A stretch of 64,000 nt of DNA, taken from contig CANKJK010000006.1 of assembly GCA_947482665.1 (NCBI GenBank), positions 1-64,000 on the forward strand, given 5' to 3'. The notes under the pieces are model-generated. The model had not been told where the DNA came from and did no database searches. It saw only the letters and a list, made by a program, of their open reading frames with translations. How positions within the stretch are numbered: position 1 is the stretch's first letter; every line of letters begins with the position of its first letter. Shown here piece by piece: positions 1 to 64,000 of this stretch. The DNA is from Acidobacteriota bacterium. GTDB taxonomy: Bacteria; Acidobacteriota; Vicinamibacteria; Vicinamibacterales; UBA2999. The position numbers were made by a program, and so were the translations under genes.

Positions 1-858
1 CCCCACGGTCAGGTCCGTCGCACCCGACAATCGCTTGAGGATCTGCGGCAGCCAGAAGCTCACGCTGTAGAGCGCCACGACCAGCGAAAAATACAGCAGC
101 GAGAAGATCCAGACCGGGCCGTTCGTCAGCGTAGCCCAGACACCCACGTGGGGGCTGCCCGCGCGCTCGGCTTCGCGCCGGGCCGCCAGCCACTCTCGAT
201 CCTCCGGGCGCAACCAACGGGCATCCCGAGGCCCATTGGGCAGATACACCAGCACCACTCCACCGAGCACGACAGCGGGAATCCCCTCCAACAGGAACAG
301 CCACTGCCAGCCCGAGAGTCCGTGCGAGCCGTCCAGCGTCAGCAGCAGGCCTGATAGCGGCCCCCCGATCACGCCGGCCAGCGCGTTTGCCGTCATGAAC
401 AGCGCGACCGTCTTCGCCCGCTCCCGCTCGGGAAACCAGTAGGTCAGATACAGGATCATCCCCGGAAAGAATCCCGCCTCGGCGACACCGAGGAGCATCC
501 GCAGTGCAAAGAAGCTCCGCACGCCCGTCGTGAACATCATCGCCGCCGAGACGATGCCCCAGGACACCATGATCCGCGCGATCCAGGGCCGGGCCCCGAA
601 GCGCTCCAGCAGCAGATTGCTCGGTACTTCGAACGCGAAGTAGCCGAGGAAGAAGATCCCGGCGCCCAACCCGTAGACGGACGCGCTCAGCCCGAGGTCG
701 CGGTTCATCTGCAGGGACGCGAACCCCACGTTGACACGGTCCACGTACGACACGATGTAGAGCAGGAACATGAACGGCAGGAGCCGCCAGCGCACAAGGG
801 TCAGCAGCGCCTGCTCCCGGCGATCGTCGGCCGTCCCGTCGACGGCCGGCGGGGTCAA
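1..858 (-). CDS. MFS transporter, anion:cation symporter type (3' part outside window)
   Basis: The N-terminal 286 codons of a major facilitator carrier are visible; the rest lies beyond the left edge. The first helix carries YVDRVNVGFA, typical of the anion:cation symporter family that imports organic acids such as tartrate, phthalate or sugar acids. The next helices (GIFFLGYFAFEVPSNLLLERFGAR) and MLLGVAEAGFFPGM also fit. I chose TTG at 858 because it overlaps the stop codon of the upstream peptidase gene (TTGA), which implies translational coupling, and no in-frame ATG lies before the first helix. The substrate cannot be named from sequence. It is probably cotranscribed with pepF. Confidence 0.85.
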   Translation of the reverse strand, partial: MTPPAVDGTADDRREQALLTLVRWRLLPFMFLLYIVSYVDRVNVGFASLQMNRDLGLSASVYGLGAGIFFLGYFAFEVPSNLLLERFGARPWIARIMVSWGIVSAAMMFTTGVRSFFALRMLLGVAEAGFFPGMILYLTYWFPERERAKTVALFMTANALAGVIGGPLSGLLLTLDGSHGLSGWQWLFLLEGIPAVVLGGVVLVYLPNGPRDARWLRPEDREWLAARREAERAGSPHVGVWATLTNGPVWIFSLLYFSLVVALYSVSFWLPQILKRLSGATDLTVG

Positions 859-2699
859 CGCGCCACCGCGCCGCTGGCGACCAACTGCTCCACCTCGTCC
901 ATGACCCGTTCCATCTTCGCGATCGTGAGATCGAGTGGTTCGTTGGTCGTCATGTCCACGCCCGCGTCCTTGAGCAACTCGATCGGATACTTCGACCCGC
1001 CGGCGCTGATGAACTGCAGGTAGCGCTCCTGCGCCCCTGGCTCGCCCGCCTGCACGCGCGCGGCGAGCGCCGTCGACGCGGTGAAGGAGGTCGCGTACTG
1101 GAACACGTAGAAATCGCGATAGAAGTGCGGGATAAAGCTCCACTCGTGAGCGATCACGTCCGGCACGTGACAGACGCCCTGCTCGTGCCCGTAATACCGG
1201 CGCGTAATCCCGATGTAGAGCGCCCCGATGGCCTCACCTGTGAGCGGCTCTCCCCGATCGCCCATCGCGTGCAGTGCCCGCTCGAACTCGGCGAACTGCG
1301 TCTGCCGGAACACGGTGCCTTTGATCCCTTCGAGGTAGCTGCCCAGCACGGACAGGCGCGCGGCCGGGTCCGTCAGCCGCGCCAGCATGTAGTCCACCAG
1401 CAGTTCCTCGTTGAAGGTGGAGGCGACCTCCGCCACAAAGGTCTGATAGCCGGCCGTCGGATAGGGCTGCGCGCGGTTCGAGTAGAAGCTGTGCATCGCA
1501 TGGCCGATTTCGTGGCTCAGCGTGCTCACGTCATGGAACTTGCCCAGGTAGTTCAACAGCACGTACGGGTGCACGTCGTAAGCCGCGCCCTCGGAGTACG
1601 CGCCCGACCGCTTGCCGTCGTTCGGATACCAGTCGATCCAGCGGTCACGGCATCCCCGGGCCACGACGTCGACGTACTCCCCACCCAGCGGCGCCAGCGA
1701 CGCCAGCAGGTGCGTGACCGCCTCCTCGGGCGTGTAGGAGAGGTCCACGTCCGGCACCAGCGGAGCGTAGAGGTCGTGATACTCCAGCGTCTCGACACCA
1801 AGGAGACGACGACGCAGCCGCAGGTAGCGGTGGAACGACGGAAGCTGACGGTTGACGCCCTCGACCAGCCGGTCATACACGGCCACCGGAATATTGGGAC
1901 CATCCAGCGCCGCGGCGATGGTCGACGGATACCGCCGGGCCGACGCGAAGAACCGGGCCCGCTGGATACTGCCGTTCATCGCCATCCCCATGGTTCCCTT
2001 GAAGGCGCCATGCGCTGCGAAAAAGGTGTCCATCGCGAGCTGGCGGTCCGGGCGCACAGGACTCGTCCGTAATTCGCCGTACCCGGACTGATCGAGACGC
2101 ATCACGCGCCCGTCCGATGTCGTCACGGTCGGATACGGAAAGTCCGCGTTCGTCAGGATGCCGTAGATGTCCGAGGGCGACGCCGCCATCAGCGTGGCGT
2201 CCGCGAGCAGCTTCTCCTCAGCGCCACTGAGGGTATGCGCCGCGCGCCGCGCGATGTCCTCGATGTAGACGCGAAACGGCGCCAGCCGTGGTTCGCCGGC
2301 GCAGGCAGCCGCAATGGCAGCGGGGTCACCCGCCAACAGCTCGGGCTCGATGAAGGCCGCCGCCGCGCCGATGGCCGTATACAGCTGCATCATCTGCTGC
2401 TGCATGCCCTGGTGCGCGGCCACTCTCGTGTCCTGGTCCGCCAGACAGCTGGCGTAGACATACAGCCGTGTGATGGTCCGGTCCAGATCGAAGCGCAACT
2501 CCAGCGCCTCGGCCAGGACAGCCGGGGCCTCAAGCAAGCGCCCCTTGAACGCACCCAGACCGCTGACCCGCGCCGCGAGCCCCTCTCCGGCCTCCCGCCA
2601 GGCATCCACGGAGGGAAACAGATCGCCGACGTGCCAGGTATGCCGAATGTCGATGGCCGCGCGGTCGCGCGTAGCCGGTACCGATTGCGGGGTGCTCAT
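855..2699 (-). CDS. pepF: Oligoendopeptidase F (M3B zinc peptidase)
   Basis: A 614-residue cytosolic zinc metallopeptidase that cuts short peptides (roughly 7-17 residues). The active site is HEIGH at residues 396-400 within LSHEIGHAMHSFYSN, and downstream FVAEVASTFNEE supplies the third ligand glutamate. The start at 2699 (MSTPQSVPATRD) is preferred over longer in-frame extensions: it gives the usual family length (about 600), and the upstream extension would overlap the divergent metallopeptidase gene at 2808. The downstream transporter overlaps its stop by four bases. No signal peptide is visible, so it most likely recycles peptides in the cytoplasm. Confidence 0.93.
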   Translation of the reverse strand: MSTPQSVPATRDRAAIDIRHTWHVGDLFPSVDAWREAGEGLAARVSGLGAFKGRLLEAPAVLAEALELRFDLDRTITRLYVYASCLADQDTRVAAHQGMQQQMMQLYTAIGAAAAFIEPELLAGDPAAIAAACAGEPRLAPFRVYIEDIARRAAHTLSGAEEKLLADATLMAASPSDIYGILTNADFPYPTVTTSDGRVMRLDQSGYGELRTSPVRPDRQLAMDTFFAAHGAFKGTMGMAMNGSIQRARFFASARRYPSTIAAALDGPNIPVAVYDRLVEGVNRQLPSFHRYLRLRRRLLGVETLEYHDLYAPLVPDVDLSYTPEEAVTHLLASLAPLGGEYVDVVARGCRDRWIDWYPNDGKRSGAYSEGAAYDVHPYVLLNYLGKFHDVSTLSHEIGHAMHSFYSNRAQPYPTAGYQTFVAEVASTFNEELLVDYMLARLTDPAARLSVLGSYLEGIKGTVFRQTQFAEFERALHAMGDRGEPLTGEAIGALYIGITRRYYGHEQGVCHVPDVIAHEWSFIPHFYRDFYVFQYATSFTASTALAARVQAGEPGAQERYLQFISAGGSKYPIELLKDAGVDMTTNEPLDLTIAKMERVMDEVEQLVASGAVAR

Positions 2700-2793
2700 C
2701 GTGGGCCTCGTCGACGCGCGCACCCAGACGGAAGAGCCAAGAGCCGCGCCGGCAGACGGCGATTGTATCGCAGGGGTTTGCCCCGTCCGCCGG

Positions 2794-2799
2794 TATGAT
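2794..2799 (+). promoter_or_regulatory. -10-like TATGAT, probable leaderless promoter
   Basis: TATGAT ends eight bases before the ATG at 2808, and no purine-rich ribosome site lies between. A transcript starting at the usual distance would begin at or next to the start codon. I see no good -35. It belongs to a set of similar sites in this window. Confidence 0.5.
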
Positions 2800-2807
2800 C
2801 CGACACC

Positions 2808-3839
2808 ATGCCTGGCCACTCCGAGGTCCCCGCCGACTGGCCGTCCCTCCCGGACGAACAGCTCCTCGACCTCCGCCTGTGTGACTTGCCCCTCGCCATC
2901 GAGGGGAGCACCCTGACAGGGCGCATTGACCAACTGCGCGCCGAACTGGCCGAACGCGATCTGCGCGTGCCGGTCCACTTCTATCTGGCGGATGAGTGGT
3001 TCACGCCTGACGGCATCGTCGCCGTCGCCATCCCGTTTTATCTGGCCCACCCGCGCCTTGAGAAGCTGGAGGAGGCGCAGATGCTGGAGGTGGAAGGCGG
3101 AGAACACGAGTGGTGCATGCGGATCCTCCGGCACGAGACCGGTCACGCCGTAGACAACGCCTATCGGCTCCGGCTCCGCCGGCAGCGCCGCGCGATCTTC
3201 GGGTCGCCCTCGGTCGAGTATCCCGAGTTCTACACGCCGCGGCCGTACAGCAAAAGCTTCGTCCAGCACCTGGACCGCTGGTACGCACAGAGCCATCCCG
3301 ATGAGGACTTCGCGGAGACCTTCGCCGTCTGGCTCACGCCACACACGCAGTGGCCGGCCCGCTATGCGGGTTGGCCTGCGGTGAAGAAACTGGAGTACGT
3401 CGACACGCTCATGCGGTCACTCCGCGGCCGCACACCCACGGTGCTGGCCACAACCGAACTCGACCCTCTACGGAAGATCAAAACCACGCTGCGGCAGCAC
3501 TACCGCCGCAAGCGGCGTCACTACGGTGTGGAGCCGGCGGGCATGCACGATCGGGAACTCCGCCGGCTCTTCTCGGATGCACCAGAGGCTGCGGGCAATG
3601 TCACCGCCGCACAATTCATCGCACGCATGCGCCGCCACGTCCGCCGGGTCGTCGCGCAATGGACCGGCGTGTACCAATACACTATCGACCAGGTCATCGA
3701 GGACATGATCGCGCGCTGTCAGGATCTGAAGCTGCGACTGGCCATCCCCGAGGATCAGGCCCGTCAGGAATTCACCGTGTTGCTCACCGTCCAGGTCATG
3801 AACCACATGCACAGCGGCGGCCATAGGCTGGTGCTGTGA
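2808..3839 (+). CDS. Putative zinc-binding metallopeptidase (PF15887-like)
   Basis: A 343-residue soluble protein without a signal peptide. HETGH at residues 109-113 (in RILRHETGHAVD) is a zincin active site, and DEDFAETFAVW about 70 residues later can give the third zinc ligand. This arrangement fits the 'putative zinc-binding metallopeptidase' family PF15887, whose substrate is unknown. The C-terminal 120 residues are basic and helical. The next gene, an ATP-grasp ligase, starts inside its stop codon (GTGA, four-base overlap), so the two are translationally coupled and probably act on the same molecule. Family assignment is from motif recognition; any activity is inferred. Confidence 0.8.
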   Translation: MPGHSEVPADWPSLPDEQLLDLRLCDLPLAIEGSTLTGRIDQLRAELAERDLRVPVHFYLADEWFTPDGIVAVAIPFYLAHPRLEKLEEAQMLEVEGGEHEWCMRILRHETGHAVDNAYRLRLRRQRRAIFGSPSVEYPEFYTPRPYSKSFVQHLDRWYAQSHPDEDFAETFAVWLTPHTQWPARYAGWPAVKKLEYVDTLMRSLRGRTPTVLATTELDPLRKIKTTLRQHYRRKRRHYGVEPAGMHDRELRRLFSDAPEAAGNVTAAQFIARMRRHVRRVVAQWTGVYQYTIDQVIEDMIARCQDLKLRLAIPEDQARQEFTVLLTVQVMNHMHSGGHRLVL

Positions 3840-4855
3840 AGAAGACTCGTATCCTCGCGCTCGTCCACGACCACCTCGTGCCTCCCGCCGATACGACCGG
3901 CATGGATGTCGTCAACGCTGAATGGAAGATGGAGCACGACGTCATCGTGTCGCTGCAGGAACGCGGTCACGACGTCGAGGCGCTCGGGGTCGACGACGAC
4001 CTCGCGAGCATCCGGCGCACGGTTGGCCGCTTCAAGCCGCAGATCATCTTCAATCTGATGGAAGCCTTCGCGGATATCACCACGTTCGACCAGAACGTCG
4101 TGAGCTACTTGGAGCTGCTTCGCGTGCCCTACACCGGGTGCAACCCTCGCGGCCTGATGCTCGCGCGGGACAAGGGGCTGTCGAAGAAGCTGCTGGCGTA
4201 TCACCGCATTCCAGTGCCGGACTTCTTCGTGGTGCCGCGCGGGCGGACGGCGAAGCTGCCGAAACGCCTGACCTTCCCGCTCATCGTGAAGTCGCTCTTC
4301 TACGAAGCGTCGGTCGGCATTTCCCAGGCGTCGGTCGTCGAATCCGAAGAGCAGCTCCACCGGCGCGTACAGTTCATCCACGAGCGTGTGGGCACGGCCG
4401 CAATCGTCGAGCAATTCATCGACGGGCGTGAGCTCTATGTCGGTGTCATCGGCAATGACCGACTCCGCGTCTTCCCGGTCTGGGAGATGTCCTTCTCGCG
4501 GATGCCCGACAACCGGTGGAAGATCGCGACCGAACGGGTGAAGTGGAGCGACCAGTACCAGAAGAAGCACGGCGTCACCACCGACGCGGCCACGCTCGGC
4601 GAGGCCGACATCGCCCGGATCTCGCACATTGCGACACGCGTGTACCGGGCACTGGATCTTTCCGGGTACGCCCGCATCGATCTCCGGATGGACGCCTCCG
4701 GTGGCGTGTACGTACTGGAAGCGAATCCGAATCCCAATCTGTCGTACGGCGAGGACTTCGCCGAGTCGGGCGAAAAGGCGGGCCTGTCTTACGAGGAGTT
4801 GCTGGAGCGGATCGTCGCGCTCGGGCTTAAGTGGGTGCCGGAGCGGACCGGATAA
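3836..4855 (+). CDS. ATP-grasp ligase, D-alanine-D-alanine ligase-like
   Basis: A 339-residue cytosolic ATP-grasp enzyme. The N-terminal Rossmann-like part (ILALVHDHLVPP..., IIFNLMEAF) and the Tyr-Thr-Gly-Cys-Asn segment resemble the Ddl fold. The ATP-grasp core has FPLIVKSLFYEASVGISQASVV, VEQFIDGRELYVGVIG, and the metal-binding end VLEANPNPNLS. The family joins a carboxylate to an amine through an acyl-phosphate. It is unlikely to be the housekeeping ddl: the partner gene is a metallopeptidase, no mur or fts genes are nearby, and the middle region (FPVWEMSFSRMPDNRWKIATERVKWSDQYQKKHGV) differs from Ddl. The GTG start at 3836 overlaps the upstream stop. Confidence 0.8.
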   Translation: MKKTRILALVHDHLVPPADTTGMDVVNAEWKMEHDVIVSLQERGHDVEALGVDDDLASIRRTVGRFKPQIIFNLMEAFADITTFDQNVVSYLELLRVPYTGCNPRGLMLARDKGLSKKLLAYHRIPVPDFFVVPRGRTAKLPKRLTFPLIVKSLFYEASVGISQASVVESEEQLHRRVQFIHERVGTAAIVEQFIDGRELYVGVIGNDRLRVFPVWEMSFSRMPDNRWKIATERVKWSDQYQKKHGVTTDAATLGEADIARISHIATRVYRALDLSGYARIDLRMDASGGVYVLEANPNPNLSYGEDFAESGEKAGLSYEELLERIVALGLKWVPERTG

Positions 4856-4894
4856 CGCTGGTGCGCCGAGCCACCGAGGCCCCGCGCACCAGCG
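4856..4894. terminator. Hairpin between convergent genes
   Basis: CGCTGGTGCG (4856-4865) pairs perfectly with CGCACCAGCG (4885-4894) across a 19-base loop. It sits directly after the ligase stop codon and before the end of the convergent peroxidase gene. There is no T-tract on either strand, so its terminator role is only plausible. Confidence 0.4.
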
Positions 4895-4901
4895 CCGTCA
4901 A

Positions 4902-5981
4902 TTACTGTGGGAACGAGGCAGGGACCTTGTCGTGGTACCCCTCTCCATTCAGGGCCTCCATGAAGGCCACCAGCGCATCAATCTCGGCATCGGTCAGCTT
5001 GAGCGGCTGCATCTTGGGATCAAGATGCGGGTTCTTCTCACCGCCCTTGTTGTAGAGCACCATCACATCACGCAGCGTCGCCACGGATCCGTCGTGCATA
5101 TACGGCGCGTGCTTCGCGACGTCACGTAGCGTGGGCGTCTTGAACGCTCCCGTGTCGGACTCATTCTTCGAGATCGCCGCCCGCCCGACGTCCTTGAAGG
5201 CCTTGGCTTTCGCGTCCCAACCCACTCCGAGGTTGTGGAACAGGCTGTCCGTGAAGTTGTTGCCAAGGTGACACTGGTTGCAGGCCCCCTTGCCGAAGAA
5301 GAGTTCGTGTCCCTGCTTCGCCTGGTCGGTGACGGCGGCCTGGTCCTTGTTCTTCCTCCAGCGGTCATAGGGGGAATTGCCGCTCATCCGGGTCCGTTCG
5401 TAGGCCGCGATCGCCTGCGCGATCCGTTCCTTCGTGACCTCTTCGGTTCCGAACGCCTCCTTGAAGTAGGCGCCGTACCCAGTGATGTTCTTGAGCGTCA
5501 TGACCATCGCCTCGTGGGTATTCCCCATTTCGATGGGATTGGCCACGGGCCCAAGGGCCTGATCCTCCAGCGACGACGCCCGGCCATCCCAGAAGAAATT
5601 CGGGTACAGGGTCACCGCGGCATTCAGGAAGGTCGGCGCCTTTCGCCCGCCCTCCTGGCCGTTAATGCCCGTCGAGTGGGGCGTCGGCTCGGAGAAGGCA
5701 TGCTCCGGCCGGTGGCAGGTCGCACACGCGACCGTGGCGTCCTTGGACATCCGCTTGTCATAAAAGAGCCAGCGGCCGAGTCGGACGCGTTCGGGTGTCG
5801 GCGTAGGATTTACGGCCGACAGCTTGATGTCCGTCCCGAGCGGCGCCATCGGCAGCGGCTGAATCGGGTTGTCTGCTTCCCACGCTGGGGTCGCTGCCAC
5901 CGGCTTGGGCTGTTCGGCGCTTCCGCACCCGGCCACGCCAATGGCCAGACCGAGCAGCCACACACACGAGATCTGTCGCAT
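4902..5981 (-). CDS. Di-haem cytochrome c peroxidase family lipoprotein
   Basis: A 359-residue exported di-haem protein of the CcpA/MauG family. Haem c sites are CATCH (followed by RPEHAFSE) and CNQCH (followed by LGNNFTD). Known members reduce hydrogen peroxide in the periplasm with electrons from small cytochromes. The start at 5981 (MRQISCVWLL) is preferred because GGAGG lies just upstream and the N-terminus becomes a lipoprotein signal with lipobox VAGC, so it is probably anchored to a membrane. It lies 31 bases downstream of the Rrf2-type regulator on the same strand and may share its transcript, which would put the peroxidase under nitrosative or iron-sulfur stress control. Confidence 0.9.
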   Translation of the reverse strand: MRQISCVWLLGLAIGVAGCGSAEQPKPVAATPAWEADNPIQPLPMAPLGTDIKLSAVNPTPTPERVRLGRWLFYDKRMSKDATVACATCHRPEHAFSEPTPHSTGINGQEGGRKAPTFLNAAVTLYPNFFWDGRASSLEDQALGPVANPIEMGNTHEAMVMTLKNITGYGAYFKEAFGTEEVTKERIAQAIAAYERTRMSGNSPYDRWRKNKDQAAVTDQAKQGHELFFGKGACNQCHLGNNFTDSLFHNLGVGWDAKAKAFKDVGRAAISKNESDTGAFKTPTLRDVAKHAPYMHDGSVATLRDVMVLYNKGGEKNPHLDPKMQPLKLTDAEIDALVAFMEALNGEGYHDKVPASFPQ

Positions 5982-6012
5982 GAATCCTCCAGAGTCAGTA
6001 CAGCCTCTCATT

Positions 6013-6468
6013 CTATCCGGTCAGCTCGTCTGACTGATGGCGGCGCCAGACCTTGATGAGCGCAGCCGCACGGGGCTCGAAATCCGCCAGCGTGTGGCCG
6101 TCGAGGACACCGAGGAACGCGGAGGTTGCGTGCTTGAGCACGCCCTTGAGGCCGCAGACCCCGTCAATCGGGCAGGTATTGGTCTCACGGTCAAAACATT
6201 CAACCAGGTCGAGGTGCGGCTCCGTGGCCCTGACCAGCGCACCGATATTGATGTCGGCTGGTGGCCGGCCAAGACGCACGCCTCCTGACCGCCCGCGCAC
6301 GCACTCGACCAAGCCCCGCTCCGACAGCCGCCGGACCACCTTGACGAGGTGATGATGGGACACGCCGTACGAGCGGCTGATCTCCTGGAGCGGCACGACG
6401 CGTGACGGGTGCGCGGTGAGATAGAGCAGAACGCGAAGCGAGTAGTCGGAAAACTGGGTCAGCTGCAT
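6013..6468 (-). CDS. nsrR: Rrf2-family iron-sulfur regulator, NsrR-like
   Basis: A 151-residue winged-helix repressor. The start MQLTQFSDYSLRVLLYL and the recognition region SYGVSHHHLVKVVRRLSERGLVECVRGRSGG are typical of NsrR. Three cysteines in VECFD...NTCPIDGVCGLKG match the [Fe-S] ligands with which NsrR senses nitric oxide. A good ribosome site (GGAGG, nine bases from ATG) supports the start at 6468. It is divergent from a multicopper oxidase and precedes a di-haem peroxidase; a dyad resembling the NsrR operator lies in the shared promoter. NsrR rather than IscR is inferred from the cysteine spacing and the operator; it could be another Rrf2 sensor. Confidence 0.82.
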   Translation of the reverse strand: MQLTQFSDYSLRVLLYLTAHPSRVVPLQEISRSYGVSHHHLVKVVRRLSERGLVECVRGRSGGVRLGRPPADINIGALVRATEPHLDLVECFDRETNTCPIDGVCGLKGVLKHATSAFLGVLDGHTLADFEPRAAALIKVWRRHQSDELTG

Positions 6469-6483
6469 GGCGCAACGCCTCCG

Positions 6484-6512
6484 TTGACAGCGGCGGACTT
6501 AAAAGTCATATT
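6484..6512 (+). promoter_or_regulatory. Sigma-70-type promoter for the multicopper oxidase
   Basis: A perfect -35 TTGACA (6484-6489) is followed after 17 bases by CATATT (6507-6512, four of six to TATAAT). It lies in an AT-rich island between the divergent regulator and the oxidase gene. The -10 is covered by the NsrR-like dyad, as expected for repression. Confidence 0.6.
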
Positions 6513-6525
6513 TACAATACATGTA
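6503..6525. promoter_or_regulatory. Candidate NsrR operator
   Basis: AAGTCATATTT, one base, then CAATACATGTA. Each half matches 8 of 11 positions of the known NsrR half-sites AAGATGYATTT and AAATRCATCTT, with the usual one-base spacer. It overlaps the -10 of the rightward promoter and lies about 35 bases from the regulator's own start, so autoregulation is possible. The match is by eye. Confidence 0.5.
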
Positions 6526-6652
6526 TTCGACCTCACGCTCGCGGGAAGTTTCACTTCTACTGGATTATTCCCCGCGACGCGTACCCCTCGCCTGCAGCCC
6601 GCTTGGGAATCCTCCCGATCCGGCGGGCACGGCGATTGCTGAGAGCCTTGCT

Positions 6653-8170
6653 ATGTCCATCCAGCCCACCTCCCTCGCTTCGCGCCGCGCACTCGTCTGC
6701 GCGGCCCTGGTGCTTACAGGTTTCTTCGGCGGTTCATCCGCCTGGGCCCAGGCCGCCTCGAACCAGCCGGAGGGCTGGGACTCGGAGCTCCGCCTCAAAG
6801 AAGCGGTCGACATCAACCCCGACCCCAAGATTGTCGAGGTCAACATTGACGCGCGCGTCGAGCGGATCACCATCGCACCGGGCAAGACAGTGGAGGCCTT
6901 CACCTATAACGGCCAGGTGCCAGGTCCGCTGATCCGTCTCAACGTGGGGGACCGCCTCATTGTCCACTTCACCAATCACCTGCCGATGGCGACCACCATT
7001 CACTGGCATGGCGTTCGAGTTCCGATTGAGATGGACGGGGTCCCCGGCATCTCCCAGCCAGAGGTGAAGCCCGGAGGCGCCTTCACATATGACCTCATGG
7101 TCCCGGATCCCGGCCTGTTCTGGTACCACCCGCACGTCGCCACCGCAGAGCAGGTGGGATTTGGACTCTACGCACCGCTCGTCGTCGAGGACCCCGCGGA
7201 GAAGAGCCGCCTGGGTGTTGTCGATGAAATCGTCGTCGTCCTGAGCGATATCGGCATCGATGAGAACGGCAAGCTCGAAGACCCGGAAAGCGGAGGCACC
7301 ACGGGAATGGCCTTTGGACGCGAGGGCAACATCGTGCTGGTGAACGGCAAGGTGGGCGGGATGGGCACGCTCAAGGCACGCAGCGGCGCTCCCATGCGCT
7401 GGCGGATCCTCAATGCCGCGAAGAGCCGCTACTTCTCTCTGGATCTGGACGGCCAACCGCTCGTCAAGATCGGCTCTGACGGGGGCCTGATCGAGTACCA
7501 GACCACGGCAACCAGCCTGGTCCTGGGTTGCGCGGAGCGGGTTGACCTGATCGTTCAGCCGAAGGGCTCGGCCGGAGGCGAACTGCTGCTCCACTCGTTT
7601 GTCTTCAACCGCGGGTACGGGTCCGTGGAGTTCCGGCCGGCCGAGGAACCATTGTTCAAGATTCAGTTCGCTGACGGCCCCGCCTACAGCGGGCCAGCCC
7701 CCACTCGTTCGACCAGAGCGATTACCCCGTACTCGGCCGAAGGCGCGACCCCGCTTGAACTGCTGCTCACGATCGATCAGCTCCAGGACGGGCGGTTCCA
7801 ATATGGCATCGATCACAAGCCGTACTGGACCGCAAAAGCCTTCACGGCGAAGCTTGGCGAAACCCAGATCTGGACCATCACCAACAAGACGCCGTGGTCA
7901 CACCCGTTCCATCTGCATGGGTTCTTCTTCCACGTGGTCGATGAGAAGGGGCAGGCGGTTCACCCCATCGAGTGGAAGGACACCGTGAACGTGCAGTTCG
8001 ACCAGACGGTCCGAGTCCTCGTGCGCTTCGATGAGCGGCCAGGGACGTGGATGATGCACTGCCACATCCTCGATCACGCCGATGGGGGCCTGATGGGCAC
8101 CATCCGGGTTGGCCTGCCGGACGACCCGCACGCCACGCACCTTCCCCACCCCCACGACTACAGGTTCTGA
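6653..8170 (+). CDS. Three-domain multicopper oxidase (laccase/CueO type)
   Basis: A 505-residue exported copper oxidase. All four copper motifs are present: HWHG (117-120), WYHPH (157-161), HPFHLH (417-422) and HCHILDH (469-475). Together they give a type 1 site and a trinuclear cluster, so the expected reaction is oxidation of a substrate (metal ion, phenol or cytochrome) with four-electron reduction of oxygen. It is not NirK, which lacks the full trinuclear set. At the axial position (Cys470 + 10) there is Leu480 instead of Met, which in known enzymes raises the redox potential. The start at 6653 gives a clean signal peptide ending SSAWAQA; longer in-frame ATGs would bury it. Its promoter is probably NsrR-controlled. 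Confidence 0.9.
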   Translation: MSIQPTSLASRRALVCAALVLTGFFGGSSAWAQAASNQPEGWDSELRLKEAVDINPDPKIVEVNIDARVERITIAPGKTVEAFTYNGQVPGPLIRLNVGDRLIVHFTNHLPMATTIHWHGVRVPIEMDGVPGISQPEVKPGGAFTYDLMVPDPGLFWYHPHVATAEQVGFGLYAPLVVEDPAEKSRLGVVDEIVVVLSDIGIDENGKLEDPESGGTTGMAFGREGNIVLVNGKVGGMGTLKARSGAPMRWRILNAAKSRYFSLDLDGQPLVKIGSDGGLIEYQTTATSLVLGCAERVDLIVQPKGSAGGELLLHSFVFNRGYGSVEFRPAEEPLFKIQFADGPAYSGPAPTRSTRAITPYSAEGATPLELLLTIDQLQDGRFQYGIDHKPYWTAKAFTAKLGETQIWTITNKTPWSHPFHLHGFFFHVVDEKGQAVHPIEWKDTVNVQFDQTVRVLVRFDERPGTWMMHCHILDHADGGLMGTIRVGLPDDPHATHLPHPHDYRF

Positions 8171-8182
8171 GGGGGCCCCGCA

Positions 8183-8188
8183 TATACT
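8183..8188 (+). promoter_or_regulatory. -10-like TATACT
   Basis: TATACT lies ten bases before the ATG at 8199 in the short gap after the oxidase gene, so the haem protein may have its own promoter with almost no leader. No -35 or ribosome site is visible. Confidence 0.35.
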
Positions 8189-8198
8189 GGGCGCGACC

Positions 8199-9500
8199 AT
8201 GCGTCGCGCCCATTTTCTGCTGACCTGCGGAGTGTTCGCTGCCAGTGCGACACTGCTGATTGCCCAGCGACCGCCGTCCGATCCGGTGTCCACCCGACAC
8301 CCGGCCATCGACTACCTCAATAAGCCCGTCACCGACCCTGTCGCCACGCTGAACCAGCGGATCATCAACGGCGACGTGCAGCTCAGCTTCGAACCTGGCG
8401 AGCGCGGCTATCTGAAGTCCGTCCTCCAGGCCCTGAAGATCCCGGTCGAATCCCAGATGCTGGTCTACTCCGAGACGAGCCTGCAGTCCGAGCACATCAC
8501 GCAGAAGACCCCCCGGGCGCTCTATTTCAATGACACGGTGTCGGTCGGCTGGGTCCGAACCGCGGACACGCTGGAACTCGCGGCCTGGGATCCTCAGCAG
8601 GGCCTCCAGTTCTATCAGGTGGATCAGAAGCCCGCCCAACGGCCGCACTTCAACCGGTCGCAGCGGTGCCTCGAATGCCACGAAGGCAACATGACGATGG
8701 GGATTTCAGGGATGCTCACCATGAGCATGCTCCCTCTGTCCGACAACCCGAACGACTACGCGCAAGGCTGGGCCGTGGACCAGCGCACGCCGTTTGAGGA
8801 CCGCTGGGGCGGCTGGTTCGTGACCGGCGCCGCGGTCCCGACGCGCCACCTGGGGAACGTGCCCGTCTACCACGTGAAGAAGAGCGGCGTGCGCGCGGCG
8901 GTGACACCGAAGCTGACGTCGGTGAGTGGCGCCATTGACGCCACGGCGTATCCGACGGCCCAGAGTGACGTCGTCGCGCTGATGGTGTTCAACCACCAGA
9001 CCTTCATGACGAATCTCATCACCCGCCTGAGCTGGGTGACGCGCGTGCAGGACTGGGATCGGCTGCACCCCGCTGCGCCGGTGAAGCAGGCGTCCATGCA
9101 GGCCTCGGACGACGCGGTCGCCAACGTCGTCTCCGAGCTCGTGGACCATCTGCTCTTCGTGGACGAAGTCCCTCTGCCTGGCAAGGTGCAGGGCAATTCG
9201 GGCTATGCAGAAGTCTTCTCTGCCCAAGGTCCTCGGGACCCGAAAGGCCGGTCGCTGCGGGAGTTTGACCTGACCAAGCGGCTGATGAAGTACCCCTGCA
9301 GCTACCTCATCTACTCCCCGGCGTTTGACGCCCTTCCCGCCCGGGCCAAGGCCATGGTCTACGACCGGCTGTGGACGGTACTCTCAGGCAAGGATGCAGA
9401 CCCGGCGTACAAGAAGCTGACGGCCGCGGATCGGCAGGCCGTGATCGAAATCCTCCGCGACACCAAGCCGGATCTGCCAGCGACGTTCCGGCAGGGCTGA
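8199..9500 (+). CDS. Exported mono-haem protein of unknown function
   Basis: A 433-residue protein with a signal peptide (MRRAHFLLTCGVFAASATLLIAQ) and one haem c motif, CLECH at residues 157-161, followed by EGNMTMGISGMLTMSM, whose methionines could give the axial ligand. The remainder (WAVDQRTPFEDRWGGWFVTG, TNLITRLSWVTRVQDWDRLHP) is conserved-looking but I cannot name a catalytic family. It follows the copper oxidase by 28 bases and could deliver electrons to it. It ends one base short of the convergent cytochrome gene. Function is not assigned. Confidence 0.75.
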   Translation: MRRAHFLLTCGVFAASATLLIAQRPPSDPVSTRHPAIDYLNKPVTDPVATLNQRIINGDVQLSFEPGERGYLKSVLQALKIPVESQMLVYSETSLQSEHITQKTPRALYFNDTVSVGWVRTADTLELAAWDPQQGLQFYQVDQKPAQRPHFNRSQRCLECHEGNMTMGISGMLTMSMLPLSDNPNDYAQGWAVDQRTPFEDRWGGWFVTGAAVPTRHLGNVPVYHVKKSGVRAAVTPKLTSVSGAIDATAYPTAQSDVVALMVFNHQTFMTNLITRLSWVTRVQDWDRLHPAAPVKQASMQASDDAVANVVSELVDHLLFVDEVPLPGKVQGNSGYAEVFSAQGPRDPKGRSLREFDLTKRLMKYPCSYLIYSPAFDALPARAKAMVYDRLWTVLSGKDADPAYKKLTAADRQAVIEILRDTKPDLPATFRQG

Positions 9501-9501
9501 T

Positions 9502-9876
9502 CTACTCGGCTTTGGCCGCGATCGAGCGGAGATAGTTGACCAGGTTCCACGTCTCCGCTTCGTTGACCCGATCCTCCCAGGCCTCCATCCGCTGCCCTAC
9601 GCCCTTCTGGATGGCGACGAAGATCTCGCCATCGCTGCCACCATGGTCCCAGGTCGCGTCAATAAGACTGGGGCCCATACCCCCGCCGCCGGTCTTTCCG
9701 TGGCAACTCCGGCACAACTTCTGATACGTCTTCTCACCCGCCGCGACTGACTCCGAAGTCGCCGCGGCCGGATTCTTCAGTTTGGCCGCCTCGGGGTTGC
9801 CCTGGGCCAGGACCATCGCCGTCATGCCGAGTACCAGCATCGCAGCCGCCGCAGCCGCTGTCTTCCGAACGCTCAT
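9502..9876 (-). CDS. Small class I cytochrome c
   Basis: A 124-residue periplasmic mono-haem cytochrome. After a signal peptide (MSVRKTAAAAAAMLVLGMTAMVLAQ) comes CRSCH with KTGGGGMGPSL, and the axial methionine is probably in VGQRMEAWEDRV. The C-terminal helix WNLVNYLRSIA is typical of the fold. It is the last gene of the minus-strand operon that begins with the PSD/PSCyt protein, and it overlaps the upstream TPR gene by four bases. It most likely shuttles electrons between the large haem proteins and an oxidase; the partner is inferred only from position. Confidence 0.85.
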   Translation of the reverse strand: MSVRKTAAAAAAMLVLGMTAMVLAQGNPEAAKLKNPAAATSESVAAGEKTYQKLCRSCHGKTGGGGMGPSLIDATWDHGGSDGEIFVAIQKGVGQRMEAWEDRVNEAETWNLVNYLRSIAAKAE

Positions 9877-10520
9877 GGTGTCACCCTCACATGCAATACC
9901 GCGACGGCATGCATGTACCCGCCGACGCGGCTGAACTCTTCGCGCGCGGCGGTCTCCATGAAGGACCGTGCGCGCACGTGATCTCTCTGAGCATCGTAGA
10001 ACACACCGACATAGAGCGCGCTGTAGAAGCGGCCGGAGGCGCTTCCTTTCCCCGCTTCCAGGACGTCATCAGGCGTCACCGTCCCCTGGAACATCTCGTA
10101 CACCTCGCGCATGGGGCTTCGGCGGTCCGGGCCCACCGGAAGCAGCGCACGCCGGGCTGCGGCGAAGGACGACTCGTGGGCAGCGCAGAGGAAGTGCCAG
10201 GCCGCATTCTCCACATCGTCAGGATTGACCAGCCGATGCGCCTCGAACTGCAACCGGCAGTCGCGGTACCGGCCGGCGTAGTACAGCGCGATGCCCCGCT
10301 GCCAGAGGAACGGCCCGTCCGAGGGCCGGCGCGCGACGATGGCATCAAACGCCTTCACCGCCTCCTCGACGCGCCCGGCTAAGAGCGCCGCATCCGCGCG
10401 GGACACGGCATCATCTGCGGTCTGGCCCACGAGAGCCCGGCCGCTCCCAAGGCACATGACCAGCGCCAGAGACAGAAAGAGCCGGCCCTGACGGGCCGGC
10501 CCTTTGAAAGTCACGCCCAT
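9873..10520 (-). CDS. Exported TPR protein
   Basis: A 215-residue protein with a signal peptide and TPR-like helices (ADAALLAGRVEEAVKAFDAIVARRPSDGPFLWQRGIALYYAGRYRD). The C-terminal half contains FYSALYVGVFYDAQRD and HAVAVLHVR, reminiscent of NlpI-like TPR proteins. Such proteins scaffold complexes in the periplasm. It sits 7 bases after the DUF1552 gene and overlaps the cytochrome gene, so it belongs to the same operon and may help assemble those haem proteins. Role inferred. Confidence 0.7.
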   Translation of the reverse strand: MGVTFKGPARQGRLFLSLALVMCLGSGRALVGQTADDAVSRADAALLAGRVEEAVKAFDAIVARRPSDGPFLWQRGIALYYAGRYRDCRLQFEAHRLVNPDDVENAAWHFLCAAHESSFAAARRALLPVGPDRRSPMREVYEMFQGTVTPDDVLEAGKGSASGRFYSALYVGVFYDAQRDHVRARSFMETAAREEFSRVGGYMHAVAVLHVRVTP

Positions 10521-10527
10521 TGGCTCC

Positions 10528-11880
10528 TTAGAGATCCGAGAGCAGATTGAGCGCGCCCGTGCTGTCGCCGAAACGGTCCAGCCGAACGCCCATCTTCTCG
10601 ATCAGGGCCAACTGGAGGTTCGTCACCGGCGTGCCCGCGGCCGCCCGGATGTGCCGGCCCGACTTCACCTGGCCCGCGCCATTGCCGACCACCACCAATG
10701 GCAGGTTCTTCGGCAGGTGCAGATTGGAATTGCTCATGCCGGAGCCATACAGAATCATCGAGTGATCCAGGACTGACCCGTCGCCATCCGGCATGGCGGC
10801 CAGCTTCTGCAGGAAATAGCTGAACAGCTTCAGATGGTAAACGTTCAGCTTCGCCTGCTTCGCCAGCTTCTCCGGATTGTCCTGGTGATGCGACAACGGA
10901 TGATGCGGCTCGGTCACGCCAATGTCTGGATAGGTCCGGACCGAGAGTTCACGCGCCATCATGAACGTCGATACGCGAGTCATGTCGGTCTGCCAGGCCA
11001 GGGCCCACAGGTCGAACATCAGGCGGGAGTGTTCTTCATAGGAAGCCGGAATACCCGCCGGTTGCTCCACGACGGGCAGGTCCCGCTCAGCCTGCTCCTC
11101 GGCCTTCTGGATGCGGCGCTCGATATCGCGGACCGATTCCAGATAGTCCGTGAGCTTCGCATTGTCGCTGGCGCCAATCCCCTTCTGCAGACGCACGATG
11201 GACTGCTGGACTGAGTCGAGCAGGCTCTTGTTCTTCTGGTCGCGGGCCAGTCGCAGCTTCTTGTCCGTGGTGCCGGAATCCCCGAACAGCCGCTCGAACA
11301 TCACGCGCGGGTTGGTCTCCATCGGCAACGGCGTCTTAGGCGTCCGCCACGACAGGGTGCCGGTGTACGCGCAGGTGTAGCCGATCTCACAGGCGCCGAC
11401 CAGGTCGACCGACTCAAGTCCCATTTCCAGCGAGGCAAACTGCGTCTCGTTCTCGAGCGCCTTGGCCGCGAACTGGTCCATGGTCGTCCCGGCCTCGAAG
11501 CCCGGACCGTCGGTCTTCTTGGCGTGCACGCCAGTAAGCCAGGACGACTGCACCCGCGAGTGCTGACCACCGCCGTCCTCGGCGCCAGGCACCGCGGTAT
11601 CCATGTCGAGACCGGTGACCACCAGCAGGTTCTGCTTGAAGGGCGCCAGCGTCTGGAGCGTCGGCGTCAATTCCAGAGCGCCGGTCCGCTTGGGCGTCCA
11701 CTGCGCCATGTTCACGCCCATGGGCACGTACACAGCGCCCAGTCGGCGGACCGGGTTCGCGGCCGTCAGACGCGTGGCCGCGTAGGCTGGCACCATCGCG
11801 TCGAGGAGGGGAAGGGCCAGCGAGGCGCCAACGCCCCGCAGAATAGTCCGGCGAGCCAGGTGCTTCTGCGTCAGGATCAT
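10528..11880 (-). CDS. DUF1552 (HXXSHH) protein, copy 1
   Basis: A 450-residue protein of the planctomycete/acidobacterial DUF1552 family. The defining motif is HPLSHH, followed by QDNPEKLAK. The N-terminus (HLARRTILRGVGASLALPLLDAM) has a twin-arginine motif, so folded export by Tat is likely. The fold is thought to be related to the alkaline phosphatase/sulfatase superfamily (DUF1501-like); no activity is known. The ATG at 11880 overlaps the stop of the upstream PSD/PSCyt gene by four bases, indicating a coupled pair. A paralogue with the same partner lies at 40388-41734. Confidence 0.88.
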   Translation of the reverse strand: MILTQKHLARRTILRGVGASLALPLLDAMVPAYAATRLTAANPVRRLGAVYVPMGVNMAQWTPKRTGALELTPTLQTLAPFKQNLLVVTGLDMDTAVPGAEDGGGQHSRVQSSWLTGVHAKKTDGPGFEAGTTMDQFAAKALENETQFASLEMGLESVDLVGACEIGYTCAYTGTLSWRTPKTPLPMETNPRVMFERLFGDSGTTDKKLRLARDQKNKSLLDSVQQSIVRLQKGIGASDNAKLTDYLESVRDIERRIQKAEEQAERDLPVVEQPAGIPASYEEHSRLMFDLWALAWQTDMTRVSTFMMARELSVRTYPDIGVTEPHHPLSHHQDNPEKLAKQAKLNVYHLKLFSYFLQKLAAMPDGDGSVLDHSMILYGSGMSNSNLHLPKNLPLVVVGNGAGQVKSGRHIRAAAGTPVTNLQLALIEKMGVRLDRFGDSTGALNLLSDL

Positions 11881-14285
11881 GATTCCGATCTCCTCATCTG
11901 GAACGGGGTACTGCGAACGATACCCAGGATCAAGGCCGACCACCGATAGTCCTTTGCGGCGGCGTCACGGACGACCTTGCGGACCGCCGGCATGTCATAC
12001 GGCTCCACGCCGCGCCCGAGACCATAGGTCATCAACTTCTCCGTCAAGGTGCTGATGTAGGACGCCCGCTGCTCCAGCAAGACTTTGCGGAAGGCCGCCG
12101 GGCCATCGAACTTCGTGCCGTCGGGCAGCACGCCCGAGGCGTCCACGGGAGCCTTGCCGTCCATGGTCCTGAAGCGGCCGATCGCGTCGAAGTTCTCAAG
12201 GGCGAATCCGAGCGGGTCAATCTGCGAATGGCAGGTGGCGCACACCGGATTCTTCCGATGCAGTTCCATCCGCTGACGCAGCGTTCCTTCGATCTTCGTA
12301 TTCTCGAGCGGCGGCACATTCGCCGGCGGCGGGGGCGGCGGCGTCCCCAGGATGTTCTGCATCAGCCACTTACCGCGCAGCACCGGTGAGGTCCGCGTGG
12401 CGTAGGCCGTCACGGTCAGCACACTGCCCTGCCCGAGCAGGCCGGCGCGCGTGTCGTCGGGCAGGGTGACCCGCCGGAAGTGGCTGCCGTAGACATTCGG
12501 GATCCCGTAGTGCCGGGCGAGCCGCTCATTGGCAAAGGTGTAGTTGGCGGTCAGGAGTTCCACGACCGAACGATCCTCACGGATCTGGCTGGCGAGGAAC
12601 ATATCGGTCTCCGTCTGGAAAGCCGCGCGGAGGTTGTCGTCAAACTCGGGATAGTTCGTCGGGTCCGGCGTCACCTGCGCCACGTTGCGCGTGTAGAGCC
12701 ACTGTCCGAAGAAGTTGCTCCGGAAGGCGGCGGCCTTTTCATCGCGGAGCAGGCGCTGAATCTGCTGCTCCATCACGACCGGGTCCTTCAATCGGCCCAG
12801 CGCCGCCAGGTCGAGCAGCGCCTTGTCGGGAATGCTGCTCCAGAGAAAGAAGGACAGCCGGGAGGCCAGCTCGAAGTCGTCCAACGGATGGATCGTGCCC
12901 GGCTTCACCTTCGCACGCGAGCCCTCGAGACGGAAAAGGAAGTCCGGCGCCACCAGGAGCCGCTCAAGCCCGAACTGGACGCCCTGATCGAAGGAGCCCT
13001 CGGCGCGGCCCGTCTTATAGAACGACATCAATGTGGTGACATCTTCCGGCGTCACGGGCCGCCGATAGGCCCGGCGGGCCAGCGTCGAGAAGATCCGCCG
13101 CGCACACGCCTCCTCCTCAGTGGCGCGCACCGGCCGGCACACGAAGATGGCGCGCCTGGCGGCCGTATCCATCGGCGCTGCGCCGTTGAACGGGCCTTCG
13201 ACAGTCACGCTGTCAATGCCCATGTCGATCACACCGCCGTCCTGCGAGGTGCGGTCAACCTGCGCGAATGACGTGCTCCCCACCGGCATGCGGGCAGGCC
13301 CCCATCCCTCGACCATGGTCGTACCCTTGAGCAGCGCAATCCCGATCGAGTGCTGTCCGGCCGCCACATGAATCCGGGCTTCAAGCGGCGCAGAGGTGTC
13401 GGCGACTTCATACCCGCGCGGGCCAGCCTTCGGCACGAGCACGAACTTCAGGCGTTCCCCATCGAGCCGAATGTCGACCTGGTTGTCTTCGGTAAGCCCG
13501 CGGACGGCGCCGCTCATCGTGCCGCGCTGGAGATAGACCTTGAGGACGTAATCCCCATCCAGCGGGAAGTTGTGCTTGCCCACCGCACCGCCCCTGGAGC
13601 CGAACGGGAGTTCGTCGTGCATCCGGTCGTCCTGCAACAGGAAGACCGGAAGGCGGACGACCGTCTCGACCACCGGCTTGACGGACGCGTCTCCGATCGC
13701 CAGCTTCGCGACCTTGCGCGCGACAGACAGATACCGGTCCAGCAGTCCGGGAGTCACCGTCAGGACGTCCGCGATGTTGTCGAAGCCGAAGCCCGAATCA
13801 TCGCCGGGCAACAGCGCCTTGCCGTCGATCTCCAGGGACAGCAGATCACGGATGGCGTTGACGTATTCCACGCGGTTGAGCCGATGGATGGCGGGGCGAC
13901 CGGGATTGGGGGTCTTGGCGGCAGCGTTGTCGAGAGCCTGCTCGATTGATGCCGCCAGCTGGTCCACCTCCGCACGGGCTGGCCGTGGCTGGCGGGCTGG
14001 CGGCATGGTGCCGGCATGGAGCTTCCGCGCCACCTTCTCCCACGCATCGGCGCGAGCTTCGGGATGAGCCGTGTCGATGCCCTCAAGCACCAGGCCCCCG
14101 GTCTTCAGGCGGGCGCTATGGCACGTGACGCAGTACTTGTCGATCAGGGCGCGCTGCGCGTCCGGGGCCATGACCGGGGCACTCTCCGAGGCCGAGGCGC
14201 GCGCATTCTGCCTGGGCGCCGCAGACGCCGGCACAGTGAGAACAGTCGAGGTGACCAGCAACCAGCAGGCGAACGATTTTGACAT
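11877..14285 (-). CDS. PSD/PSCyt multidomain cytochrome (DUF1587/1595/1592/1588/1585), copy 1
   Basis: An 802-residue exported protein. It starts with a signal peptide and a PSCyt1-like haem site (KYCVTCH), then PSD3/DUF1587 (HRLNRVEYVNAIRDLL), DUF1595 (ACARRIFSTLARRAYRRPV), PSD4/DUF1592 (LASRLSFFLWSSIPD), PSCyt3/DUF1588 with a second CATCH (NPVCATCHSQIDPLGFALENFD), and PSD2/DUF1585 at the end. These proteins are common in Planctomycetes and Acidobacteria and are thought to be periplasmic redox enzymes; the substrate is unknown. ATG 14285 is chosen; GTG at 14288 or 14294 is also possible, with GAGG upstream. It heads a four-gene operon and is divergent from an ankyrin protein. Confidence 0.88.
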   Translation of the reverse strand: MSKSFACWLLVTSTVLTVPASAAPRQNARASASESAPVMAPDAQRALIDKYCVTCHSARLKTGGLVLEGIDTAHPEARADAWEKVARKLHAGTMPPARQPRPARAEVDQLAASIEQALDNAAAKTPNPGRPAIHRLNRVEYVNAIRDLLSLEIDGKALLPGDDSGFGFDNIADVLTVTPGLLDRYLSVARKVAKLAIGDASVKPVVETVVRLPVFLLQDDRMHDELPFGSRGGAVGKHNFPLDGDYVLKVYLQRGTMSGAVRGLTEDNQVDIRLDGERLKFVLVPKAGPRGYEVADTSAPLEARIHVAAGQHSIGIALLKGTTMVEGWGPARMPVGSTSFAQVDRTSQDGGVIDMGIDSVTVEGPFNGAAPMDTAARRAIFVCRPVRATEEEACARRIFSTLARRAYRRPVTPEDVTTLMSFYKTGRAEGSFDQGVQFGLERLLVAPDFLFRLEGSRAKVKPGTIHPLDDFELASRLSFFLWSSIPDKALLDLAALGRLKDPVVMEQQIQRLLRDEKAAAFRSNFFGQWLYTRNVAQVTPDPTNYPEFDDNLRAAFQTETDMFLASQIREDRSVVELLTANYTFANERLARHYGIPNVYGSHFRRVTLPDDTRAGLLGQGSVLTVTAYATRTSPVLRGKWLMQNILGTPPPPPPANVPPLENTKIEGTLRQRMELHRKNPVCATCHSQIDPLGFALENFDAIGRFRTMDGKAPVDASGVLPDGTKFDGPAAFRKVLLEQRASYISTLTEKLMTYGLGRGVEPYDMPAVRKVVRDAAAKDYRWSALILGIVRSTPFQMRRSES

Positions 14286-14317
14286 CACAGGCACGAACCT
14301 CGTGAGAACGGTGTGCT

Positions 14318-14347
14318 ATCCTACGACCCCAATTTCACTCATGTCAA
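14318..14347 (-). promoter_or_regulatory. Promoter of the PSD/DUF1552 operon, copy 1
   Basis: On the minus strand, TTGACA (14347-14342) and TAGGAT (14323-14318) are separated by 18 bases. The predicted RNA start leaves a leader of about 25 bases before ATG 14285. The -35 is in the region shared with the divergent ankyrin gene. Confidence 0.6.
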
Positions 14348-14356
14348 AGGTTTAGC

Positions 14357-15808
14357 GTGCGTCCACGTTCAATCCTCCGACGGTCCGCACTCTTGTGTGC
14401 CTGCGTTCTGGCCTTGGCCTGCGCGCCGACCGCGGAGTCCCGGGATCTCAGACTGATTCACGCCGTGCAGGACGGCGACCTTGCCGGGGTCAAACGCCTG
14501 CTCAGCAGGCCCGGTGTCGACGTCAATGCCCCGCAGGGCGATGGCGCCACCGCCCTGCACTGGGCCGCCCACCGGAACAACCTGGACGTGCTGGACCAGC
14601 TGGTCGCGGCTGGCGCTCGTGGCGACGTCGCGAATGATTACGGCGTCACCCCCATCATGCTGGCCAGCACGAACGGCAGCGCGGGAGCGATCACCCGGCT
14701 GGTCAAGGCGGGAGCCAAGGTCAACCGGCCGCTGCCGACCGGGGAGACGCCGCTGATGACGGCCGCGCGTGTGGGCCGGCTGGATGCTGTACGGGCCCTG
14801 GTGGATGCCGGTGCCGACGTCAACGCCGCCGAACGCCTGAAGGGCCAGACCGCGCTGATGTGGGCCATTGCCGAGAGCCACGATGATGTCGCGGAGTATC
14901 TCCTCGACCGCCGGGCCAACCCCACCACAAAGTCCAGCAGTGGATTCTCGCCACTGCTCTTTGCGGCCCGCATGGGCGACCTCCCCATGATCAAGCTGCT
15001 GCTCGCGAAGGGCGCGGATATCAACGAGGAAGCCGGGGATGGCAGCACGCCGCTCCTGATCACGACGATTCGCGGTCATGCGGATGTGGCGCTCTACATG
15101 CTCGAGCACGGCGCCCTTGCCAATCCTGACAAGACGGGATTCACGCCCCTGCACTGGGCGGTCGGCAAGTGGGAAAGCGAACAGACGCACGATTACCCGG
15201 AGATTGGTGGCGAGTGGGGCTCACTCATCGGGATCAAGACCCACAAGGTCGAGCTCATCAAGTCGCTCCTGGCTCACGGCGCCAAGATCAATCAGCGCCT
15301 CGTCAAGAGCCCGCCGCGCTTTGGGTACGCGATGTTCGCGCAGATCAAGGTCACCGGCGGCACGCCGTTCTGGATCGCCGCGCTCAGCTGTGACGTGGAG
15401 ATCATGAAGCTGCTGGTGGCCAACGGGGCCAATCCGCTGGACACATCGGACGAGGGCGTCACGCCACTGATGGTGGCGGCCGGGGTGGGGCGCGTCGCGG
15501 GCGACAGCCTGATTTCTGAGGAAGAGAGCCTGGCGGCCACCAAGCTGTGCATCGAACTCGGCGGGGACGTCAACGCGCAGGCCGATTCAACCGGGTACGC
15601 CGCCCTGCACGGCGTGGCGTTCTATGGCCTCGACAACGTCGCCAAACTGCTCGTCGAGCATGGAGCCGACCTCGAACTGAAGAATAAGAAGGGTGAGACC
15701 CCGTTGAAGATTGCCGAGGGCACGGTCAACCAGGCCATGCTTGTGAGCCATCCCATTACGGCTGAGGTCTTGAGAAAACTTGCGGCAGAAAAGGCCGCCA
15801 GAAAGTAA
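14357..15808 (+). CDS. Exported ankyrin-repeat lipoprotein, copy 1
   Basis: A 483-residue protein beginning with a lipoprotein signal (lipobox ALAC) and then about ten ankyrin repeats (for example GDGATALHWAAHRNNLDVLDQLVAAGA). Between the repeats is a non-ankyrin insertion with DYPEIGGEW, then PPRFGYAMF and GGTPFWIAA. The same insertion occurs in the second ankyrin protein at 36305-37855. Exported ankyrin proteins are thought to bind and protect periplasmic enzymes. It is divergent from the PSD/DUF1552 operon and is followed after 49 bases by a cytochrome gene. GTG start at 14357. Confidence 0.88.
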   Translation: MRPRSILRRSALLCACVLALACAPTAESRDLRLIHAVQDGDLAGVKRLLSRPGVDVNAPQGDGATALHWAAHRNNLDVLDQLVAAGARGDVANDYGVTPIMLASTNGSAGAITRLVKAGAKVNRPLPTGETPLMTAARVGRLDAVRALVDAGADVNAAERLKGQTALMWAIAESHDDVAEYLLDRRANPTTKSSSGFSPLLFAARMGDLPMIKLLLAKGADINEEAGDGSTPLLITTIRGHADVALYMLEHGALANPDKTGFTPLHWAVGKWESEQTHDYPEIGGEWGSLIGIKTHKVELIKSLLAHGAKINQRLVKSPPRFGYAMFAQIKVTGGTPFWIAALSCDVEIMKLLVANGANPLDTSDEGVTPLMVAAGVGRVAGDSLISEEESLAATKLCIELGGDVNAQADSTGYAALHGVAFYGLDNVAKLLVEHGADLELKNKKGETPLKIAEGTVNQAMLVSHPITAEVLRKLAAEKAARK

Positions 15809-15857
15809 TCTGTCGGGTACGAACAGCGTTCACATCGGTCAAAGGAGTAAAGGTTTC

Positions 15858-16964
15858 ATGCGAAAGATTGCAATCATCGCTTGCCTCGCGGCGATGCTCG
15901 GCGCAGCAACCGCTCAGGCTCAGACGCCGCAGGGCGACCCCCAGAAGGGGCGCGCCATGTTCTCTGGCGGAGGCGGCAGCGGCCTCTGCATGCTCTGCCA
16001 TGGCGGTGCCGCACAGGGTGGGTTCGGTCCGGGTCTCGCGGGTGGCCGCGGCCTGACCTTCGAGCAGTTCAAGCGCGCCGTGCAGCAGCCCTGGGGCGTG
16101 ATGCCCCGCTTCCCGAAGATCACGGATGACGGGCTCGCGAACCTGTATGCCTATCTGAAGAGCCTGCCCGCAGCTCCCGAGCCCGCCAACTGGAGCGTGG
16201 CTCCGGCCAAGGCGCCCGCGCCGCTGGGTCAGCAGCTCGGCATTCAGTTCGGCTGCGGCCAGTGCCATGGTCCAGAGATCGGGCACCCGCGGCGTGACCT
16301 CGGCGCCAAGATCAAGGAAGTGGACTTCGAGCACTTCAAGAAGATCATCTACGAGGAGGCGCCCGCCCAGATGGGTCTCTTCAACCCGGACCGTCTGAAC
16401 GAGGCGACCGCGCGCGAGATCTTCAACTACATGCAGCTGTCCGGCTTCCGCGCACTGCTCTTCGCGTCGATGTCCGCACCGACCCAGGCTGGTGGCAATC
16501 TGACCTACACCATCACGCTGGACAACAAGGGCAAGAAGGGCATCGGCCTCGCGGCCGAGGACGTGCTCGTCTCCCTCGTCCTGCCGCAGGGCTTCACGGC
16601 CGTCAGCGGCACCGGCGGGTCCTACCTCGGGCCCAAGAGTGGCGTTGAGACGGTGACCAACCCCGGTATGCTGGCGCCGTTCCGCGGCATGAATCCGAAC
16701 CCAACCCCGGTCAAGGCTGCCGTCACGATGGTGCAATGGAAGCTGAAGACCGTCCCCGCCGGCGAGAAGATGGAGGTCACGGTGACGCTCTCGGGCACCG
16801 GCACGCCGAACTTCTCCGGTTCGAACATCACCTGGGGAAAGCCAGCCAACAAGCGTCCGGCGAATGTCACGCACAAGGATGATCGCCTGGCCGACAAGGG
16901 CGACATCATCTGGGGCCCCAGCCAGGAGTTCTCGCTGCCGCCGGCTGTAAAGCCTGCGTCGTAG
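15858..16964 (+). CDS. Di-haem cytochrome c with C-terminal Ig-like domain
   Basis: A 368-residue exported protein with AAAGGAG upstream of its ATG. After the signal peptide (ending AQAQ) there are two haem sites: CMLCH (with axial candidate GVMPRFP) and CGQCH. From about residue 215 the chain changes to a beta-rich region (GGNLTYTITLDNKGKKG, PAGEKMEVTVTLSGTG) that looks like an immunoglobulin-type fold, unusual for a small cytochrome and perhaps used for surface or protein binding. It follows the ankyrin gene and is closed by a strong terminator. Probably a partner of the neighbouring PSD cytochromes. Confidence 0.82.
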   Translation: MRKIAIIACLAAMLGAATAQAQTPQGDPQKGRAMFSGGGGSGLCMLCHGGAAQGGFGPGLAGGRGLTFEQFKRAVQQPWGVMPRFPKITDDGLANLYAYLKSLPAAPEPANWSVAPAKAPAPLGQQLGIQFGCGQCHGPEIGHPRRDLGAKIKEVDFEHFKKIIYEEAPAQMGLFNPDRLNEATAREIFNYMQLSGFRALLFASMSAPTQAGGNLTYTITLDNKGKKGIGLAAEDVLVSLVLPQGFTAVSGTGGSYLGPKSGVETVTNPGMLAPFRGMNPNPTPVKAAVTMVQWKLKTVPAGEKMEVTVTLSGTGTPNFSGSNITWGKPANKRPANVTHKDDRLADKGDIIWGPSQEFSLPPAVKPAS

Positions 16965-16989
16965 TTCTCCCGCCATTCAGCATTCTCAG

Positions 16990-17020
16990 GGCCGGTCCAC
17001 CATGCGGTGGGCCGGCCTTT
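16990..17020 (+). terminator. Rho-independent terminator
   Basis: GGCCGGTCCACC, loop ATGC, GGTGGGCCGGCC (one G-T pair), followed by TTTCGT. It lies 26 bases after the cytochrome stop codon. Confidence 0.75.
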
Positions 17021-17044
17021 CGTCTGTTCCGGGACCGCCCGCGC

Positions 17045-17050
17045 TATCCT
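17045..17050 (+). promoter_or_regulatory. -10-like TATCCT, probable leaderless promoter
   Basis: TATCCT ends six bases before the GTG start at 17057, with no ribosome site between. One of several such sites in the window. Confidence 0.45.
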
Positions 17051-17056
17051 TCTCCC

Positions 17057-17320
17057 GTGGACTGGTCAGACCTTCGCCGCAACGCTTCGGACTTCTTCCA
17101 CGGCGCCGCATACGGGCGCTACGAAAAGGAGATCCGCCGGCAGACGCTGGAACTGCACGACCTGTTCATGCTGCTCTGCTATCTGGAACTGATGGGTGTC
17201 CCCAACCCCGCCACGCTGTATCTCCTCGATATGTATCCCCTGCTGCTGGACGAGTTCCACAAGTGGCACCGACGGATGGGCATGAAACACTCCCCCCTCG
17301 ACTCGATGGCGTGCTGCTGA
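17057..17320 (+). CDS. Small CC-tailed protein next to ArsA-like ATPase (cory-CC-star-like)
   Basis: An 87-residue cytosolic protein. Its centre, LHDLFMLLCYLELMGVPNP, is hydrophobic, and it ends in Met-Ala-Cys-Cys before the stop. A terminal double cysteine and location directly before an ArsA/Get3-type ATPase match a small family I recall as 'cory-CC-star', of unknown function. The end DEFHKWHRRMGMKHSP is rich in histidine and methionine, so metal binding is possible. The gap to the ATPase is one base. The family name is from memory; function is not known. Confidence 0.7.
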   Translation: MDWSDLRRNASDFFHGAAYGRYEKEIRRQTLELHDLFMLLCYLELMGVPNPATLYLLDMYPLLLDEFHKWHRRMGMKHSPLDSMACC

Positions 17321-17321
17321 C

Positions 17322-18242
17322 GTGACCTCCTCCATGCGACATCTGCTCGACCGGCACATCCTGTTCTTCGGGGGCAAAGGCGGCGTGGGCAAGACCACCT
17401 GCGCGGCCGCGGTGGCACTGGCCGCCAGCCGAACCGGACGCCGCGTCCTGCTCGTCTCCACGGACCCTGCGCATTCGACATCCGACTCGCTGGGCATCCA
17501 GATTCCAGGCACGGAAACCACGGTCGCCCCCTCGCTCACCGCCATGGAGATCGACCCCGCGGCAGAAGCGCGGCAGTACATCGCCGACGTGAAGACCCGC
17601 GCCCTCGCGCTCTTCGGAGACGGAGCCACCAAAGCCCTCGGCCAGATTGACCTCGCCGGCGCCATGCCCGGCATCGAGGACGCAGCCCTGTTCGACCGGC
17701 TCTCCAGGCTCGTCTCCGAACGCGCCGACCACTACGACCTGGTCGTGTTCGACACGGCACCGACGGGGCACACCCTCCCCCTCATCCGCATGCCGGAGGC
17801 CATGAGCGGCTGGCTCCACGCGCTGGCCGAGTCACGCCGCGCCATGCTCCCGAAGGACCGGCTGGAGGAGGACCCCATCATCGCCAGCCTCGAGGAACGG
17901 CTGGCCCGGCTCCGGACCTTCCGAGAGCGGCTGACCTCGCGGACGACGACGGCGTTTGTCTTTGTCCTGATTCCGGAGAAGCTCCCGATCGATGAGACGG
18001 CCAGGGCCCTGGAGCACCTTGCCGGCAGCGGCGTGGAGGTGGCCGGCCTCATCGTCAACCAGGTCATTCCAGAGTCGGCGGACGGCGCCTTCATCGACGC
18101 CAGACGGATCCAGGAGCGCGCCCATCTGGAGCGCATCGACCGGCAATTCGCCAGCTACCAGCGCGTGCGGGTTCCCCGCCGCCCCGCCGACGTACACGGC
18201 GTCGAGGATCTCACGGCCATCGCTGCCGTCCTCTTTGGCTGA
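17322..18242 (+). CDS. ArsA/Get3-family ATPase
   Basis: A 306-residue soluble ATPase of the ArsA/Get3 class. It has the deviant Walker A motif GGKGGVGKTT (17-26), the switch I region STDPAHSTSDSLG, and the switch II region FDTAPTGHTLPLI. Only one ATPase half is present, so it would act as a dimer. No arsenite pump (arsB), arsenate reductase or ArsR is nearby, so arsenite export is unlikely. Its only close partner is the small CC-tailed protein one base upstream. It may handle membrane proteins, as Get3 does, or a metal or thiol cargo; this is inference. GTG 17322 or ATG 17334 could be the start. Confidence 0.88.
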   Translation: MTSSMRHLLDRHILFFGGKGGVGKTTCAAAVALAASRTGRRVLLVSTDPAHSTSDSLGIQIPGTETTVAPSLTAMEIDPAAEARQYIADVKTRALALFGDGATKALGQIDLAGAMPGIEDAALFDRLSRLVSERADHYDLVVFDTAPTGHTLPLIRMPEAMSGWLHALAESRRAMLPKDRLEEDPIIASLEERLARLRTFRERLTSRTTTAFVFVLIPEKLPIDETARALEHLAGSGVEVAGLIVNQVIPESADGAFIDARRIQERAHLERIDRQFASYQRVRVPRRPADVHGVEDLTAIAAVLFG

Positions 18243-18292
18243 ACGTCAGCGGTTCAGGCGACATTCGTGGCCAATGACATCCCCAAGCGGAC

Positions 18293-18298
18293 GATAAT
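18293..18298 (+). promoter_or_regulatory. -10-like GATAAT, probable leaderless promoter
   Basis: GATAAT ends six bases before ATG 18305; there is no ribosome site between. Confidence 0.45.
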
Positions 18299-18304
18299 GT
18301 TCCC

Positions 18305-19861
<1,557 letters not shown>

Positions 19862-19871
19862 CACGAACCGG

Positions 19872-19896
19872 GCGGGGCGCCCCGATGGCGCCCCGC
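19872..19896. terminator. Hairpin between convergent genes
   Basis: GCGGGGCGCC, loop CCGAT, GGCGCCCCGC: a perfect ten-pair stem 11 bases after the activator's stop and 14 bases from the stop of glnB on the other strand. No T-tract, so a two-way terminator of the GC-only kind is proposed. Confidence 0.55.
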
Positions 19897-19909
19897 GGAC
19901 CACGCGCCG

Positions 19910-20239
19910 CTAGGCGTCCCGTTCGCCCGTGCGGATGTGGTAGTTCAGCTCGACCGGCAGGACGAACACGCGACCGTCACCGATCTCACCCGTGCGCGCC
20001 GCCGTGATCACCGCCTGGACCACGGAGTCCAGCAGGTCATCGGCCACCACCACTTCAATCTGCATCTTGGGAAGGAGGCTCACGTTGTACTCCTTGCCGC
20101 GGTACACCGCGGTGTGCCCCTTCTGACGCCCGTGCCCACGCACTTCGGTGACCGTCATGCCCGACACGTGCAGCTTGTCGAGCGCATCCTTGATGTCGTC
20201 AACCTTGTTCGGGCGCACGATCGCCTTAATGAGTTTCAT
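19910..20239 (-). CDS. glnB: Nitrogen regulatory PII protein
   Basis: A 109-residue PII signalling protein that senses 2-oxoglutarate, ATP/ADP and, through modification, glutamine. The T-loop RQKGHTAVYRGKEYNVSLLPK is intact, with Tyr51, the residue uridylylated by GlnD, and Tyr46. The C-terminal loop TGEIGDGRVFVLPVE is also conserved. It overlaps glnD by 14 bases on the same strand, so enzyme and substrate are made together. amtB, whose product PII normally blocks, is 5 kb away. GlnB versus GlnK cannot be decided. Confidence 0.95.
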   Translation of the reverse strand: MKLIKAIVRPNKVDDIKDALDKLHVSGMTVTEVRGHGRQKGHTAVYRGKEYNVSLLPKMQIEVVVADDLLDSVVQAVITAARTGEIGDGRVFVLPVELNYHIRTGERDA

Positions 20240-22784
20240 AACCGTCCTCCAGCATGCGTTCCAGGTCCACTTGCAGCGCCATCTGGGCGGCGTCGGTCAA
20301 CTTGGCCCCCGCCCTGGTGAGATGGAAGACATCGATGGCCTTCTTGCCTTCCGTTGAGAGCAGCACGAGATCGACATCGCATCCGTGCTGTGAGAGCACC
20401 CGGCTGATCCGGTGCGCCAGCCCCAGCGCGTCCTCGGTCACGATTTCCAGAACCGTGTAGCGCTGTGAATATTCATTATCGAGCGTAATGACCGGAGCCA
20501 CCCGCCTGGGGCCGGCCTTGCGGAGCACGCTCTTCGCCTTCCGGCGGAGCAGCGCCGTCACATCCTGCCGCCCGGCCACGACCTCCCGCAGGGTCTCTTC
20601 CACCTGCGCGGTGGCGTCCGGGTTGAAGCGGAAGAAACCCTCGTGGTCCGTAAACTGAAAGACATCGACCACGAGTCCGGCCGGGCTGGTCATCGCGCTC
20701 ACGCGCAGAATGTCCATGCCGTAATACGACAGGACACCGCAGATGTTCGAGAAGAGACTGGGCTTGTCGAGCGTCACGACGGTGAGCTCCCACGCGTCGC
20801 GTTTCGGCTCCAGAAACAGATGGACCTCGTCCGCATGGATGTCACGGGCGAGCCGCACGTGTCGATAGATGCGCTCCGCGTCGAACATCGCCAGATAGCG
20901 CCGCGGGAATCCGTCGAGCATGCGGGTCAGCTCCGCCGCATCGATATCCTCCGGACGGCTCGACTGCAGCGCCTCGGCCGCATCACGGCCCTCCAGCACG
21001 TCGTCGCCGTAGCCACGGGTGATCTGGTTGTAGGCGTCCATATACAGACGCCACAGCAGTTCTTCCTTCCAGGGCGTCAACGTTTCTGTGCTGACCGCCT
21101 CGACATCCACGACGGTCATCAGGCAGAGGAGCTTCAGGCGCTCTTCCGTGCCGACCAGCGTGGCGAACTGGCGCACCACGACAGGATCGTCCGTATCTCT
21201 GCGGAACGCTGCCTTGGACATCTGCAGGTGCTGCCCAATCAAAAACAGCACCGTCTGCCGATCTTCCCCAGTGATGCCCAGCCGCTCCAGCATGGGCTGC
21301 GCCATGCGGACGCTCTCTTCGTCGTGCTTGTCGTCCTTCCACTTGCCGACGTCGTGATAGAGCAACGCCAGCACCAGCAACTCCGGCGCACGCAACTCGG
21401 CGACGAGTGACCCCATGCGCTCGCGTCCCCTGGGAGGATTCACGAGCCGCTCGAGTCCGCGGATGGTCAGCAGCGTGTGCTCATCCACCGTGTACTTGTG
21501 GAAGAAGTCCCGGATCACCAGTCCTGAAATCGCCTTGAACTCCGGAAAGATCGCGGGCAACAGGCCGCAGTCATGCATCTCGGACAGACGGGCATACAGG
21601 CCAGGGGCGGGCCGCAGCAGCGACATCAGCCGACGGCGGTCCTCCTCTGTGGGCATGAAGTCCACGGGCGCATAGCGGACGACATTCCGCTCAAACACGT
21701 CCAGGGTTTCATACGACACCTTGGCATTGTGCTCGGCCGCGCGAGCAAACACGTGCAGCCACGACGCGGGCTCCCGGCCGGCTCGGTCCGCGTCAACAAA
21801 GCGCACGCCGTCGGCCGAGAGTTCAAGATTCAGCCCCAGCGGCACACTGGTCGTGTCGCGTTCCCCGCTGCCAGCCTGGGAACGCGCGCGATCGAGCGCC
21901 CGGTTGACCGCCCGGCTGTGGCGAAAGTAGGCACCCATCAGCGCTTCCACGCGCTGCTGGCGCTGACCGCCCGGATACCGCAGCCGGTCTGCCACGGTCT
22001 CCTGCAGCTCATGCGTCAGGACATTGAGATTGCGGCCCTGCTCACGGTGCAGGATCGCCCGAATCCGAAGCAGCATGTCCTCGGCCTGGTCGAGCCTGTC
22101 CAGTTCCGTGTCATCAGTCCCGGTACGGTGCCCGGTCATCGCGTGGAAGATTCGGGCGGCTTCGATGTCGCGCAGCCCGCCAGGCGCATCCTTGATGTCT
22201 GGTTCCAGTTGATACATGGTGCGGTTGAACCGCGCATACCGCTCGTCACTCAGTTGGAGCAGCGCCTCCAGGACGGCCTCACGGCCAGCCTGGCCCCCGG
22301 CGTCGATGCGAGCCCGCATCTGCTCGAAGACGCCCGCATCACCCGCGACGAATCGTGCCGTCTGCAGGGCCAGCAGGTATTCAGGGTTGTCCGGATCAAC
22401 GGTGTCAAAGTCCACCAGGCTCCGGACGTGATGCCCCACCGCCAGCTTCAGATCCCACAGGGGCAGGAGCACGGCATTGACGACTCGTTCCTCGGCTTCC
22501 CGGACCTCTTCCGCAAACACCAGGAGCAGGTCGACGTCGGAATACAGGCACTGAGCCCGGCGCCCATATCCGCCCACGGCGACCAACGCCACACCGGTCG
22601 ATGCGGGCGTGAGCGCCCTCGCGGCGATCACCCGCAGAATGCCGTCGAGAGCCTCGGCGAGCCTCTGATGCGCCCGACGCCCGCCGGCGCCACGCTCGGC
22701 ATTCGAGGCAAACTCCTCCTGAGCCTGGCGCAAGACCAGCCGTAAATCCGGAGCAGACGAGGTCACAGGCATGGGGTTCGACAT
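20226..22784 (-). CDS. glnD: [Protein-PII] uridylyltransferase / uridylyl-removing enzyme
   Basis: An 852-residue bifunctional glutamine sensor that adds UMP to PII when nitrogen is short and removes it when glutamine is plentiful. The nucleotidyltransferase site is GGYGRRAQCLYSDVDLLLVF, with two aspartates. An HD domain follows (ALLYHDVGKWKDDKHDE), and the C-terminus has two ACT domains (WELTVVTLDKPSLFSNICGVL and YTVLEIVTEDALGLAHRISRVL). Start at 22784 (MSNPMPVTSS) is chosen over longer extensions because homologous sequence begins shortly after; 22772 is an alternative. Upstream lies a 428-base gene-free stretch. Confidence 0.93.
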   Translation of the reverse strand: MSNPMPVTSSAPDLRLVLRQAQEEFASNAERGAGGRRAHQRLAEALDGILRVIAARALTPASTGVALVAVGGYGRRAQCLYSDVDLLLVFAEEVREAEERVVNAVLLPLWDLKLAVGHHVRSLVDFDTVDPDNPEYLLALQTARFVAGDAGVFEQMRARIDAGGQAGREAVLEALLQLSDERYARFNRTMYQLEPDIKDAPGGLRDIEAARIFHAMTGHRTGTDDTELDRLDQAEDMLLRIRAILHREQGRNLNVLTHELQETVADRLRYPGGQRQQRVEALMGAYFRHSRAVNRALDRARSQAGSGERDTTSVPLGLNLELSADGVRFVDADRAGREPASWLHVFARAAEHNAKVSYETLDVFERNVVRYAPVDFMPTEEDRRRLMSLLRPAPGLYARLSEMHDCGLLPAIFPEFKAISGLVIRDFFHKYTVDEHTLLTIRGLERLVNPPRGRERMGSLVAELRAPELLVLALLYHDVGKWKDDKHDEESVRMAQPMLERLGITGEDRQTVLFLIGQHLQMSKAAFRRDTDDPVVVRQFATLVGTEERLKLLCLMTVVDVEAVSTETLTPWKEELLWRLYMDAYNQITRGYGDDVLEGRDAAEALQSSRPEDIDAAELTRMLDGFPRRYLAMFDAERIYRHVRLARDIHADEVHLFLEPKRDAWELTVVTLDKPSLFSNICGVLSYYGMDILRVSAMTSPAGLVVDVFQFTDHEGFFRFNPDATAQVEETLREVVAGRQDVTALLRRKAKSVLRKAGPRRVAPVITLDNEYSQRYTVLEIVTEDALGLAHRISRVLSQHGCDVDLVLLSTEGKKAIDVFHLTRAGAKLTDAAQMALQVDLERMLEDGYETH

Positions 22785-23212
22785 GAAGGCATAGGCCGAG
22801 GGCAGCTCCAGACTTAGGCTACCCCACACACTCGCCCGCATGCTAAGACCATGAGCAAGAGGCGCTCCACGCTCGGTGCGGCCATGCCGATGCGGCCGCA
22901 CCAGCCATGAAACCGTCTGTGCGCAACGACTTGTAGCAAGCCTTGCGCAGAAATGCGGGCCACAAGCATCTGAACATGATTGTGCACTGGCAGTTCAACT
23001 GGCACGAACATGTCGGAAACTGGCGCCTGCCCTGCTCGGGCGGTGTTTGACCACGGGACCGTCCGCGCAATAGGCTAGCGCCGGCCGGAACACCGCCGCT
23101 TCAGCCGACAGACGCCGCACCCGCGGACAGGCCTTCACCATCGTCCGCGGACGACTTCACTGCACGGAAGAGACGCACTCGGCGCAGCGTCCGCCCGGCC
23201 ACGAGGTTCCAG
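22785..23212. other. Gene-free stretch between divergent glnD and the SulP gene
   Basis: No open frame here looks real. On the minus strand, at 22950-22935, CTGCGCAAGGCTTGCT resembles a sigma-54 site (perfect TTGCT at -12, but TG instead of GG at -24), about 150 bases before glnD. GTGCAC and TGGCACG lie at 22982-23007. A 9-base inverted repeat (GGCGGTGTT at 23039 and AACACCGCC at 23089) has a 41-base loop. GCGCAA and TTGCGC also pair around 22921-22948. These are weak, and I cannot assign a function. Confidence 0.4.
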
Positions 23213-24703
23213 ATGCATCGCCACCCATCCATGTTCGGGCACGCCGCCAGCGACGGCGTGGCGGGCATCGTGGTGTTCCTCGTCGCCCTGCCCCTCTGCC
23301 TTGGGATTGCCGTGGCGTGTGGCGTGCCGCCCATTTCCGGGCTCATGGCCGGTGTCATCGGCGGGCTTCTTATCCCCTGGATCAGCCGCTCCCCGCTCTC
23401 GGTCAGTGGCCCGGCCGCAGGGCTCACCTCGATCGTGCTCGCGGAGATCGCGCACCTGGGCGGCCTCCCGCCCTTTCTGACGGCCGTCATCATCGCGGGT
23501 GGCCTGCAGGCGGCCTTTGGCCTCCTCCGCGCCGGCCGGCTCGCGGATGTCGTCCCATCAGCCGTCGTCAAGGGCATGCTGGCCGCCATCGGCATCACGA
23601 TTGTCCTGAAACAGCTACCAGCAATGGTCGGCGCAACCGGCAGCCTCATGACCATCACTGCCGGTTTTCATCCCGGAGCGGCGGCCGTGGGTGCGCTGTC
23701 GCTCCTCATCCTGTACGGCTGGAAGCGCACGCCCCTGGCACGCCTCACATTCGCGTCGCCGGCGCTGGTCGTCGTCATCATTGGCAGCGCCCTCGCACAG
23801 GCCTTCTCGAAGAGCGCGGGCCTGGCCCTGGCCGCGGATCATTTCGTGCGCGTCCCACCAGGCGGTCTGGCCTCCCTGGCCGCCGCGCTGCCTCGCCCGG
23901 ACCTCACCGCGTTCGCGCATTCCGCGACCTGGATCACCGGCGTCACCGTCGCCGTTGTGGCCAGCATCGAAACACTTCTCTCACTCCAGGCCGTCGACCG
24001 GCTCGACCCTCTCAGACGTCACAGCCCGCCAGACCGGGAATTGCTGGCACAAGGCCTGGGCAACATCGTCTGCGGCCTGGTCGGAGCGCTGCCGGTGACA
24101 GCGGTCATCATCCGCAGCGGAGCCAATGTCGCGGCGGGCGCCCGTGAGCGGTTTTCCGCGCTGGTGCACGGATTGCTCCTGCTCGTGGCCGTCCTGGCGG
24201 CCGGTCCGCTGCTCAACCGGATTCCACTGCCCTGTCTCGCCGCCGTGCTGATCCAGGTCGGCCTGAGCCTGGCCCGCCCGGCGCTCTTCCGCCTGCAGGC
24301 ACGACTCGGCTGGTCCCAGTTTCTGCCCTTTGTGCTGACGATCGCCGCGGTCCTTGCCTTTGATCTGCTCAAAGGCGTCGTCGCCGGTGTCGTCATCGGC
24401 ATCGGCTTCGTGCTCTATGAGAACTCCCGTCGGGCGGTCGTGGCAGAAAGGGATGCCGAGACCGGGATTCTGAGAATCCGCTTCCGGCGCGACGGCACGT
24501 TCGTATCGAAACCAGGCATCGTGGCGGTGCTGGACGAGGTGGATGACGGCGAACGTGTCGAGATCAACGGGGCCGACGAGTACATCGACCACGACGTCAA
24601 AGAAGTGCTGGCCCGGTTCCGGGCAGAAGCCGCTCACAGGCAAATCACGGTGACGATCCGTGGCGTCGACATGACGCACGCCGAGGGCACCGGCGGACAC
24701 TGA
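23213..24703 (+). CDS. SulP-family inorganic anion transporter
   Basis: A 496-residue inner-membrane carrier. The N-terminus has the SulP pattern DGVAGIVVFLVALPLCLGIAVACGVPPISGLMAGVIGG and the second signature SPLSVSGPAAGLTSIVLAEI; ten or more hydrophobic segments follow. The cytosolic end (from about residue 400) is short and resembles a STAS domain without the usual conserved start. Members move sulfate, bicarbonate or other anions with sodium or protons. The substrate is not clear; the HPSMFGHAASD start and short tail recall bicarbonate-type members. ATG 23213 or 23231 may be the start; no strong ribosome site is visible. Confidence 0.88.
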   Translation: MHRHPSMFGHAASDGVAGIVVFLVALPLCLGIAVACGVPPISGLMAGVIGGLLIPWISRSPLSVSGPAAGLTSIVLAEIAHLGGLPPFLTAVIIAGGLQAAFGLLRAGRLADVVPSAVVKGMLAAIGITIVLKQLPAMVGATGSLMTITAGFHPGAAAVGALSLLILYGWKRTPLARLTFASPALVVVIIGSALAQAFSKSAGLALAADHFVRVPPGGLASLAAALPRPDLTAFAHSATWITGVTVAVVASIETLLSLQAVDRLDPLRRHSPPDRELLAQGLGNIVCGLVGALPVTAVIIRSGANVAAGARERFSALVHGLLLLVAVLAAGPLLNRIPLPCLAAVLIQVGLSLARPALFRLQARLGWSQFLPFVLTIAAVLAFDLLKGVVAGVVIGIGFVLYENSRRAVVAERDAETGILRIRFRRDGTFVSKPGIVAVLDEVDDGERVEINGADEYIDHDVKEVLARFRAEAAHRQITVTIRGVDMTHAEGTGGH

Positions 24704-24879
24704 GGCCAGCGCCCTATGGGACCGGCCTCACTTCAGACATATTTGTCGCCACCCAAGATCTCACGGCCACGAATGGCCGTGGCCACGAGAGAGGCAAACG
24801 CGGGCGCGACCCGGCCCGACCCGAACGTCTGCGCGCGAGCGCCAAAGCCAGACATTCCCGTCGATTCCATCGGTCACAG

Positions 24880-24893
24880 GCACAGCAATGTGC
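24880..24893. promoter_or_regulatory. Candidate activator site (NtrC-like dyad)
   Basis: GCACA-GCAA-TGTGC. Read as GCAC-N6-GTGC it resembles the NtrC site (GCAC-N7-GTGC) with one base less. It lies about 120 bases before the predicted amtB RNA start, the usual distance for a sigma-54 enhancer. Confidence 0.35.
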
Positions 24894-24983
24894 ATTGACG
24901 ACGGTCTGCAACCGCCGCGCACTTCCAAGCCTAACCCATTGCCGTTCAGACACTTGTGGTCCGCGCTTCCCCGCACAGGCATC

Positions 24984-24999
24984 GGGCCTCCTTCTTGCT
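24984..24999 (+). promoter_or_regulatory. Candidate sigma-54 (-24/-12) promoter of amtB
   Basis: GGGCCTCCTTCTTGCT: GG at 24985-24986 and GC at 24997-24998 have the required 10-base spacing, GGC matches at -24 and TTGCT is perfect at -12. The A-C-G following GGC in the consensus is not matched. It lies 108 bases before amtB, fitting the nitrogen-related sigma-54 activator nearby. Confidence 0.5.
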
Positions 25000-25009
25000 A
25001 ATTCGTGTG

Positions 25010-25031
25010 GTGGCGTTCATGGGAACGCCAC
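25010..25031 (+). other. Stem-loop at the 5' end of the amtB leader
   Basis: GTGGCGTTC, loop ATGG, GAACGCCAC: a perfect nine-pair stem that begins at the expected RNA start of the sigma-54-like promoter. It may stabilise the transcript or bind a regulator; no T-tract follows, so it is not a terminator. Confidence 0.5.
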
Positions 25032-25106
25032 TCGGAAACTCGCGGCGCTTGCCAGTTCAGTTCGATGGCAAGCGCACGCCACGACGCCTTCGCATAGAGG
25101 TCCACG

Positions 25107-26324
25107 ATGACACTCAACGCCGCCGACACCGCCTGGATGTTGGTCTGCACGGCCCTGGTTCTCCTGATGACCCCGGCCCTCGCGTTCTTCTACGGCGGCC
25201 TGGTCCGCGCCAAGAACGCCCTGAACACCATGATGATGAGCTTCGCCGCCATCGGCTTTGTCGGGGTGGCGTGGGCGGTGTTGGGCTATTCGCTGGCCTT
25301 CGCGACCGGCAACGACTGGATTGGCGACTTCTCGCGCTTCGCCCTCAAGGGCGTCGGGCTCGAGGCCCAGGGCACCATCCCGCACTATCTCTTCATGGCC
25401 TACCAGGGCACATTCGCCATCATCACGGCGGCCCTGATTTCCGGCGCCATTGTGGAGCGCATGCGCTTCCCGGCTTACCTCACCTTCATTACGCTCTGGT
25501 CGCTGGTGGTCTACGCCCCGATCGCACATTGGGTCTGGGGCGGCGGCTGGCTCTTCAAGATGGGGGCCCTCGACTTCGCCGGCGGGACGGTGGTGCACGT
25601 GAACGCGGCGGTCGCGGCACTCGTGGCCGTCATCATGGTCGGCCCGCGCAGGGACTACGGCAAGGCGGCACTCCTCCCCCACAATGTGCCCTTCACGCTG
25701 CTGGGCGCCGGCCTCCTCTACTTCGGCTGGTTTGGCTTCAATGCTGGCAGCGCGCTTGCCGCCAATGCGATTGCCGGATTGGCGTTCACCACCACCTTCC
25801 TGGCACCCATGGCGACACTGGTTGTCTGGACCTTCCTGGACGTCATGCGAGGCAAGTCGCCGACCGCCGTCGGAGCCGCCACCGCGCTAGTCGTGGGCCT
25901 GGTCGCCATCACGCCAGCTGCCGGGTTCATTGGCCCCATGAGCGCCCTCGCCCTCGGCGGTATCGCGGCAATCCCCAGTTACTTCGGCCTGCAGTGGCGC
26001 GCGAAGACATCGCTCGATGACTCCCTCGACGTCGTCGCGGCCCATGGCCTTGGTGGCACGGTCGGCGCACTGCTCACGGGCGTGTTCGCCCAGAAAGCCC
26101 TCAACGGCGTGCAGGACGGCGCGCTGTTCGGGAATCCCGGCCAGCTGGGCATTCAGGCCGCGGCGGTGGGAGCGGCCATCCTCTACAGCGGTGCCATGAC
26201 GGCGATTCTGTTGAAGGTCATCGGCCTTGTCACGCCGCTTCGCGCCAGTGAAGAGGAAGAGGCCATTGGCCTGGATGTCAGCCAGCACGGCGAGGAAGCC
26301 TACATCCACGGGGACGGCGTTTAG
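25107..26324 (+). CDS. amtB: Ammonium transporter
   Basis: A 405-residue inner-membrane channel of the Amt/MEP/Rh family with about 11 membrane helices. Signatures include FFYGGLVRAKNALNTMMMSF, the Amt motif DFAGGTVVHVNAAVAALV, and the second pore-histidine region DVVAAHGLGGTVGALLTGVF. It admits ammonium when external levels are low and is normally closed by unmodified PII. AGAGG seven bases before ATG 25107 supports the start. The C-terminal tail is acidic (ASEEEEAIGLDVSQHGEEAYIHGDGV) and reaches the cytosol, where PII acts. It has its own candidate sigma-54 promoter and is followed by a strong terminator; unlike in many bacteria it is not directly beside glnB. Confidence 0.95.
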   Translation: MTLNAADTAWMLVCTALVLLMTPALAFFYGGLVRAKNALNTMMMSFAAIGFVGVAWAVLGYSLAFATGNDWIGDFSRFALKGVGLEAQGTIPHYLFMAYQGTFAIITAALISGAIVERMRFPAYLTFITLWSLVVYAPIAHWVWGGGWLFKMGALDFAGGTVVHVNAAVAALVAVIMVGPRRDYGKAALLPHNVPFTLLGAGLLYFGWFGFNAGSALAANAIAGLAFTTTFLAPMATLVVWTFLDVMRGKSPTAVGAATALVVGLVAITPAAGFIGPMSALALGGIAAIPSYFGLQWRAKTSLDDSLDVVAAHGLGGTVGALLTGVFAQKALNGVQDGALFGNPGQLGIQAAAVGAAILYSGAMTAILLKVIGLVTPLRASEEEEAIGLDVSQHGEEAYIHGDGV

Positions 26325-26352
26325 TCCCCCGGCGCCCAGACGCCGTACAGAG

Positions 26353-26388
26353 AAACGGGGGAGGCATCCTGCGATGCCTCCCCCGTTT
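26353..26388. terminator. Bidirectional rho-independent terminator
   Basis: AAACGGGGGAGGCATC, loop CTGC, GATGCCTCCCCCGTTT: a perfect 16-pair stem with A and T ends, between the convergent amtB and DUF4399 genes. It should stop transcripts from both sides. Confidence 0.85.
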
Positions 26389-26408
26389 CCATGTACGCCC
26401 GCCGGCCG

Positions 26409-26906
26409 CTAGGGCTCGACAGTCACCGTCAACGTCTGACACAGACCGGACACGGTCTGATGCAGGTCGTTGCCGGCCTGCAGCGCGAACTTGTGCGGCC
26501 CCGGCGTCAACTGCATATCAATCGTCGTATCGCCCTTCCCGAAGTGCACCCATCCCGGCGTGCCCTTGGGAATGGAGGCACCGTCTGGCAGGCAGTCGAC
26601 ATCCACACCCAAGTGGTGATGTCCCATCCCATCGCGCGGGTGTTCCACCGTGCCTTCGGGCACAGGGGCAATGGTGAACCCGTCGACGCCGAAGGCGAAG
26701 TGCACGGGACTCTTCACCTTCGCACCCTCCGAGGGCTCGACGAAGTAGACCCGAGGCGAACCGTGCGCTGCGCCGGCTCCCGTCGACGAGTCGCCGTCAT
26801 GTTGTTTCGGCCCTCCGCCGCAGGCGACCGTGAGCACCAGCGTGCCCACCACACCCAGCCGAGAGCCAATCGATGTCCAGGACCCTGACGCAAGAATAGC
26901 GGTCAT
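26409..26906 (-). CDS. DUF4399 lipoprotein
   Basis: A 165-residue exported protein. The N-terminus has a lipoprotein signal with lipobox TVAC. The core PRVYFVEPSEGAKVKSPVHFAFGVDGF...GMGHHHLGVDVD...PGPHKFALQAGNDLH is the DUF4399 domain, a small beta-sandwich with conserved histidines (GHHHL) that may bind metal. Function unknown. ATG 26906 is preferred because AGG lies eight bases upstream; GTG 26915 is possible and directly follows the stop of the preceding gene. It is the last gene of the MFS-aceK-icd run. Confidence 0.82.
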   Translation of the reverse strand: MTAILASGSWTSIGSRLGVVGTLVLTVACGGGPKQHDGDSSTGAGAAHGSPRVYFVEPSEGAKVKSPVHFAFGVDGFTIAPVPEGTVEHPRDGMGHHHLGVDVDCLPDGASIPKGTPGWVHFGKGDTTIDMQLTPGPHKFALQAGNDLHQTVSGLCQTLTVTVEP

Positions 26907-26915
26907 GGTGCGCAC

Positions 26916-27437
26916 CTAACGGGAACTGACCTGATTGACCATCGAGGGAGGCAGCGCGTTGCTGTAGAACGTGCGCTGCTTGAAACGCCAGCCTTCTGGC
27001 GTCTTCACGATGACGTCCTCATAGACGCCCGTCCCCGTGATGGATGCCGGCTTCCCCGTCTCCGGCGTCGGCACGTTGAAGAAATACGCGCTCCCAACGG
27101 CACCTTCAGCCGACGGTTCAATCCGGATGTTGGTCGCAAAGTGATGCGGCGCGCCGTTGTTGCCCTTCGCCACGCCGTGGGCAAAACCCAGCAACGCTTC
27201 CCGGCCAACGAACTTCTTTCCGCCCCCCAGGTCAAACACGCCGTCCTTCGTGAACGTGCCGGCCCACTGCATGCCGTTGTCGCCGTGCGTGTCGATGCCG
27301 TAGTTGTACCGGATATAGAGCTGATTGATCTCCGCGTAGTCCAGCGCGGTCAGCGTCGCCTTCTTCTGCTCGCCCAGCACACCGACCGACAGGCCGGCCA
27401 CGGCCGCCAGCACGGCGGCGATTGTCCACTTCTTCAT
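26916..27437 (-). CDS. Exported SnoaL/NTF2-like protein
   Basis: A 173-residue protein with a signal peptide (MKKWTIAAVLAAVAGLSVGVLG) and a SnoaL-type NTF2-like fold (YAEINQLYIRYNYGIDTHGDNGMQWAGTFTKDGVFDLGG, then FVGREALLGFAHG). This fold serves as a cone-shaped pocket in dehydratases, isomerases and binding proteins; the Tyr/Asp/His pattern at the start resembles ring-dehydrating members, but no reaction can be named. AGAGGAG before ATG 27437 fixes the start. It lies 19 bases after icd and directly before the DUF4399 gene. Confidence 0.82.
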   Translation of the reverse strand: MKKWTIAAVLAAVAGLSVGVLGEQKKATLTALDYAEINQLYIRYNYGIDTHGDNGMQWAGTFTKDGVFDLGGGKKFVGREALLGFAHGVAKGNNGAPHHFATNIRIEPSAEGAVGSAYFFNVPTPETGKPASITGTGVYEDVIVKTPEGWRFKQRTFYSNALPPSMVNQVSSR

Positions 27438-27456
27438 GATCTGCTCCTCTGCTCTC

Positions 27457-28743
<1,287 letters not shown>

Positions 28744-28757
28744 GGGCGATGGCCTCG

Positions 28758-30503
28758 TCAGGATAGGGGCTGCGGGGCGCTCAGCGGCCGCAGACGTTGG
28801 TCAGAAGCATAGGGGAAAAGGTCGACAACGGCGCCAGCCCGGATGGCGTCTTGCCGGGCTCGCCAGAAATCTACGTCCAGCAGGTCACGGTGGCGCGCCA
28901 TGAACGACTCCCGAAGGGCTCCGGTCAGGCCCAGAAACGCGCCGAACTCCTCGGGAAACACGTCCCCTTCCGCCACCGAGAACCACGGCTGTTCGGAATA
29001 GGCCTCGATGTCGTCCCTGGCTTCCGGCATCCGCCGGAACCGGCAATCCGTCAGCAAGAGGATCTCGTCGTAGTCATAGAACACCACACGGCCATGCCGG
29101 GTCACCCCGAAGTTCTTCAGGAGCAGATCACCCGGGAAGATGTTCGTCGACGCCAGATCGCGCACGGCCGCCCCATAGTCGAGCACGGCTCGCACCGCAT
29201 CGTCCATGGAGGCCGACCGCAGGTAGACGTCGAGCGGCGTGACGCGGCGCTCCGTGTAAACATGCCGGAGCACAATCCGGTCGGAGCCGACATAGACCGA
29301 CTGCCTGGCCTGGGCCTCCAGTTCCTCCAGCAGGGACGGCGCGAACCGGCGGCGATCGAACTCCAGGAAGATGAACTCCTGCGCGTCCACCAGACGACCC
29401 GCGCGATCGTGTTCGAAGACCAGCTGGTACTTCGACATCACGCCTTCACGGGTGATCGACTTCGGGTAGGCGAACCGATCACGCAGGACCTTGAAGACCT
29501 GCTCGGCCGAGGGCATGGCGAACACAATCATCACCATCCCGTGCGCGCCGGGCACGAAATCGAACAGCTCGGTTGTGGTGCGCTGGCGCTCCAGCAGTGC
29601 CCGATAGAGTTCCGTCTTGCCCCGCTTGTGATGCCCAATCGCGATGTAGAGGTCCGCGAGCGGCTTGTGCGGCAGCACGAGCTGGAGAAACTCGACCAGC
29701 GCCTTCGGCGACGCCACGGCCACCGAGAAATAGGAGCGCGTGTAGCTGAAGACGACGCTGACATCGTCCTCGGTCAGCAGCACGGCATCCACGGTGATGC
29801 CGCCGCTGCCGTCGTCGTGACGAAGCGCCACGACCACCGGCATCGGGGGCCCATCGGCCGGGTTCAGACGGCCCACGATATAGGCGCTGGTGTTCCGGAA
29901 AAACACGGCCGTGACGATGTCCGCGCTGTCGAGGACCGCGGATCCGATGGCCCGGTCGATACGCTCGGAGGCCAGGCGGACGTCCCGCGCCAGGTCCTCC
30001 CACCCTACCGAGAACGCCGCGACACCCAGGATGTCGCGGACGAGGGACTCGATGGAGTCCCTGAACGGCAGGCGCCGGGCAATCGTCGCCTGGGGCGCCG
30101 GGCTCGCCGGGGTCTCCAGGAACTCGATATCGGAATCCACGCCGACCGTGCCGAAGTAGCGCCGAGCGGCCGAGCTGAAGAAGGTCAGGGCCAACTCCAG
30201 GTCATCGCGATCCCCGGCCAGCCGCAGAAAGGCCTTTCGGACCGAGGGCCAGTGCGGACGCGCCGCGCCCTTGTCGTTGAACAGCGCGCTCAGCGACACC
30301 ACGACCCGCGACACGAAGTCCTCGTAGAGGGCCAGCCGCGCGACGGAGTCCTGCTGTCCTTCACGCCACTGGCGCCGCTCAAACCGCTGCTGCGCCCGGT
30401 CCGTCAGCGCCGCGAAGGCGTGACGGCCAGCCTCGAATCCATCAAGGATGAGCCGGGCAGCGGCATCCCCAAGGGGCGCCCCCAGGTCAGGCGCCACGGT
30501 CAC
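28758..30503 (-). CDS. aceK: Isocitrate dehydrogenase kinase/phosphatase
   Basis: A 581-residue bifunctional enzyme that phosphorylates and dephosphorylates Icd, directing carbon to the glyoxylate shunt. Recognisable segments are [22 protein letters not shown] at the regulatory N-terminus, [13 protein letters not shown], the kinase part [65 protein letters not shown], and [30 protein letters not shown] with catalytic Asp residues. The GTG start at 30503 lies three bases after the stop of the MFS gene. In E. coli aceK follows aceBA; here those genes are absent and it stands before icd. Confidence 0.95.
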
Positions 30504-30506
30504 TGC

Positions 30507-32132
30507 CTACAGGACCTCCACGGGGGCGTGCTGCGAGCGATTGGACTTGCGCAGCGGCAGGTCCACGATCAGCAGCGCAAACGCCACGCCGGTGGCAGCC
30601 AGGATCGCGCCATAGACGAAGACGCCATGGAGCGACGAGGCCAGCGCGTGTCGCACCGCGCCAAAGACCGGCACCATGCGCTCCACCATCTCGGGACCCG
30701 CGGCCCTAAGGCGGTCGGCCATGTGCGGGTCCATCATGACCTGGGGGTTCTCGAACGCCGTCAACAGTTGCGGCGGCACCGTCGCCGCGACCTGTGCCGG
30801 GAGCGCCTCATGGAAGGCAGGGCTGAACCGGTTGGTCAGAATGGCACCGAAGATGGCAGCGCCCATCGACCCGCCGATCGACCGGAGAAACTGCAGCGAG
30901 GACGTCATCACGCCAACACTGGACGGATCCGTCGCATTCTGTACGGCCAGGGTGAAGACCGGCATGGTGACGCCGAGACCGATACCCATGACTACCATGT
31001 TGCGGAGCACCGTGCCATAGGTCGTCTGCTCGTTCATCAGTGCCATGAGTACCATGCCGACAGCCGTCACGGTTACGCCGAACACCGCGATGTACTTGTA
31101 TTTACCGAGGCGTGTGACCAGTTGGCCTGAGATGATACTCGCGCCGATCAGCGAGAACATCATCGGCGTCACGACGGCGCCGCTCTGCGTGGCGGAACGG
31201 CCCACCACGCCCTGAATGAAGAGCGGAATGAAGAGCGTCGTGCCGAACATCGCGATCGAGACAAACGTCGCGGCCGCCGCCGAGGACCAGACCACGCGCG
31301 GCTTGAACAGCGCGGGCGGCATCAGGGCGTCGACCGTGCGCGTCTGCAGATACAGAAACAGCCCGGTCATGGCGATGCCGGCCGTCAGCAACGACACAAT
31401 CTGAGGGGAGTCCCAGGGATAGTCGCGCCCGCCCCAGGAGAAGGCCAGCAGCAGCGGCACGACACCCAGCACCAGCGTGGCGGCGCCTGTCCAATCCACG
31501 CGCGGCTTGGTCGCCCGCGGCCGCACCAGATTCGGGAAGTAGAAATAGAGCACCGCCAGCGCTACGAGACCAACGGGCAGGTTCACGTAGAAACACCAGC
31601 GCCAGCCGGGTCCGTCCGTCAGCAGACCGCCCACGGCTGGTCCGATGATGCTCGCCAGACCGAAGACCGACCCCATGACGCCGCTGATGCGACCCCGCTT
31701 GGCCGGCGGATAGAGATCCGCGATGGTCGTGAAGGCCGTCGCCTGCGAGAAACCGGCGCCGATGCCTTGAAATCCACGGGCCGCGATGAGCCAGGTCATG
31801 CTCGTGGCCTGGCCGCACAACAGGCTGCCGATGACGAAGATCGTCACGCCGACAAGCAGGAAGGGCTTGCGTCCGTACAGGTCAGAAAGCTTTCCGACGA
31901 TCGGCACGACCACCGTCGACGCCAGCATGTAGATCGTGGTGACGGCCGCGTAATGCTGAAACCCCTGCAACTCCGCAATGACCCGGGGCATCGCGGTCCC
32001 GACGATCGTGCCGTCCAGCGCCGCCATCAGCATCGCCGCCATCACGCCGGCCATGCTCGCCATCACCACGCGGGGCGGCAGTTCTCCATCCAGAGCAGGG
32101 TTCGGCCCTGCGGCCGCAGTCGACGCACTCAT
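30507..32132 (-). CDS. DHA2-family MFS drug exporter (14 helices)
   Basis: A 541-residue inner-membrane proton antiporter of the EmrB/QacA type. It shows LDGTIVGTAMPRVIAEL in helix 1, GKLSDLYGRKPFLLVG (motif A), RGFQGIGAGFSQATAF, and motif C GLASIIGPAVGGLLTDGPGWRWCFYVNLPVG. Such pumps remove lipophilic cations or drugs; the substrate cannot be told. A large outside loop before the last helix (AFHEALPAQVAATVPPQLLTAFENPQVMMDPHMADRL) is typical of acidobacterial members. It heads the minus-strand run that continues with aceK and icd, with no obvious functional link. Confidence 0.9.
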   Translation of the reverse strand: MSASTAAAGPNPALDGELPPRVVMASMAGVMAAMLMAALDGTIVGTAMPRVIAELQGFQHYAAVTTIYMLASTVVVPIVGKLSDLYGRKPFLLVGVTIFVIGSLLCGQATSMTWLIAARGFQGIGAGFSQATAFTTIADLYPPAKRGRISGVMGSVFGLASIIGPAVGGLLTDGPGWRWCFYVNLPVGLVALAVLYFYFPNLVRPRATKPRVDWTGAATLVLGVVPLLLAFSWGGRDYPWDSPQIVSLLTAGIAMTGLFLYLQTRTVDALMPPALFKPRVVWSSAAAATFVSIAMFGTTLFIPLFIQGVVGRSATQSGAVVTPMMFSLIGASIISGQLVTRLGKYKYIAVFGVTVTAVGMVLMALMNEQTTYGTVLRNMVVMGIGLGVTMPVFTLAVQNATDPSSVGVMTSSLQFLRSIGGSMGAAIFGAILTNRFSPAFHEALPAQVAATVPPQLLTAFENPQVMMDPHMADRLRAAGPEMVERMVPVFGAVRHALASSLHGVFVYGAILAATGVAFALLIVDLPLRKSNRSQHAPVEVL

Positions 32133-32261
32133 CGTGTCGGGGATCTCCGAAGGTCTCCTCGCGGAAGACCATTTGCAGTCCGTCTGGCATGTCCCGCACG
32201 AGCGTCCGGGCCACCTCGACAGTGTACTGGATAGCGCTCGGCCGCCGGCTTCGTGCCGGCC

Positions 32262-34037
32262 CTAGTGGCTTGACACCGTTCCTGGGAGGCCCAGTTGCCG
32301 GGCGAGCGCGGCGAAACGGGCATCGCGGCGCAGGGGCGCGAATCGCGGCTCCACGCACAATTGACCCACCGCCGGATCCCTGCGGTCCGCGGCCAGGTTC
32401 AACGCGGCAAACGCCCGATCGTGATCGCCAAGCCCCACCCTGGCGATCGCGAGGTGATACGCCGGCACGTCGGTACCCGCCAGTCGCTCCATCAGACTCG
32501 TGGCCCCGCCGTCATCCCCCATGGCGGCCCTGGCGTAGACAAGCCAGGCCAGCAGGATCGGCTCGTCACCGCCGGCGGATCTGGCCAACTCGAGCAGCTG
32601 CACCGCCTCCGCTGCCCGCCCAGTCTGCAGATACGCCGCCGAGAGCAGACGCCGTGCCAGCGAGTAGCCGTAGTGATGGTCCATATCGATCGAGTGCAGG
32701 CACCGCTCGACGACCGTGCCGTAGTCCCCGGCGATGTAGCGCACCCAGGCGGCGCTGGTCCCCACCACCAGACAGAGCGGGTCCAGGGCGGCGGCACGAT
32801 CCACGGCCTCGATAGCCTCGCCAAACCGGCCAGTCACCGTGAGCAGGACGGCCAGCGCCCGGTGGGCGCTCTCGCTGTTGGGATTCAGGCCCGTCGCCTG
32901 GTGATAGGCCGCTTCGGCTGCGGGCCAATCCCAGTCCAGCAGGCGGTGCACATCCCCCAGCGCGACATGCGCGCGCCACTGCGCGGGGTCGAGTGCCAGC
33001 GACCGAAGCGCCGCCTCGCGCGCACGCTCCAGCACCGGCGCCGCCGGCTCGTTGTAGTACTCCGCCTGCGCCACCAGCGCCCGCGCCTTGGAGGCGTGCG
33101 CCGGCGCCAGCGCGGGGTCTTGCACCAACGCCTCGTCGAAGTACGCAATCGACTCGGCCAGGCCCTCGTCGCCCGGACGATTCCAGTGATACCGGCCCTT
33201 GAGATAGGTCTGATACGCCCCGGCCTGGGCCGGATCGAGCCGGGGCATCTCACGGGCGTTCGGCATCAGCTCCGACGCCAGCGAGACGGCAATGCGCTTC
33301 GCCACGTCGGCCTGCACTGAGAGGCAGTCGGCAACCGGACGCTCGTAGGTCTCGGCCCAGAGATGGGTCTCCCCTGCCGTCTCGACGAGGCGCGCCGTAA
33401 TCCGGACACGTTCGCCATCGCGCCGCACACTACCCTCGAGCAGGAAGTCTGCCCGCAGGGCCTCCCCGATCTCGCGGATCGGGCGGACGCCGTCCCTGAA
33501 CAGCATCGACGACCATCTCGCCAGCACACCGATGCGCGCTCCGCAGAGCCGGCCCAACTGCGCGATCATCTCCTCGGTCAGGCCGTCGCTGAAGTACTGC
33601 TGCGATGGGTCGCCGCTGAGATTGACGAACGGGAGCACGGCAAGACGCGCGGCGTGTGTTCGCGCAGCCGGGTCGTCACCGGCGGGCCGCCCCCCAGTCC
33701 CGGCGCCCTCCGCCGGCTGCACGGTGGCAATCAGCCGATAACCACGCCGCGGGATGGTCTCGACATACCGAGGCTCGATCGCGTCGTCACCCAGTGCGGC
33801 GCGTAGCCGCTTCATCGCGGCATTCAGGCTGTGCTCGAAATCGACGAAGGTACCGTCCGGCCAGAGGCTCCGGCACAACTCCTCGCGCGTGACCACCGTA
33901 CCGGGCGCCGCCACCAGCGCGCGGAGGATTTCGAAGGGCTGCTCCTGCAGGCGCCTGCGGCCTGCGGCTGAACGGAGTTCGCGCGAGCGCAGGTCGAGCT
34001 CAAAGGCTCCCACCCGCACGGTCGCTGCCCACTCCAT
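32262..34037 (-). CDS. Winged-helix regulator with TPR domain (CadC/OmpR type)
   Basis: A 591-residue protein. Residues 1-105 form an OmpR-type winged helix (FEILRALVAAPGTVVTREELCRSLWPDGTFVDFEHSLNAAMKRLRAAL and YVETIPRRGYRLIA). The middle resembles a TolB-like/adenylate-cyclase-associated segment (LAVLPFVNLSGDPSQQYFSDGLTEEMIAQL), and the rest is TPR repeats (for example AAEAAYHQATGLNPNSESAHRALAVLL). No membrane helix is visible, so it is a cytosolic regulator rather than CadC itself. This architecture is greatly expanded in Acidobacteriota. GAGG lies before ATG 34037. A dyad about 115 bases upstream may be its operator; targets are unknown. Confidence 0.88.
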   Translation of the reverse strand: MEWAATVRVGAFELDLRSRELRSAAGRRRLQEQPFEILRALVAAPGTVVTREELCRSLWPDGTFVDFEHSLNAAMKRLRAALGDDAIEPRYVETIPRRGYRLIATVQPAEGAGTGGRPAGDDPAARTHAARLAVLPFVNLSGDPSQQYFSDGLTEEMIAQLGRLCGARIGVLARWSSMLFRDGVRPIREIGEALRADFLLEGSVRRDGERVRITARLVETAGETHLWAETYERPVADCLSVQADVAKRIAVSLASELMPNAREMPRLDPAQAGAYQTYLKGRYHWNRPGDEGLAESIAYFDEALVQDPALAPAHASKARALVAQAEYYNEPAAPVLERAREAALRSLALDPAQWRAHVALGDVHRLLDWDWPAAEAAYHQATGLNPNSESAHRALAVLLTVTGRFGEAIEAVDRAAALDPLCLVVGTSAAWVRYIAGDYGTVVERCLHSIDMDHHYGYSLARRLLSAAYLQTGRAAEAVQLLELARSAGGDEPILLAWLVYARAAMGDDGGATSLMERLAGTDVPAYHLAIARVGLGDHDRAFAALNLAADRRDPAVGQLCVEPRFAPLRRDARFAALARQLGLPGTVSSH

Positions 34038-34150
34038 AGCCGCCCCTCACTCCGGATCACACACCAGGCGGACGCTTGCGGCCGGATGAACACGGTTCGG
34101 CGCCTGGGTATACCTACTACGGTACCTGAGGTCCGATGGTTTCAGCGTGA

Positions 34151-34168
34151 GGTGACACACATGTCACC
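34151..34168. promoter_or_regulatory. Dyad operator candidate
   Basis: GGTGACA, four bases, TGTCACC: a perfect seven-base dyad in the 221-base gap between the divergent winged-helix regulator and the HEXXH gene. Its shape fits a dimeric regulator. Which protein binds is unknown. Confidence 0.35.
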
Positions 34169-34258
34169 CCTCGGTCACGCCTGGTGCATTGAGGTACCCG
34201 GCACCGGCCCGCACAGTGGCCTACACGCGGCGCGCTTCACACGCTGCGGGAGGTCCCC

Positions 34259-34912
34259 ATGCGCATCCACCGACTGGCGCCCCTGGCGCTCATCCTCGTG
34301 ACACCGGCCACGGCCACGGCCGGCACACGGCTCCCACTCACGGTCCGCGTCTACGACATGTCCGCTGACCCCACGGACCGGACGCGATCCTTCGCGGCAG
34401 TCGCGCGCGTGCTCGCCCCAGCCAACGTCGAGCTCCAGTGGCTCAGCGGACCTCTGGCGACACGTGAGACGCCGGCGCCACAGGACCTCGTGGTACGGCT
34501 GGTTCGGCAGGACACGGTCGCGACGCGGCCGGGCCAGATGGCGCTGGGCTACGCCGTAGTGGACGCAGCGGGCCGACGCGGAACGGTTGCGACCATCTTT
34601 CTCGAACGGGTGGAATGGCTTGCCCGCATCTCGGGTGCGGACGTGGAGGAACTCACGGGCCTGGCGATCGCGCACGAGATCAGCCATCTCCTGCTGGGCT
34701 CACCCACGCACACCGCACGCGGCTTGATGCGGGCGCGCTGGACGACGGATGAAATCCGCGCCGGGCACCCGGCGGACTGGCAACTCGGTCGCCGCGAGCG
34801 GGACCAGTTGCGGGCCGGACTCGCCGCCCGGCTCGGGACGCGTCGGACACCGGAGTCGCCGCGTGTCGCCGCGCTGAGCGTCCGCGCCCAGGCCGAGCCC
34901 ACGCTCCGTTAG
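34259..34912 (+). CDS. Exported protein with HEXXH zinc-peptidase motif
   Basis: A 217-residue protein with a signal peptide (MRIHRLAPLALILVTPATATAG) and GGGAGG before the ATG. IAHEISHLLLG is a HEXXH zinc site with a typical following Leu-Leu-Gly-Ser. It is small, and no clear third ligand is visible beyond HTARGLMRARW, in which the histidine after the motif (SPTHTARGLM) could serve, as in metzincin-like proteins that end in Met. Related acidobacterial proteins are uncharacterised. The last four bases overlap the convergent cytochrome gene. Protease activity is an inference. Confidence 0.7.
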   Translation: MRIHRLAPLALILVTPATATAGTRLPLTVRVYDMSADPTDRTRSFAAVARVLAPANVELQWLSGPLATRETPAPQDLVVRLVRQDTVATRPGQMALGYAVVDAAGRRGTVATIFLERVEWLARISGADVEELTGLAIAHEISHLLLGSPTHTARGLMRARWTTDEIRAGHPADWQLGRRERDQLRAGLAARLGTRRTPESPRVAALSVRAQAEPTLR

Positions 34913-35592
34913 CGGCGCGGCTCGAGCTGGGAAAGGTATCCCTGCGCGAGACCGTTGCCGGGTTCGATCTCGATGGCCTTCCGCAGGGCGGTGATGGCCG
35001 CAGCGGTGTCGCGCTTGGTGACATACGCCCGCGACAGCGCGATGTACGCATTCGCCGACTGCGGGTTGAATTCCAGGTGCGCCTGGATCAAGGGAATGGC
35101 GGCGTCCGGACGTCCCTCAGCCAGGCGAAAACAGAAGGACACGAACTCCTGCTCGCTGAAATCGAAGGTGTCGCGCCCATAGAACTGCCGCCGCAGCCGG
35201 CGATATTCGTCGGCCACCGCGTCATTTCCCTTGGACGTAATGGTGGCCACCAGCGTCTCGGTGAGTGTCCTCGGCACGGGGAGACCCTTGTGGCAGGTAG
35301 CGCAGCGGACCGTGGCCGCCCCACCGGCCGGGCGTCCGGTGGCGGCCTCGATGCGGCTGTTGATCTCGGCGGTCATCCCCAGCATCTGGCGCGCGATCCC
35401 CTTCTTCGGGTTCGCGTCGGACACGAAATCGCCCGCGACATGACAATGACTGCACGGCACGCCAAGCGCCTTGGCAATCGCGCTCATGTCCGGAAGCGGG
35501 GCTGTGCGAGGCGCCGCAGCCTGCTCCGCGCCCAGGGCGCCGGCGGCACCGAAACACCCCATGAACACCACGAGCACCCAGACGATTCGCAT
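34909..35592 (-). CDS. Reaction-centre-type c cytochrome with TPR tail
   Basis: A 227-residue exported di-haem protein. Haem sites CSHCH (in LGVPCSHCHVAGDF) and CATCH (in TVRCATCHKGLPVPRTL) with IARQMLGMTAEIN and helical spacing resemble one half of the four-haem subunit of photosynthetic reaction centres (PF02276); such proteins are common in non-phototrophic Acidobacteriota. The C-terminal 90 residues are TPR repeats (SANAYIALSRAYVTKRDTAAAITALRKAIEIEPGN). GGGAGG seven bases before ATG 35592 confirms the start. Likely a periplasmic electron carrier tied to a complex through its TPR part. Confidence 0.85.
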   Translation of the reverse strand: MRIVWVLVVFMGCFGAAGALGAEQAAAPRTAPLPDMSAIAKALGVPCSHCHVAGDFVSDANPKKGIARQMLGMTAEINSRIEAATGRPAGGAATVRCATCHKGLPVPRTLTETLVATITSKGNDAVADEYRRLRRQFYGRDTFDFSEQEFVSFCFRLAEGRPDAAIPLIQAHLEFNPQSANAYIALSRAYVTKRDTAAAITALRKAIEIEPGNGLAQGYLSQLEPRR

Positions 35593-35611
35593 CAGCGGCC
35601 TCCCGACCGGT

Positions 35612-35617
35612 GATAAT
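35612..35617 (+). promoter_or_regulatory. -10-like GATAAT, probable leaderless promoter
   Basis: GATAAT ends eight bases before ATG 35626; the space is GC-rich and holds no ribosome site. Confidence 0.45.
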
Positions 35618-35625
35618 AGCCGCCC

Positions 35626-36279
35626 ATGACGTCGCTTGCTGTTCTCATCTCTGCCTCGGATCGACCCGGCACCCTGTCAGCCCTGGCCAAGGTGTTCGCG
35701 GACCACGCCGCCAACATCGAGCATGTCGATAGCCATGGGGTCCACGGTGTGTCGGACCTCTACTTCGAAGCGACCGCCGCGCCCGAACGGCACGCCGCCA
35801 TCCTGACGGAGCTGGCCGCCGTCCCAGGCGTGGTCTCGGTCCAGGACACCGCGTCGCTCACCAACATCTACGGGAAGCGCATTGTCATCATGGGCGGCGG
35901 CGCGCAGGTCGGGCAGGTGGCGCTCGGCGCCATCTCCGAGGCCGACCGCCACAATATCCGCGGAGAACACATCTCGGTCGATACGATCCCGCTCGTCGGC
36001 GAGCAGGCGCTGGCCGCGGCCGTGCGCGCCATCATGCGCCTCCCCCGCGTGAAGCTCATCGTGCTCGCCGGGTCGCTCATGGGCGGCGAGATCACGTCCG
36101 CGGTCGAAGACGTGCGGAAGCAGGGGATCTTCGTGATCTCGCTGAACATGGCCGGCAGCGTCCCTGACGCGGCGGACCTGGTGGTCAGCGACCCGATTCA
36201 GGCCGGCGTGATGGCGGTCATGGCGGTTGCCGACACGGCGACCTTCGACATCGTCCGCCAGCAGAAGCGGAAGTACTAA
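35626..36279 (+). CDS. ACT-domain protein (DUF5612-like)
   Basis: A 217-residue cytosolic protein. Residues 1-80 are an ACT ligand-binding domain ([35 protein letters not shown]). The rest is a Rossmann-like domain ([72 protein letters not shown]). I recall this layout from a family annotated DUF5612, known mostly from methanogenic archaea; the name is from memory. ACT domains usually bind amino acids, so a regulator or enzyme of amino acid metabolism is possible, but no reaction can be named. Neighbours give no hint. Confidence 0.75.
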
Positions 36280-36304
36280 CCAGGCACGCGCCGCCGGCCT
36301 GCGG

Positions 36305-37855
36305 CTACTTCGACTCGCCCGGCTTTCCGCCCGGTTTCTCTTCGGCGGCGAAGTCGCGCTGGGTGCCGCTTTGATTGCCGACCTGCTTCTTAATGAAGCC
36401 TTCGAGCGTGACCGCCCCCTCCGACTTCGCGCCGAGCGTGCGCAGCAACTCCGCCGTCGTGCGTCGTTCGAAGAAGAAGCCGCTCAGGTTGTTGCCTTCC
36501 GCAATCCCAAGCGGCGACTGACCGTTCTTGGCGACCTCGGAGAGCTTCGCGCCTTTGTCCGCCAGGAACTGGACGACGGTGTCGAAGCCGGCGAAGGAGG
36601 CGGCGTGCATGGCCGAAAAGCCCGCGTTGTTCGTGCCGTCGAGCGCATCGCCGAGCGTCAGCATCATCTTGACCGCCTCCAGATGTTCGGCCTCCGTCAC
36701 CCGGCTCTCGTTGTCCGCATGCGCGATGCCCGCCGCGACCATCAACGTCGTGGTGCCGTCCTTCGCCGTGAGAGAGCGGTCTGCCCCCTTCTCCAGCAGC
36801 AACTGCATCACCTCGACGTCCGCCACCAGCGTCGCCAGGTAGAACGGGGTCCCGCCGGGCAGATAGTTCCGCTTGAACAGCGAGAACCCGTAGCGCGGCA
36901 GGTCCTTCGTCACCCGCGCATTCACGTTCGCGCCCTTGGCCAGCAGCGCCTTGATGAGCGCAATCTTCTGTGTGCGATCAGGGATGCCCGCGAGTGCCGC
37001 CCACTCCCCTGGCGCGGCCGGATAGTCGTTGGTGATGACGCCCTCCGACTTGGTGGAGGCCCAGTGCAGTGGCGTGAATCCGGCGGCGGCCTCGTCCCCA
37101 TCAGGACGGGCTCCCTGGTCGAGCAGGTACAGAGCCAGCGCCGCGTGCCCACGGACCGTGGCGACCAGGAGGGGCGTGCTGCCGTCGTCCGCGGACTGAT
37201 TGACGTCAGCCCCTTTGGAGAGGAGCAACGAAACCGTGGCCTGTTCGCCTTCGCGCGCCGCGAACAGGATCGGCGTGAAGCCAGCAGAGGTCCGCGCCCG
37301 CACATCCGCTCCGCTCTCAACCAGCGCCCGCGCCACGTCCACATGACGCTCGGAGGCCGCCCACATCAGCGCCGTCTGCCCCTTCGAGTTCTGCTTCGCA
37401 TTGATGTCCGCGCCCTTGGCCAGCAGGACCTGCACCGCCTCGACCTTGCCCGTCCTGGCGGCGGTCATCAGCGCTGTTTCGCCCGTCGGCAAGGCCGAGT
37501 TCGGGCTCGCACCGGCCTTGATCAGCACCTCGATCATCCGGGCGCTGCCGTTGGTGGCCGCCAGGAACAGGGGCATGGCGCCGTAATCATTGAGCGCGCC
37601 AGGTTTGGCGCCCGCGGCGAGCAACTGACTGGCCATCGCCACGTCATCCCAATGCGCGGCCCAGTGGAGGGCTGTCGCCCCGTCGGCCTGGGGGACCGTC
37701 ACGTCCGCCTTCTGCCGGATGAGCGCGGTCACGGCGGCCGCATCCCTGGCCTTGGCCGCGTCGGCGACGCGCCGGTCCGGCACGGCGGCAAAGGCCGTCA
37801 CCGGCAGCAGGGAGACCAGCACCACACCCACCAGAAAGATCCGCGTCAGTCGCAT
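36305..37855 (-). CDS. Exported ankyrin-repeat protein, copy 2
   Basis: A 516-residue protein with a signal peptide (MRLTRIFLVGVVLVSLLPVTAFA) and about ten ankyrin repeats (ADGATALHWAAHWDDVAMASQLLAAGA). Like copy 1 at 14357 it has the non-ankyrin insertion: DYPAAPGEW, then LPRYGFSLF and GGTPFYLAT. Here the signal lacks a lipobox, so it is probably soluble in the periplasm. The C-terminus adds about 50 residues rich in Glu, Gly and Lys. GAGAGG six bases before ATG 37855 fixes the start. It is divergent from the second PSD/DUF1552 operon, as copy 1 is from the first. Confidence 0.88.
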   Translation of the reverse strand: MRLTRIFLVGVVLVSLLPVTAFAAVPDRRVADAAKARDAAAVTALIRQKADVTVPQADGATALHWAAHWDDVAMASQLLAAGAKPGALNDYGAMPLFLAATNGSARMIEVLIKAGASPNSALPTGETALMTAARTGKVEAVQVLLAKGADINAKQNSKGQTALMWAASERHVDVARALVESGADVRARTSAGFTPILFAAREGEQATVSLLLSKGADVNQSADDGSTPLLVATVRGHAALALYLLDQGARPDGDEAAAGFTPLHWASTKSEGVITNDYPAAPGEWAALAGIPDRTQKIALIKALLAKGANVNARVTKDLPRYGFSLFKRNYLPGGTPFYLATLVADVEVMQLLLEKGADRSLTAKDGTTTLMVAAGIAHADNESRVTEAEHLEAVKMMLTLGDALDGTNNAGFSAMHAASFAGFDTVVQFLADKGAKLSEVAKNGQSPLGIAEGNNLSGFFFERRTTAELLRTLGAKSEGAVTLEGFIKKQVGNQSGTQRDFAAEEKPGGKPGESK

Positions 37856-37898
37856 AGCCGCCTCTCGGACCGCCCTGTCCTCTCGGGCGAGAAACGCA

Positions 37899-37927
37899 TT
37901 GACCCACCCCGGGGGCGGGCCTACAGT
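37899..37927 (+). promoter_or_regulatory. Promoter of the PSD/DUF1552 operon, copy 2
   Basis: TTGACC (37899-37904), 17 bases, TACAGT (37922-37927). The expected leader is about 22 bases and contains AGGAG (37945-37949). Confidence 0.6.
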
Positions 37928-37955
37928 ATCGGGTTACCAACGATAGGAGCCTGGG

Positions 37956-40391
37956 GTGACTATGTCAAAGCATCTGTGGACGTTCGGCCTGCTCTCTGCG
38001 GCTCTCGCACTCGGCGCGACCGGCCTGCGGGCTGCCACGCCCGCCGCCCGTCAGACGGCTGCCGCTCAGGCGGCGACAGCACCGGCAATTCAGCCGCGAG
38101 CCGTCGTCGACAAGTACTGCGTCGGCTGTCACGGCGAGAAGATGAAGGCCGGCGGTCTCGTCCTCGACAAGCTCGAGGTCGACAATCCCGCCAACGCGGA
38201 GATCTGGGAGAAGGTACTCGGCAAGCTGAACGCCGGCATGATGCCGCCGCCGAGCGCGCCGCGCCCGGACCACGAGACCTACCACGGCCTGATTCGCGCG
38301 CTTGAAACCTCGATGGACCGGATGGCCAAGGCGGCGCCAAATGCCGGCCGGCCGGCCATCCACCGGCTGAACCGCGCGGAATACACCAACGCCGTCCGCG
38401 ACCTGCTCTCCCTCGATATCGACGGCAAGGCGCTGCTGCCGGCTGACAACTCCGGGTACGGCTTCGACAACGTGGCCGATGTGCTGACCGTCTCGCCCGG
38501 CCTTCTCGAGCGATATCTGCTCGCCGCCAAGAAGGTCTCGCGCATGGCCATCGGCGACGCGGCCACGAAGCCGGCCACGTCGGTCTACGACATTCCCTAC
38601 ATGACGCTGGTGCAGGACGAGCGGATGAGCGAGGACCTGCCGTTTGGTTCCCGCGGCGGCGTCGCCATCAAGCACTACTTCCCGGTTGACGGTGAATACG
38701 AGATCCGGATCAAGGTGCAGCGGAACTCGCTCAACATCGGCAACGAGATCCGCGGCCTCGACGTGCAGAACGACATTGACGTCCGGCTCGACGGGCAGCG
38801 CCTGAAGGTGTTTACCCTGGGTGGTCGCTCCTACGGCGCCTTCTCCTACACCGAGACCGAGGACATCGCGGACTCCGGCCTGACGGTGAAGTTCCTGGCC
38901 AAGGCCGGCATGCGCGTCGTCGGTATCTCCTTCAACCGCGACCAGTGGTACGTGGAGGGCGTCGGTATGAGCCGGCTGCCGCCGGCCAGCGACGGGTACG
39001 CCTCGGGCCGCAAGACGGAGACCGCCTACGGCCGGGTGAACATGGGCGTGGACCGGGTCGAGGTGACGGGTCCCTTCAGCGGCAAGACGCCCGTCGACAG
39101 TACCAGCCGGAAGCGCATCTTCCAGTGCACGGCCGCCACCGCGAAGGACGAAGATGCCTGCGCACGGACGATTCTGAGCTCCATCGCCCGCCGTGCGTAC
39201 CGCCGCCCACTGGTGGCCGCCGACACTCAGACGCTGATGGACTTCTACAAGGCCGGCCGCAGCGAGGGCGCCTTCGACAGCGGCATCGAGAAGGGCCTGG
39301 TCCGCATCCTCACGGATCCGGATTTCCTGTTCCGTGTCGAGAAGGACCCTGCGGGCCTGAAGCCGGGCACCAACTTCCGGGTCGCCGACCTCGACCTGGC
39401 GGCGCGGCTCTCCTTCTTCCTGTGGAGCAGCGTGCCCGACGATCAGCTCCTGACCGCCGCTTCGACGGGCAAGCTCCACGAACCAGCCATCTTCGAGGCG
39501 CAGGTTCGCCGGATGCTTGCGGACAAGAAGGCGTCCGCACTGGTGAACAACTTCTTCGGCCAGTGGTTGATGGTGCGCAACATCGCCACCGTGCGGCCCG
39601 ACGCCAAGGCATTCCCGGACTTTGACGAGAACCTCCGAGAGGCCTTCCAGCAGGAGACGCAGCTCTTCCTCGAGGCTCAGCTCCGCGAGGACCGGCCCGT
39701 GACAGAGCTCATCACGGCCAACTACAGCTTTCTCAATGAACGCCTGGCCCGTCACTACGGTGTACCGCACGTGTACGGCAACCACTTCCGGCGGGTGACG
39801 CTGCCGGAATCCGCCCACCGCGCCGGCATCCTGAATCAGGGCAGTGTCCTGACGGTCACCTCCTACGCGGACCGCACGTCGGTGGTGCTCCGCGGCAAGT
39901 TCATCCTCGAGAACATCCTCGGCACGCCGCCGCCGGTCCCGCCCGCCAATGTGCCGCCACTCGAGAACACGAAGGTCGAGGGCACGCTCCGCCAGCGGAT
40001 GGAGATGCACCGGAAGAACCCGGTCTGTGCCAACTGCCATGCCCAGCTCGATCCGATGGGCTTCGCGTTCGAGAACTTCAACGGGATCGGCAAGTGGCGG
40101 ACCGAAGACGGCAAGGCCACGATCGACCCGAGCGGCGGTCTCCCGGACGGCACGAAGTTCAGCGGACCGGCGGGATTCCGCGATGCCCTGGTGGCCAAGA
40201 AGGACATCTTCATCAGCACGATGACGGCCAAACTGCTGACCTACGCGCTGGGCCGCGGTCTTGAGCCGGCGGACATGCCGGTCGTCCGGCAGTTGATCCG
40301 GGAGACGGAAGCGTCCGGCAACCACTGGTCGACGCTGATTCTGAACATCACGAAGAGCCTGCCGTTCCAGATGAGGAGAGCCGAGTCATGA
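37956..40391 (+). CDS. PSD/PSCyt multidomain cytochrome (DUF1587/1595/1592/1588/1585), copy 2
   Basis: An 811-residue paralogue of the protein at 11877-14285 with the same domain order: signal peptide, haem site KYCVGCHGEKMKAGG, PSD3 (HRLNRAEYTNAVRDLLSLDIDGKALLP), DUF1595 (ACARTILSSIARRAYRRPL), PSD4 (AARLSFFLWSSVPDDQLL), PSCyt3 with CANCH, and PSD2 (SALGRG-type end TYALGRGLEPADMP). It also has a carbohydrate-binding-like beta insert around residues 210-360. GTG 37956 is seven bases after AGGAG; ATG 37962 is the alternative. The DUF1552 gene overlaps its stop by four bases. Periplasmic redox function unknown. Confidence 0.88.
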   Translation: MTMSKHLWTFGLLSAALALGATGLRAATPAARQTAAAQAATAPAIQPRAVVDKYCVGCHGEKMKAGGLVLDKLEVDNPANAEIWEKVLGKLNAGMMPPPSAPRPDHETYHGLIRALETSMDRMAKAAPNAGRPAIHRLNRAEYTNAVRDLLSLDIDGKALLPADNSGYGFDNVADVLTVSPGLLERYLLAAKKVSRMAIGDAATKPATSVYDIPYMTLVQDERMSEDLPFGSRGGVAIKHYFPVDGEYEIRIKVQRNSLNIGNEIRGLDVQNDIDVRLDGQRLKVFTLGGRSYGAFSYTETEDIADSGLTVKFLAKAGMRVVGISFNRDQWYVEGVGMSRLPPASDGYASGRKTETAYGRVNMGVDRVEVTGPFSGKTPVDSTSRKRIFQCTAATAKDEDACARTILSSIARRAYRRPLVAADTQTLMDFYKAGRSEGAFDSGIEKGLVRILTDPDFLFRVEKDPAGLKPGTNFRVADLDLAARLSFFLWSSVPDDQLLTAASTGKLHEPAIFEAQVRRMLADKKASALVNNFFGQWLMVRNIATVRPDAKAFPDFDENLREAFQQETQLFLEAQLREDRPVTELITANYSFLNERLARHYGVPHVYGNHFRRVTLPESAHRAGILNQGSVLTVTSYADRTSVVLRGKFILENILGTPPPVPPANVPPLENTKVEGTLRQRMEMHRKNPVCANCHAQLDPMGFAFENFNGIGKWRTEDGKATIDPSGGLPDGTKFSGPAGFRDALVAKKDIFISTMTAKLLTYALGRGLEPADMPVVRQLIRETEASGNHWSTLILNITKSLPFQMRRAES

Positions 40392-41734
40392 TCATCACGA
40401 AGACGCACCTCCCACGCCGCACGATCCTGCGCGGGGTCGGCGCCACCATCGCCCTCCCACTGCTCGATGCGATGGTGCCGGCCTTCTCTCCGCTGCGGCT
40501 CTCGGCCGCCGCGCCGGTGAAGCGCTTCGGTGCCGTGTATGTCGGCATGGGCTTCAACATGCCGATCTGGACGCAGCCCAATGCCAACGCGGCCCTGGAG
40601 ATGAATCCGATCCTTCAGCCGATCGAGGCCTACAAGGAGCGGTTGCTGGTTGTCAGCGGTTGCGACAGCAAGGAAGGCGACGGCATCGACGGCGGCCAGC
40701 ATCCCCGGATGCAGACCTCGTGGCTCACCGGGTCGCGGGCGTTCCGCACAGAGGGTGTCAACATCCACGCCGGGACCTCGCTGGATCAGGTCGTCGCGCG
40801 CAAGTTCGAGAAGGACACGCAGCTCGCCTCGCTGGAGCTCGCCATCGAGTCCACGGACCTGCTCGGCACCTGTTCGCTCGGCTACAGCTGCGCCTACAAC
40901 AACACCATCGCCTGGCGGACGCCGACCACGCCGCTGCCGATGGAGAACAACCCCCGGAACGTGTTTGAGCGCCTCTTCGGCGCCAGCGACAGTACCGACC
41001 CGAAGGTGCGCCTGGCCGAGATTCACACTGACCGGAGCGTCCTCGATTCGGTGACCGCCAAGGTGTCCAAGTTCAAGACGACGCTCGGCACGCACGATCA
41101 GTCCCGGATGGCCGAGTATCTCGATGCCGTGCGTGACGTCGAGCGCCGCGTGCAGAAGGCGGAAGAGCAGGTCGCACGCGAACTGCCGCTGGTCGACCGC
41201 CCGGTCGGCATCCCCGGCACCTTCGAGGAACACGTCAAGCTGATGTTCGACCTGCAGGCCCTGGCCTTCCAGACGGACCTCACCCGTGTGTTCACGTTCC
41301 TGATGGTGCGCGAGGCGAGTGTCCGGTCCTACCCCGAGATCGGGGTGCCCGACTCGCACCACCCGCTCTCACACCACCAGAACAACCCGGAGAAGCTGGC
41401 GCGGCAGGCGAAGCTGAATGCCTTCCAGATGCGGATGATGGCCTACTTCGTGGACAAGCTGGCCAAGACGAAGGAAGGCGACGGGAACATGCTCGACAAC
41501 TCCGTCTTCCTCTACGGGTCCGGCATGAGCGACTCGAACCTCCACCTCCACCGGAACCTGCCCATCACCGTGATGCACGGCAAGAACATGGGCATTGTGG
41601 GTAACCGCCACGTGAAGGCCAAGGAGGGCACGCCGCTGGCCAACCTGCAGATGACCCTGCTGGGGAAGATGGGCGTGGGCGTGGAGAAGTTCGGCGACGG
41701 GCGGGGCGAACTCGACCTGATGACCGGCATCTAG
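40388..41734 (+). CDS. DUF1552 (HXXSHH) protein, copy 2
   Basis: A 448-residue paralogue of the protein at 10528-11880. Tat-type start (HLPRRTILRGVGATIALPLLDAM) and the defining HPLSHH, followed by QNNPEKLARQ. It differs from copy 1 at several cysteines, including GTCSLGYSCAYNN (also near-conserved in copy 1 as GACEIGYTCAYTG), which might form disulfides. Translation is coupled to the cytochrome through ATGA. A strong terminator follows at once, so unlike copy 1 this operon has no TPR or small cytochrome gene. Confidence 0.88.
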   Translation: MIITKTHLPRRTILRGVGATIALPLLDAMVPAFSPLRLSAAAPVKRFGAVYVGMGFNMPIWTQPNANAALEMNPILQPIEAYKERLLVVSGCDSKEGDGIDGGQHPRMQTSWLTGSRAFRTEGVNIHAGTSLDQVVARKFEKDTQLASLELAIESTDLLGTCSLGYSCAYNNTIAWRTPTTPLPMENNPRNVFERLFGASDSTDPKVRLAEIHTDRSVLDSVTAKVSKFKTTLGTHDQSRMAEYLDAVRDVERRVQKAEEQVARELPLVDRPVGIPGTFEEHVKLMFDLQALAFQTDLTRVFTFLMVREASVRSYPEIGVPDSHHPLSHHQNNPEKLARQAKLNAFQMRMMAYFVDKLAKTKEGDGNMLDNSVFLYGSGMSDSNLHLHRNLPITVMHGKNMGIVGNRHVKAKEGTPLANLQMTLLGKMGVGVEKFGDGRGELDLMTGI

Positions 41735-41758
41735 CCGCGGCCACCACGATCTCGAGAC

Positions 41759-41798
41759 GAGGCCGGCTCGCCACAGGCGGGCCGGCCTCTTTTTTTTT
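41759..41798 (+). terminator. Strong rho-independent terminator
   Basis: GAGGCCGGCTCGCC, loop ACA, GGCGGGCCGGCCTC (one G-T pair), then nine T residues. It closes the second PSD/DUF1552 operon. Confidence 0.92.
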
Positions 41799-41844
41799 GA
41801 GGCGGCGCTCCTTCGGCGGCGCCGCTCTGGCCGTCAGGCGGGCT

Positions 41845-42543
41845 CTAGGCCAGTGGCCGGCCGAAGGCATCCGGCGGCAGCAACCCGGCCCGGATACCGG
41901 CAATCGCGAGGTCCAGCCCCACCATCACCTGCGCGTCAAAGTTGGTATCCGGCGACATGACCTGCACCCGGCGCAGCACCGCGGGTCCGTGCACGGCGGC
42001 CCAGAACAGACCAGACGCGTCGGACGTCCCAGCGGGAAACACCCCGGCATCCGCGCAGCGCTGCCAGCGCCGCAGCGTCGCCGTCATCATCCGGACCATC
42101 GCCTCAGCCTCGTAGTGCACCCTGGGGGCCGCCGGATCCACGAAGAGCAGCGCGAAGTACTCAGGCTGGGCCTTGGAGAATTCGTAGTAGTTCACGAAGA
42201 CCGACCGCAGGTCCGCCACCGGGTCCGGTGACTCCGGACCGAGGACCGTCTCGGCCAGCAGATTCAGGCCAATCTCCTGCAACGTGGCGAAGATTTCTTC
42301 CTTACTCAGGAAGTAGTTGTAGATGGCGGGTGCACTGAATCCCAGTCGCTGTGCAATTCCGCGCATCGTCACGGCCCCATAGCCCTCGGCGGCGTAGAGG
42401 CTGAGTGCCGCGGTCAGGATCGCCTCCCGGGTCCTGGTATTCCGGGATGCCTGCCCACCCCGCTCCAGTGGAGCGTCCCGGACCGACGTGACGCGGCGCT
42501 CGCCCGCCCGGCGGGCGGTGGTCTCCGGAATGGGAATGGGCAC
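41845..42543 (-). CDS. TetR-family repressor
   Basis: A 232-residue regulator. Its helix-turn-helix is TREAILTAALSLYAAEGYGAVTMRGIAQRLGFSAPAIYNYFLSKEEIFATL; the C-terminal ligand domain contains YEFSKAQPEYFALLFVDP and resembles the TetR_C_33 type. A 35-residue arginine-rich extension precedes the DNA-binding part. GTG 42543 lies six bases after AACAAT, a -10-like hexamer, so the mRNA may be leaderless. It is divergent from icmF with only 55 bases between, and repression of icmF in response to an acyl-CoA is the natural hypothesis. Confidence 0.85.
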   Translation of the reverse strand: MPIPIPETTARRAGERRVTSVRDAPLERGGQASRNTRTREAILTAALSLYAAEGYGAVTMRGIAQRLGFSAPAIYNYFLSKEEIFATLQEIGLNLLAETVLGPESPDPVADLRSVFVNYYEFSKAQPEYFALLFVDPAAPRVHYEAEAMVRMMTATLRRWQRCADAGVFPAGTSDASGLFWAAVHGPAVLRRVQVMSPDTNFDAQVMVGLDLAIAGIRAGLLPPDAFGRPLA

Positions 42544-42549
42544 GGTCTG

Positions 42550-42555
42550 ATTGTT
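42550..42555 (-). promoter_or_regulatory. -10-like AACAAT of the TetR gene
   Basis: AACAAT read on the minus strand ends six bases before GTG 42543. Only A2 and T6 plus part of the core match, so this is weaker than the others of the set. Confidence 0.3.
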
Positions 42556-42586
42556 CCGCAGGATCGGAGGTCAGGTCCAGCGACGG

Positions 42587-42592
42587 TACAAT
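42587..42592 (+). promoter_or_regulatory. -10 TACAAT of icmF, probable leaderless promoter
   Basis: TACAAT (five of six to the consensus) ends six bases before ATG 42599. TCGGAG at 42564-42569, 17 bases upstream, is a poor -35. The RNA should start at the A of the start codon. A TetR operator probably lies in the same 55 bases. Confidence 0.5.
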
Positions 42593-42598
42593 GGACCT

Positions 42599-45500
42599 AT
42601 GAGCATCAGTACGACCTCCGCCCCCGCCAGTCCCAAGACGAGTTCGACCGACGCCACCCCGCTCCGCTTCGTCACAGCCGCGAGCCTCTTCGACGGGCAT
42701 GACGCCGCCATCAACGTGATGCGCCGTCTCATCCAGGCGCAGGGGACGGAAGTCGTGCACCTCGGCCACAACCGGTCCGTCGAGGACGTCGTGCGCGCCG
42801 CGCTCCAGGAGGATGCCGACGCCATCGCGCTCTCCTCCTACCAGGGCGGTCATGTCGAGTACCTGAAGTACATGGTCGACATGCTGAAAGAGCGTAACGC
42901 CGCCCACATCCGGGTCTTTGCCGGCGGCGGCGGCACGATCACGCCCGAGGAGATCGCCGAGCTCGAAGCCTACGGCGTGGAGCGCATCTATCACCCGAAT
43001 GACGGGATGAAGCTCGGCCTGGTGGCCATGATCGAAGACGTGGTGGCCCGCACACGCAAGGCCGCCGCGGCGCGCCGCGCGACCGAGGGCACCCGGCCGC
43101 CCAAGACCACCGTCGACGTCCAGGACGAGATTGCCGTCGCACACGTGCTGTCTTCGATTGAGGAAGGCCACTACGACGCGGCCGAAATGGCCGCGCTCCG
43201 GCAACAGTGGCAGACGCTCGGCGCGGGCACACCGGTGGTCGGCGTGACCGGCACCGGCGGCGCGGGCAAATCGAGCGTCGAGGACGAAATCATCCTCCGC
43301 TTCCTGCACGCGTTCCCCGAGATGCGCATCGCCGTCCTCGCCGTGGACCCGACGCGCAGGCGTTCGGGCGGCGCCCTGCTGGGCGACCGCATCCGGATGA
43401 ACTCGCTGCGCTCACACCGGGTGTTCATGCGCTCCATGGCCACGCGCCGGCAGCACGCCGCCACCAGCGCCGTGCTCAAGGACTGCATCGGCTTCCTGCG
43501 CTCGCTGAAGTACGACCTGGTCATCGTCGAGACAGCCGGCATCGGCCAGAGCGACTCGGAAATCGTCGACCTCGTCGACTTCCCCGTCTATGTGATGACC
43601 AGCGACTACGGCGCTCCGTCGCAGCTCGAGAAGATCGACATGCTCGATTTCGCCGAGCTGGTCGTCCTGAACAAGTTCGACAAGCGCGGCGCCGAGGATG
43701 CCCTGCGTGACGTCCGCAAGCAGTGGAAGCGCAACCGGACGGCCTTCACGCTGAAGGACGACGAGATCCCGGTCTACTCGACCATCGCGAGCCAGTTCAA
43801 CGATCCCGGCGTCACGTGGATGTTCAGCAACCTCTGCCGCCTGCTCCGCACGAAGCTGAGCCTGGCCGAGGCGGCGTGGACGCCACAGCTCGACACCACG
43901 CTCAAGGAACCCCGTGCCACGGTGCTCATTCCCGGTGCACGCCTCCGCTACCTCGCCGAAATCGCCGAGCAGGGGCGCGGCATCAACGGGGACGTGGACC
44001 GGCAGGTCGAGGCCGCCACGCGCGCCCAGGGCTTCTGGCAGGCGCTCCACGAACTGGAAGACGCGAAGCTGCCCAAGGCGCTCGACCTCTATGACCCGGC
44101 CGATCTGACCGCCGGTGGGGACGGCTCGCTCCTCCGCCTGCGCCAGCGCTACCAGGACGCCGTGAAGGCTCTGACGCCTGATGCCGTGGAATTGCTGCGC
44201 ACCTGGCCGGCGCGTCTCAAGGGCATCACCGACGAGCAGTATTCATACGACGTCCGCGGCAAGGCCGTGAAGGGCGACAACTACGTCGAATCGCTCTCCC
44301 ACCAGTCCATTCCGAAGATTGCCGCACCGACGGCGAAGAGCTGGGGCGAGCTGCTCCAGTTCCTGATGCGCGAGAACCTGCCGGGCTCGTATCCCTACAC
44401 CGGCGGGGTCTATCCGTATCGCCGAGCCGGCGAGGATCCGACGCGCATGTTCGCCGGCGAAGGCACGCCCGAGCGCACCAACCGCCGCTTCCACTACCTC
44501 TCCGCGGGTCAGAAGGCCGCGCGCCTCTCGACCGCCTTCGACTCCGTCACGCTCTACGGCGAGGACCCGCAGCCGCGTCCCGATATCTACGGCAAGATCG
44601 GCAACTCGGGCGTCTCCATCGCCACGCTCGACGACATGAAGAAGCTCTACTCGGGCTTCGACCTGCTGAATCCGAGCACGTCGGTCTCGATGACCATCAA
44701 CGGCCCGGCGCCGATGATTCTCGCGATGTTCATGAACACCGCGACGGACCAGGCCGTGGAGAAGCACCTCCGGCAGGACACGAAGAAGTGGGAGGCCGCG
44801 CAGGCCTTCATCGCCGACCTCTACAAGGACCGCGAGCGCCCGCGCTACAGCGGTGAGCTGCCGGCCGGCAACGACGGCCTCGGCCTCGGTCTACTGGGCA
44901 TCACCGGCGACCAGGTCGTGGACCGGGAGACCTACGAGAAGATCAAGGCCGACACGCTCTCGACCGTCCGCGGCACGGTCCAGGCCGACATCCTCAAGGA
45001 AGACCAGGCGCAGAACACCTGCATCTTCTCCACCGAGTTCGCCCTGCGCATGATGGGCGACATCCAGCAGTTCTTCGTCGACAACAAGGTCCGGAACTTC
45101 TACTCGGTGTCGATCTCCGGTTACCACATCGCCGAGGCGGGCGCGAACCCGATCAGCCAGCTGGCATTCACGCTCGCCAACGGCTTCACGATCGTCGAGT
45201 ACTACCTCGCCCGCGGCATGACGGTCGACGACTTCGCGCCGAACCTCTCCTTCTTCTTCAGCAACGGCATGGACCCGGAGTATTCCGTCATCGGCCGTGT
45301 CGCCCGCCGCATCTGGGCGCGTGCGATGCGCGAGCGGTACGACGCCAGTCCCCGGAGCCAGATGCTGAAGTACCACATCCAGACGTCTGGCCGGTCGCTC
45401 CACGCTCAGGAAATCCAGTTCAACGACATCCGGACGACGCTGCAGGCGCTCTACGCCCTGTTCGACAACTGCAACTCGCTCCACACCAACGCCTACGACG

Positions 45501-46093
45501 AGGCGATCACGACGCCGACCGAGGAGAGCGTCCGCCGCGCGGTCGCGATCCAGCTCATCATCAACCGGGAGCTCGGCATGAATTTCTGCGAGAACCCGTG
45601 GCAGGGCAGCTTCCTGGTGGACCGGCTGACGGACATCGTGGAAGAAGCCGTCTACAAGGAGTTCGAGGCGATCAGCGAGCGCGGCGGCGTGCTCGGCGCG
45701 ATGGACACGATGTACCAGCGCGGCAAGATCCAGGAAGAGAGCCTCTACTACGAGCAGAAGAAGCACGACGGGAGCCTGCCGCTCATCGGCGTGAATACCT
45801 TCCTGCCCAAGAACCACGGCGGCGAAATCGCCACGACGATCGAGCTGATCCGCTCCACCGAAGAGGAGAAGGGCCAGCAGATCGCCAACGTCGACGGCTT
45901 CCGCCGCGTGCGCAACCGCGTGATCGCCGGAAAGGACCGGGCCACCGCCGGAACCCTGACCAGCCTGCAGCAGATCGCCCGCGACCGGAAGAACATCTTC
46001 GCCAGCCTCATCGAGGCGGTGAAGTTCAACTCGCTGGGCCAGATCAGCCACGCCCTCTACGAAGTGGGCGGGGAGTATCGCCGCAACATGTAG
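42599..46093 (+). CDS. icmF: Fused isobutyryl-CoA mutase with GTPase chaperone (IcmF)
   Basis: A 1164-residue adenosylcobalamin enzyme that rearranges isobutyryl-CoA and n-butyryl-CoA, and often isovaleryl/pivalyl-CoA. It combines a B12-binding domain ([35 protein letters not shown]), a MeaB-like GTPase (P-loop [12 protein letters not shown] at 215-226, [44 protein letters not shown]) and a mutase barrel from about residue 560 ([35 protein letters not shown]). The GTPase repairs and loads the cofactor. Start at 42599 gives the normal IcmF beginning. Controlled probably by the divergent TetR gene; no propionyl-CoA carboxylase or epimerase is nearby, which also speaks for IcmF and not methylmalonyl-CoA mutase. 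Confidence 0.95.
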
Positions 46094-46097
46094 CCGG

Positions 46098-46119
46098 GAT
46101 GGCTCCTTCGGGAGCCGTC
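46098..46119 (+). terminator. Short UUCG hairpin after icmF
   Basis: GATGGCTCC, loop TTCG, GGAGCCGTC (one G-T pair), four bases after the icmF stop codon. No T-tract, only TCCCCTC. It may protect the 3' end or pause polymerase. Confidence 0.45.
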
Positions 46120-46145
46120 TCCCCTCACGTCAGTCCGATCCATTG

Positions 46146-46178
46146 CCGGGGCCGTCGCAAGCGGCCCCGGCCTCTCTT
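46146..46178 (+). terminator. Second hairpin before the malic enzyme gene
   Basis: CCGGGGCCG, seven-base loop, CGGCCCCGG, followed by CCTCTCTT. It ends two bases before the malic enzyme start codon, so it could also hinder translation or separate the two genes. Confidence 0.45.
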
Positions 46179-46179
46179 G

Positions 46180-47487
46180 ATGACGCTTACTCCACGCATG
46201 ACCCTGACAGACCGAGCGCTCCGCCTCCATGAGGATGCGCCAGCCGGCAAGATTGCCACGGCCATCACCAAGCCCTGCGCCACGCCAGACGATCTGAGCC
46301 TGGCCTATAGTCCCGGCGTCGCTGCCCCGTGCCTCGCCATCGCCGAGGATCCGGAGGCGGTGTATCGCTACACGGGCCGCGGCAACCTCGTCGCGGTCAT
46401 CACGAACGGCACGGCCGTGCTCGGCCTCGGCAACATCGGCCCCGCGGCAGCCAAGCCCGTCATGGAAGGCAAAGCGGTGCTGTTCAAGCGCTTCGCGGGC
46501 ATCGACGCCTTCGACATCGAACTGGCCGCCACACGCGTCGAGGACGTCGTCGCGGCGTGCACGATGCTGGAGCCGACCTTCGGTGGCATCAACCTCGAGG
46601 ACATCAAGGCGCCGGAGTGCTTTGCCATCGAGCGGCTGCTGCGCGAACGCCTCTCGATTCCGGTATTTCACGACGACCAGCACGGCACCGCGGTGGTGGT
46701 TGCCGCGGCGCTCCTGAGCGCCCTGGCCTGCACCGGGCGGCAGATGTCCGACATCCGCGTGGTGCTGAGTGGTGCCGGCGCGGGTGCGCTGGCCTGCGCG
46801 GCCCATCTGAAGCGGCTCGGCCTGGCCGATGAGCAACTGCTGGTCTGTGACTCGCAGGGCGTGATCTACCAGGGACGGCCGGGCGTCAATGAGTCCAAGG
46901 CGCCCTTCGCCCGCAGAACAGCCGCGCGTACCGTGACCGATGCCCTGGTTGGCGCTGACGTCTTCCTCGGGTTGTCTGTGGGCAACAGTGTCCCCTCGGC
47001 GGCGCTCGCGGACATGACCGCCAACCCGATCGTCTTCGGGCTGGCCAATCCGGATCCCGACATTCCCTACGGCGAGATTCGCGCGACGCGTCCCGACGCC
47101 GTCGTGGCCACGGGGCGCTCCGATTACCCCAATCAGGTGAACAACGTGCTCGGCTTCCCCGGCATCTTCCGGGGCGCGCTCGACACCCGGTCCTCGTGCA
47201 TCAACGACGCGATGCTGATGGCGGCGACCACCGCGATTGGTGCCGTAGCGCAGGAGCCCGTGCCAGCCTCGGTGCGGGCGCTCTATCCCGGTGAATCACT
47301 GATCTGGGGCCGCGACTATCTCATCCCCAAGGCATTCGATCCGCGTGTCGTGGTGCGCGTGGCGACCGCGGTTGCAGCCGCCGCCATGAAGAGCGGCGTG
47401 GCCCGGCAGCCCGTTGATCTGGTCGCCTATCCAGGCGAGGTCGCGGCTCGGGTCGAGCAACCGGACGTGCCAGCGCTCACGCGCTGA
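46180..47487 (+). CDS. NAD(P)-dependent malic enzyme (short form)
   Basis: A 435-residue enzyme that converts malate to pyruvate and CO2. Motifs: [61 protein letters not shown] with metal ligands, FHDDQHGTA, and the nucleotide-binding [14 protein letters not shown]. It is the short bacterial type without the phosphotransacetylase tail. ATG 46180 or 46198 may be the start; upstream in-frame sequence is inside icmF and is not coding in this frame. It may turn C4 acids from acyl-CoA metabolism to pyruvate; the cofactor cannot be decided. Confidence 0.92.
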
Positions 47488-47501
47488 GCCGCCGCCTCAC
47501 C

Positions 47502-47966
47502 TCAGGGCGTTCGGTCGGTCCCGACGCCGTACTGATAGACCAGCGCCCCGCCGCGATCGCCTGTCCTGATCAGGAGTCCCACGCCGGCCAGGCCGGCCAG
47601 GAGCAGCAGGACCGCCAGCACCCGCGACGGACCTCGCGCCGGCGTGCGCAGCACCACGAGGCGGACGGCCAGGAACGCCCCGTAGAACCACACCGTGCGG
47701 AGCGCCCACGTCCAGTGCTCCCCCACCACGGAGTGCGACATGCCCGGGAGCCAGATGGTCTGCGCCGCCACACGGCCCGTCAGATACGCCGCCGCGACGC
47801 CCACCGCCCCGAGTCCATAGAGGAGCGTCGCCGCTGCCCTCGGGAAGGCCGGCTTCGGCCAGACCACACCTGCCAGATCAACCAGCGGCGCGACCACCAG
47901 TAGCGCGATCGGAAAGTGGACGACCAGCGGATGCAGGTTCGGCGCCCAGTCTGGCAGGGGCATCAT
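47502..47966 (-). CDS. DUF2231 membrane protein
   Basis: A 154-residue inner-membrane protein with four hydrophobic helices. The start LPDWAPNLHPLVVHFPIALLVVAPLVDL contains the DUF2231 signature HP-VVHFPIALL with conserved histidines, suggestive of haem or quinone binding. DUF2231 proteins often accompany cytochromes and could pass electrons across the membrane. Its ATG overlaps the stop of the octahaem cytochrome gene (ATGATGA), so the pair is translationally coupled. Function remains inference. Confidence 0.85.
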   Translation of the reverse strand: MMPLPDWAPNLHPLVVHFPIALLVVAPLVDLAGVVWPKPAFPRAAATLLYGLGAVGVAAAYLTGRVAAQTIWLPGMSHSVVGEHWTWALRTVWFYGAFLAVRLVVLRTPARGPSRVLAVLLLLAGLAGVGLLIRTGDRGGALVYQYGVGTDRTP

Positions 47967-49228
47967 CGCGGCGTCATCCGCCAGGGCGACACGTCGGCCC
48001 ACGACTCGAGCGCATCAAGGGCCCACCGCGTGGACTTGTCCTTGTGACACGACGTACAGGGATTGGGAATCCCGTACTTGTCGGTCATCGCGGGCGACAC
48101 GAACCCGAACGCGTGACTCCGCACGTTGACCGTCGCGATGGTCGACGCATTCCTCGGCATGTGACACGCCGCGCACTGATTCCCGGGGCTCCCGGCGCTG
48201 TGATGGGAATGCGCCTCCGGCGTGACGCCAGGGCCCGCCTGCTGCCGCGGGGCGTGGCACTGCAGGCACATCTCATTACCAGGAAACCTGAGGAGTCCCT
48301 CATGCGAGCTGCCGTGCGAGTCGTGACAGGCCGCGCACCTCACGCCCTTCGCGTACATCCGGCTCGCGACGTACTCGTTCCCCTGCATCCGGTTCTTGTG
48401 CGCGGAGCCGTCAGGCCAGTGCGTAAAGGTCGTCGCCCCGAGCGTGTGCTCTTCGAGTGCCCAGGTCGCGTTCAGGCGGTCACCTGGCTGATACCCAACC
48501 GCCCAGTCGTAGTACTGCCCTTCGATCGGATTCGCCTTCGGCCGCCCCTGCGAATGGCACTGGATGCAGACGTCGTTGGCCCGCACGTGGTCCAGCCGGG
48601 CCGGATTCACGATGTTGCCGCGCGACGGACGCGCCGCGTGCGCGGCGCCGGCGCCGTGGCACCGTTCGCACCCCACATTCCACTCGGTCACGCTGTGCGT
48701 CTTCACGTCATAGTTGACTGAGTGGCAGCCATCGCACAGTGGACCGGTCGGCCGCTCCTCCTGTGCCTCGGGATAATGGGCCACCCACCAGTCCGTGTTG
48801 GGCTGCACGTGGTAGGGACGCCAGACCTTGTTCTGTACGTCCCACTGCGCGGGCAGCACGTAGTAGTCGTTCCCCTGCTTCTTCCAGTAGCGCTGCTTCC
48901 ACTTGGTGCCGTAGGTGAACGCGACATCCTCGGGCCTGAACGTCACCAGCGGGTTGGGCGTCTTGAAGTCGCCCAGGATCGCCTCCGGATGTGCCTTTGG
49001 GTCCTGTACGACTCGGGCCATCAAGGTTTTCTCCCACCGGTCGTAAACCGCCTGGTGGCAGGGCCGGCACGAGCGCGACCCCGAGAAGGCCGCGACGGAG
49101 CCTGCCCCCCCGGCTGGCGCCGACGACTGCGTCGCAGCCGGCGAGGCCGACTTGGAAGCCGGCGACCCGCACCCCCACAGGCCGCCGAGCAGACACAGAC
49201 CCACGACACCCATACGAGATGCGGTCAT
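47963..49228 (-). CDS. Octahaem c-type cytochrome lipoprotein
   Basis: A 421-residue exported protein with eight CXXCH sites in order: CRPCH, CDGCH, CERCH, CIQCH, CAACH, CLQCH, CAACH, CTSCH. The N-terminus MTASRMGVVGLCLLGGLWGC is a lipoprotein signal (lipobox LWGC). Segments such as QWDVQNKVWRPYHVQPNTDWWV and CDGCHSVNYDVKTHSVTEWNVGCERCH recall multihaem proteins of the nitrite/hydroxylamine and DmsE-like groups, but no catalytic Lys-haem (CXXCK) is present, so electron transfer is the likely job. GGGAG before ATG 49228 fixes the start. It is coupled to the DUF2231 membrane protein. Confidence 0.88.
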   Translation of the reverse strand: MTASRMGVVGLCLLGGLWGCGSPASKSASPAATQSSAPAGGAGSVAAFSGSRSCRPCHQAVYDRWEKTLMARVVQDPKAHPEAILGDFKTPNPLVTFRPEDVAFTYGTKWKQRYWKKQGNDYYVLPAQWDVQNKVWRPYHVQPNTDWWVAHYPEAQEERPTGPLCDGCHSVNYDVKTHSVTEWNVGCERCHGAGAAHAARPSRGNIVNPARLDHVRANDVCIQCHSQGRPKANPIEGQYYDWAVGYQPGDRLNATWALEEHTLGATTFTHWPDGSAHKNRMQGNEYVASRMYAKGVRCAACHDSHGSSHEGLLRFPGNEMCLQCHAPRQQAGPGVTPEAHSHHSAGSPGNQCAACHMPRNASTIATVNVRSHAFGFVSPAMTDKYGIPNPCTSCHKDKSTRWALDALESWADVSPWRMTPR

Positions 49229-49286
49229 TGACGAGGCTCCCTCTGTGGCAGGACTGCGCAGCGACGCGGCCCACGCGACCGCGCCC

Positions 49287-52200
49287 TCATGCTGCCACCT
49301 TTCGCCGAACGCGGGTGACGGCCGCATAGAGCCCGGGCACGGCAAGCAGGGTCACTGGCGTTGAGAGCGCCAGGCCACCGATCACGGCCAGGGCCAACGG
49401 TCGCTGCAGCTCCGCGCCCGCCCCGAACCCCATCGCCAATGGCGCCAGCCCGAAGAGCGTGCAGACCGTGGTCATCAGAATCGGTCGGAGACGGATCCGG
49501 CCCGCCTCCAGCATCGCGGCATCCGGCGCGAGTCCAGACGCCCGCAGATGTTCGGAAAAGTCGAGCAGCATGATGCCGTTCTTCACCACGAGGCCGACCA
49601 GCAGAATGAGTCCCATCGCGGACGAGATGTTCAGGTCCGTGCCGGTCGCGGCCAGCACGGCAAACGCGCCACCAAACGACAGCGGTGCCGCCACGAGCAC
49701 GAGCAGGGCCGGCATCCACGCCCGAAACTGTGCCACCAGAATCACCAGCACGAGCACGACGGCGAGCCCGAAGACCAGCAGCAGCTCGCGGAAGGCCTGC
49801 CCCTGGGCGGCGAACTGGCCGCCGATTTCGTAGGTATAGCCCACGGGAAGCGGCAAGGCCGCCAGGGTGCGCTGCACCTCCGCCACGGTACTGCCGAGAT
49901 CGCGATGTTCCAGACGGCCCGTCACAGTCGCCATCGAGCGGAGGTTCTCCCGATGCAGCTCACTTTGTCCGTTGGTCCGATGGGCCGTCGCCAGCGCGGC
50001 AATCGGCAGCAGCGCACCGCCGGGCGACCGGATCAGGGTTCCGGCCAGACGTTCAGGATCGAACCGTGCCTGATCCGGTAAGCGAACGCGCACCGGCACC
50101 GTGCGGTCGGCCAGGCGCAGATCCGTGGCCACGCTGCCAAGCCAGTTCGCGGCGAGCTGCTGCGAGACCTGCTCGACGGAGAGGCCGTGCCGACCGGCCG
50201 CAACCGGGTCGACGGTCCACGTCACTTCTGGATTCCCGGCCTGCACGCCGACCACGTCGACGACCCCCTCGATCTTGCGCAGCGCCTCCTCGACCGGCGC
50301 CGCCAGCGCGGCGAGCCGCACCGGATCGTCGCCGAAGATCTTCACCTCCAGCGGCTCGGGACTCCCCTCCAGATCGCCGAGCATGTCCTGCAGCAACTGG
50401 ATGAACTCCAGTTCCACGAGTGGAGCGGCGGCATGGGCCCGCTCCCGCACGTCACTCACGATGGCCTCTGAGGACCGGGACCGCTGACTCCTCGGCTTGA
50501 GGCGCACGAGGATATCGCCGCTGTTCTGGGCCGTCGCGAACAGACCCAGTTCTGAACCCGTGCGCCGTGAGTACGCCTCCACCTCCGGCGTCGCGCGGAT
50601 CACGGCCTCGATGGCCCGCACCTGACGGTCCGTCTCACTCAGGGCGCTCCCCGCTGGCGTCAGGTAGTCGATGACGAACCCGCCTTCGTCGGACACAGGG
50701 AAGAACCCGGTGCCAACCCGGAGATACAACCCGCCCGCGAGGGCCGCGAGCACGAGACTGGCCACGACCGCCGTCACCGGTCGCCGGACCACCACCCGCA
50801 ACAGCGCGCCATAGCCGCGGTCCAGCCAGGTCGGTGCGTCTACCGGGACGACAGCCGCCGGCGACCGCCGCGCCAGCGCTCGTGCCAGGAGCGGCACGAC
50901 CGTGATCGCCATCACCAGCGAGAGGAGGACGGCTACCGACAAGCTCATGGAGAGCGCGCGGAAGAACTGCCCCGGCACGCCCGAGAGCAGTCCCAGCGGG
51001 GCGAACACCACCACGGTGGTCAACGTGGAACTCACCAGTGGTGTCAGTAGCTGCGTGACCGCATCAGCCACGCCGGCCGTCGCATCAGCGGCGCGTCGAT
51101 GCATGTTCTCGACGACCACGACGGCATCATCAATCACCAGGCCGATGGCCACCGCCAATCCGCCCATCGACATGAGGTTGATGGTGCTGCCGGTCAGCCA
51201 CATCACCAGAAAGGTCGGGATGACGGCCAGGGGCACCGCCGCCGCGGCACTGGCCGTCAGCCGCCAGTCGCGCAGGAACACGAGCAGGACGACCACCGCC
51301 AGCGCGCCACCAATCAGGATCGCGTCACGCACGCCGGCCACCGCGTCTTCCACGAAGGCGGCCAGGTCGTAGACGGGCGTCATCGTGAGCCCCGCGGGCA
51401 AGGTCCGCTTCAGCCCCGCCAGTGCCTGCTCCAGCCCGGCCTTCACCTCGAGGATGCTGGACCCCAGCTGCTGCGCGATGCTGATCGACACGGCGTCGTG
51501 ACCATCGCCCGTGATGAGGAGCGTCCGGTCCGGCGCCCCCCTGGTGACCATCCCCACATCCGACACACGGAGCGTGGTGCCGGGCGTGACACGCACCGGA
51601 GCGGCCGCAATCTGCGACAGGTCCTTCCACAGCCCGGAGGCCAGGGCGAGATGCTGCTGGCCGCCCTCCTGGAACCGGCCCACCGGAAGTAGCTGGTTCT
51701 GCGCCTTGAGCGTTTCGGCCACGTCGTACACGGTGAGTCCGGATGCGTGCAGCTTCGCGGGATCCAGGACGACCTCAATTTCGCGGGTGTCGCTCGACTG
51801 GACCTCGATGACGCCCGTGCCCGGCACGCGCGCCAGCTCGGGCTTGATCACATAGTTGGCGTAGTCGTGCAGATCGGCCGTCGGTAGCGCGCCGCTCAGG
51901 CTGAGAATGAACACCGGGAAGACGGCCGGGGTCATCCGCTCGATCTGGATGTCGGTCCCCTCTGGCAGATCGCGTTGGATGTCGGCCACGCGGTTCTGCG
52001 CCATCTGCAGCGCCACTTCCATGTTGGTGGCGGGGTCAAACTGCGCCGAGATCTCGGCAGCGCCGCGAATGATGCGGGAACGTACACGCCGCACACCTGG
52101 CACGGCCAGCACCGCCTGCTCGAGCGGCCGCGACACGACCAGCGACATCGAGTCCGGCGGCAGCGTGCCGGCATGCGCCAGAATCACGAGTCGCGGGAAC

Positions 52201-52322
52201 TGCAGGGGTGGATAGATGCCGCTCGGCAGGCGCAGCATGGCCACGCCGCCGCCCACCAGCACCGCCACCGTGATCAGGATCAGCGCACGGGCATGCCGGA
52301 ACGCGAAGGCCGTCGGACTCAC
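49287..52322 (-). CDS. RND efflux permease (CusA/CzcA-like)
   Basis: A 1011-residue inner-membrane proton antiporter with two repeats of six helices and two large periplasmic loops. Typical are the N-terminal helix, PGVRRVRSRIIRGAAEISAQF, GLAVAIGLVIDDAVVVVENMHRR (acidic residues in helix 4 used for protons) and ILLVGLVVKNGIMLLDF. The heavy-metal (HME) branch is suggested by the VIDDAVVVVEN pattern, but copper-binding methionines are not obvious, so a drug or other organic substrate is also possible. GTG 52322 overlaps the stop of the adaptor gene by four bases. Confidence 0.9.
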   Translation of the reverse strand: MSPTAFAFRHARALILITVAVLVGGGVAMLRLPSGIYPPLQFPRLVILAHAGTLPPDSMSLVVSRPLEQAVLAVPGVRRVRSRIIRGAAEISAQFDPATNMEVALQMAQNRVADIQRDLPEGTDIQIERMTPAVFPVFILSLSGALPTADLHDYANYVIKPELARVPGTGVIEVQSSDTREIEVVLDPAKLHASGLTVYDVAETLKAQNQLLPVGRFQEGGQQHLALASGLWKDLSQIAAAPVRVTPGTTLRVSDVGMVTRGAPDRTLLITGDGHDAVSISIAQQLGSSILEVKAGLEQALAGLKRTLPAGLTMTPVYDLAAFVEDAVAGVRDAILIGGALAVVVLLVFLRDWRLTASAAAAVPLAVIPTFLVMWLTGSTINLMSMGGLAVAIGLVIDDAVVVVENMHRRAADATAGVADAVTQLLTPLVSSTLTTVVVFAPLGLLSGVPGQFFRALSMSLSVAVLLSLVMAITVVPLLARALARRSPAAVVPVDAPTWLDRGYGALLRVVVRRPVTAVVASLVLAALAGGLYLRVGTGFFPVSDEGGFVIDYLTPAGSALSETDRQVRAIEAVIRATPEVEAYSRRTGSELGLFATAQNSGDILVRLKPRSQRSRSSEAIVSDVRERAHAAAPLVELEFIQLLQDMLGDLEGSPEPLEVKIFGDDPVRLAALAAPVEEALRKIEGVVDVVGVQAGNPEVTWTVDPVAAGRHGLSVEQVSQQLAANWLGSVATDLRLADRTVPVRVRLPDQARFDPERLAGTLIRSPGGALLPIAALATAHRTNGQSELHRENLRSMATVTGRLEHRDLGSTVAEVQRTLAALPLPVGYTYEIGGQFAAQGQAFRELLLVFGLAVVLVLVILVAQFRAWMPALLVLVAAPLSFGGAFAVLAATGTDLNISSAMGLILLVGLVVKNGIMLLDFSEHLRASGLAPDAAMLEAGRIRLRPILMTTVCTLFGLAPLAMGFGAGAELQRPLALAVIGGLALSTPVTLLAVPGLYAAVTRVRRKVAA

Positions 52323-53428
52323 TTCACCGCCACATGAATCGTGGCGCCGTCGGGCAGGCCGGCCTGGCCATCCACGATGACGGCCGCGCCGGGTTCCAAC
52401 CCCGACCGCACCTCGACCACGGCTCCATCCACAATGCCGAGCTGGACGGTCACACGACGCGCCTTGCCGCCCTGCGCCACGAGCACGGCCGTCTCGTCGC
52501 CTTCGCGGACGACTGCGGCGACTGGCACCACCAGCACCCCCGTCCGCCGTTCACCGTGGATGGTGACCTCCACCGGCACGCCCAGCGGAAGTGTCACAGG
52601 ACCCGTGAACGAGAGCCGGACCGTCACGCTGCCTGAGCCGTCGTCGCCAAACGCCGGGTCCGCCGCCACCACGAGGGCGGCGCTGCTCCCGTCGCCAGAC
52701 GGTGAGCCAGCCTCGGCCGCCGCACCGCGCTTGACGCGCGAGGCAGCCCCGGACGGCACCTGGGCCACCACCTCGAGATGCCGGACGTCCACCAGGCGCA
52801 GCACGGCATCGCCGGAGGCGGCTTCGACCGTGTCGCCCGGATTGTGCAGCCGGGCCGTCACGACACCATCAAACGGCGCGCGGACGAGACTGCGCGCGGC
52901 GATCGCATTCGCGGCGGCCAGCGCCGACTCCGCTTCCTGCGCACCGGCCTCCGCCTCGGCTGATGCCCGGCCGGCATCTTCGGCCTCGCGCCTGGCGGCC
53001 ACGCCCTTCTCCACCAGATCCCGCGACCTGAGCAGCGCGGCTCGCGTGTGGTCGACAGCGGCCCGGGCTCTGGCCAGGTCCGCCTGACGACGGGCGACAT
53101 CCGCCGCCGCGGACGGCACGTCAAACCGTGCCACCAGATCACCGCGGTGCACGGTCTCGCCCGGCGCGAACGGCATCTCCGCCACACGCGCCGGTTCTGG
53201 CGCCACGACCACCAGTTCCGCGCCGGGTGCCGGATGCACCACACCCGTCACATGCATCACCGCCTCCACGGTGCCTGTCGTGGCCGGGATCGTCCGGACT
53301 TCGACCACCGCGGGCGTCTCGGCCGCGCCCGTCTCATCCTCGGGTTCGGCGGTCCGGTGACACCCCTGGACGAGCACCGAGGTCAGGAGCAGCGCGCCAA
53401 GCGCGCGTATGAATGATCTCGCCATCAT
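52319..53428 (-). CDS. RND periplasmic adaptor (membrane fusion protein)
   Basis: A 369-residue lipoprotein-like adaptor (LLLTSVLVQGC near the start). It has a lipoyl/barrel-sandwich half-motif (PGAELVVVAPEPARVAEMPFAPGETVHRGDLVARFD), a coiled-coil hairpin rich in Ala/Arg/Glu (about residues 105-170), the second lipoyl half (RSLVRAPFDGVVTARLHNPGDTVEAASGDAVLRLVD) and a beta-barrel domain. It joins the permease to the outer-membrane channel. It overlaps both neighbours by four bases. Confidence 0.92.
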   Translation of the reverse strand: MMARSFIRALGALLLTSVLVQGCHRTAEPEDETGAAETPAVVEVRTIPATTGTVEAVMHVTGVVHPAPGAELVVVAPEPARVAEMPFAPGETVHRGDLVARFDVPSAAADVARRQADLARARAAVDHTRAALLRSRDLVEKGVAARREAEDAGRASAEAEAGAQEAESALAAANAIAARSLVRAPFDGVVTARLHNPGDTVEAASGDAVLRLVDVRHLEVVAQVPSGAASRVKRGAAAEAGSPSGDGSSAALVVAADPAFGDDGSGSVTVRLSFTGPVTLPLGVPVEVTIHGERRTGVLVVPVAAVVREGDETAVLVAQGGKARRVTVQLGIVDGAVVEVRSGLEPGAAVIVDGQAGLPDGATIHVAVK

Positions 53429-54648
53429 GGGAGCGGCACCCCCGCCGCGCGTTCCAGTTCGGTCAGGGCCACATGCAATTGCACGAGCGTGTCCAGCGTG
53501 CGCAGCCGCACATCGCGTGTCGCTTCCAGCGCCCGCAACAGCGCGGGCATGCCGGTCTGCCCCAGCCGATAGGAATCCTGCGCCAGCGTTTCCAGTTCCG
53601 TCGCCCGCGGTACAACGCCGTCGCGGTACCGCAGGTAGGCGCCGCGCTGCGCGTCAACCGCCGCCACGCTCGACGCAACCATTCCGGTCATCGTGACGGA
53701 CAGGGCCAGCCGCTCCGCCAGCAGCTTGTCGAGCATCGCCTGCTCCACGGCCACGCCCGCCTCGTGCGTGGTAAACAGCGGCAGCGTCACGGACAGTGAC
53801 GCCCGCCAGCCCACGCTGAACTCCGGCTGCGCGCCTTGCGTCAGCGTGGCACCAGGCACGAGGTCGGGCCTGCGCATCGATGTCGCCAGCGCGACCTTGG
53901 CCCGCTGCTCCTCAATCGACCGGTCCAGCATGGCCAGTTCCGGATGGCGCGCGGTGGCGCGCTCGATGAGCCCGGTCGTACCAGCCTCCGCCAGCGACTC
54001 AATCGGCGTGACCAGTACCGGCGCCGCGTCAAGCGGCCACTGCAGTAACGCATTGAGGGCAATACGCGCGGCCCGCACCTGTCCGGCCGCGAGCACCACG
54101 TCGGTTTCCGCCGACGCGACAGCCAGTTCCGCCTCGACGACTTCCAGGCGGGGCACGTCACCGGCATCAAACCTCACGCGGGCCGTGTCACGGGCCCGGC
54201 CCGCCAGCGTGACCAGATCCTGCAACGTCGTCAGCCGCGCCGCCGCCAACGCCAGATCGAAGTAGGCGCGGCGGACCTCGCTGCGCAGACGCGCCCCCTC
54301 CACCTCGACTGCCGCCTCCCCCGTGCGCACGGCAGCCTCCGCCACTGCGAGACGGCGCGCCCGCTTGCCACCAAGCTCCCATGGGAACGACACGCCGAAG
54401 GCTCGCTTCGGCGTCTCCCGTGCGAGCTCCACCGTGGTGTCGGGATTGGGCCGCTCAGCGGCCACGGCCACGCCCGCCACGTCCACGGCGCGCTGCCGCC
54501 TGGCCGCCGCGAGGCTGGGATGCGCCACGAGTGTCCGCGTCACGGCCTCTTCGAATGTCACCGCCTGCGGCACCTGTGCGCCCGCCGAGACCGGGAAGGC
54601 CAGGGGCAGGGCCAGGAGAGCCAGAACGGCCAACGGGTGTCGCCTCAT
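53425..54648 (-). CDS. TolC-family outer-membrane channel protein
   Basis: A 407-residue outer-membrane efflux protein with a signal peptide (MRRHPLAVLALLALPLAFPVSAGAQ) and two long helical repeats (TRTLVAHPSLAAARRQRAVDVAG..., ATARHPELAMLDRSIEEQRAKVALATSMRRPD). First gene of the channel-adaptor-permease operon. ATG 54648 is chosen because the signal peptide then starts properly; a longer start at 54675 would add nine polar residues. Confidence 0.9.
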   Translation of the reverse strand: MRRHPLAVLALLALPLAFPVSAGAQVPQAVTFEEAVTRTLVAHPSLAAARRQRAVDVAGVAVAAERPNPDTTVELARETPKRAFGVSFPWELGGKRARRLAVAEAAVRTGEAAVEVEGARLRSEVRRAYFDLALAAARLTTLQDLVTLAGRARDTARVRFDAGDVPRLEVVEAELAVASAETDVVLAAGQVRAARIALNALLQWPLDAAPVLVTPIESLAEAGTTGLIERATARHPELAMLDRSIEEQRAKVALATSMRRPDLVPGATLTQGAQPEFSVGWRASLSVTLPLFTTHEAGVAVEQAMLDKLLAERLALSVTMTGMVASSVAAVDAQRGAYLRYRDGVVPRATELETLAQDSYRLGQTGMPALLRALEATRDVRLRTLDTLVQLHVALTELERAAGVPLP

Positions 54649-54696
54649 CCGCTCACAGGTCGCGCGATCGTTCACAGCCAGGCCACGACCAACGCG

Positions 54697-55185
54697 CTAC
54701 GGGAGGACGTAGTCCGTCCACTCCACGATCTTGCCGTGCTGCACGTAGAACATCCCTGTATTGACGCGGATGGTCATCGCCGGCTGTCCCGCTGCCGCCG
54801 CGACGATGTCGTCACGCTCGTTGAGCACCACCGGCCCCAGCACGACCGACTTCAGCACCTTGAACTCAATCCCCCTCGCGACGAAGCCCTTAATCGTCTC
54901 GACGACCGCAGCCTTGCCAACGACGGGCGGCCGATTCTGGAGGAGACGGTACGTGCAGTCATCGGCCAGCAGCGACGCGATCGTGTCCATGTCCTTCTTC
55001 TTGAACGCAGCGCAGAACGCATCGACGACTTTCAGATTGGCCGCCTCCACGTCGGCACCCACAGGCTTCCCCATCGTGGCGGGCGACTGAAGCGCCAGAA
55101 GCGGTGAGGCTCCCAGTGCGGCAACGGTGGCAAGGCTTCCCGCGGCAAATGCGCGGCGCGTGACGACCTGACGGGACTTCGACAT
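54697..55185 (-). CDS. Exported limonene-1,2-epoxide-hydrolase-fold protein
   Basis: A 162-residue protein with a Tat-like signal (QVVTRRAFAAGSLATVAALGASPLLA) and a LEH/SnoaL-type fold: NLKVVDAFCAAFKKKDMDTIASLLADDCTYRLLQNRPPVVGKAAVVETIKGFV, TGMFYVQHGKIVEWTDYVLP. Its family opens epoxides or serves as a small binding pocket; the Asp-Arg-Asp triad expected for hydrolases is only partly visible. AGAGGAG before ATG 55185 fixes the start. It stands alone between the TolC gene and a 122-base gap. Confidence 0.8.
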   Translation of the reverse strand: MSKSRQVVTRRAFAAGSLATVAALGASPLLALQSPATMGKPVGADVEAANLKVVDAFCAAFKKKDMDTIASLLADDCTYRLLQNRPPVVGKAAVVETIKGFVARGIEFKVLKSVVLGPVVLNERDDIVAAAAGQPAMTIRVNTGMFYVQHGKIVEWTDYVLP

Positions 55186-55307
55186 GGAGGCTCCTCTCAC
55201 GTGAGCCCTCATGGTCCCACAGCGCGCCCCGGTGGAACAGGCACTTCCGGCTAGCTGGCGCACCCGGTCATGACGCCGCCCAGAGTTCCGCCGGCCCTGT
55301 CTCCAGG

Positions 55308-56396
55308 TCAACCAACGTCGCCGCGTGGTGCGAAGGGCAGGTCGAGCCACGGCGCATCCACGGGGTCATCCTCACGGCGGGTCAGGTCGCGGTCAAACAC
55401 GCGCGACACGGCATTGCCGGCGAGGTCCTCCAGCCGCGTCCGCACACGCAGACGACACGGTGCACCCGGCCATGGCTGTGCGGGTACGAACCGCCACGCT
55501 CGCCCGTCCGGCTGTGCCTCGCCCGCTCCAGGGATCGGCTCCGACTCACCACCCGGGTGATCGGCCAACGCCCGGAGACTGCCGTCAACCAGGACCCGAT
55601 CGAGCGGGCGCTCAAAGCGGACCACGAGGGGATCCCGGGTTCCTGCGGCTGGGAGGTCGAGCACCCACCAGTCGGGCCGCACGCGGGCACGCACGGCCGG
55701 GCCGACGACGTAGGACCGCGCCGCGCCCTCGCCCAGCGGTTGCCCCTGGGCGTCCGGCCATGCGGCGTCGATGGTCACGACACACGTGCGCCCCTCCTCG
55801 AGGGGATAGCCGGACTCCTGATGCGGCACGAGGCCGCGCTTGATCCGCCCGGGGTCGAGCAGCAATGTCAGCCGCGTGCGCGAGGCGTCCCAGAGCTGCG
55901 GCGTCATGTCCAGGAAGACGCCGTCCCGCCGGGCGCCTGTCGCGGCATCCGTCACGTGCACATGCCGCAGGGCGCAATCGTCACGCATCGGCGCCGAGAA
56001 CTGCACGGAGACTCGCAGCAGATTGAGAGGCACCTGCGGCACGTCCGGTTCAATCGCGACGACGCGCGTGGTCGCGCGGAGCGGACGGGCGGGCCGGGTG
56101 AGTGCGGCCACGCGGCGTCCATCGCAAAGCACCGCATAGGTCACGCCCGCCAGGAAGGGGAACCGCGGGTCGAATCGCAGGCCGTCGCCTTCGCGGCTCC
56201 ACTGCCCCGCCATGGACGGCCACGCCACGGTCTGCCGTGGCGCCGCCGGTTCCACGGTGGACTGCGCTCCGGCGGGCGCGGTCACGAGCGCGTCAGGTAG
56301 CACCGCCCAGTCGCCCTCCGCCGCCACCCCGTCGTCTCCGGAGGCGTCCACGACCAGGGCGGTTCTGTCGCCCTCTTCCCGCCACGAGAGGCGCAC
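55308..56396 (-). CDS. Hypothetical protein with Ig-like (SbsA/Big_5-type) repeats
   Basis: A 362-residue protein that I do not recognise. Three segments look alike and resemble Ig-like SbsA domains: LNLLRVSVQFSAPMRDDCALRHVHVTD, DPLVVRFERPLDRVLVDGSLRAL and CRLRVRTRLEDLAGNAVSRVFDRDLT, the last with the common D-L-A-G-N motif. No signal peptide or membrane helix is visible from the GTG start, which has GAGG upstream. It follows the propeller gene by seven bases and ends the TlpA-propeller operon, so the three products probably belong together. Confidence 0.7.
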   Translation of the reverse strand: MRLSWREEGDRTALVVDASGDDGVAAEGDWAVLPDALVTAPAGAQSTVEPAAPRQTVAWPSMAGQWSREGDGLRFDPRFPFLAGVTYAVLCDGRRVAALTRPARPLRATTRVVAIEPDVPQVPLNLLRVSVQFSAPMRDDCALRHVHVTDAATGARRDGVFLDMTPQLWDASRTRLTLLLDPGRIKRGLVPHQESGYPLEEGRTCVVTIDAAWPDAQGQPLGEGAARSYVVGPAVRARVRPDWWVLDLPAAGTRDPLVVRFERPLDRVLVDGSLRALADHPGGESEPIPGAGEAQPDGRAWRFVPAQPWPGAPCRLRVRTRLEDLAGNAVSRVFDRDLTRREDDPVDAPWLDLPFAPRGDVG

Positions 56397-56403
56397 AGCC
56401 GCC

Positions 56404-57534
56404 TCAGAGCGTGTCGGTCATGTAGGCGTGCAGGTGATAGTGTTCGTGCGCGTCCATCTGGAGCATCAGCACACGATCCGGGCCGAGGTTGGCCATCTTG
56501 CTGACACCTTCCTGCGGCAGGTTCTCACGCGGCACGCCAGTCGGTTCGTGCGGCTCGGTCAGCGGCGACTGCTGACGAATGTCGGACTTCTTCAGCTTCA
56601 TCAGCGGGTGCCGCACGTTGGACACCAGCAGGTACTCATCCGCACCCCTGGTGAAGGCCACCATGTCGAGCGGCGTATTGCCCCCGCCGAGCTCGGCCAC
56701 CGTGCGACCGGTGATCTTGTCGCCCGCCGCCACATCCTCGACGGAGAAGTGCACCACCGGCGTGCAGGTATAGCTCGCCAGAATGCTCGCATTCCCGTCG
56801 TAGGGCACGAAGGTGCGAATCGGCGAGGCTGTTTCCCACTTCGCGTGCGACACATGGAAGATTTCGAGCGCGTGCGCCTCGGCGCGCCCCGTGAACGGGA
56901 AGGGAATCCGCCGCAAGGTCGACGAGAACTCCTGATTGGAGGCGCCCGCTACGAGAAGTATGCCGTCAACGAACGCGAGGTCCGTGATGGTCACGGTGCG
57001 CAGCGGCTCACGCGCCACCTGCAGGGAGAAGTCCGCCTTGACGACATACGGGCTGCCTTCGCGGCTGCCCTGCACGACACGGCCCTCCACGCGCTCGTCG
57101 CCCTGCACCGGCGCATCCGCCAGCTCCATCCGCGCGAAGGGCACGCCCGTGAGGTTCACCTCGGCCACGGCGCCGTCGGCTCCGACCGTGAGCAGCGCCG
57201 GCAGCGCCTCGGCACCACTGCCCCGCATCACGGAGAGGTAGACCTGACCGGTCGTCGGGTGCACCGCGAGGTCGCGGATGAAGACCTGTTCCCGGGTACA
57301 CCCGAGGAACGCCGCAAGCCGCGCATCGAGATCCGTCACATCAAAGGAGGCCGGCGGCGCGGACGGTGCGCCCGCGCCCACATCGATGGCCACGATGCTC
57401 GCCGACTGGTTGTCCGCGACAAAGAGCACCCGGCCAAGCCCGAACGTGATCGCGCCAACCGACGCCAGCGTGGGCGTGCCGACGGTCATGCCGGACAGCG
57501 TCGCTCCTGATGCGGTGTTTACCGATGTGCTCAT
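56404..57534 (-). CDS. Beta-propeller protein, function unknown
   Basis: A 376-residue protein with repeats typical of a YVTN/NHL-like propeller (GRVLFVADNQSASIVAIDVG, IRDLAVHPTTGQVYLSVMRG, ITDLAFVDGILLVAG, DMVAFTRGADEYLLVSNVRHPLMKL). AGGAGAGG before ATG 57534 fixes the start, and no signal peptide is present, which is unusual for such propellers. The end, MDAHEHYHLHAYMTD, is rich in histidine. It lies between a TlpA-type protein and the Ig-like protein on one transcript. No function can be named. Confidence 0.7.
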   Translation of the reverse strand: MSTSVNTASGATLSGMTVGTPTLASVGAITFGLGRVLFVADNQSASIVAIDVGAGAPSAPPASFDVTDLDARLAAFLGCTREQVFIRDLAVHPTTGQVYLSVMRGSGAEALPALLTVGADGAVAEVNLTGVPFARMELADAPVQGDERVEGRVVQGSREGSPYVVKADFSLQVAREPLRTVTITDLAFVDGILLVAGASNQEFSSTLRRIPFPFTGRAEAHALEIFHVSHAKWETASPIRTFVPYDGNASILASYTCTPVVHFSVEDVAAGDKITGRTVAELGGGNTPLDMVAFTRGADEYLLVSNVRHPLMKLKKSDIRQQSPLTEPHEPTGVPRENLPQEGVSKMANLGPDRVLMLQMDAHEHYHLHAYMTDTL

Positions 57535-57556
57535 TCGCCTCTCCTCGTCGCCACGG

Positions 57557-58426
57557 TCAGGGCCGGGCCAGCATGTCGTCCACGATCTGTTTCGCGATCG
57601 GCAGGCTCACCGAGCAATGCGGGTCATCCACGCGGCAACGTGCCACGCTCAGCCCGCACCCACACGTGCAGCCTTCCGTATTCAGCTTCTGCAGGGCTTC
57701 CCCTCGGCGCGACGGGCTCAGCTTCGCCAGCTCGACGCCGGGTATCTCCCGCACCTGGGCGGCATTCGCCAGGCCCACGGGCCGATCCGCCTCGATGCGC
57801 TCAACGGTCACGTGGGTCGGCAGGCCGGCAAGCACGCGCGTCTCCTGCTCGGTGAGCGCGGCATTCAGCATGCCGACGTGCTTCTGTACCACCAGGCCGT
57901 CCCGGTCCACGATGAGCGAGGTCGGCAGGCTCGACATGCCCGGGAACGCCTTGTAGATCTCGGGCGTCGCCATGGCCACCGGGTAGTTGACGTTGAACGC
58001 CTGGAGGAACCGGCGGACGTCGTCGGCCGGTGACTCATCGAGCGAGATACCCAGCACGACGACCTGGTCGCGGTACTTGGCCTGCAGCGCCACGAGATCC
58101 GGAATCTCCGCCCGGCAGGGCGGACACCACGTCGCCCAGAAGTTCAGGATGAGCACCTTGCCCTTGAGGTCGCTGCTCCGCAGCACCTTCCCGTCGAGCG
58201 TCTCGACCGAGAAGGCCTTGACCGGCGCGGGCGCCTTGTAGAACTGCACCACCGCCGGACCGCCCTCCGCGGCCTCTGGCGGTGCCGCGGTGACCGGCTG
58301 CGCGCCCGCAGCGACCGACGCCTCACCGGCCGCCTGCCTCCCGCGGACGAAACGCGCGGAGGCTAGTGCCGCCACGATGAAGGCGACGGCCACGAGGCCG
58401 AGCAGGAATGCACGTGTACGGGTCAT
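57557..58426 (-). CDS. TlpA-like thioredoxin with C-terminal cysteine cluster
   Basis: A 289-residue membrane-anchored thiol-disulfide protein. One N-terminal helix (AFLLGLVAVAFIVAALASA) is followed by a TlpA/ResA domain with the active site WCPPC (100-104) and the cis-Pro loop SSLPTSLIVDRDG. After it comes an extra tail with Cys253, 255, 257, 264 and 271 (CTCGCG...C......C), which could bind a metal ion or form disulfides. Known relatives reduce apocytochromes or copper-chaperone thiols in the periplasm, which would suit the many cytochromes here. First gene of the operon with the propeller and Ig-like proteins. Confidence 0.87.
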   Translation of the reverse strand: MTRTRAFLLGLVAVAFIVAALASARFVRGRQAAGEASVAAGAQPVTAAPPEAAEGGPAVVQFYKAPAPVKAFSVETLDGKVLRSSDLKGKVLILNFWATWCPPCRAEIPDLVALQAKYRDQVVVLGISLDESPADDVRRFLQAFNVNYPVAMATPEIYKAFPGMSSLPTSLIVDRDGLVVQKHVGMLNAALTEQETRVLAGLPTHVTVERIEADRPVGLANAAQVREIPGVELAKLSPSRRGEALQKLNTEGCTCGCGLSVARCRVDDPHCSVSLPIAKQIVDDMLARP

Positions 58427-58476
58427 CAGGGGGGCTAGAGGGGTTATACCAGAGGCGACCGGGGCCAACAATCGGG

Positions 58477-58482
58477 TACCCT
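58477..58482 (+). promoter_or_regulatory. -10-like TACCCT, probable leaderless promoter
   Basis: TACCCT ends seven bases before ATG 58490. GCGACC, 16 bases upstream, is a poor -35. No ribosome site. Confidence 0.4.
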
Positions 58483-58489
58483 GACAGCC

Positions 58490-59992
58490 ATGTCCGCAGC
58501 CCTCGACCGCCTCCTGGTCATTCTCGGCGAGATCGCAGACCTCCAGAAGTCCGCCGCCCTCCTCGAGTGGGACGAACAGGTCTACATGCCGCCCGGCGGT
58601 GCCGAGACCCACGGCCAGATGGTGGGCACGGTCCGGAAGCTGGCGCACGAGATGTTCGTGACCGACGAGGTCGGGCGACTCCTGGAGCAGCTCGCGACGG
58701 ATGACGCCGGTGGGGATCCGGACTCGGATATGGCCCGGCTTGTCGCGGTCACCGCACGCGACTACGACAAGGCGCGCCGCGTGCCGGCCAGTTTCGTCGC
58801 CGAACAGGCGCGCATCCTGTCCGCGAGCCAGCAGGCCTGGTTCCAGGCGCGTGCCACGAGCAGCTTCGCGACGTTCCAGCCCCATCTCGAACGCTTCATC
58901 GAGCTGAAGCAGCGCTACATCAGCTTCTTTCCGCCCGCGGCCCATCCCTACGACACCTTGCTCGACGAGTTCGAGCCCGGCACCACCACGGCGGACGTCC
59001 AGGCCGTCTTTGCGACCCTCCGGCCGCGTCAGGTCGCGCTCATCCGTGAACTGGCCCAACGGCCGCAGATCGACGACACCTTTCTGCACGTGCCCTACGA
59101 CGAGGATGCCCTCTGGGCGTTCAGCCGGACGGTCGTCACGGCCATGGGCTTTGACTGGACGCGCGGCCGGCAGGACCGCTCCGCGCACCCGTTCGCCACC
59201 GGCATCGGGAGCAATGACGTGCGCATCACGTCGCGGCACGTCCCGAAGGAACCGCTCTCCCTCATCTTTGGTTCCGTGCACGAAGCCGGGCACGCGCTCT
59301 ACGAACAGGGGATCGCCCCCGCCTTCGCGCGCCACTCACTGGGCGCCGCGACATCGCTCGGCATCCATGAGTCCCAGAGCCGGCTGTGGGAGAACCTCGT
59401 CGGCCGCTCCCGGCCGTTCTGGTCGCACTTCTATCCGGCCCTGCAGCAGCACTTCCCCGCGCAGCTCGGAGGCGTGCCGCTCGACCGGTTCTATCGCGCC
59501 ATCAATCGTGTGCAGCCCTCGCTCATCCGTGTCGAGGCGGACGAAGCCACCTACAACCTGCACGTGATGCTGCGGGTCGAACTGGAGATCGCCCTCATCG
59601 AAGGCCGGCTCCAGGTGCGGGATCTCCCCGAGGCGTGGCGCGCCGCGATGCAGGACTATCTGGGGCTGACGCCACCGGACGAGGCGACCGGCGTGCTCCA
59701 GGACATCCACTGGTCCATCGGCGCCTTCGGCTACTTCGCCACCTACACGCTCGGGAACCTCATCTCGGCGCAGCTGTGGAATGCCTTCGGCGCCGCGCAT
59801 CCCTCACGCGACACGGACATGGCGGCGGGTGACTTCTCGGCCCTGCTGGCATGGCTGCGAACCACCGTCCATGCGCCCGGGCGCAAGTACGTGCCGAAGG
59901 AAATCGTGCAGCGGGCGACCGGTGGCGGGCTGGATGCGGAGCCGTATCTCCGCTACCTCGAAGAGAAGTACCGCGCGGTCTACGCGGGCTGA
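58490..59992 (+). CDS. Carboxypeptidase Taq (M32 family)
   Basis: A 500-residue cytosolic zinc carboxypeptidase with broad specificity for C-terminal residues. HEAGH at 264-268 (in LIFGSVHEAGHALYEQG) is the zinc site, followed by the conserved GAATSLGIHESQSRLWENLVGRS, which gives the third ligand. The motifs DVRITSR and YNLHVMLRVELEIALIEG are also typical. It matches the usual length (about 500). Together with PepF it probably recycles peptides. It stands as a single gene with a probable leaderless start. Confidence 0.95.
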   Translation: MSAALDRLLVILGEIADLQKSAALLEWDEQVYMPPGGAETHGQMVGTVRKLAHEMFVTDEVGRLLEQLATDDAGGDPDSDMARLVAVTARDYDKARRVPASFVAEQARILSASQQAWFQARATSSFATFQPHLERFIELKQRYISFFPPAAHPYDTLLDEFEPGTTTADVQAVFATLRPRQVALIRELAQRPQIDDTFLHVPYDEDALWAFSRTVVTAMGFDWTRGRQDRSAHPFATGIGSNDVRITSRHVPKEPLSLIFGSVHEAGHALYEQGIAPAFARHSLGAATSLGIHESQSRLWENLVGRSRPFWSHFYPALQQHFPAQLGGVPLDRFYRAINRVQPSLIRVEADEATYNLHVMLRVELEIALIEGRLQVRDLPEAWRAAMQDYLGLTPPDEATGVLQDIHWSIGAFGYFATYTLGNLISAQLWNAFGAAHPSRDTDMAAGDFSALLAWLRTTVHAPGRKYVPKEIVQRATGGGLDAEPYLRYLEEKYRAVYAG

Positions 59993-60015
59993 GTCCAGGC
60001 GCCAGGGTCTGGTGG

Positions 60016-60924
60016 CTATTTCACGTCGGGAAGCGGAATCACCTCGCTCGAGGTGACGCCGAATTTCCGGAAGCGGCCATAGGTCGCCTTGCCTTTGACC
60101 TCGGAGCGGCGGAGCGTGTAGATCTCCTCCATCTCCTTCGGCACTTCCACGCCGAACCGCTCGTCGAAGGCGAAGGTGGTCGAGACCAGCGCGCGGAGTC
60201 CGGCGTCGAGAAACGCGATCTCGGTGCGCACGATCTCGCCGGTCGGCACGATCCAGAGCGTGCCGCTCGCAAACAGGCTCCGCCCATCCGGCGTCGTCAC
60301 GACGGTCGGCTTGTCCTTCTCCCGATAACTGACGGCCCACGCGCCTGGCCGGACCGCCGGATCTTCCTTCTCCACCTTGAACGTGAAGCGGCCCTGCTGG
60401 CGCGCATCGAGGAAGCCCATGGCCAGCAGCGGCATGTTGATGGTCCGCTCCAGTTCGCCGATGTTGTACCGGGCGCTCTCAGCCACGATGGCCTGGGCCA
60501 TCATCACGGCCGAGTCTGCCGGCTTCGTCAGCAGTCGCAGGAGCCGCTCCTCGCGCTCGCGCACGGGACGGCCATCCACCTCGAACACATCCCGGAGCGG
60601 AGCCCAGCGGTCCTCGTCTGGCAGCTTGATGAGCAGAAAATCCGAGACCAACTCCCGGCGCTGTGCACCGGAAATGACCGGCGCGGCCCCCCGGCCAGAC
60701 CCGGTGACGGCCGCTCGGCCCGTGGCCACCTGGAGGTAGCGCTCTTCCGCCACGACCGAGACAAACGCGGCGCTGAACCGCTCCATGTAGACAGCGGCGT
60801 TGTGCAGGAGGTCGGTCTCGGAGGGCCTGGTCGCTGTCTGCGCCACGAGCGGTGCGGTCAGCGCGAGCCACACCCCAACGCCCCACGACAGGGCGAAGGC
60901 GGCACGGGCGGGCCGATTCCGCAT
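60016..60924 (-). CDS. Exported protein of unknown function
   Basis: A 302-residue protein with a signal peptide ending PLVAQ. The pattern DLLHNAAVYMERFSAAFVSVVAEERYLQ, RRELVSDFLLIKLPDEDRWAPLRDVFEVDGRPVREREERLLRLL, and later FKVEKEDPAVRPGAWAVSYREKDKPTVV with GEIVRTEI resembles a large set of acidobacterial secreted proteins that I cannot name. The repeating beta strands and the ending EEIYTLRRSEVKGKATYGRFRKFGV suggest a lipoprotein-carrier (LolA-like) type sheet, but this is only an impression. A single gene, convergent with the carboxypeptidase gene. Confidence 0.7.
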   Translation of the reverse strand: MRNRPARAAFALSWGVGVWLALTAPLVAQTATRPSETDLLHNAAVYMERFSAAFVSVVAEERYLQVATGRAAVTGSGRGAAPVISGAQRRELVSDFLLIKLPDEDRWAPLRDVFEVDGRPVREREERLLRLLTKPADSAVMMAQAIVAESARYNIGELERTINMPLLAMGFLDARQQGRFTFKVEKEDPAVRPGAWAVSYREKDKPTVVTTPDGRSLFASGTLWIVPTGEIVRTEIAFLDAGLRALVSTTFAFDERFGVEVPKEMEEIYTLRRSEVKGKATYGRFRKFGVTSSEVIPLPDVK

Positions 60925-60944
60925 GGGCAGGCGTGTCCGCGGGA

Positions 60945-61361
60945 TCAGCAGAATTCGTCGAACGCGGCGGTCAGCACGGACGCGATGTCCGCGGCTGAAC
61001 GATTCTCGATCTGGTGGCGTTCAAGGACGAAGACGAGCTGCCCGCCCTTGAGCAGGCCGACAGAGGGCGACGACGGGCGGACGCCCGTGAAATAGCCCCG
61101 CGCACGGTCTGTGGCGTCCACGTCTGCTCCCGCGAACACCGTCACGGCGCGGTCGGGCTTCTTCGCATGCTGCAGGGCGAGACCGACGCCGGGCCGCGCC
61201 TTCCCGGCGGCACAGCCGCACACGGAATTGACCACGATCATCAGTGTGCCGGGTGTGTCGCGGACGGCGGCGTCCACATCAGCCGCGGTGCGCACTTCGT
61301 CGACGCCGTGCCGCGTCAGATCCGTCCGCATGGGGGCCACGAGCATCTCGGGATAGGGCAT
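60945..61361 (-). CDS. Bacilliredoxin, BrxA/BrxB family (YphP/YqiW)
   Basis: A 138-residue thioredoxin-fold protein. The active site is CGC (Cys48, Cys50) in VVNSVCGCAAGKARPG, a hallmark of the family (DUF1094). In Firmicutes it removes bacillithiol from proteins; Acidobacteriota may use bacillithiol as well, or a different thiol. MPYPEMLVAPMRTDLTRHGVDEVRTAADVD is the typical beginning. It is divergent from lpxD with 32 bases between, and its -10-like TATGAT lies six bases before the ATG. Confidence 0.93.
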   Translation of the reverse strand: MPYPEMLVAPMRTDLTRHGVDEVRTAADVDAAVRDTPGTLMIVVNSVCGCAAGKARPGVGLALQHAKKPDRAVTVFAGADVDATDRARGYFTGVRPSSPSVGLLKGGQLVFVLERHQIENRSAADIASVLTAAFDEFC

Positions 61362-61367
61362 GCGGGC

Positions 61368-61373
61368 ATCATA
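61368..61373 (-). promoter_or_regulatory. -10 TATGAT of the bacilliredoxin gene, probable leaderless promoter
   Basis: Read on the minus strand, TATGAT ends six bases before ATG 61361. It mirrors the lpxD site across a gap of only eight bases. Confidence 0.5.
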
Positions 61374-61381
61374 GCAGGCAC

Positions 61382-61387
61382 TACAAT
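61382..61387 (+). promoter_or_regulatory. -10 TACAAT of lpxD, probable leaderless promoter
   Basis: TACAAT ends six bases before ATG 61394; no -35 or ribosome site is seen. RNA polymerase at this site and at the divergent one would collide or exclude each other. Confidence 0.5.
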
Positions 61388-61393
61388 CTCCGC

Positions 61394-62422
61394 ATGACGC
61401 TTGGCGACATCGCGGCCGCCCTGGGATGCACGCTGCACGGCGACGGAGGCCTGACCATCACCGGCGTGGCCACGCTGGACGCCGCGGGCCCGACCGACCT
61501 CACCTTTCTGGCCAACCCGAAATACGCCGCCCGCGCCCGGACATCACAGGCCGCCGCCGTGCTGGTCTCCGCGCCACTCGACGGCTCCCCGATGGTCTCG
61601 GTCGTCTCGAAGAACCCGTACCTCGACTTCGCCCGGGCGCTGGCGATGTTCTATCGCGCGCCGCGTCCCGCGGCCGGCATCCACCCACTCGCGTCGGTCG
61701 ACCCGACCGCTTCAATCGGTGAGGGCGCGTCCATCGGCCCGTTTGCCGTGGTGGGCGCGCGCGTCACCCTGGGGCGCCACGCCGTGGTCCATCCCCATGT
61801 GGTGATCTACGAAGGCGTCACCATCGGTGACGATTTCACGGCGCATGCCCACGCCTCTGTCCGGGAGTTCTGCCGGATCGGCCACCGCGTCACGCTGCAG
61901 AACGGCGTCGTGATCGGCGGTGACGGCTTCGGCTTTGCGAAGCGGGCCGATGGGTCACACGAAAAGATCGTCCAGTCCGGCGTCACCGTGATCGAGGATG
62001 ACGTCGAGGTCCAGACCCTCTCCTCCATCGACCGCGCCACACTCGGAGAAACCCGCGTGAAGCGCGGCGCCAAGGTGGACAGCCTTGTCCAGGTGGGACA
62101 TGCGTGCGTCGTCGGCGAGGACAACATCCTCTGCGCCCAGACGGGTCTGGCCGGCAGCAGCGTGCTGGGGAAGAATGTGCTGCTTGCCGGGCAGGTGGGC
62201 GTCGCCGGTCACCTGACCATTCACGACAACACCATCGCCTACGCCCAGAGCGGCATCAACAACGATGTGCCGGCGGGTTCGGTGGTCGCTGGCACACCCG
62301 CCTACGATGCGAAGGATTGGCGGAAGACCTCGGCGGTGCTGCCGAGGCTGGCCGAGCTGCAGCGCGACCTGCGCGCCATCAAGGCCCGGCTCGCCGAGCT
62401 GACACCGCCCGAGGCGCTGTAG
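61394..62422 (+). CDS. lpxD: UDP-3-O-(3-hydroxyacyl)glucosamine N-acyltransferase
   Basis: A 342-residue acyltransferase of lipid A synthesis. It moves a hydroxyacyl chain from ACP to the 2-amino group of UDP-3-O-acyl-glucosamine. An N-terminal uridine-binding domain (LTITGVATLDAAGPTDLTFLANPKY) is followed by hexapeptide repeats of a left-handed helix (GEGASIGPFAVVGARVTLGRHAVV), with the signature NGVVIGGDGFGFA and the catalytic histidine in LVQVGHACVVGED. It shows that the organism makes lipid A. The gene stands alone and not with lpxA or fabZ, so it may be an additional copy. Confidence 0.94.
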   Translation: MTLGDIAAALGCTLHGDGGLTITGVATLDAAGPTDLTFLANPKYAARARTSQAAAVLVSAPLDGSPMVSVVSKNPYLDFARALAMFYRAPRPAAGIHPLASVDPTASIGEGASIGPFAVVGARVTLGRHAVVHPHVVIYEGVTIGDDFTAHAHASVREFCRIGHRVTLQNGVVIGGDGFGFAKRADGSHEKIVQSGVTVIEDDVEVQTLSSIDRATLGETRVKRGAKVDSLVQVGHACVVGEDNILCAQTGLAGSSVLGKNVLLAGQVGVAGHLTIHDNTIAYAQSGINNDVPAGSVVAGTPAYDAKDWRKTSAVLPRLAELQRDLRAIKARLAELTPPEAL

Positions 62423-62437
62423 CCCGATTGCCGTGGC

Positions 62438-62464
62438 GGCCGGGGCGCACCACGCACCCCGGCC
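62438..62464. terminator. Hairpin between convergent genes
   Basis: GGCCGGGG, 11-base loop, CCCCGGCC between the ends of lpxD and the NHL gene. No T-tract. Confidence 0.4.
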
Positions 62465-62477
62465 CCCTGTCATTGGT

Positions 62478-63728
62478 CTAGCGCAGACTCGCCGGGCCCA
62501 GGCCCTTGTAGAGGAAGCGCTGCACGCGCTTACTCTCCCAGGTCTCTCCCACGTAGATGTTGCCCTTCGAATCCGTCGCGATCACATTGGCCGCGCGGAA
62601 CGCTCCGCCCTGCGCACCGCCAAACCCGAAGCGCCCGAGCGTCTTGAGCGACTGCCGGTCCAGAATCCAGACCTTCTGGTTCATGCCGTCGGCCACGTAG
62701 GCGAACTTCTGCTGCGGGTCCGCCGAGAAGGCGATGTCATACACGGCGCCGCCGAGGGTGTTCGGCGCCACGACCCCTTCCTTCACGAACGTGCCGTCCG
62801 TCTTGAACACCTGAATGCGGTTGTTCACGCGGTCCGCCACATAGAGCAGGCCGTCCTTGCTGAGCGCCATGCCGTGGATTTCGCCGAACTGCGGGCTCTT
62901 CGGGTCGGGCTTGTACTGCTCCACCTTCACGGAGTCATCGGGCTTGTTGCCATACGCGCCCCAGTGCCGCTTGTACACGCCGGTGTAGGCGTCAAACACG
63001 ATGATGCGGCGGTTCCGCAGCCCATCGGCCACGAAGACCTCGTTGGCCTTCTGGTCCACGGCAAAGGCCACGGCGCCGTTCAGGTTTGCCGTATCGTTGC
63101 TGCCCTTGCTCTGGCCGTGCTTGCCGAGCTGCACGAGCTTCTTGCCGAAGCGCGTGAACTTAATCGCCTGCGCATCGCCGGGACCGTCAGCCCCGACCCA
63201 CACGTTGTTGTTCTCGTCGACGTAGATGCCGCGCTCCCCGAACGGACCAGAGCCGAGTCCTGAGTCTGGGCTTCTGGGCGCAGGCGTCGGCCACTCATAG
63301 CCCGGGCCTGGACCGCCCCACGCCTGCACGACGTTGCCCTCCTGATCGAACTCAATCACCGGAGGCGCGGGCCGGCAGCACATGGCGAAGGGGCCGCCAC
63401 CGTCCTGGCCGATGCCGTAATTGGAATCGTTGGTCGCCTCCTTCTCGGAGTTCTTGAGGCTGGCCGGTCGCTGAATGATCCAGATGTGGTCGCGGGCGTC
63501 CACGTGCACGCCCGCCACCTGCCCGAGCTTCCAGGCGTTGGGCAGCGGCTTCGGGAACGTCTTGTCGTAGGCGAACTGCGGCACCAGCGGCGCCGAGGGA
63601 TCCGGCTGCGTGATTGCCGCCGCCACCGGCTTCGAGGCCGCCGGGCGTTGCTGAGCCTGCAGGAGGTGCCCCGCCGCCGCGATCGCCGCCAGCGACACCG
63701 TGATGACCATCGTACGCGCGCGTGTCAT
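62478..63728 (-). CDS. Exported NHL-repeat beta-propeller
   Basis: A 416-residue protein with a signal peptide and about six NHL repeats (for example GIYVDENNNVWVGADGPGDAQAIKFTRFGKKL, HGMALSKDGLLYVADRVNNRIQVFKTDGTFV, NVIATDSKGNIYVGETWESKRVQRFLYKG). The propeller resembles that of peptidyl-alpha-hydroxyglycine lyase (PAL), but I do not see proof of its catalytic residues. An insert with FAMCCRPAPPV has a double cysteine. Its ATG overlaps the stop of the preceding, similar gene by four bases, so it is the second of a tandem pair. Confidence 0.85.
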   Translation of the reverse strand: MTRARTMVITVSLAAIAAAGHLLQAQQRPAASKPVAAAITQPDPSAPLVPQFAYDKTFPKPLPNAWKLGQVAGVHVDARDHIWIIQRPASLKNSEKEATNDSNYGIGQDGGGPFAMCCRPAPPVIEFDQEGNVVQAWGGPGPGYEWPTPAPRSPDSGLGSGPFGERGIYVDENNNVWVGADGPGDAQAIKFTRFGKKLVQLGKHGQSKGSNDTANLNGAVAFAVDQKANEVFVADGLRNRRIIVFDAYTGVYKRHWGAYGNKPDDSVKVEQYKPDPKSPQFGEIHGMALSKDGLLYVADRVNNRIQVFKTDGTFVKEGVVAPNTLGGAVYDIAFSADPQQKFAYVADGMNQKVWILDRQSLKTLGRFGFGGAQGGAFRAANVIATDSKGNIYVGETWESKRVQRFLYKGLGPASLR

Positions 63729-64000
63729 GAACGTGTCCTCAAACCCTTATAGAGATAGCGCTGCACGCGCTTCCCTTCCCAGGTTTCGCCAATGTAGATG
63801 TTGCCGCGCTTGTCCACGTCGATGCTGTGCGGCGTGGTCATGCAGCCACCGGCATGTCCGGAACACCCGAACGAGCCGACGATCTCCAGGGTCTTCCGCT
63901 CCAGAATCCAGACCCGCTCATTCCGGCCATCGGGAATGTAGACCCAGCGCTGTCCCGGCTCGGGCGAGAGTCCGACGCCGAAGACCGACCCATTGAGGGT
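63725..64000 (-). CDS. NHL-repeat beta-propeller, upstream paralogue (5' part outside window)
   Basis: The last 91 codons of a second NHL propeller are present. The end IDVDKRGNIYIGETWEGKRVQRYLYKGL is nearly the same as the end of the next gene (IATDSKGNIYVGETWESKRVQRFLYKGL). Before it are RWVYIPDGRNERVWILERKTLEIVGSFG and CSGHAGGCMTTPHS, with two cysteines not shared by the paralogue. Its stop overlaps the next start (ATGA). The pair appears to be a tandem duplication. Confidence 0.82.
   Translation of the reverse strand, partial: TLNGSVFGVGLSPEPGQRWVYIPDGRNERVWILERKTLEIVGSFGCSGHAGGCMTTPHSIDVDKRGNIYIGETWEGKRVQRYLYKGLRTRS

Follow-up and report, generated by a model that had tools for sequence, protein, structure and literature searches.

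The window, the 64,000-nucleotide stretch of Acidobacteriota DNA analysed here, contains a two-gene unit in which a small protein ending in two cysteines is followed directly by an ATPase of the ArsA/Get3 type (Table 1). Both open reading frames are real at the coordinates listed, as in the preliminary description. The small gene starts with GTG and closes with codons for ACC followed by TGA, giving the C-terminus ...DSMACC; its product has no match in a Pfam search and lies above the curated cut-off of 80 bits for NF041419 ('cory-CC-star protein'; E 1.5e-28). For the ATPase the scores are 256 bits (PF02374) and 266 bits (TIGR00345). Given the GTG start of the ATPase gene, the gap between the genes is the single base described earlier, and the alternative in-frame ATG (MRHLLDRHILFFGG...) would widen it to 13 bases. 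The P-loop, switch and DTAP motifs are all retained in the ATPase, and the DTAP motif is described in a 2010 paper by Castillo and Saier (PMC2963123).

Table 1 Features of the gene pair in the window (His and Cys residues numbered in the small protein, Lys and Asp in the ATPase).
Feature	Coordinates	Strand	Evidence
Small partner protein, 87 aa, CstX CC-ending branch (NF041419 cory-CC-star)	17057..17320	+	NF041419, 98.6 bits
H68-x-x-H71 codons, His pair fixed in the CC branch	17258..17269	+	42/43 CC-branch sequences, 0/19 non-CC relatives
Terminal C86-C87 dithiol codons	17312..17317	+	43/43 aligned CC-branch sequences, 0/19 non-CC relatives; 80/80 loci
Single-domain ArsA/Get3-type ATPase, 306 aa, alternative ATG start 17334	17322..18242	+	PF02374 E 5e-76, TIGR00345 E 3.5e-79
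Deviant Walker A GKGGVGKTT with signature lysine K19	17373..17399	+	K19 and glycines invariant in 51 partner ATPases
Switch II (DTAP) motif DTAPTGHT	17751..17774	+	Sequence; D144 invariant in 51 partner ATPases

The ATPase had been described as lone and without arsenic genes, and the absence of arsenic genes holds for the part of the window covered by the ars check (6.5–28.7 kb). Neighbours with recognisable domains there include a multicopper oxidase, cytochromes, PSD/DUF1552 proteins, an ankyrin protein, a sigma-54 activator, PII, GlnD, a SulP-type permease, Amt and an isocitrate/isopropylmalate dehydrogenase-family protein, and none of them is an ars gene. No cstA gene is present in the flanks of the pair. 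The adjoining segment at 18305–26324 (GAF/sigma-54 activator, PII, GlnD, SulP-type permease and Amt) forms a nitrogen-control neighbourhood, and relatives showed no conserved association between it and the pair. The genome does carry a genuine ars cluster on another contig (C2, locus L166, C2:80000-96000, positions 5776–9841), which encodes an ArsM-like methyltransferase, an aquaporin, a CC-ending ArsD with a fused CMD domain, and a double-domain ArsA. Acr3 (TIGR00832), a candidate for the As(III) pump of this genome, has no match in it.

The two genes are an inseparable unit. Within the window's family, 26 of 43 genomes encode the small protein and all 26 have the ATPase directly downstream, which means that the pairing is not due to chance. 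An orthologue of the ATPase (E <= 1e-40) is found in exactly the same 26 genomes and in 0 of the other 17, where only weaker hits occur, mostly ParA-type or ArsA-type. We also scanned 84,980 species with conserved peptides of the small protein and kept 80 loci; even though the C-terminus was left out of the scan patterns, all 80 independent loci end in CC followed by a stop codon. The preliminary description had proposed a two-gene system outside ars operons, and had named loss of the terminal Cys-Cys in relatives and residence inside ars operons as the observations that would count against it. The Cys-Cys is conserved throughout the branch, and no ars gene lies beside the pair in any locus examined. 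Below the NF041419 cut-off there is a larger family without CC (ends DAMF, LHGV, EGWA and TFDVG), in which the same small helical protein and its partner ATPase are kept, and the C-terminal tails differ completely between the branches of the small protein. A literature search by family name returned nothing relevant. Two kinds of database record drew attention in the survey. A CC-star-like stretch with 47% identity occurs at 4010–4213 of MT836486.1, a 10-kb unannotated 'Bacteriophage sp.' record that is possibly a bacterial contig labelled as phage, and three metagenome-assembled genomes titled Cyanobacteria or Acidimicrobiia (loci L074, L091 and L101) contain pairs of the Acidobacteria-like window type, an indication that these bins are mislabelled.

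The terminal cysteines of the small protein do not vary alone. Of 43 aligned CC-branch sequences, 42 keep H68, 42 keep H71 and all 43 keep C86 and C87, while none of these four residues is present in 19 non-CC relatives, so that the CC end and the HxxH motif are co-conserved, fixed together in one branch. This co-conservation makes a role as metal/thiol adaptor plausible, which was one of the two roles offered for the small protein in the preliminary description; the other, that it is the cargo of the ATPase, fares badly given that the CC is absent from the wider family. An AlphaFold model (pLDDT 77, pTM 0.42) predicts a two-helix hairpin (H3-45 and H51-73) with a flexible tail, and no useful PDB match was found by sequence or fold. 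Hydropathy peaks at residues 36–54 rather than at the C-terminus, with a KD19 value of 1.33 that is below a normal transmembrane helix.

The partner missing from the two-gene reading is a CstA-family transporter, the constant third partner in relatives, which was already published in 2010 (PMC2963123). CstA adjoins the pair in 42/42 gamma-type loci, usually directly upstream, in genera and phyla that include Pseudomonas, Halomonas, Alkalimonas, Pseudidiomarina and Gemmatimonadota. The order 'carbon starvation protein A / cory-CC-star protein / ArsA family ATPase' is also annotated on plasmids of Pseudochrobactrum, Paracoccus and Cytobacillus, with one hypothetical gene interposed in the Cytobacillus operon. 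Castillo and Saier reported 26 CstA-ArsA operons, 24 of them with a ~90-aa protein named CstX, found that the CstA, CstX and ArsA trees co-evolve, and listed Alkalilimnicola, Idiomarina and Pseudomonas among the members of their clusters 14–18 (PMC2963123). These genera overlap with our loci, and CstX, like the small protein, is a ~90-aa protein encoded directly before a single-domain ArsA homologue with no ars genes; on genera, size and gene order the small protein is therefore almost certainly CstX. The pair thus belongs to a known kind of module, and the window copy is one that is unlinked from the transporter. It differs from the operons in PMC2963123 in lacking CstA, and at the operon level the window branch contradicts the claim made there that CstX never occurs without CstA. 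The 2010 paper also describes CstX as a 'single TMS' protein, whereas the window protein is a predicted soluble hairpin with a peak hydropathy that argues against such a segment; the portion of the paper available contains no discussion of the CC end. Our literature search found no interaction or transport data for CstX systems and no experimental test of the CstA-CstX-ArsA module.

The association with CstA extends to divergent relatives. Among 14 loci below the NF041419 cut-off for which several kb were read (a set that includes L181, which does end FCC), CstA is upstream in 12, and in 8 two small proteins are followed by two ATPases. Since the small protein and the ATPase have been duplicated in parallel, one small protein is suggested to serve one ATPase subunit. 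In L172–L177, L182 and L183, CstA, two CstX paralogues and two ATPase paralogues are encoded in a row, likely a heterodimer version of the CstA-CstX-ATPase system. Locus L181 (G099:C2, 7018–8262) encodes a CstX relative that ends ...DFCC, lacks both histidines and precedes its ATPase; the gene ahead of the pair there reads as a P-type ATPase rather than CstA. In L180, L184 and L062–L064 a gene for a predicted membrane protein of ~155 aa, without Pfam or NCBIfam match, either separates CstA from the small gene or immediately precedes the latter.

Window-branch ATPases form a clade (support 99/95) that is sister to the CstA-linked CC clade (80/83), and no CstA was found beside the pair in 36 of 38 window-branch loci, nor any other constant third gene in the branch. 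At the remaining two sister loci (L079 and L090), a CstA gene of the window genome's own type (75–78% identity over the aligned part) adjoins the pair in divergent orientation, with ~150–200 bp between it and the small gene; at L079, whose family comprises three genomes, the contig breaks off within CstA, and at L090 the CstA reading frame is disrupted after ~86 codons. The window genome has a single CstA, on contig C27. CstA is present in 24 of 25 CC-star genomes tested in the family and in 8 of 8 further window-branch genomes, but it is also present in all 29 well-assembled family genomes, which makes co-occurrence uninformative here; genome G007, at 98% completeness, carries a CstA of this same type and lacks both CC-star and the ATPase. 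In the CstA tree the window genome's protein falls outside the CC-linked clade, near CstAs of genomes without CC-star. A division of the family's CstAs into types A and B does track CC-star, but phylogeny is a confounding factor, and elsewhere type A is found where CC-star is missing. Because the window CstA is unlinked, co-occurrence is uninformative and the protein lies outside the CC-linked clade, we regard the assignment of CstA as partner as strong for the family and moderate for the window copy. One cysteine is invariant in all 74 aligned CstA sequences, and a second occurs in 33 of 34 CC-star-linked CstAs and in no other group (residue 303 of the window-genome CstA, residue 443 of the gamma CstA); we treat both as leads only. 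No useful PDB relatives of CstA were found by sequence.

We interpret the pair as probably a CstX and ArsA-homologue module that serves a CstA-family (pyruvate/peptide) transporter. Across the family it is highly probable that such pairs work with CstA-type transporters, and it is likely, at a lower level of confidence, that the unlinked copy in the window does so too. Gene linkage, co-duplication, residue conservation and the absence of ArsA and Get3 hallmarks are observed here; all interactions among CstX, the ATPase and CstA, and what the tail does, are inferred. CstX would be a helical hairpin, either soluble or facing the membrane, and would connect the two other proteins by docking to the homodimer of the ATPase and to the cytoplasmic face of the transporter. 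ATP binding and hydrolysis would switch the ATPase dimer and, via CstX, change the activity or maturation of CstA. Within the CC branch this switch may depend on a metal or redox state of the terminal dithiol, to which the two histidines perhaps contribute; we put such a step somewhat short of an even chance. In the window genome the one CstA, encoded on contig C27, would be the likely transporter and would work in trans.

The resemblance of the ATPase to ArsA and Get3 offers other readings. In a metal or metalloid chaperone pair of the ArsD/ArsA kind, the CC protein would hand its ligand to the ATPase. ArsD-ArsA likewise combines a small cysteine-rich partner with an ArsA-fold ATPase, CC is likewise the C-terminus of the true ArsD of the window genome, HxxH is co-conserved with CC in the small protein, and in E. 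coli the G3E metallochaperone YjiA adjoins yjiX. However, the small protein shows no similarity to ArsD, distant CstX proteins have neither CC nor HxxH, and partner ATPases have no conserved cysteine, the only one in the window protein being Cys27 in the P-loop region. Unlike ArsA (~590 aa), the window ATPase has one domain rather than two, scores 144 bits against a cut-off of 650 for TIGR04291, lacks the metalloid-site cysteines C113/C172/C422 and is found outside an ars context, with no pump or regulator genes in the 6.5–28.7 kb checked. We consider chaperoning of a metal or metalloid by the pair improbable. An arsenic role was rejected, as there is no conserved ATPase cysteine and the true ars cluster lies on the other contig. 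Tail recognition, raised in the preliminary description, would mean that the small protein is carried as cargo, held by the ATPase at its C-terminal tail. The ATPase does share with archaeal TRC40 and yeast Get3 the fold, the deviant Walker A and a PGI-type motif after switch I, and its model (pLDDT 94) has archaeal TRC40 3zq6 as best PDB match (38% identity, TM 0.84). It differs in having no Zn-binding CxxC, as ESDCEFCNARR in 3zq6 aligns with ESADGAFIDARR, and the insert between the client-binding helices is short, with a mean hydropathy of -1.25, and is hydrophilic in all 51 aligned partner ATPases. The insert is the stronger argument, given that some true Get3 proteins also miss the CxxC (PMC10248533). 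With ArsA cysteines, Get3 CxxC and hydrophobic insert all absent, both arsenite activation and tail-anchor chaperoning are unlikely; for the small protein as tail-bound cargo, which has no clear transmembrane tail and belongs to a family where protein and ATPase persist without CC and with completely different tails, we see hardly any chance.

Two further explanations accept the link to CstA, at least in origin, and differ in what the ATPase does or where the pair went. Castillo and Saier proposed that ArsA homologues energise CstA through CstX (PMC2963123), as ArsA was proposed to energise ArsB. Linkage of the three genes and co-evolution of their trees, together with the intact P-loop, switch and DTAP motifs, fit this proposal. 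Against it, E. coli CstA is driven by the proton gradient and its uptake is blocked by protonophores (PMC7730263), and no NTPase gene lies beside E. coli cstA-ybdD. E. coli CstA nevertheless requires its small partner YbdD for pyruvate uptake (PMC5847655), and because it needs a partner and yet is proton-driven we favour control or maturation of CstA over pumping; we give that role about an even chance and regard ATP-driven transport as unlikely. Alternatively, the window-branch pair may have left CstA to serve another, unlinked membrane protein or other target. The missing linkage in nearly all window-branch loci, without another constant neighbour, and the CstA type of the window genome, which differs from that of the linked clade, point in this direction, whereas the two loci with a window-type CstA divergently beside the pair, and a small-protein core (PNP, Y55, P61, W70, HxxH and CC) that is identical in both CC subclades, argue against it. 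A departure from CstA thus seems quite unlikely, less probable than pumping although not as improbable as a metal chaperone.

A parallel is found in E. coli, where the partners of CstA and BtsT also end in CC (YbdD ...ARCC, YjiX ...MRCC). Among ten sampled YbdD/YjiX relatives one histidine is invariant and a second is present in nine, the C-terminus is CC in nine and CPC in one, and CstA lies next door in every case checked. Like the window system, CstA-YbdD and BtsT-YjiX-YjiA therefore combine a CstA-family protein with a partner that has a terminal CC and two conserved histidines, and btsT-yjiX is also followed by a gene for a P-loop NTPase, yjiA; this encodes a G3E GTPase, which prefers Zn(II), and not an ArsA-type ATPase. 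Against the 'KCU-star family selenoprotein' model both YbdD and YjiX give hits that fall short of the cut-off, and the annotation of two relatives reads 'CstA-like transporter-associated (seleno)protein'; a Cys-Sec ending is therefore probable for some of the relatives. Homology of CC-star to YbdD/YjiX (PF04328) is not detectable and the profile comparison is not significant; none of the 26 genomes tested that have a CstA-CstX system contains PF04328, nor does any of the 43 genomes of the family, that of the window included. The parallel itself is observed, and a shared chemistry would be one way to read it.

A supposed arsenic or tail-targeting pair is hereby reassigned to a widespread transporter module predicted in 2010. 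The comparison with E. coli also joins two facts as one question, namely the CC or Sec end of CstA partners and the client of the zinc-binding GTPase YjiA. A conjecture that would cover both, and that we hold doubtful, is that CstA-family transporters need a small partner with a terminal Cys-Cys or Cys-Sec (plus two histidines) whose metal or redox state is set by a SIMIBI-class NTPase. Such an arrangement would have arisen at least twice from unrelated proteins, once as YbdD/YjiX with the GTPase YjiA and once in the CC branch of CstX, where the NTPase is of the ArsA type, and the window lineage would run its CstX/ATPase pair in trans to CstA. The question raised is why a terminal-dithiol protein, often together with a P-loop NTPase, is kept beside CstA-family transporters.
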